Shown in pieces: positions 1-20,643 of a stretch of 20,643 bases of DNA. The stretch covers positions 1-20,643 of the IMG/VR virus record IMGVR_UViG_3300030012_002974; one strand, given 5' to 3'. Each line of letters opens with the position of its first letter. Position 1 is the stretch's first letter. The translations under genes and the position numbers were made by a program. A model generated the notes under the pieces. It saw only the letters and a program-made list of their open reading frames with translations. It had not been told where the DNA came from and made no database searches. Source of the DNA: a virus.

Positions 1-1119
1 TACACATAAATCAATGGTTTCTTTTTTTACTAAATCTGTATCTACCTCTTCATATTCTAAATCAATTCTTTCCATAAATCTAACAAATTGTTCTTTGGTG
101 ACTTTACTATCCTTACTAGCTATACAATAATGATTTTCCACATCTTTTATAATCGTATCACCATAGTATTCTAAAAAAGACTTTTCTCCAACTTTAGATA
201 GTAAAGCTGTTTCATCACTTCTAGGATAATGATAACCTCTATGTAATCTATATTGATTTATGGCTGAAGCTGAACTGATTACATCACTATTTTTTTCATA
301 CAATCTAACATAGTATCCGTTCTTTGATAACATCCAAGCACAAGTAACTCCGAATATACCACCACCAACAACATCTATATTTATAAATAAATCATCTCTT
401 AATTTGTCAATTAGTCTAGCACAAAATAATGTTCTATCTTTATTTTCTGAATAGTCATCATTACTAAAAACATACTTAAACATCTCAACTAATGCATCAG
501 CATCATTACCATCATGCATTAGATTAACTTCATTTATATTATGTGAGTTTTCTTTTGCTAATCTGTCGTAACAGAAATTTATTTTTTTACCACCCAACTT
601 CATAGAAAAACTTAGTGTTCTTTTTGTGTCTATTTTTTTAATATCAGAAAAATCTTCTCCAAGTATATTGTGTAGTAGATAGAAGTCGTGCCAAGCTAAA
701 TTATATAAATTGGACATAATAAATTTACCATAATCAGACCTACCTTGTTTCAACCAGTTCACATTTATCTCATCACTTATAGACTCTTTAATATTTTCTA
801 TTTTGTTTCTAAACATAAAAACATCATTTACATACAGCTTTACATTGTATAATTCAGCTGTGGAATACAAATCAAAAGAAGTATAGTAGTCTAATGTTAA
901 AGACTTTTCACAAAAAACATTTACACCAGCTTCCAAACAATACTTTACGATATCATAGTGGGTTTGGCTTGGTGTAGCTACGACAACCCAATCAACCTCT
1001 TTTAGTCTCTCTTTATAATTGTCTTTTGAGGTACACACAAATACCACATCTCCAAAGTTTTCTAACTTTGGTAGTAATATTTTACCCCAATAACCATAAC
1101 CTATTAATCCAATTTTCAT
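1..1119 (-). CDS. Fusion of Gfo/Idh/MocA-like dehydrogenase and FAD-dependent oxidoreductase (C-terminus cut by window edge)
   Basis: Translating the minus strand from the ATG at 1119 gives 373 uninterrupted codons to base 1 with no stop, so the C-terminus lies outside the window. Residues 1-~240 look like a Gfo/Idh/MocA NAD(P)-dependent sugar dehydrogenase: the N-terminal GLIGYGYWG is a Rossmann dinucleotide loop, and VVATPS (about 46-51) and CEKSLTLD (about 70-77) match the family's cofactor-edge motif EKP. A second Rossmann loop then starts at about 248 (VVGGGIFG) with an acidic residue at 275 (LYEK). RLHRGYHYPRS (291-301) follows, as in DAO-type FAD oxidoreductases of surface-sugar clusters. 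The ATG overlaps the upstream methyltransferase stop (TAATG), suggesting coupled translation. The likely role is oxidation or reduction of a nucleotide-sugar; the substrate is unknown. The two halves are usually separate proteins, so the fusion is unusual. Family calls are by motif only. Confidence 0.8.
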   Translation of the reverse strand, partial: MKIGLIGYGYWGKILLPKLENFGDVVFVCTSKDNYKERLKEVDWVVVATPSQTHYDIVKYCLEAGVNVFCEKSLTLDYYTSFDLYSTAELYNVKLYVNDVFMFRNKIENIKESISDEINVNWLKQGRSDYGKFIMSNLYNLAWHDFYLLHNILGEDFSDIKKIDTKRTLSFSMKLGGKKINFCYDRLAKENSHNINEVNLMHDGNDADALVEMFKYVFSNDDYSENKDRTLFCARLIDKLRDDLFINIDVVGGGIFGVTCAWMLSKNGYYVRLYEKNSDVISSASAINQYRLHRGYHYPRSDETALLSKVGEKSFLEYYGDTIIKDVENHYCIASKDSKVTKEQFVRFMERIDLEYEEVDTDLVKKETIDLCV

Positions 1120-2312
1120 TATGAGAAAGTCATTACATCAGGCACATGAGTTATAAACTTACCACCATTTTCTACAAAGTCTCTTTGTTTGTTTATGATA
1201 ACATCTTTAAAATTCCAAGCTCCTAAATAAGCGTAGTCATAATCTGTCATATTAACCTTATCAGGAGATACCACAGGAATGTGAGCGCCAGGAGAGTATG
1301 TATTCTGCTTGTCAATAGTGGTGTCTGTTATTACATCTACTATACTATTGTCTATACCACAATAGTTAAATACAGTGGTTGATTTTGCTGTAGCACCTAT
1401 ACTCATTATCTTTTTTCCATCACTCTTTAAGTCTTCAAATAGACTCATCAACTTCTTTTTTGAATTAGCAACTCTATCTGCAAATATTTCGTAAGTTTCA
1501 AAGTTACTGATACCAAACACAGATTCTTCGTTTAGATTGAACTTTACACTATCTCCTATTGTAAATCCATCAAAGTGACAAGCGTAGATTCTGTTAGAAC
1601 CACCATGTACTGATAAATTATCTACACTAAATATTTGTAGTCCATTTCTTTTAAGTAAATTATCTAAAGCAGTTACTGAGAATATATGTGGATGTTCATC
1701 GTATATTTGGTCATATGAACCTCTTTCTAATATTCTGAGTAGTGATGGGTCTTCAAATACAAAAATACCATTTGGTTTTAGAACCTTTTTTACTGCTTTA
1801 AATGTATCATCCAAATCATGTATGTGACAGATACAATTAGCTGCAAATATCAAATCCATATAACCATCTTCCTCTACAATTTTTTCAGCTAAATCGGTTG
1901 TCCAAAAATCTACATGAGTTTTGTATCCCATACCTTCAGTTACCTCTGCAAAATTATCGCATGGTTCCACACATACTGAATCTACTTTACTAAAGTTTTC
2001 TATAAAAGGACCTGAGTTAGAACCTATCTCTAAAACTTTCTTTGGTTGAAACTTCATATCTAACATTTTAGCGGTATTCTTAAAATGTTGTATCATTGGA
2101 AAAGAATTGGAAGTATTGTATGGATAGTCCTCATTAAATATTCTTTCTGGTTCCACAAACTCTTTTATAGAAACTAACTTTGTTTCCTCATCCCAACACA
2201 CCTTTAAATCAAACATAAATTCATCTTTAAAATCCTCTTTTGTATGTAGAAATGCATTAGCGATTGGATGTCTACCCAAATCTAAAAACTCTTTCTTTAC
2301 ATTACTTGACAT
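1119..2312 (-). CDS. SAM-dependent sugar C-methyltransferase-like protein
   Basis: This 397-residue protein has the layout of NDP-hexose C-methyltransferases (TylC3/TcaB9 type). An LDLGRHPIANAFL segment at residues 10-22 is the remnant of the N-terminal domain. The SAM site is LEIGSNSGPF (94-103), and FEDP lies near 186-189. YDEH (204-207) carries the Glu-His pair that acts as the base in this family, and HGGSNR (236-241) follows. A C-terminal domain with AKSTTVFNY and GAWNF motifs completes the protein. In the family the reaction adds a methyl group to a keto-sugar carbon. The N-terminal zinc-binding domain appears degenerate: the usual leading CxxC is absent and only one cysteine (39) remains. 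GAGGG six bases before the ATG supports the start. The gene overlaps its upstream neighbour by 16 bases. The exact substrate cannot be told from sequence. Confidence 0.8.
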   Translation of the reverse strand: MSSNVKKEFLDLGRHPIANAFLHTKEDFKDEFMFDLKVCWDEETKLVSIKEFVEPERIFNEDYPYNTSNSFPMIQHFKNTAKMLDMKFQPKKVLEIGSNSGPFIENFSKVDSVCVEPCDNFAEVTEGMGYKTHVDFWTTDLAEKIVEEDGYMDLIFAANCICHIHDLDDTFKAVKKVLKPNGIFVFEDPSLLRILERGSYDQIYDEHPHIFSVTALDNLLKRNGLQIFSVDNLSVHGGSNRIYACHFDGFTIGDSVKFNLNEESVFGISNFETYEIFADRVANSKKKLMSLFEDLKSDGKKIMSIGATAKSTTVFNYCGIDNSIVDVITDTTIDKQNTYSPGAHIPVVSPDKVNMTDYDYAYLGAWNFKDVIINKQRDFVENGGKFITHVPDVMTFS

Positions 2313-3787
2313 ATTAAACCCTCACAATCTTTTAAAACTTTATTTAGTGTTTTTGTAAACTCAAATCCGGCAGACATTCCTATCTTTTTTACAACTTTCA
2401 ACTTTCCCCCTTCTATAAATTCATCAATACCCTTTTTAACATCAGGAAATAAACCATAGTCATCAAAAACTATATATGGTTTATCAAACTTATCTATTGA
2501 ATTTTGTATATCCATCCTCACATGTTGGTAGTCATGAATACAATCTATAACCACTACACCCATATTTTCGAAATCCCAAGCTTCATTGTAGACATCCATA
2601 ACTCTAAAATTTATATTGTCTCTATCCTTATTCATCTTTCCTGATATTACATGTCTCTCTTCTAAGTTGTCCAACGCTGTGACATTATTAAAAAGAAAGC
2701 TCATAACTCTAGTGGTATGGCCTAAAGATGAACCAACTTCCAATGCATTCATTTTCTTAAATTTATCATCCTTAAAGAAATCTATAAAATCTGATTTCCA
2801 CTTCAGAGATGTTGTTGTTTTTGCTGAATTTTTATCCGGCAAATAATTAAGTATTTTACATTTGAACTCATCACCATCTATCATTGTTTGATAGTTTTCA
2901 CCATTAAGATATATCTCAGAAAGTATCCTATTTTGGTTCATAGGAAAAACCCTTTGAACTTGATAAACTTTACTGTTACCAGCTACGCTGTCCAAAACAC
3001 CACAATGATTTCCAACATTAAGTTTAGCTTTACTTCTAATATATAATTGTATTCTAATATCAACATTTCTCATATCAAAACAGCCATCAAAATCAAATGG
3101 AAATTCTTCTTTGGGTTTATATGTGTAGTAAAAATATGGTAAATCATGTTTATCTAAAAAATACCTTAGTATATCCTCTGTCTGTTTTTGATTAAATCCA
3201 TTTCCTTTACTCTCATACCTTGATGTTATAAGTAAAGAACCAAACTCCTTATCACCAACATAATCCTTTATAAGTTTATCTCCTATCTTTTTTTCTTCTT
3301 CGGAAAAATATAATTCAGGTAAACAATCATCATTTATATCTTCCATTTGCCAGAACTTTAATATTTGTTTTGCTAATGGTATATCTTTTTTGTTTTTATC
3401 ATAAACTCTGTAATGGTCGTGGAATACTTCACCATCGAAGTAATCTTTGAAAGCATCCACATACGGATTGTTTTTAAATATATGTACGACATTTTCAAAT
3501 GGGTTATCAAAAGTTCCCCACTCATGTTTTAGATGACCAAAAAGATTATCTAAAAGCTTTGGTGATGGAACGTAAACCCTACAATCAGGATATTTTTCTT
3601 TTAGCATTCTTGGTAAAGATGATAATATACCCCAATCACCTAACCCATGACAAGTTCTCATAACCATAAATTCTTTTTTATCTAAATACTCATCTGGTAT
3701 TCTATAACCCTCCGATTCTTCAAATCCTAACCTATCAACTTCTCCTGCGTGATAGAGTTTGTTATCCATAATTCTGTAAAATATCAC
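2297..3787 (-). CDS. Two-domain protein: glycosyltransferase-like (GT-B) plus class I methyltransferase-like
   Basis: This 496-residue protein appears to join two enzymes. Residues ~40-315 resemble heptosyltransferase/GT9-like GT-B enzymes: HGLGDWG at 47-53 is like the N-terminal glycine loop, and SKAKLNVGNHCGVLDSVAG (252-270) resembles the sugar-nucleotide-binding C-terminal part. Residues ~325-496 resemble a small class I methyltransferase (Methyltransf_24 type): LEVGSSLGHTT (349-359) is the SAM loop, followed by ALDN (371-374), VVVIDCIHDYQHV (411-423) and FDDYG (441-445). The start is a GTG that overlaps the upstream GT2 stop (GTGA); GAGGA lies four bases before it. An ATG at 3769 is an alternative without a clear Shine-Dalgarno site. 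It probably transfers a sugar that is then methylated. The GT assignment is weaker than the methyltransferase one. Confidence 0.7.
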   Translation of the reverse strand: MIFYRIMDNKLYHAGEVDRLGFEESEGYRIPDEYLDKKEFMVMRTCHGLGDWGILSSLPRMLKEKYPDCRVYVPSPKLLDNLFGHLKHEWGTFDNPFENVVHIFKNNPYVDAFKDYFDGEVFHDHYRVYDKNKKDIPLAKQILKFWQMEDINDDCLPELYFSEEEKKIGDKLIKDYVGDKEFGSLLITSRYESKGNGFNQKQTEDILRYFLDKHDLPYFYYTYKPKEEFPFDFDGCFDMRNVDIRIQLYIRSKAKLNVGNHCGVLDSVAGNSKVYQVQRVFPMNQNRILSEIYLNGENYQTMIDGDEFKCKILNYLPDKNSAKTTTSLKWKSDFIDFFKDDKFKKMNALEVGSSLGHTTRVMSFLFNNVTALDNLEERHVISGKMNKDRDNINFRVMDVYNEAWDFENMGVVVIDCIHDYQHVRMDIQNSIDKFDKPYIVFDDYGLFPDVKKGIDEFIEGGKLKVVKKIGMSAGFEFTKTLNKVLKDCEGLICQVM

Positions 3788-4428
3788 ATCTTCCTCACAT
3801 TCATTTCTTTACTAAAGTTCTGATTGTAGAACATATTTTGTTCAGTTTGTTTTTGTATAGTCTTAGGATGATATAAACTTAGCTCCTCATGTGGTGGTAA
3901 ATGTGAGTATGTCTCACAACCTTTAATATACTCATGCAATGGTCTAGTCCATCTTATACTCTCACTATTACGAAATACACGAGCTTGATAATCAGGATAA
4001 TTTACCCAACCTTTTTCTGTAACTCTCCAACCCCATCTCTGTATATCCTCTTGCGTCATACCATCAATTGTATTTACTCGTGGAATCCAAATTAGGTCTA
4101 CATCGTTTATTGTTAGTATTTCTTTTAACTGTTGTAAAAGTATTTCATTTGGATACTCATCCGCATCTATATGGAAGATGTAATCACCACTACTCTTTTC
4201 TATAACAGAGTTTTTTTGAGCTGAAAAATCTTTTTCAAGTTTTCTTTTATATACTATAGCTTTACTTTCAGATAGAAACTCTCCCAAAACAGCCTCTACC
4301 TTTTCATCATCACCATCTACACAAACTATTATCTCATCTTCTTTATCTATATTTTTATTTAGTACTTCTAGTAAGTTCTTTAGTTCTTCAGCTTCATTGT
4401 GAACTGTAATGCCGTAGCTAATTTTCAT
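3784..4428 (-). CDS. Family 2 glycosyltransferase
   Basis: This 214-residue protein is a compact GT-A enzyme. It opens with ISYGITVHNEAEEL, the usual GT2 first strand and loop, then has VCVDGDDE (35-42) for the nucleotide. DADEYP (about 93-98) supplies the metal-binding DxD-type motif. Further along, YQARVFRN and WTRPLHEYIKG match the acceptor side seen in GT2 enzymes of the WaaE/SunS-like group. There is no membrane segment, so it is a soluble transferase using an activated sugar. Its length is short for GT2 (often 250-350) but all core motifs are present. It overlaps the preceding gene by 11 bases and the following one by four, placing it inside the sugar operon. Donor and acceptor are unknown. 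Confidence 0.85.
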   Translation of the reverse strand: MKISYGITVHNEAEELKNLLEVLNKNIDKEDEIIVCVDGDDEKVEAVLGEFLSESKAIVYKRKLEKDFSAQKNSVIEKSSGDYIFHIDADEYPNEILLQQLKEILTINDVDLIWIPRVNTIDGMTQEDIQRWGWRVTEKGWVNYPDYQARVFRNSESIRWTRPLHEYIKGCETYSHLPPHEELSLYHPKTIQKQTEQNMFYNQNFSKEMNVRKM

Positions 4429-4858
4429 TCTTCAACTCTTGTACAAATTGTGTTGGTAGTCTTAAATCTTCTAATGTTACTGAACTCTTTCTAGCTTTAT
4501 CATAACTATAACTTCTGTAGATACCATATTTACTGATTATGTTTTTCATCTTTCTATAGGTTCCTCTAGCATCTGATTGTAACCTAACCCTATATATCTT
4601 TTTTTGCTCATCTACTATTTCCGTTACACCTGCTTGTTCTAAAAGTGTTTTAATTTGTGTTAATGTTGGTTGGTTTGATACTTCCAACTGAATACCATGC
4701 ACCAAATATTGACTTACTGGATTTTTAGCTTTGTTTCTCAACTTAGGGTCTAACACTAATATAGTTCTTCTTAGTTTTCTACCCTCTCTGTTCTCATACA
4801 CAAATGATATGATATCACCAGGACTTACTTTGTTCCAACTATAAGGTAATTTAGCCAT
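4418..4858 (-). CDS. Conserved-looking phage protein of unknown function
   Basis: I do not recognise a named family in these 146 residues. The N-terminal 50 residues (VSPGDIISFVYENREGRKL, then RRTILVLDP) read as alternating beta strands, as in a small barrel. The C-terminal half is basic and rich in Tyr and Arg (KYGIYRSYSYDKARKSS), which might contact nucleic acid or a partner protein. There is no signal peptide or membrane segment. It overlaps the upstream zinc-ribbon gene by eight bases and the downstream GT2 gene by eleven. It interrupts the run of glycosyltransferases, so it is probably a phage housekeeping protein rather than a sugar enzyme. Confidence 0.7.
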   Translation of the reverse strand: MAKLPYSWNKVSPGDIISFVYENREGRKLRRTILVLDPKLRNKAKNPVSQYLVHGIQLEVSNQPTLTQIKTLLEQAGVTEIVDEQKKIYRVRLQSDARGTYRKMKNIISKYGIYRSYSYDKARKSSVTLEDLRLPTQFVQELKNEN

Positions 4859-5306
4859 TGTCTTTTATTATTCCCATAGATTTACAAGCTTCCATAAACT
4901 CAAACTGACCAAACCTCTCAGCGTTATCGACATCTAGTCTTTTTTCGTGACCATCGTATTTTTCTCTGTCCTCTTTAGGTATGTCTATAACCTTTGCGTA
5001 ATACCAATGCCAATCAGTAAGAGTTCCATCAGGATATATAATACCCTTTTCTCCCATATTGATTACAGATGGGAACCACACTATACCCCTTTCCTCATCC
5101 ATTATCTTCAAGTCGTTCATCAGTTCGCTGTGATTTTTAGTATACTCCTCTAACTTCTCACTATCAAAAGCTAGATAAGAATTGGAAGTCATACCGCATT
5201 GAAAGCACATATAAGATTCAAATGGTTTATCCTCTATCGTTGTTTGTTCTACAAAACAATTGTCATACAAATCATTACATAAAGGACATTTTGATTTCTG
5301 TTCCAT
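4851..5306 (-). CDS. Zinc-ribbon phage protein of unknown function
   Basis: The 151-residue product begins with a four-cysteine zinc site: CPLC at 7-10 and CFQC at 34-37. The remainder is acidic and aromatic, with WFPSVINMGEKGIIYPDG followed by WHWYYAKVIDIP and an ending that includes FMEACKSMGI. I recall similar small proteins from marine T4-like phages, annotated only as hypothetical; that is recollection, not a search. The start is supported by AAGGTG upstream. It begins one base after the stop of the GT4 gene and overlaps the next gene by eight bases. Binding of zinc is a fair inference; DNA, RNA or protein contact is not determined. Confidence 0.75.
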   Translation of the reverse strand: MEQKSKCPLCNDLYDNCFVEQTTIEDKPFESYMCFQCGMTSNSYLAFDSEKLEEYTKNHSELMNDLKIMDEERGIVWFPSVINMGEKGIIYPDGTLTDWHWYYAKVIDIPKEDREKYDGHEKRLDVDNAERFGQFEFMEACKSMGIIKDNG

Positions 5307-5307
5307 A

Positions 5308-6642
5308 TTACACCTTCTTTAGTTTCGGTAATTTTATTTCTGTTGGTTTATTGTCACCAACCTTTTTTAGTTTTGGTAACTTCAAATCAACTTGTTTTGG
5401 TTGTTCTTCAAACTTAGGTAAGTATCTGTCTAATATTTTACTAAATTCTTTGGTCATTTTATCCATAGAAAAGTTAACCCTATTATACATAGATTGCCTC
5501 TTAGCCATCATAACATACTTTCTGTTGTTCTTAAACACATCTTTCATAATCTGTGAGGCGTATTGATAGTTTATAGTAAACCATTTAGCACCTTCAACCA
5601 ATATATCTTTCGGTAATGCTGATTTGTGTACATCCGTCATTACACCGGGCAAAAGAACTGAGTTGTTCTTATTTAGGAAGTCTAAGTGACCACTCCAATT
5701 AGGAGCGATAACTATTTTCTCTGACAGACTAGCTTCTAATAAAGGTCGGCCGAAACCTTCACCATGTGTAAAAGTGATATGAGCTTTTACCTTTGGATGG
5801 TTGTACAATTGGTTCATCTCCTCATCACTTAGGTCACCATGTAAGAAATAAACAGGAGGTAACTTACCCTTTACATTAGCTTTTATCTCTTCTATCTTAC
5901 CCCTAATCTCATTTCTGTCCATAATAGAGAAAGTAGCACCGCTTGTTTTCATAACTAATGCTGGAGGATTAGGTTTGTTCTTAAATGTTTCTAAGAAAGT
6001 CTGCAGCAAACTTCCTGTGTCTTTTCTATCTTGTCCTAATTCACCTTGTAACCAATGACCTGTATATAGGAATACAAATCTTTCCTCTATACTATCCATC
6101 TCAGCTTTTAATTCATCTGATATATCTTTTGTCTTACGATATATTTTAGTATCAGCACCCTCAAAAAGAACTTCTATTGGTGATGTACATTTTAGTTCGC
6201 CTGTTTTTTGTTTTGTCTGTTCATTTATCTCTTCATAAGAAACTGATTCAAATGTATTTTTAACAAACTTAGATGGAACTATATTCATATTCATACGATT
6301 CATACCTTGTATCCACTCAGCTTTAGGTGCTGTATTTTCTATACCAGCTGTTATACCTATGTTGTATATAGCTATTGGTGTAAACTCATTTGGTACACTA
6401 ATTTGTATATGAACTTCTGGTTGTTTCGGTAGTTCATTCGTATTGAGTATTCTACTAAGTATTTCAACATCCTCTGGTTTACTCTCATCTAAAGCATTCA
6501 TCGGACAATTACCCCAACGAAGTGAATTAATCTTTATATCAAACTTATCCATAGCTATCAGACTTCTGACTAAATCTCTACTATGTGAACCATATCCACT
6601 TCTCGTAGCAACTGGTCCTGTAATTAACATTAATGGTTTCAT
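5308..6642 (-). CDS. GT4-like (GT-B) glycosyltransferase with a repeated lysine-rich tail
   Basis: The 444-residue protein has the two-domain GT-B layout. The N-terminus MLITGPVATRSGYGSHSRDLVRSL resembles the acceptor-side glycine loop of GT4 enzymes. FLYTGHWL (about 190-197) opens the second domain. THGEGFGRPLLEAS (about 293-306) is the family's EX7E-type donor-binding motif. NWSGHLDFL follows, as in related proteins that sense the top of the sugar nucleotide. The last 30 residues hold two copies of KLPKLKKV separated by a short acidic/polar linker and look like a flexible basic tail. AGGAG lies five bases before the ATG. It follows the other GT4 gene by eight bases, and the pair probably act in sequence on one glycan. 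No membrane segment is seen. Confidence 0.85.
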   Translation of the reverse strand: MKPLMLITGPVATRSGYGSHSRDLVRSLIAMDKFDIKINSLRWGNCPMNALDESKPEDVEILSRILNTNELPKQPEVHIQISVPNEFTPIAIYNIGITAGIENTAPKAEWIQGMNRMNMNIVPSKFVKNTFESVSYEEINEQTKQKTGELKCTSPIEVLFEGADTKIYRKTKDISDELKAEMDSIEERFVFLYTGHWLQGELGQDRKDTGSLLQTFLETFKNKPNPPALVMKTSGATFSIMDRNEIRGKIEEIKANVKGKLPPVYFLHGDLSDEEMNQLYNHPKVKAHITFTHGEGFGRPLLEASLSEKIVIAPNWSGHLDFLNKNNSVLLPGVMTDVHKSALPKDILVEGAKWFTINYQYASQIMKDVFKNNRKYVMMAKRQSMYNRVNFSMDKMTKEFSKILDRYLPKFEEQPKQVDLKLPKLKKVGDNKPTEIKLPKLKKV

Positions 6643-6650
6643 TATAACTC

Positions 6651-8045
6651 CTATGCTTTAAACATTGTAAATCGTTTACGAGGTGTCCACTTCTCAAATG
6701 CTGTATCCATATGTTCTATGAATAAATTTGACATAGCGGTAGCTGACATATTGGCATCATCACTCATTACAAACTCATGACCTAACCTACCACATCTTTG
6801 TCTTTCTTCGTCTCCCATATCATACCACTCCTTTAATCTAACAGCAAAGTCTTCTGAACGAGGTCTGTCATCATAAATGTATGGTGTAGGTATTGAACCC
6901 TGCAAACTTCTATTTGATGGCCATACCGGCTTTACCCAATCTCCCCAAGTCAAATCAGAATTGTCTTTCCATTTCTTTTCATCATGCAAAGAATGCACCC
7001 AACTATAATCTTTATATGTTAGTAATTCACCTTTATATCTAAAACCACATTGGTCTTGTAGTCCACCTGTAACATTAACAGATATTGGTGTGCCACACAT
7101 TAGAGCTTCACAAGTCCCTAAACCAAATCCTTCGTTGGAAGCCATATTAATAGTTACATCCGCTATATTATATAAAAAACAAAGTTCTCTATCGTTTAAC
7201 TTTTGATGTGAGAATATAACATCGTAGTCGGGACAGCATTGTTTTACAACCTCTGGCAAATCTGTACCATTCTCATCACGAGGTTGAGTATGCATTACGA
7301 GAGCGCATTTTTCAGCTTCTTCTTTTGGTAACATATCACAAAATTGTTTGTAAGCCATTATGACATCACCGGGTAATTTTCTTCTGATATTTCTATTGTT
7401 CCAAAACACTATGTATTTATAATCTTTACCACCTGTTACGTTTCTTTTAAACTGAAGTAAGTCTCCCCATTCTTTGTGTGAAGAGTCTACAGGATAAAAG
7501 TTATTTTCATTTATACCATGTGGGATATAAGTGTTGTCCCACTCTGTTCTTGGTTTTATCTGACAAACGTTATCTACGATGTTAACTGTCTGTTTAGATA
7601 TGTTCATAATCAAATCACAACTTTCATAGAATGGTTCATTCCATCTTGGGTAAGGTAAGTCATCCCATATATTGTAGTAAAATATTGGTGTGGTTCTTCT
7701 TAGCTCATGCTCCATCTGATATAACCATCCCCAAAATCTTGGGTCTGTATAGTGTAGTATTGCATCTACCCCATTTTCCATACGGATAATCTGTCTAATC
7801 ATATCAGGATTACCATAACCGCTAGTGGGATATATTTTAAGGTAAGCATCTTTTATGCCTGTATCTTTTCTTACGGATTCGTTCATATCTATAATCTTAC
7901 CTTCATCAGGATGTTTTATAGCCCCACCTATTTGTACCCATTCGTAATGTTTAAGAGTCCCTAAAACGAACTCTCTTGACATTGTGCCTACACCGGATGA
8001 CATTCTTAAATCATCTGATAGTAATAAAATCTTTTTCTTAGCCAT
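6651..8045 (-). CDS. GT4-like (GT-B) glycosyltransferase
   Basis: From the chosen start the protein has 464 residues. It starts MAKKKILLLSDDLRMSSGVG, the strand-loop of a GT-B acceptor domain. It has FWNNRNIRRKLPGDV in the middle, where the second Rossmann domain begins, and SNEGFGLGTCEALMCGTPIS as the EX7E donor-binding motif. I prefer the ATG at 8045 because AAGGGG lies six bases upstream and the seven codons before it lack a ribosome site. This start overlaps the upstream gene by eight bases. It is cytosolic, with no signal peptide. It resembles its neighbour at 5308-6642 in fold class but the two differ enough to be distinct transferases. Donor sugar unknown. Confidence 0.85.
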   Translation of the reverse strand: MAKKKILLLSDDLRMSSGVGTMSREFVLGTLKHYEWVQIGGAIKHPDEGKIIDMNESVRKDTGIKDAYLKIYPTSGYGNPDMIRQIIRMENGVDAILHYTDPRFWGWLYQMEHELRRTTPIFYYNIWDDLPYPRWNEPFYESCDLIMNISKQTVNIVDNVCQIKPRTEWDNTYIPHGINENNFYPVDSSHKEWGDLLQFKRNVTGGKDYKYIVFWNNRNIRRKLPGDVIMAYKQFCDMLPKEEAEKCALVMHTQPRDENGTDLPEVVKQCCPDYDVIFSHQKLNDRELCFLYNIADVTINMASNEGFGLGTCEALMCGTPISVNVTGGLQDQCGFRYKGELLTYKDYSWVHSLHDEKKWKDNSDLTWGDWVKPVWPSNRSLQGSIPTPYIYDDRPRSEDFAVRLKEWYDMGDEERQRCGRLGHEFVMSDDANMSATAMSNLFIEHMDTAFEKWTPRKRFTMFKA

Positions 8046-8271
8046 GCAAAACCCCTTTAGAACCATTATCTATGGTAAAGTATTTATTTAAGATAGATAG
8101 CTTGTCATCATACTCAGCCATAATCTCTAATTCCTTTTCTATCGTTTCCATAATATCAGCATGTTCTGCAACACCCACACTATTATCTAACAGATTTTCT
8201 ACATTGATTCTGTGCTTTTCTATATGAGCTTTGAAATGTAACTCACTAGCTTTTATTATATCACCTCTCAT
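8038..8271 (-). CDS. Small conserved phage protein, unknown function
   Basis: This 77-residue protein starts MRGDIIKASELHFKAHIEKH and is almost entirely predicted helix, with a charged central stretch (EHADIMETIEKELEIM) that could form a helical hairpin or coiled coil. I recall similar short proteins, starting with the same kind of helix and an EHxDIxExI motif, in T4-like marine phages; none has an assigned role that I know. GGGAG six bases before the ATG is a good ribosome site, and the ATG overlaps the preceding stop (ATGA). It sits immediately before the first glycosyltransferase gene and overlaps it by eight bases, so the two are probably co-translated. Confidence 0.75.
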   Translation of the reverse strand: MRGDIIKASELHFKAHIEKHRINVENLLDNSVGVAEHADIMETIEKELEIMAEYDDKLSILNKYFTIDNGSKGVLHG

Positions 8272-8456
8272 AATGCACTCCCACTTGGTTTAAGGTTTTC
8301 CCATTCATTTATTTGTTTTCTAAATCTATCATCATGAACATACAAATCCATTGAACGATTGATTAGTTTTTGTAATGTAAAGTTATCGTCTAAGTTGCTT
8401 ATCTTAAACTTTTTATATAGATTGTCCAATAACTTTACGGATGTTAGTTTTAACAT
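8268..8456 (-). CDS. Small helical protein, unknown function
   Basis: The ATG at 8456 is chosen because GGAGGA sits about six bases upstream, the strongest ribosome site in this part of the window. A longer reading would add 13 codons that are really the AT-rich leader. The 62-residue product begins MLKLTSVKLLDNLYKKFK and has helices around TLQKLINRSMDLYVHD. The pattern of a short strand followed by two helices would fit a ribbon-helix-helix-type DNA binder, but no diagnostic residues are visible, so that is a guess. It ends in an ATGA overlap with the next gene. Confidence 0.65.
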   Translation of the reverse strand: MLKLTSVKLLDNLYKKFKISNLDDNFTLQKLINRSMDLYVHDDRFRKQINEWENLKPSGSAL

Positions 8457-8495
8457 AACATTTCCTCCGTATATATGTATATAAGTATATAACAA
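8457..8495 (-). promoter_or_regulatory. AT-rich leader with strong ribosome binding site
   Basis: Thirty-nine bases separate the SLOG gene stop from the small gene start. On the minus strand this gap holds alternating purine-pyrimidine TA tracts (TATATACATATATAC) followed by GGAGGA. A nearly reverse-complementary TA tract lies in front of the clamp gene. It could be a promoter region of a type different from the TTGACT elements, but no clear -35 box is seen. Confidence 0.35.
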
Positions 8496-8897
8496 CTAAG
8501 TTATTATTACATATTTTTTTTCTTTTTTCTGAGCTTCTTTTAGTGTGCTTTCTGTTCCTTTGGATGTGGTATCTTTAGGTATGAATGCCGCTACGACATC
8601 ACTATACTCAACTATCTTTTTGTTTCTATCGTGGTAATGCCAAGCTGCATATGGTCTTCCGTATTTATAACTTTCGAGAACACAATGTTGGTTGTAAGCG
8701 TAATGTGATGGTGGAAACTCTGAGTACTTTACATCGAACTCTAAAGCATATTTCTTAGCGTATCCATCAGCACCATCCTTTTGTCCACCGCTTACTATCT
8801 CCAGCTCATCTCCGTACTTCTGTTTAAGTTTGAAGACGAACTCCTGTATTCTTTTCCTATTTGTGTATTGTCTACTTCCTACTATTGCTACTCTCAT
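8496..8897 (-). CDS. SLOG-fold (YspA/DUF2493-like) nucleotide-binding protein
   Basis: The 133-residue protein opens MRVAIVGSRQYTN, the first strand and GSR loop of the SLOG superfamily (YspA/cpYpsA-related, DUF2493). VSGGQKDGAD at 35-44 is the family's GG-x-x-x-G-x-D ligand-binding loop. DTTSKGTEST (about 109-118) supplies the second Ser/Thr-rich loop. SLOG proteins bind nucleotides, nucleotide-derived signals or nucleic acids; DprA and the LOG proteins are relatives. The start at 8897 matches the family N-terminus; the 23 codons upstream would overlap the previous gene much further. It overlaps that gene by 26 bases. In a phage with DNA-modification genes, a role with free or modified nucleotides is plausible but unproven. 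Confidence 0.8.
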   Translation of the reverse strand: MRVAIVGSRQYTNRKRIQEFVFKLKQKYGDELEIVSGGQKDGADGYAKKYALEFDVKYSEFPPSHYAYNQHCVLESYKYGRPYAAWHYHDRNKKIVEYSDVVAAFIPKDTTSKGTESTLKEAQKKEKKYVIIT

Positions 8898-9303
8898 AAT
8901 CATTTCTCTTTTGAACTCTTGGTGGTTTCTCTGAGGTACAGAACTTAGCTGCTTTATGAAAATCATCTATGGCGTTTAACATCTGTGAATCGTTATCGTA
9001 GATATGTTGAAATCTAACATTCTGTTTTGGATTTACATTTTCTCTACTGACTATATCGTACCAAATAAAGTCGTTTGGTTGTAGTTTTTCATCCACCTTT
9101 ATCTTTGTTTTAAAGTGTAGGTTAGCTTCGTAATCTAGTAAAAATCTTTTTATATCCTGTGGTGATACAGTTCCATCTTTATACCACAATGTAAGGTAAT
9201 ATTTTATATCGTCATTATGTACGCCCTCTAATTTTTCAATAATATCCTTTTCATAATCCTTATTGATAAAATCAGAAAGGTTCATTCTTAAACTTATTTT
9301 CAT
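8872..9303 (-). CDS. Hypothetical protein
   Basis: I do not recognise this 143-residue protein. The first half is predicted helical (SDFINKDYEKDIIEKLEG), followed by a mixed strand region (LHFKTKIKVDEKLQPNDFIWYDI) and a C-terminal helix ending in a disordered, charged tail (KPPRVQKRNDYESSNSRK). There are no cysteine pairs, signal peptide or membrane segments. AAAGGAG seven bases before the ATG fixes the start at 9303. It lies between a nuclease gene and the SLOG gene, and its 3' end overlaps the latter by 26 bases. Confidence 0.65.
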   Translation of the reverse strand: MKISLRMNLSDFINKDYEKDIIEKLEGVHNDDIKYYLTLWYKDGTVSPQDIKRFLLDYEANLHFKTKIKVDEKLQPNDFIWYDIVSRENVNPKQNVRFQHIYDNDSQMLNAIDDFHKAAKFCTSEKPPRVQKRNDYESSNSRK

Positions 9304-9332
9304 CTGAATACTCCTTTGTGTAATAATAAATA

Positions 9333-10169
9333 TTACAAGTCTTTACATTTATTGTAAGCTTTACACTTTCCAACGCATTTTTTATACTCAACATTCTTTA
9401 TCTTACCATCATCATCGTATGTGGCATCTAGGAACTCTTTGAACCTACTAACCATTTTGTTCATACTCGGCGTGCCATTAGCTGGTACGAACTTCTGAAC
9501 CCTTTTCTGAGGGAAATCTAAGTTCTCATACAACTTTCTTTTGACGATAAAATACTCCACCTCTATCTTATCTATAGGGTGATTGAATTGTTTTGAGTAA
9601 AACTGTTTGTATAATAACAGCTGGTCTGTTTTGTTACTATCGGCTTTCATATACTTATTCCAACCCATAGTGGATGTCTTAATATCGTAAATCTTTATCA
9701 CATCTCTCACAGTATCTCTAATCACTATGTCTATGAAACCTACAAACTTTAGTTTATTGGGTAGTTCATAGTTTAACGGAACTTCTATACCGACTAACTC
9801 ATAACCCTTCTTACTAAAATACTGAGCTCTCTTCTTTCTGATAAACTTTAGTATCTCCACACCATGCTGATAGAACTCCACCATATCCTTTTCAGTACAG
9901 AACATCTCACCACCATTTGATTTTACAATAGACTCAAAGTTTCTCTTCATTCTCGTAAGTAACATATCCTCAAGAGGTAGAGCCTCTGCCATCTTTGCTG
10001 TATCGTTATACATAACTGTTAGAAATGTCTGTATAACTTCATGCATCGATGTACCGAACATGGTATGTATACTATCTGTATAGTCCCTTATACCATCAAC
10101 GTATTGTAGCTTCCATTGATAGGGACACTGTTTCCAAAGCGAATACTGACTATAGCTTATCTTCTTCAC
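9333..10169 (-). CDS. PD-(D/E)XK nuclease, Cas4/RecB-like, with a four-cysteine iron-staple pattern
   Basis: The 278-residue protein begins SYSQYSLWKQCPYQWKL, the usual N-terminus of Cas4/AddB/RecB-type nucleases. The active site reads in order: His43 (SMHEVIQTF), Glu129, Asp147 (GFIDIVI), and the D-x-K of YDIKTS (Asp162, Lys164). A Q-x3-Y motif (TDQLLLY, from Gln183) follows. Cys15 together with Cys265, Cys269 and Cys275 at the C-terminus form the four-cysteine set that holds an iron-sulphur cluster in Cas4 and AddB. Family members degrade or process DNA ends, mostly exonucleolytically, and phage versions serve in recombination or host DNA breakdown. The start is a GTG overlapping the upstream stop (GTGA). 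No CRISPR array or other cas gene is seen, so a phage recombination/replication role is favoured. Confidence 0.85.
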   Translation of the reverse strand: MKKISYSQYSLWKQCPYQWKLQYVDGIRDYTDSIHTMFGTSMHEVIQTFLTVMYNDTAKMAEALPLEDMLLTRMKRNFESIVKSNGGEMFCTEKDMVEFYQHGVEILKFIRKKRAQYFSKKGYELVGIEVPLNYELPNKLKFVGFIDIVIRDTVRDVIKIYDIKTSTMGWNKYMKADSNKTDQLLLYKQFYSKQFNHPIDKIEVEYFIVKRKLYENLDFPQKRVQKFVPANGTPSMNKMVSRFKEFLDATYDDDGKIKNVEYKKCVGKCKAYNKCKDL

Positions 10170-10543
10170 TTAGCCCACTTTCCTCTAGCTACTACTTGAG
10201 CCATGACTCCATAGTTAGATATGTCTGAATAACTATCTACCAAACCTTCACCTTTGAGAGAACCATTGTCCCCACGCATCAGTATGGTTTTGATACGTTC
10301 TACCTTATCGTTTATCCTAAACCAAATACCCATAAGGGATAATCTCTTCTCCTCTTCATTTACCAATTGTTGTCCAACGGCTATGTTCTGTGGGCCGTAG
10401 TCATGTTGTTTATGTAGAAAGAGTTCGTATTGTTCTCTTTGTATCCTTTGGAACTCCGATGTCATCTCAGGATATTTATCTTCCATATAAGATACGATAT
10501 CCTCTTTGGGTTCTCCTTTAGGTGTGTCTTTTATAACCTTCAT
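10166..10543 (-). CDS. Nucleotide modification associated domain 1 (Nmad1/DUF1599)-like protein
   Basis: The ATG at 10543 has GGAG six bases upstream; a TTG four codons earlier is less likely. The 125-residue, all-helical protein carries HKQHDYGPQN, then LMGIWFRINDKVERI, then VDSYSDISNYGVMAQV. This matches the Nmad1 (DUF1599) pattern as I know it: K-x-x-DYG, GIxxRxxDKxxR and a late acidic DxxxY helix. The family is linked to phage and bacterial nucleotide modification and may be distantly related to MazG-type nucleotide pyrophosphohydrolases. It could bind or hydrolyse a nucleotide precursor. It follows a Mom-family gene, has its own promoter at 10565-10595 and overlaps the nuclease gene by four bases. 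The domain call is by memory of motifs, not by search. Confidence 0.65.
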   Translation of the reverse strand: MKVIKDTPKGEPKEDIVSYMEDKYPEMTSEFQRIQREQYELFLHKQHDYGPQNIAVGQQLVNEEEKRLSLMGIWFRINDKVERIKTILMRGDNGSLKGEGLVDSYSDISNYGVMAQVVARGKWAK

Positions 10544-10564
10544 ATAACTCTCCAATTTACAGTA

Positions 10565-10595
10565 TAAAGCTACGACTTTTTTTTGATAAAGTCAA
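10565..10595 (-). promoter_or_regulatory. Promoter copy B (TTGACT-17-TAGCTTTA)
   Basis: On the minus strand TTGACT (10595-10590) is followed by a 17-base spacer and TAGCTTTA (10572-10565). Both boxes and the CG preceding the second are identical in promoter copy A at 16869-16899. An A-rich run upstream of TTGACT would act as an UP-type element. TAGCTTTA resembles the Bacteroidota TAnnTTTG -7 box with an upstream TTG. The TAG is also the stop codon of Mom-family gene 2, and the -35 box lies in its coding end. The expected start lies just before the Nmad1-like gene, giving a leader of about 15-20 bases. Confidence 0.6.
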
Positions 10596-11211
10596 GCTTT
10601 TTTATTTTTCTTTTGATTCTTTTGTTTAGATAGTATACATAAATATGCTTCGGTTTTGTCTTCTTCCAAAATATATTTTCGTCACCAGCTTTATATCTTC
10701 GATTCAATTCTCTACCATACGGCCTCTTTATCTGATTAAGTGACCGACTATGTGTTTCCTTTCCATCCACAATCAGTATCCTACCACCAGCTGTTTCTCC
10801 CCAATACTCAAAGTTAGTAGCCCTATATATCACTCCTTTATGTCCGTGATGCTCATCGGCAAATGATACTACAACTTCCATATCGGTGTTCTGTTTCAAC
10901 CACTTGAAAGTCTGACCTATAAAGTAACTCTCTGTATTCTTAGGTGTATCATCGATACAAACCAACCTTCTAAGTTCCAAACACTTAGTTGGATTGATTG
11001 GATTGTACTTTTTAGCGGTATCGGGCATCGATGGATAAGCGTACATAGCTGCTCCAATCATCTTAGGTAAACCAAAGTTACCCTCACCATACAACCCAAA
11101 ATGGTATATCGATTGTACACCATTTGTATTATGTGAGTAGTGATGTTTTTCTACGAAAGGTACTAATGATTTTCTTGGTATTGATTCTACTGTGAAGTTA
11201 GTAACCGACAC
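10570..11211 (-). CDS. Mom-family DNA-modification protein 2
   Basis: The 213-residue protein matches the phage Mu Mom family, GNAT-like enzymes that convert adenine in DNA to a carbamoylmethylated form. Visible landmarks are HHYSHN (23-28), LELRRLVCID (78-87), SFADEHHGHKGVIYRATNF (116-134) and a basic C-terminal tail (KRIKRKIKKL). Length is close to Mu Mom (about 230-240). The start is a GTG that overlaps the clamp loader small subunit stop (TAGTG); no strong ribosome site is visible, suggesting translational coupling. It shares the ELxRL and SxAD...GxIYxATN pattern with Mom-family protein 1 at 12803-13564 but is clearly diverged, so the two may have different substrates or targets. Family membership is well supported; the actual base change is not known. 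Confidence 0.8.
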   Translation of the reverse strand: MSVTNFTVESIPRKSLVPFVEKHHYSHNTNGVQSIYHFGLYGEGNFGLPKMIGAAMYAYPSMPDTAKKYNPINPTKCLELRRLVCIDDTPKNTESYFIGQTFKWLKQNTDMEVVVSFADEHHGHKGVIYRATNFEYWGETAGGRILIVDGKETHSRSLNQIKRPYGRELNRRYKAGDENIFWKKTKPKHIYVYYLNKRIKRKIKKLDFIKKKS

Positions 11212-11660
11212 TAGATGAGTCCAAGCTTCCTAACTTCTTTTTCTTCAACACCATATTTAAACATGATGTCCGCTAGTTCAGATTGTCCACCAGCTGATAT
11301 ACGATACATCTCTACTGCATCGTTAGCTTCTCTCATACTACATTGTAGATGTTTAGAAACTATTTCGTAAACCCAAATAGGATACTTCATTTTCTTATCT
11401 CCTTTGATATATCTTAACCACTGTTTTTTCTTTGGTAAGATACTTGTATAAACTTTATATAATTCTTTTGGTTCTAACGGATACTTCTGTACCTCATTAA
11501 CCAAATCTGTCCACTCTGACTTCATAGATAAGAATCTATTTATCATATAGTTTGACCAAGACTTTTTGTCCTCATCAGATATATCATCCCAATAATTAGG
11601 ATTCTGTACCGATGTGACTTGGTTTACGTGGTCAAATAAACTCTTCTTCTTAACTGTCAT
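11211..11660 (-). CDS. 62: Probable clamp loader small subunit (gp62-like)
   Basis: The protein (149 residues from the ATG at 11660) has the helical plan of T4 gp62 relatives. LFDHVNQVT opens it, YMINRFLSMKSEWTDLVNEV (54-73 counted from the longer reading) resembles the family's NRxxS-x-N helix, YKVYTSILPKKKQWLRYIK resembles the P-K-K-x-x-x-x-W/Y-I/L-K segment, and a helical C-terminus ends in an arginine-lysine-rich tip. gp62 has no ATPase site; it joins gp44 to load the clamp. The ATG at 11660 is preferred because residues from there match the family start; 14 extra upstream codons lack a ribosome site. It overlaps the zinc-ribbon gene by 11 bases and is translationally linked to Mom-family gene 2. 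gp62 proteins diverge quickly, so synteny carries much of this call. Confidence 0.65.
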   Translation of the reverse strand: MTVKKKSLFDHVNQVTSVQNPNYWDDISDEDKKSWSNYMINRFLSMKSEWTDLVNEVQKYPLEPKELYKVYTSILPKKKQWLRYIKGDKKMKYPIWVYEIVSKHLQCSMREANDAVEMYRISAGGQSELADIMFKYGVEEKEVRKLGLI

Positions 11661-11895
11661 TGCTTGGCATAAACTTATCTGGAACTTTACCACAATTACC
11701 ACAGCTATACACCTGAATAGGAACCATAGCTTCTTGTCCAGTTGGTGATACGATTGGTGATATTCTTCTTAGGAAGAAACATTGAATGAACGTAGCATTT
11801 CCACACTCATCACAAACCACAGTCTCTGTATCGTTGATATCTATCTCTTGTTGTGGTGGTTGTCCACCTAATGGTTTCATTGGTTTCGTACTCAT
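11650..11895 (-). CDS. Small zinc-ribbon protein in the replisome operon
   Basis: The 81-residue protein has two CxxC pairs, CDEC (28-31) and CGNC (65-68), separated by a strand-rich segment including RRISPIVSPTGQEAMVPI, which is a typical zinc ribbon. The N-terminus is Pro/Gly/Gln-rich and probably disordered. I recall comparable small ribbon proteins with a SPTG motif near the clamp loader genes of marine T4-like phages; no role is known to me. AGGAG seven bases upstream fixes the start, and its ATG overlaps the gp44-like stop (ATGA). Its position between the two clamp loader subunits suggests a partner of the replisome or of late transcription. Confidence 0.75.
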   Translation of the reverse strand: MSTKPMKPLGGQPPQQEIDINDTETVVCDECGNATFIQCFFLRRISPIVSPTGQEAMVPIQVYSCGNCGKVPDKFMPSNDS

Positions 11896-12815
11896 TTTAT
11901 TACTCCTAATAATTCTATTATCATAGCCATAGCATTTATCTCTTTATCAACTACCTGACTATCCGATAACTGATACTTAGCTATAATCAAAATACATTCT
12001 GCTATATGTCCTGTACCATACGAATCAACCTCATCATACATCAACTTATATAGTTCAGCGAAGTCCGTTACTTGACTATCAGCCAATAACTTTCTCACAG
12101 CTTTGAACGCATCCTTCTTATTTTCCTTCTTAATTATTTCCATCAGCTTCATCTTATAGTCACTCTCAACCAAAGATTGTTTATCTACAACCAACATACC
12201 ATCGACACATTGTCTTTGACAAGAGTTTATTACCCTACGAATATCAGGATAACCAGCATTAACCAATCCAGCTATATCATCTACCTTAGAAGCTATACCC
12301 TCTTCCTTCAGTATGTTAGTCATATGAACAGCGACTTCCTTCTTCGATGGTGGTATCACCTGAAATGATTGACAACGACTTTGTATCGGGTCTATAATTC
12401 TTTCTACAAAGTTACAAGTTAGGATAAACCTACAATGTTTAGAGAAAGTCTCCATAAGGTTACGAAGAGCTGCTTGTGCATTTGGTGTGATGTAATCACA
12501 CTCATCTAAGATTATTATCTTATAGTCCTTAAAACCCATAGTCGAAGCGAACCCACGAACCTTATTACGAACTGTGTCCACACTATTCTCATCTGAGGCA
12601 TTGATATACATATAGTCACATTCTATATTGTTTACCAATAGTTTTGCGAGAGTGGTTTTACCTGTACCGGCCTTTCCATATAATAAAAGGTGTGGTAAGT
12701 CTCCACTCTCAAGATAAACAGACACCTTACTCTTCAGATGTTCATTACCTATATAGGTGTCTAAGGTTGTAGGCCGATACTTCTCAACCCATAAGCTATG
12801 TTCTAATCTTTCCAT
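11892..12815 (-). CDS. 44: Sliding clamp loader ATPase, large subunit (gp44-like)
   Basis: This is a 307-residue AAA+ ATPase that opens the sliding clamp and loads it on primer-template DNA. It begins with LWVEKYRPTTLDTYIG, the shared N-terminus of clamp loaders. Walker A is GKAGTGKTT (47-55) and Walker B is IIILDECD (100-107, a DExx box). Sensor 1 is ILTCN (131-135) and the SRC arginine finger is SRC at 146-148. A sensor 2-like GYPDIRRVIN follows. Length is close to T4 gp44 (about 320). The ATG has only a weak ribosome site and lies inside the last codons of Mom-family gene 1 (13-base overlap), suggesting coupling. Its partners are the clamp at 13564-14280 and the probable small subunit at 11211-11660. 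Confidence 0.95.
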   Translation of the reverse strand: MERLEHSLWVEKYRPTTLDTYIGNEHLKSKVSVYLESGDLPHLLLYGKAGTGKTTLAKLLVNNIECDYMYINASDENSVDTVRNKVRGFASTMGFKDYKIIILDECDYITPNAQAALRNLMETFSKHCRFILTCNFVERIIDPIQSRCQSFQVIPPSKKEVAVHMTNILKEEGIASKVDDIAGLVNAGYPDIRRVINSCQRQCVDGMLVVDKQSLVESDYKMKLMEIIKKENKKDAFKAVRKLLADSQVTDFAELYKLMYDEVDSYGTGHIAECILIIAKYQLSDSQVVDKEINAMAMIIELLGVIK

Positions 12816-13564
12816 TTGTTATTTTCCACTTCTATTTTTGTTATCTCAACATCATGTTGATAGTTTTTTGGATAGTCCATTATAGGATGTTTCATCATCT
12901 TTTTGAAATGTCTATTCTCTTTCTTATTACCAAGAAAGTAAATGTATCTATGTTTACTAGCTTCCTTCTTCAACCAAAAATCATGCCCTATAGCTTTGAT
13001 TAGATTTTTGGGAGCGGCTGAACCAAACTTAGAATATACATTTCTACTATGCATCCAATCACCATCCTCTTTTAATCTTAACGAATATGTAGGAGCCATT
13101 TGAAAGTCTCCACAACCTTGATAAATCCAATTGGTGGCCTGATAGATAGCACCATCATGCGCTTGTTCAGGATCAGCATAAGATATAAGAACCTTTATAT
13201 CTGGTGCATATTGTTTCATCCATTTAAATGTGGATGATATCACATGCGATTCTATATTCTTTCCATAACCATCGTGAATAAATAATCTTTTTAGTTCTAA
13301 GATATTCTTATTCTGTATTATCTCATCTTTAAATATAGAACCGATAACCCTTCTACCTACAGGAAAACCATAACAAGCCACCCCAATGAAATCCTCTGTT
13401 TCACCATCAAAGAATTTATGGTTATCGGACTTGTAGAAAACTCCAAGAGTATATCTACAAGCCGACATCTTACCACTGTAATGGTTACGGATAATCATAT
13501 CTCTAGCCAAGTTCTTATGAACCGGCTTTACTGAGACTTGTGATTTATCTACATAGGTTTCCAT
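12803..13564 (-). CDS. Mom-family DNA-modification protein 1
   Basis: The 253-residue protein has the Mom-family GNAT plan: RNHYSGKM (26-33), a strand segment FIGVACYGFPVGRRV (59-73), LELKRLFIHDGYGKN (89-103), and SYADPEQAHDGAIYQATNW (128-146), followed by a C-terminal extension with KHRYIYFLGNK. In phage Mu, Mom adds a carbamoylmethyl group to adenine in DNA, protecting it from many restriction enzymes. The ATG overlaps the clamp stop by one base (TAATG), and its 3' end overlaps the clamp loader ATPase start by 13 bases, so it is locked into the replisome operon. Compared with Mom-family protein 2 the core motif is kept but sequence and C-terminus differ. The chemical product cannot be deduced; another acyl transfer to DNA or tRNA is possible. 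Confidence 0.85.
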   Translation of the reverse strand: METYVDKSQVSVKPVHKNLARDMIIRNHYSGKMSACRYTLGVFYKSDNHKFFDGETEDFIGVACYGFPVGRRVIGSIFKDEIIQNKNILELKRLFIHDGYGKNIESHVISSTFKWMKQYAPDIKVLISYADPEQAHDGAIYQATNWIYQGCGDFQMAPTYSLRLKEDGDWMHSRNVYSKFGSAAPKNLIKAIGHDFWLKKEASKHRYIYFLGNKKENRHFKKMMKHPIMDYPKNYQHDVEITKIEVENNKWKD

Positions 13565-14280
13565 TACACATCTGTATCAGCAACTAAGTAATAAGTAGCG
13601 TCATACTCATCAATCTTAAAATTGATACGAGCCAAACCTTGCGAACTTACTTCTAACGTAGCACTTTCACATTCTTTGTTAGCTACCAATACATCTCTGA
13701 ACAGATTAGCATTGAAAGAAACATTCTCAATCTTATCATAAGATTCTGTTTCCACAGGAAGAGTAACACGATTAGTGTTAATCTCAGCATAACCGATGAC
13801 AATCTTTACACCTTCATCATCTGTGATGACTGTAAAGTTATCTGTATCTGTTAGAGCACCTTTACCCGCGACAAACTTTGACATAAATGATTTGTCAACT
13901 TTAATCTTTACCTCAAAATCAGGTATAGACTTTAGGTTAGGTGGTGAACTGATAACAGACAAATCTGATAACATATAGTTCACATCAGACTTTGTATCTG
14001 ATATCTTTAGTGATACTGCTTTTTCACCAGCTTTGGTTAGGTTCATAGATATATTATCAGACAAAACCGATAGAAGTTTTACCAACTGCTCTGTGTTGTA
14101 TACACCCAAATCAGCTTCGTCAAAACTCCAACCGGACATACTTAATTCACCAAGTAAGTTTTTGTCGCCTGTGATAAATCTAGTAGAAAGAGAATCTCCT
14201 CTACTATTAATAACAACAGATGAACAATTCCCACCAAGATAATATTTTTCTATGAAACGGTTTAACGAATGTTTATTCAT
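13564..14280 (-). CDS. 45: DNA polymerase sliding clamp (gp45-like)
   Basis: The 238-residue protein has the length and strand-rich pattern of T4 gp45 (228 residues), a trimeric ring that tethers gp43 to DNA and in T4 also activates late transcription. It shows two repeated halves: strands around SSVVINSRGDSLSTRFI and LGVYNTEQLVKLLSVL in the first, and FTVITDDEGVKIVIGYAEI, VSFNANLFRDVLVANKE and LARINFKIDEYDATYYLV in the second. Clamps lack catalytic motifs, so the call also uses position between the polymerase and clamp loader genes. AAGGAG six to seven bases upstream gives a strong ribosome site. Its stop overlaps the start of Mom-family gene 1. Confidence 0.9.
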   Translation of the reverse strand: MNKHSLNRFIEKYYLGGNCSSVVINSRGDSLSTRFITGDKNLLGELSMSGWSFDEADLGVYNTEQLVKLLSVLSDNISMNLTKAGEKAVSLKISDTKSDVNYMLSDLSVISSPPNLKSIPDFEVKIKVDKSFMSKFVAGKGALTDTDNFTVITDDEGVKIVIGYAEINTNRVTLPVETESYDKIENVSFNANLFRDVLVANKECESATLEVSSQGLARINFKIDEYDATYYLVADTDV

Positions 14281-14342
14281 TTATTACTCCTTATTAGTTA
14301 ATCGATATATACATATATACATATCAAAGTTATTTACCAAAA
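14281..14342 (-). promoter_or_regulatory. Leader of the clamp gene with alternating TA tract
   Basis: These 62 bases lie between the polymerase stop and the clamp start. On the minus strand they hold a TA tract (ATATGTATATATGTATATAT), a TTAACTAATAAGGAG segment and the ribosome site. The tract is close to the reverse complement of the one upstream of the small gene at 8268-8456. It may be a second promoter that raises clamp expression independently of the polymerase, but no convincing -35/-10 pair can be placed. Confidence 0.35.
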
Positions 14343-16838
14343 TCAAAAAAATCTTTCCATAGATGTCTTTTTATTTACAGGCTCATTCCATTTCAATGTG
14401 TCGTAAAACATCATTATCTTTTTCTCCAACATCTGAGCATACATCTTTTTATAATCTATGTTAGTTTTAATAAACTCTATAATCTGTGGTGGGTCTTCAT
14501 AACCTTTGTAACCACAAGACTCTAATCCTAACTCATTCTGTTTTAGATAAACCCATCTAATCTTTTCTGAGTTACTTATCTTTTCGTATTTATTTCCAAC
14601 CCCAAAGTGTCCTAACAAATCATTGTAGGTTATAGCAGCTTTTACATGCGCCGGTGAACCCTTAGCGAACTGAGTAAACTTACCATTCTTACCAGCACTA
14701 TACTTCTTTAGGTTCTTTACGCCTGTCGGCATCGCTATCCTATCAAAGTCTACCAACTTCATAGACTCCTTAAAGTTTATTATTCTTTCGTCAATCTTAT
14801 CTTTGGGTACAGTAGCTAGGATATCTTCCAACACATCTTTCAGTAGTTCACCCATAGCCTTTGGAAAGTTACTACGAACTAAGTCTAAACCTTTTACATG
14901 TAGTTTGTTTACTTTTACCCCATTGTCATTGATAATCTTCATACCATATCGTTTCTTTACAATGAACAAACCTGATTTAGCTATTAACTCCTGCTTTATC
15001 TCAAACCTATGTTTGTCTAAGTTTAAGAACTTACCAGCAAAGTAATCGTAAGACTTATTTAGAAACCCCTGCATCTCATCAGCTACATCCAATATTCTCT
15101 TACTCATCATAGTTTCACTTTCTATATCCATAGTAGGAAACCTCTTTTGGATTATTGGAAGAGCTGAGTAGAATACTGAATCTGTATCGATATAAATACA
15201 ATAATCCTTTGTATCTCCTAACTCTTTGTTGTAGAAGTGATTACCAATCTTTCTAGTAAACTTAATCAGTTCCTGACCTGTAAGTGTGGTAGCTTCGGCG
15301 TTATCTAAGTCATAGAAACGAAATACAGGTAAACCCAATACACCATAGAGTGAGTTTAAAACAACCTTTTGAATCAACTGACGACTTTTAAAGTATGTAT
15401 ACTTTTCGTTATCACCAGCGTCACCAAACTTCTTCATCAACTTTCTATACTCTACACGAGTATCGAACCACTTCTCCAATAGAGCTGGAATCAACCCTTT
15501 CTTATCGCTACGATACATCACACCATTAGAAGATACAGAAACCTTATTGTTGTCTAAGAAATCCTTCAGTTCTGTTTCTGTAAGTTTACCCATCTCTTTA
15601 TCATCATTTTTAAGAGTGTATGTTTTCTTATCTCCTCTGATATATTCTTCAGCATCCCAACCGACAATCTTACCCATCTTTGTTTCAGGTGATATGTTCA
15701 AAGACATAATAACAGATGGATACATAGAAGTAATATCCAAGTCAAACACCCAATCATGCTTACCTCTTTGTGGTGGTTGTACATAAGCACCAGCAAACTT
15801 ATCCCCATCCAGCTTCTCAACTCTTGGTGGTTTGTTTGGAGCTACTACACCTATGTTCTTCAGGTAAACTAATATAGCACCTTCCAAATAACGAGATGAG
15901 AAATAAACATCCTCATAAGGAACGTGACCTACGTGACATACACCTCGAGCCATATCGATGAAGTCCAACTTATCATGCAATCTTTTTACAAGCCTAACGT
16001 CATGTATGTTGTACTCAACAAACTTATCTATATTGTTTTCGTATAAGTCATTGAGTGTGCCCGTATACTCTACCTTCTTCTCACTTAGTTCATGCTCAGC
16101 TACAGCATCTAATCTGTAAGAGGATAGCTGAGTGTATGTAAATAGTTTGTACAGAGCTAGGTAATCTAAACAACTAACACCAGCGAACATATACCTCTTA
16201 CGATGTTTGTTCCATTTGACTTCCCTTATCGGTGATATCAGATTAGCTATATCTGAACCAATTATCTTAGAGGCTCTGTTAAATAAGTAAGGCATATCGA
16301 AAGTATCGGAGTTCCAACCTGTGATGATGGTTGGTTTCCAATCTAAATATTTTAAATAGAATCTTTGTAGTAAATCAAACTCACTATCAAAAGATTCGAT
16401 AATCACATTATCCTTTGATTGTAAAGTAAGTTTCTTTTTATCATCCAATACGAAACAATAATACTCATCCTCACCTGAGTCATGAACTGCGATAGCAGTT
16501 ATCTTATCATTAGCGTCTTCTGGATATGGAAACCCATCAGTAACCTCAACCTCAATATCGATTGTGAGTATACGATGGCCTGTAGATAGTTCTTCTGATT
16601 CAGGATATTGGTCAACCAATGTACGAGTTTCTGGTGGTACATCTGATTCAAATAAGTTTGGTGTGTCTGGTTCAAATCGATAAACCTTTCTAAGTCTATC
16701 CCCATACAGAGATATATGATGTCCGTTCCTATCCTTTACATAGGCATATCTTTTATATGGTAATGTGAAATAACCTTTCTCATCATCCCAAATATGAACT
16801 GTTTGTTTTTTATTATCGAAATAACAATTTTGATACAT
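14343..16838 (-). CDS. 43: Family B DNA polymerase (gp43-like)
   Basis: The 831-residue replicative polymerase has both exonuclease and polymerase sites intact. Exo I is DIE at 94-96, Exo II is N176 to D181 (NSDTFD) and Exo III is Y276-D280 (YNIHD). Polymerase motif A is D368-S375 (DITSMYPS), motif B is K491-G499 (KVVLNSLYG) and motif C is Y549-S554 (YIDTDS). T4 gp43 has 898 residues, so this is a slightly compact version. It copies the phage genome with 3'-5' proofreading and binds the gp45-like clamp through its C-terminus (ERFF here resembles a clamp-binding tail). The ribosome site is weak (GGGGA about 14 bases upstream). Promoter copy A lies just upstream, so the gene heads the replisome operon. 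Confidence 0.97.
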   Translation of the reverse strand: MYQNCYFDNKKQTVHIWDDEKGYFTLPYKRYAYVKDRNGHHISLYGDRLRKVYRFEPDTPNLFESDVPPETRTLVDQYPESEELSTGHRILTIDIEVEVTDGFPYPEDANDKITAIAVHDSGEDEYYCFVLDDKKKLTLQSKDNVIIESFDSEFDLLQRFYLKYLDWKPTIITGWNSDTFDMPYLFNRASKIIGSDIANLISPIREVKWNKHRKRYMFAGVSCLDYLALYKLFTYTQLSSYRLDAVAEHELSEKKVEYTGTLNDLYENNIDKFVEYNIHDVRLVKRLHDKLDFIDMARGVCHVGHVPYEDVYFSSRYLEGAILVYLKNIGVVAPNKPPRVEKLDGDKFAGAYVQPPQRGKHDWVFDLDITSMYPSVIMSLNISPETKMGKIVGWDAEEYIRGDKKTYTLKNDDKEMGKLTETELKDFLDNNKVSVSSNGVMYRSDKKGLIPALLEKWFDTRVEYRKLMKKFGDAGDNEKYTYFKSRQLIQKVVLNSLYGVLGLPVFRFYDLDNAEATTLTGQELIKFTRKIGNHFYNKELGDTKDYCIYIDTDSVFYSALPIIQKRFPTMDIESETMMSKRILDVADEMQGFLNKSYDYFAGKFLNLDKHRFEIKQELIAKSGLFIVKKRYGMKIINDNGVKVNKLHVKGLDLVRSNFPKAMGELLKDVLEDILATVPKDKIDERIINFKESMKLVDFDRIAMPTGVKNLKKYSAGKNGKFTQFAKGSPAHVKAAITYNDLLGHFGVGNKYEKISNSEKIRWVYLKQNELGLESCGYKGYEDPPQIIEFIKTNIDYKKMYAQMLEKKIMMFYDTLKWNEPVNKKTSMERFF

Positions 16839-16868
16839 TTAGATTATAAAATCCCCATTTTCAACACT

Positions 16869-16899
16869 TAAAGCTACGAATAAAAACAATAAAAGTCAA
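16869..16899 (-). promoter_or_regulatory. Promoter copy A (TTGACT-17-TAGCTTTA) of the polymerase operon
   Basis: On the minus strand TTGACT (16899-16894) is followed by a 17-base spacer and TAGCTTTA (16876-16869). The boxes, the spacing and the flanking CG match copy B at 10565-10595. An A8 run lies just upstream of the -35 region. Seven-base inverted arms (AACACTT at 16863-16869 and AAGTGTT at 16898-16904) enclose it and could serve as an operator. The expected transcript starts about 25 bases before the polymerase ATG. The whole element sits in the 70-base gap after the lipoprotein gene. Confidence 0.65.
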
Positions 16900-16908
16900 G
16901 TGTTTTTT

Positions 16909-17409
16909 TTAATACATTAAATAAATTTCTTGTGAGTCTATAACTGTTCCTTCTATAGACCACCATAACCACATCCAGCTACCATACCCATCGTGTCCAA
17001 TCATAGTGGTAACAGGTGTTAGAACATTGTAGAAGTTTCCAAGACTATCGGTAACAGAACTTCTCTGTGTAACCCATCTAAGTTCATTTATATCAATGGT
17101 TGTGGTATCAGTAGAGCCATCCATATCATACCAAACCGCTTCATCACATCTACCACACAGTAGTTTATAGTAACCGCTGGAATCATTCTCATCCCAATAC
17201 ATATCACTAAACCAATTGACAACCATACCCTCAACATCAAAGTTATCAGATTCTAATGTTCCGTACATATAGGTTGGAGTTTCCCAAATGTAATAGTTTA
17301 AAGGTATGTATGGTATCCTTAACATCGTAACTTCGATGTTAGCAATCTTATCTCCCTTGTTTTCCTCACAAGAGAATAATAGTAGTAATGATAGTATAAT
17401 TTTTTTCAT
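16909..17409 (-). CDS. Small outer-membrane lipoprotein next to the TonB-dependent receptor
   Basis: From the ATG at 17409 the product has 166 residues. MKKIILSLLLLFSC is a lipoprotein signal peptide with lipobox LFSC, so Cys14 should be acylated, leaving a mature protein of about 153 residues. The residues after Cys are acidic (CEENKGDK) with no Asp at +2, which fits outer-membrane sorting and may resemble the surface-export signal of Bacteroidota lipoproteins. The mature part is rich in Trp, Tyr and Asp, with a second cysteine pair CGRC (85-88). I recognise no family; it is far too short for SusD. The longer reading upstream would place residues before the signal peptide and is rejected. 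It lies 48 bases after the receptor gene, behind a hairpin, so the two are probably one unit. Candidate roles are ligand capture for the receptor or receptor blocking. Confidence 0.75.
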   Translation of the reverse strand: MKKIILSLLLLFSCEENKGDKIANIEVTMLRIPYIPLNYYIWETPTYMYGTLESDNFDVEGMVVNWFSDMYWDENDSSGYYKLLCGRCDEAVWYDMDGSTDTTTIDINELRWVTQRSSVTDSLGNFYNVLTPVTTMIGHDGYGSWMWLWWSIEGTVIDSQEIYLMY

Positions 17410-17426
17410 AATAACCCTATGATAAA

Positions 17427-17446
17427 GGGGGAGCCGAAACTCCCCC
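17427..17446 (-). terminator. UUCG-loop hairpin between receptor and lipoprotein genes
   Basis: On the minus strand GGGGGAGU pairs with GCUCCCCC (seven Watson-Crick pairs and a closing U-G) around a UUCG loop, giving a very stable hairpin 11 bases after the receptor stop. Only a short T-run (TTT) follows, so it may be a leaky terminator or a 3'-end stabiliser of the receptor message that tunes lipoprotein output. Stable UUCG hairpins between genes are known in T4. Confidence 0.6.
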
Positions 17447-17457
17447 AAGTTTATCTA

Positions 17458-20193
17458 TTAGAAATTGACAGATAGTCCTAAGTTGAAACTTCTTGGTGTA
17501 CCCAAAAAGACTTCAGCATTATGAGCTGCGTGAACTTTGTCACCATACCCATTGTATTTACTATTGTCAACAGCGTCCTGAACGTAAACTTCGTCAAGAA
17601 CGTTAAATATATGACCACTAAGTGTCATATCTAAACCAGCAATCTCTGGTAGTTTGTAAGATAGATGCATATCTAACTTACCATAAGATGGAGTCTTCCA
17701 TACTTGTGCTCTGTCAGCATCACCTTCAACCTCACGAGAATCAGGACTCCAATCTGAATAGTGGTTATCATACCATCTATAAAGACCTTGCACCCTTAAC
17801 CCATCGATAGGTTTAATGGTTAGTCCACCAACATAAGCAGTTTGTGGCATGTCTCCGACTTTAAGGTTATTAAGAGCATACTGATACTCTGTAGAGGTCT
17901 GACCGATAATCTGACCTTCTTCATTGTATTCCATCTCTGTATAATCACCTTTAGCATCACCATCAAAGTACCAATCACCAACACTAACGGAGACATCTAA
18001 GTCAACCATTTCGTGTAGAGCGACTTTAGATTCAATCTCTACACCTGAGTGTGATTGATTTACACCTGTAAGATAGATGATATCAGTATCACCTGATGAA
18101 CCTTGACCTGTTGAAACAGATTTAGTAAGGTTTCTATCTTGCCATTGTGTATTGTAGTAACTACCTTTGATAGCAACTAACTCACTTCCATATTCTCCAC
18201 CGATTTCAAAAGATGTGAATTTCTCATTGTCTGGATTCTGTGATACATTTCCATCATAGTCAATCACATTATCTAAGATTGGTGGTTTTTGAACATATCC
18301 GATGTTAGCAAATGCTGATAGTCTGTCATCAAGATTGTATCTACCACCACCTTTAACTTGAAAGGTTGTAATAGCATCAGCCTCAACAACTTCTTTTTCT
18401 ACAGAGAAGTGGTCTTGATAGGTATAAGCAATAGTTGAAATACCACCCATACCATAAAGATTAAATTTCTCTGTGTCATACTGACCTTGTAAGAAAGTAC
18501 CGAACCAATCTACTGTGGTTTCATTGTGATAGGCAATGATATCACCTAACCTAACAACTTTACCATCAGGAGCGTTATCGTCAGCAAAGTCTACATAGTA
18601 GTCTCCACCGAGTAGGTCACGAACTTCTCTAGCATGTTCAATACCAGCAGTTCTCCAATCAATACCAATCTGAACTTCAAGCTCATCTGATACATCATAG
18701 TTTAATTTTGAAATCAAACCATAGGTATCTTGTCTGTTGATTGAGTTTCTTAGGATGCCTGTAGAACGATTTTCGGTATCAGAGAAAGCAGAATCTACAT
18801 TAGCAGAGTTCTCAGCTATTTCTCCATCCCAATCCCACATCCAAGGTGAAGATGCATACCATCTTTCTCCCTCTACTGCAGGTGTTCTACTAACACTACC
18901 ATAGGTTCCTGTACCACCACCAGAACCACCACTCCAATAAGCAACAGATGATAATCTAATGTCATCGTTGATATCATAGAAATGATTTAGGTTTACAAGT
19001 GGTTTATGAAAGAAGTTTTCTCTTTCATTTAACATATTAGGATTATACCTATCGGTAGTCTTCGCACCATACATATACCAATATTGTTTTCCTTTGTAGT
19101 CGGAACTAACAGGAGCCCAATTTTGGTTGTAGAACCTACCAGCTTCAGTTTCAAACTTCTCTCCCGCAACGTAAGCTGAGTCGTTGTATCCATCGATACT
19201 ACCAGCCAACTCCTGAGAGTAAGTAGCTATGTTCTGTTTGTATAGGTTCTGTCCATGTCTCTGTGGAGCACCAATAGCATATAGTTCAACCCTTTGGTCA
19301 TCACTAATAGCATATGATGTTCCTAAATAATAAGCCCAAGCGTCTGTCCATGTTCCATCGATGAGACCATCACCAGTTTTACGAACAATTGTTCCACTTA
19401 TTGCCAACTTATCATTGATTAGACCTGAGTTATAGTTGATAGTAGATTTTAGAAATCCACCCTCTCCTACTTCTTGTTTGAACTTACCACCTTTCTCCTG
19501 CGCTGCAGGGTCTGTGATTATGTTCATAGTTCCACCAATTGATGGAGTTGCCAAGTTAACTGCTGATAGTCCTCTCTGCATTTGGATAGAGGATGTAGCA
19601 TCACCTACACCATCCCAATTAGACCAATAGACCCAACCGTTTTCCATATCGTTTTGAGGAACACCATTAATCATAACAGCAACGTTTCTTTGGTTGAAAC
19701 CTCGTACATTGATACGAGCATCACCAGCACCACCACCTTGTTGTGTAGCGTAAACACTTGGTGTAGTATTAAGAATCATTGGAATGTCTTGTGAACCAAG
19801 TCTGATTTCCATCTCTTCTTTACTAACGTTAGTGTAAGCCACAGGTGTTGTTTCATCAGCTCTAGAAGCAAGAACCTCTAATGCTGACATAGCGATAGCA
19901 TCAATCTCTAATGAGAAATCAACTACCACATCACTTGAATCCACTATAACTACTTGAGTTACAGGTGAATACCCAATGAATGAAGCGATAACATTGTGTT
20001 CACCAGCAGGAACCTCAATAGAAAAAGCACCATCAACTCCTGATACAGTTCCTATCTCACTACCCTCAATGACAATGTTAGCTCCAACCAAAGGCTTATC
20101 CTCACCACTAATAGTCCCACTAATTGATTGTCCGAAAAGGAAAATCGGTGTGAGGAATACTAGCAATGATGATATTAGATTACGTTTATTCAT
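17458..20193 (-). CDS. TonB-dependent outer-membrane receptor
   Basis: From the ATG at 20193 (AAGGAG seven bases upstream) the protein has 911 residues. Residues 1-~22 are a signal peptide (MNKRNLISSLLVFLTPIFLF, then GQ). Residues ~24-95 are a carboxypeptidase-regulatory-like beta domain (PLVGANIVIEG, DGAFSIEVPAGEH, ASFIGYSP), typical of FCB-group receptors. A TonB-box-like stretch (ALEVLAS, about 104-110) follows. The plug domain spans ~115-230 (INVRGFNQRNVAVMINGVPQ at 161-180, IGGTMNIIT at 219-227). A 22-strand-type barrel runs to the end, closing with NLGLSVNF whose terminal Phe is the outer-membrane assembly signal. Such receptors import bulky ligands using TonB energy. No frameshift or truncation is seen. 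It lies between a ribonucleotide reductase and the phage polymerase. The ligand is unknown; at 911 residues it is longer than a classic BtuB. Confidence 0.95.
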   Translation of the reverse strand: MNKRNLISSLLVFLTPIFLFGQSISGTISGEDKPLVGANIVIEGSEIGTVSGVDGAFSIEVPAGEHNVIASFIGYSPVTQVVIVDSSDVVVDFSLEIDAIAMSALEVLASRADETTPVAYTNVSKEEMEIRLGSQDIPMILNTTPSVYATQQGGGAGDARINVRGFNQRNVAVMINGVPQNDMENGWVYWSNWDGVGDATSSIQMQRGLSAVNLATPSIGGTMNIITDPAAQEKGGKFKQEVGEGGFLKSTINYNSGLINDKLAISGTIVRKTGDGLIDGTWTDAWAYYLGTSYAISDDQRVELYAIGAPQRHGQNLYKQNIATYSQELAGSIDGYNDSAYVAGEKFETEAGRFYNQNWAPVSSDYKGKQYWYMYGAKTTDRYNPNMLNERENFFHKPLVNLNHFYDINDDIRLSSVAYWSGGSGGGTGTYGSVSRTPAVEGERWYASSPWMWDWDGEIAENSANVDSAFSDTENRSTGILRNSINRQDTYGLISKLNYDVSDELEVQIGIDWRTAGIEHAREVRDLLGGDYYVDFADDNAPDGKVVRLGDIIAYHNETTVDWFGTFLQGQYDTEKFNLYGMGGISTIAYTYQDHFSVEKEVVEADAITTFQVKGGGRYNLDDRLSAFANIGYVQKPPILDNVIDYDGNVSQNPDNEKFTSFEIGGEYGSELVAIKGSYYNTQWQDRNLTKSVSTGQGSSGDTDIIYLTGVNQSHSGVEIESKVALHEMVDLDVSVSVGDWYFDGDAKGDYTEMEYNEEGQIIGQTSTEYQYALNNLKVGDMPQTAYVGGLTIKPIDGLRVQGLYRWYDNHYSDWSPDSREVEGDADRAQVWKTPSYGKLDMHLSYKLPEIAGLDMTLSGHIFNVLDEVYVQDAVDNSKYNGYGDKVHAAHNAEVFLGTPRSFNLGLSVNF

Positions 20194-20216
20194 AAAAACG
20201 TCTCCTTGTGTTTTCA

Positions 20217-20253
20217 TTAACTGAGTTAAGACACATTTTTCCACAGGTGTGTC
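20217..20253. promoter_or_regulatory. Two adjacent inverted repeats in the receptor leader
   Basis: The 78-base gap between the reductase stop and the receptor start holds a perfect 6-1-6 inverted repeat (TTAACT, G, AGTTAA; 20217-20229). It is directly followed by a 6-base-arm hairpin (GACACA at 20230-20235 with TGTGTC at 20248-20253, 12-base loop). They could be an operator and an RNA hairpin controlling the receptor. No TTGACT promoter copy and no T-run for termination are seen here. Confidence 0.4.
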
Positions 20254-20271
20254 GTCTGCCTGTCCGCAAGT

Positions 20272-20643
20272 TTAATTTGCATAGTCTTGGTCATCATTAT
20301 CGCCAGTTGTTGGAATAATCTCACACGAGTCATTGTTACAGAACTTATCTACTTCTGCTTCTTCATGTTTGATTACACCAAATGAAAGTTTACCAAGCTT
20401 CTTTACTTGTTTATTGTACTCTTTCTCATCTATAGCTTCATACGGCATTTGTGGATATGCTCCGTAATCATGTCTTGGTAAAAGGGAAATACCTTTTAGA
20501 TGATATTGATAATAATTTAGAGCGGGTGCGATTTGTTCACCCTCTGTTTCTGGATTGAATGTAACCGTACAACTTACTTGGTTGTCTGCCCAATGTCTTT
20601 GCATAAAAGCAGCTAAACTGAACTGTTCCCATATCGACAGGTC
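20272..20643 (-). CDS. nrdJ: Class II (adenosylcobalamin-dependent) ribonucleotide reductase, C-terminal fragment
   Basis: Reading continues without a stop to the window's right edge (13 more codons beyond the ATG at 20604, starting DLSIWEQFSLAAF), so this is the last 123 residues of a larger protein, not a short gene. The sequence MQRHWADNQVSCTVTF, then LKGISLLPRHDYGAYPQMPYEAI, matches the end of the barrel of monomeric class II reductases of the Lactobacillus RTPR type. The tail carries CNNDSC, a C-x4-C pair like the C-terminal redox-shuttle cysteines of that enzyme. The enzyme reduces ribonucleoside triphosphates to deoxy forms using adenosylcobalamin. It leads into the receptor gene 78 bases downstream. 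The N-terminal catalytic residues lie outside the window, so completeness cannot be judged. Confidence 0.85.
   Translation of the reverse strand, partial: DLSIWEQFSLAAFMQRHWADNQVSCTVTFNPETEGEQIAPALNYYQYHLKGISLLPRHDYGAYPQMPYEAIDEKEYNKQVKKLGKLSFGVIKHEEAEVDKFCNNDSCEIIPTTGDNDDQDYAN

Follow-up and report, generated by a model that had tools for sequence, protein, structure and literature searches.

An intact TonB-dependent receptor of Marinimicrobia ancestry, with a dedicated leader pseudoknot, beside the replication genes of T4-like ocean phages

A lineage of T4-like ocean phages carries, directly beside its replication genes, a TonB-dependent receptor gene of its own. The gene is intact and of single origin, it is under purifying selection, and its product retains a host-like plug and TonB-box region as well as conserved extracellular loops. 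It is preceded by a covarying RNA pseudoknot that is linked exclusively to this receptor. On balance, we favor the interpretation that the phage receptor is a working TonB-dependent transporter, kept to feed the infection.

Phages carry metabolic genes, and they block or alter host receptors. A lineage-wide, selected and intact outer-membrane transporter derived from the host would be a different kind of control over the infected cell, one that alters uptake. These data suggest that widespread T4-like ocean phages run or control the envelope nutrient import of the cells they infect. This would connect T4-like phages with an abundant uncultured phylum of the ocean, and it offers a direct test of viral steering of nutrient import.

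Gene Order at the Receptor Locus

The window, by which we mean the whole stretch of DNA analyzed, is a single viral record of 20,643 bases (IMGVR_UViG_3300030012_002974) with its genes on the minus strand (Table 1). Reading from position 20643 downwards, it encodes the C-terminus of a ribonucleotide reductase, the receptor, a small lipoprotein, a family B polymerase and a sliding clamp, followed by a Mom-like protein, the clamp loader, and further replication and glycosyltransferase genes. Reductase relatives of full length score above the cut-off of the adenosylcobalamin-dependent RTPR model TIGR02505 (371.7 bits for the relative L006, compared to 340) and match the solved L. leichmannii-type enzyme. 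A sequence-only reading of this DNA had placed the receptor between a class II ribonucleotide reductase and a T4-like polymerase on the same strand; the PHROG and Pfam matches, together with the RTPR match of the relatives, bear this out.

Table 1. Features of the receptor locus and its flanks in the window
Feature	Position	Strand	Evidence
Class II (B12-dependent) ribonucleotide reductase, C-terminal 123 aa, truncated by window end	20272..20643	-	PHROG 367
H-type pseudoknot, receptor 5' leader	20230..20263	-	Covariation, receptor-only occurrence
Shine-Dalgarno AGGAGA of receptor gene	20201..20206	-	Sequence
TonB-dependent receptor, 911 aa	17458..20193	-	Pfam, model and fold searches, phylogeny
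Intrinsic terminator, GGGGGAG/CUCCCCC stem and T-rich tail, directly 3' of receptor gene	17427..17446	-	
Small lipoprotein, 166 aa, facultative cargo gene	16909..17409	-	
T4-like family B DNA polymerase, downstream flank	14343..16838	-	PF00136; PHROG 262 over its length
Sliding clamp	13564..14280	-	PHROG 223
Clamp loader ATPase	11892..12815	-	PHROG 168

The Receptor Is a Lineage-Wide Phage Gene

When IMG/VR was scanned with the receptor, 305 stretches encoded relatives, and the best 80 of the 305 were 72-98% identical. In relatives whose flanks are present, the immediate upstream neighbour is the reductase and the polymerase follows on the downstream side, with hardly an exception. A second scan used the polymerase and was therefore free of bias towards the receptor, although a few of its contigs are near-duplicates. 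Among loci showing both reductase and polymerase, the receptor lay between them in about 20 and was missing from five (L160, L167, L203, L204 and L213), where the two flanking genes are adjacent. Because these five relatives' loci do without it, the receptor is not essential. A T4-type gp23 capsid gene and the receptor plug domain occur on one contig in G006, G007 and G025 (57-165 kb). These results confirm that the receptor is a phage gene throughout the lineage, and they uphold the earlier proposal of a phage locus with a full TonB-dependent receptor beside its replisome. The same proposal asked whether the order nrdJ, receptor, lipoprotein and polymerase is shared by related phages, and the refuting test that it set for itself is answered by these contigs; the order reductase-receptor-polymerase recurs, while the lipoprotein is exchangeable.

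One possibility for a single 20.6-kb metagenomic record is a chimaera made in assembly, or host DNA that was binned as viral, and two relatives do sit in mislabelled MAGs (L082 and L127, phage contigs that were binned into MAGs labelled as Flavobacteriales and Euryarchaeota). However, many independent contigs, drawn from different metagenomes and in some cases 95-165 kb long, show the same junctions, and the gene order and the intact state of the receptor recur far more often than chance would allow, so that a chimaera is untenable. The phage receptor clade is also separate from all host genes. Recurrence had already refuted the chimaera, and we give this explanation practically no weight.

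The nearest cultured polymerase, that of Microcystis phage Mel-JY01, is 47% identical, and this phage has no receptor at the corresponding place. Among GenBank phages, no receptor match exceeded 30% identity across most of its length, and the matches come from unannotated metagenomic records. A "TonB-dependent receptor (SusC)" was annotated earlier in the marine megaphage genomes Mar_Mega_1 and LR745206, with a suggested role in carbohydrate uptake (PMC9723777). The initial statement that no characterized phage carries such a receptor holds for the cultured phages searched and gives way before these two putative SusC proteins. Like the present lineage, to which they are unrelated, the megaphages are marine phages with a TonB-dependent receptor gene. 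Against the window receptor, LR745206 reaches 26% identity across 22% of the query. The best viral match by structure carries a SusC annotation, comes from an uncultured marine phage and is 12% identical. The accessible part of the megaphage report mentions no replisome context, leader RNA or lineage-wide conservation (PMC9723777). In a literature search that reached a limited share of subscription papers, we found no report of the receptor in Marinimicrobia phages. The receptor class had been annotated before; neither the dedicated pseudoknot nor the accompanying mini-TonB, both described below, turned up in the sources searched.

The Receptor Protein Is Intact

The open frame of the receptor (17458-20244) starts mechanically at GTG 20244. 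However, ATG 20193 is likely the real start, since a Shine-Dalgarno sequence sits 7 nt upstream of it (Table 1). From this codon the protein consists of a signal peptide, a carboxypeptidase-like regulatory domain, a plug, a barrel and a C-terminal Phe (...GLSVNF). The Pfam models CarbopepD_reg_2, CarboxypepD_reg and Plug all matched above cut-off (52.2 bits for the plug PF07715, cut-off 23.9). An AlphaFold2 model is a barrel with a pLDDT of 73, in which the plug part is poorly modelled. Pfam, the model and the end of the sequence therefore agree with the full layout first noticed from the letters. The region SALEVLASRA ahead of the plug is the consensus of phage and host receptors alike, and we call it the TonB box by its position.

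The best solved relatives of the model are TonB-dependent transporters, with Z scores of up to 28.9 over 574 residues. FyuA (28.9), BtuB (27.6), Fiu (27.2) and FhuA (about 26) are transporters of small ligands, and the matches do not single out a substrate; T5 pb5-FhuA structures are also among them. With the SusC/RagA model TIGR04056 the receptor scored 51 bits, below the cut-off of 368, and the lipoprotein, which might have been a SusD-like partner, had no Pfam or NCBIfam match.

Acquisition from Marinimicrobia and Exchange among Phages

Cellular relatives of the receptor are nearly all from Marinimicrobia (SAR406) and mostly 53-68% identical, and a strong match was present in 107 of 244 Marinimicrobia genomes. 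In our tree (a wider tree was also built) the phage receptors form one clade, with support of 98/94.8, nested among the Marinimicrobia receptors. Its sister is the host sequence L083 (100/100), which lies in a cellular locus, preceded by an aminotransferase gene and followed by a second receptor paralogue. One nested phage clade argues for a single old acquisition, followed by inheritance and exchange among phages. Judged by phylogeny, the receptor gene was acquired once from Marinimicrobia, and Marinimicrobia are probably the hosts of these phages.

The chromosomal orthologues of these genomes (L083-L125) share the domain order of the phage receptor and have a near-identical plug and TonB-box region. 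They differ in being chromosomal, in having a terminator of their own, in lacking the pseudoknot leader and phage neighbours, and in their less conserved loops. In the host loci that were read they stand alone, with no nutrient operon context.

The receptor has also moved between phages. Between L001, a near-copy of the window, and L192, the fourfold-site difference is 10% in the receptor compared to 33% and 49% in the flanking genes. Because the receptor is less diverged than its flanks, some receptor alleles have moved alone between distant phages. Three further groups of pairs gave the same result, and the reverse, in which the flanks are closer than the receptor, was not seen in the compared pairs.

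Selection Is Consistent with a Working Transporter

Between close pairs of phage receptors dN/dS was 0.06-0.19, which indicates purifying selection. Mean pairwise identity among the phages was 0.92 in the plug, 0.83 in the strands and 0.81 in the extracellular loops, the loops being assigned with approximate borders from the secondary structure of the predicted model. In the hosts, loop conservation was 0.58. Between phage and host receptors, identity in the plug is 0.875 and the consensus of the TonB-box region is shared; no more than five positions show fixed differences between the two sets.

A decoy needs no TonB box, and a surface in an arms race is expected to vary in its loops. As the plug, the TonB-box region and the loops are all conserved, a working transporter is favored over a decoy. 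Of the roles proposed at the outset, feeding the infected cell therefore remains the best reading, while a plain decoy or exclusion role is not supported, on the same three grounds.

If the receptor is a transporter, it would probably be made together with the replication genes during infection, insert into the outer membrane and use the TonB-ExbB-ExbD machinery of the host. A scarce small ligand could then still be imported once host synthesis has been halted by the phage. TonB and ExbB were present in the three host genomes tested. On the other hand, five relatives' loci dispense with the receptor, no metabolic partner hints at a substrate in the phages or beside the solitary host orthologues, and ExbB was absent from the eight phage contigs examined. 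The conserved loops would also fit an exclusion role that depends on retained host function.

In such a role the phage receptor would displace that of the host, so that rival phages or toxins cannot bind while transport continues. TonB-dependent receptors such as FhuA and BtuB are classic phage receptors, T5 already modifies FhuA through its exclusion lipoprotein Llp (8a60, among our fold matches), and the movement of receptor alleles between distant phages such as L001 and L192 would suit such a contest. However, an arms race should diversify the loops, which are as conserved as the strands in the phages and more conserved than in the hosts, and the handful of fixed differences from the host set also speaks against it. 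We consider receptor replacement unlikely.

Vitamin B12 Is an Unlikely Substrate

The reductase directly adjacent to the receptor is of the adenosylcobalamin-dependent type, and BtuB ranks among the best fold matches (rmsd 3.0). It could be speculated that the receptor takes up cobalamin to supply this B12-dependent enzyme. However, siderophore and haem receptors match the fold equally well, and the BtuB family model gave no match to the receptor. A cobalamin riboswitch was found in 186 of 243 Marinimicrobia genomes, where it precedes other genes in the neighbourhoods that were read, and none was found in the seven host-orthologue loci scanned. Several of the riboswitch-led host genes are receptor-like, with a regulatory domain, and at most 28% identical to the phage receptor. 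In addition, the receptor-free phages retain the same reductase. B12 is thus unlikely as the substrate, and we regard supply of the adjacent reductase as very improbable. A CobS candidate for a B12-support gene was also rejected, as the ATPase matches were weak and below cut-off only.

A Pseudoknot Dedicated to the Receptor

Between the reductase and receptor genes lies a 34-nt element (20263-20230), ACAGG-CAGAC-GACACA-CCUGU-GGAAAAA-UGUGUC. Stem 1 (ACAGG/CCUGU) pairs 20263-20259 with 20247-20243, and stem 2 (GACACA/UGUGUC) pairs 20253-20248 with 20235-20230, with an A-rich loop. The two stems interleave, which makes this an H-type pseudoknot. The sequence-only reading had passed over it.

Each of the 203 phage receptor loci whose upstream sequence was long enough carries the element, and together they show 65 distinct forms. 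Across 50 distinct sequences, 97.5% of pair cells were standard and six of the 11 pairs varied on both sides; none of 500 shuffles matched either this percentage or the covariation score, and when the pairing partners were slid, pairing fell to about half at most. All 184 pattern matches, including those from a scan of IMG/VR by sequence alone, stand before a receptor or run off the contig end. The pseudoknot is missing from the phage loci that lack the receptor, and at the strictness of the pattern it was not found in the 244 Marinimicrobia genomes, nor was one visible in the host leaders inspected. Two pattern matches that the script had left unassigned also precede a receptor, as judged by translation.

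From the end of the pseudoknot to the receptor ATG there are 29 nt (interquartile range 28-30), compared to a variable distance of 6 to more than 1000 nt from the reductase stop codon. In L027 a glutamine synthetase gene is inserted between reductase and receptor, and the pseudoknot stays with the receptor. These observations rule out stop-codon readthrough of the reductase as its function. A known riboswitch was likewise rejected: Rfam, whose models leave pseudoknot pairs unscored, gave no plausible leader match up to an E value of 10 and none at the gathering threshold in six phage sources.

Its exclusive association with the receptor, its fixed distance from the ATG and its absence from the hosts mark the pseudoknot as a receptor-specific regulatory element of the phage. 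Most likely it sets receptor translation or mRNA stability. It may sense a ligand, protect the mRNA, or bind a phage protein in the manner of the T4 gene 32 pseudoknot. That translational operator is also an H-type pseudoknot in the 5' leader of a T4-like phage gene, although the receptor element differs from it in sequence and in the layout of its loops (5 nt in loop 1, an A-rich loop 3) and, unlike that of gene 32, precedes the receptor gene; no other gene was found behind it. The leader pseudoknot appears to be a regulatory RNA that had not been recorded before and that serves a single target.

A Mini-TonB in Related Phages

A mini-TonB is encoded on six of eight large contigs of the lineage. 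It is about 105 aa long, with a signal-like N-terminus followed by a TonB C-terminal domain (PF03544, 31.8-49.5 bits, cut-off 24.6). The full protein is without the N-terminal membrane anchor and proline-rich linker that couple to ExbB-ExbD. A scan of IMG/VR found 41 contigs with a mini-TonB, and seven contigs carry both mini-TonB and receptor. In L377, L385 and L400 the gene neighbours gp32 and is separated from the receptor, which lies downstream, by about 8 kb, and on some contigs it is near pilin-like genes instead.

In E. coli, TonB-dependent transport is known to be inhibited by a TonB domain that is free in the periplasm, and the mini-TonB may block or redirect TonB. The phage might then run the TonB system itself, with the mini-TonB occupying or shielding TonB boxes and so switching off host receptors or redirecting TonB. 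The frequency of the gene in the lineage and its position near the receptor are consistent with this. However, the gene was not found in the window, itself only a short stretch, or in G006 and G007, and TonB_C domains also occur in proteins of other function. The pilin-like neighbours on some contigs speak against it as well. G019 has a mini-TonB with no receptor match, so that the two are not an obligate pair. We regard a phage-run TonB system as improbable.

Taken further, the phage could possess a private import system made up of its own receptor, a phage-invented pseudoknot regulator and a secreted TonB C-terminal domain by which host TonB is put out of action or diverted. This is speculative, and we hold it to be doubtful. 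If true, infected cells would import what the phage needs while being closed to TonB-dependent rivals. The mini-TonB offers a second level of possible control that can be tested.

The Receptor Cassette and Its Variable Neighbour

In nearly every phage locus, a hairpin resembling the terminator of the window comes after the stop codon of the receptor. Taken alone, one terminator-like site does not exceed chance (four found in a scan, 3.0 expected), and we therefore place weight on the recurrence across loci. The cassette is composed of pseudoknot, receptor and terminator. Beyond it, the slot before the polymerase holds a lipoprotein, a dUTPase, a glutamine synthetase or other genes, or only about 115 nt.

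In the window the slot is filled by the lipoprotein gene, which starts at ATG 17409 and encodes a signal peptide and a lipobox-like LFSC. Relatives of the protein were weak (26-35%) and occurred in five of 245 Marinimicrobia genomes, and structure prediction (pLDDT 36) gave no reliable fold for it. Because the contents of the slot are swapped among phages beyond the receptor's terminator, the lipoprotein is best regarded as optional cargo. The receptor and lipoprotein had first been read as a pair; an obligate pair is rejected, since the lipoprotein is only one of many exchangeable genes at this place. Llp of T5, which blocks FhuA, is likewise a phage-made lipoprotein in the setting of a TonB-dependent receptor. 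Compared to Llp, the lipoprotein found here is larger, facultative, and encoded beyond the terminator of the receptor gene.

Marinimicrobia chromosomes

Tandem receptor paralogues occur on Marinimicrobia chromosomes (see the table), including L083, the host sister of the phage receptor clade. A cobalamin riboswitch was found in 186 of the 243 Marinimicrobia genomes (for example L335 and L342-L346), usually one per genome, and regulatory-domain receptor-like genes lie 3' of several of these riboswitches.

Phage genes near the receptor and in the replisome cluster

In several phages a GlnII-type glutamine synthetase, matched below the model's cut-off and possibly a nitrogen-metabolism cargo gene, lies either 5' or 3' of the receptor; it is 5' in L027 and 3' in the relatives L028, L034, L036, L043, and L077. 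Directly 3' of the receptor stop codon, L068, L071, and L074 have a tRNA-like sequence in place of the terminator hairpin. Despite their MAG labels (Flavobacteriales, Euryarchaeota), L082 and L127 are in fact phage contigs of the T4-like receptor-bearing lineage.

A secreted TonB C-terminal-domain protein is encoded by relatives (L365-L370 and L371-L411), and in some of these contigs pilin-like and MscS-like genes lie near its gene.

Two distinct Mom-family proteins are encoded within one replisome cluster of the window; they score 152 and 150 bits, where the cut-off is 27.

Coordinates of features in the window and in related sequences
Feature	Location	Remark
Mom-family protein (DNA modification)	window 12803-13564	family match
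Second Mom-family protein (DNA modification)	window 10570-11211	family match
GlnII-type glutamine synthetase	L027 8984-9970	match below the model's cut-off
Type IV pilin-like protein (N_methyl motif)	L367 5562-5996	T4-like phage contig
Tandem receptor paralogues	L083 986-3736 and 3876-4265	Marinimicrobia chromosome
Tandem receptor paralogues	G205:C105, G206:C31	Marinimicrobia chromosomes
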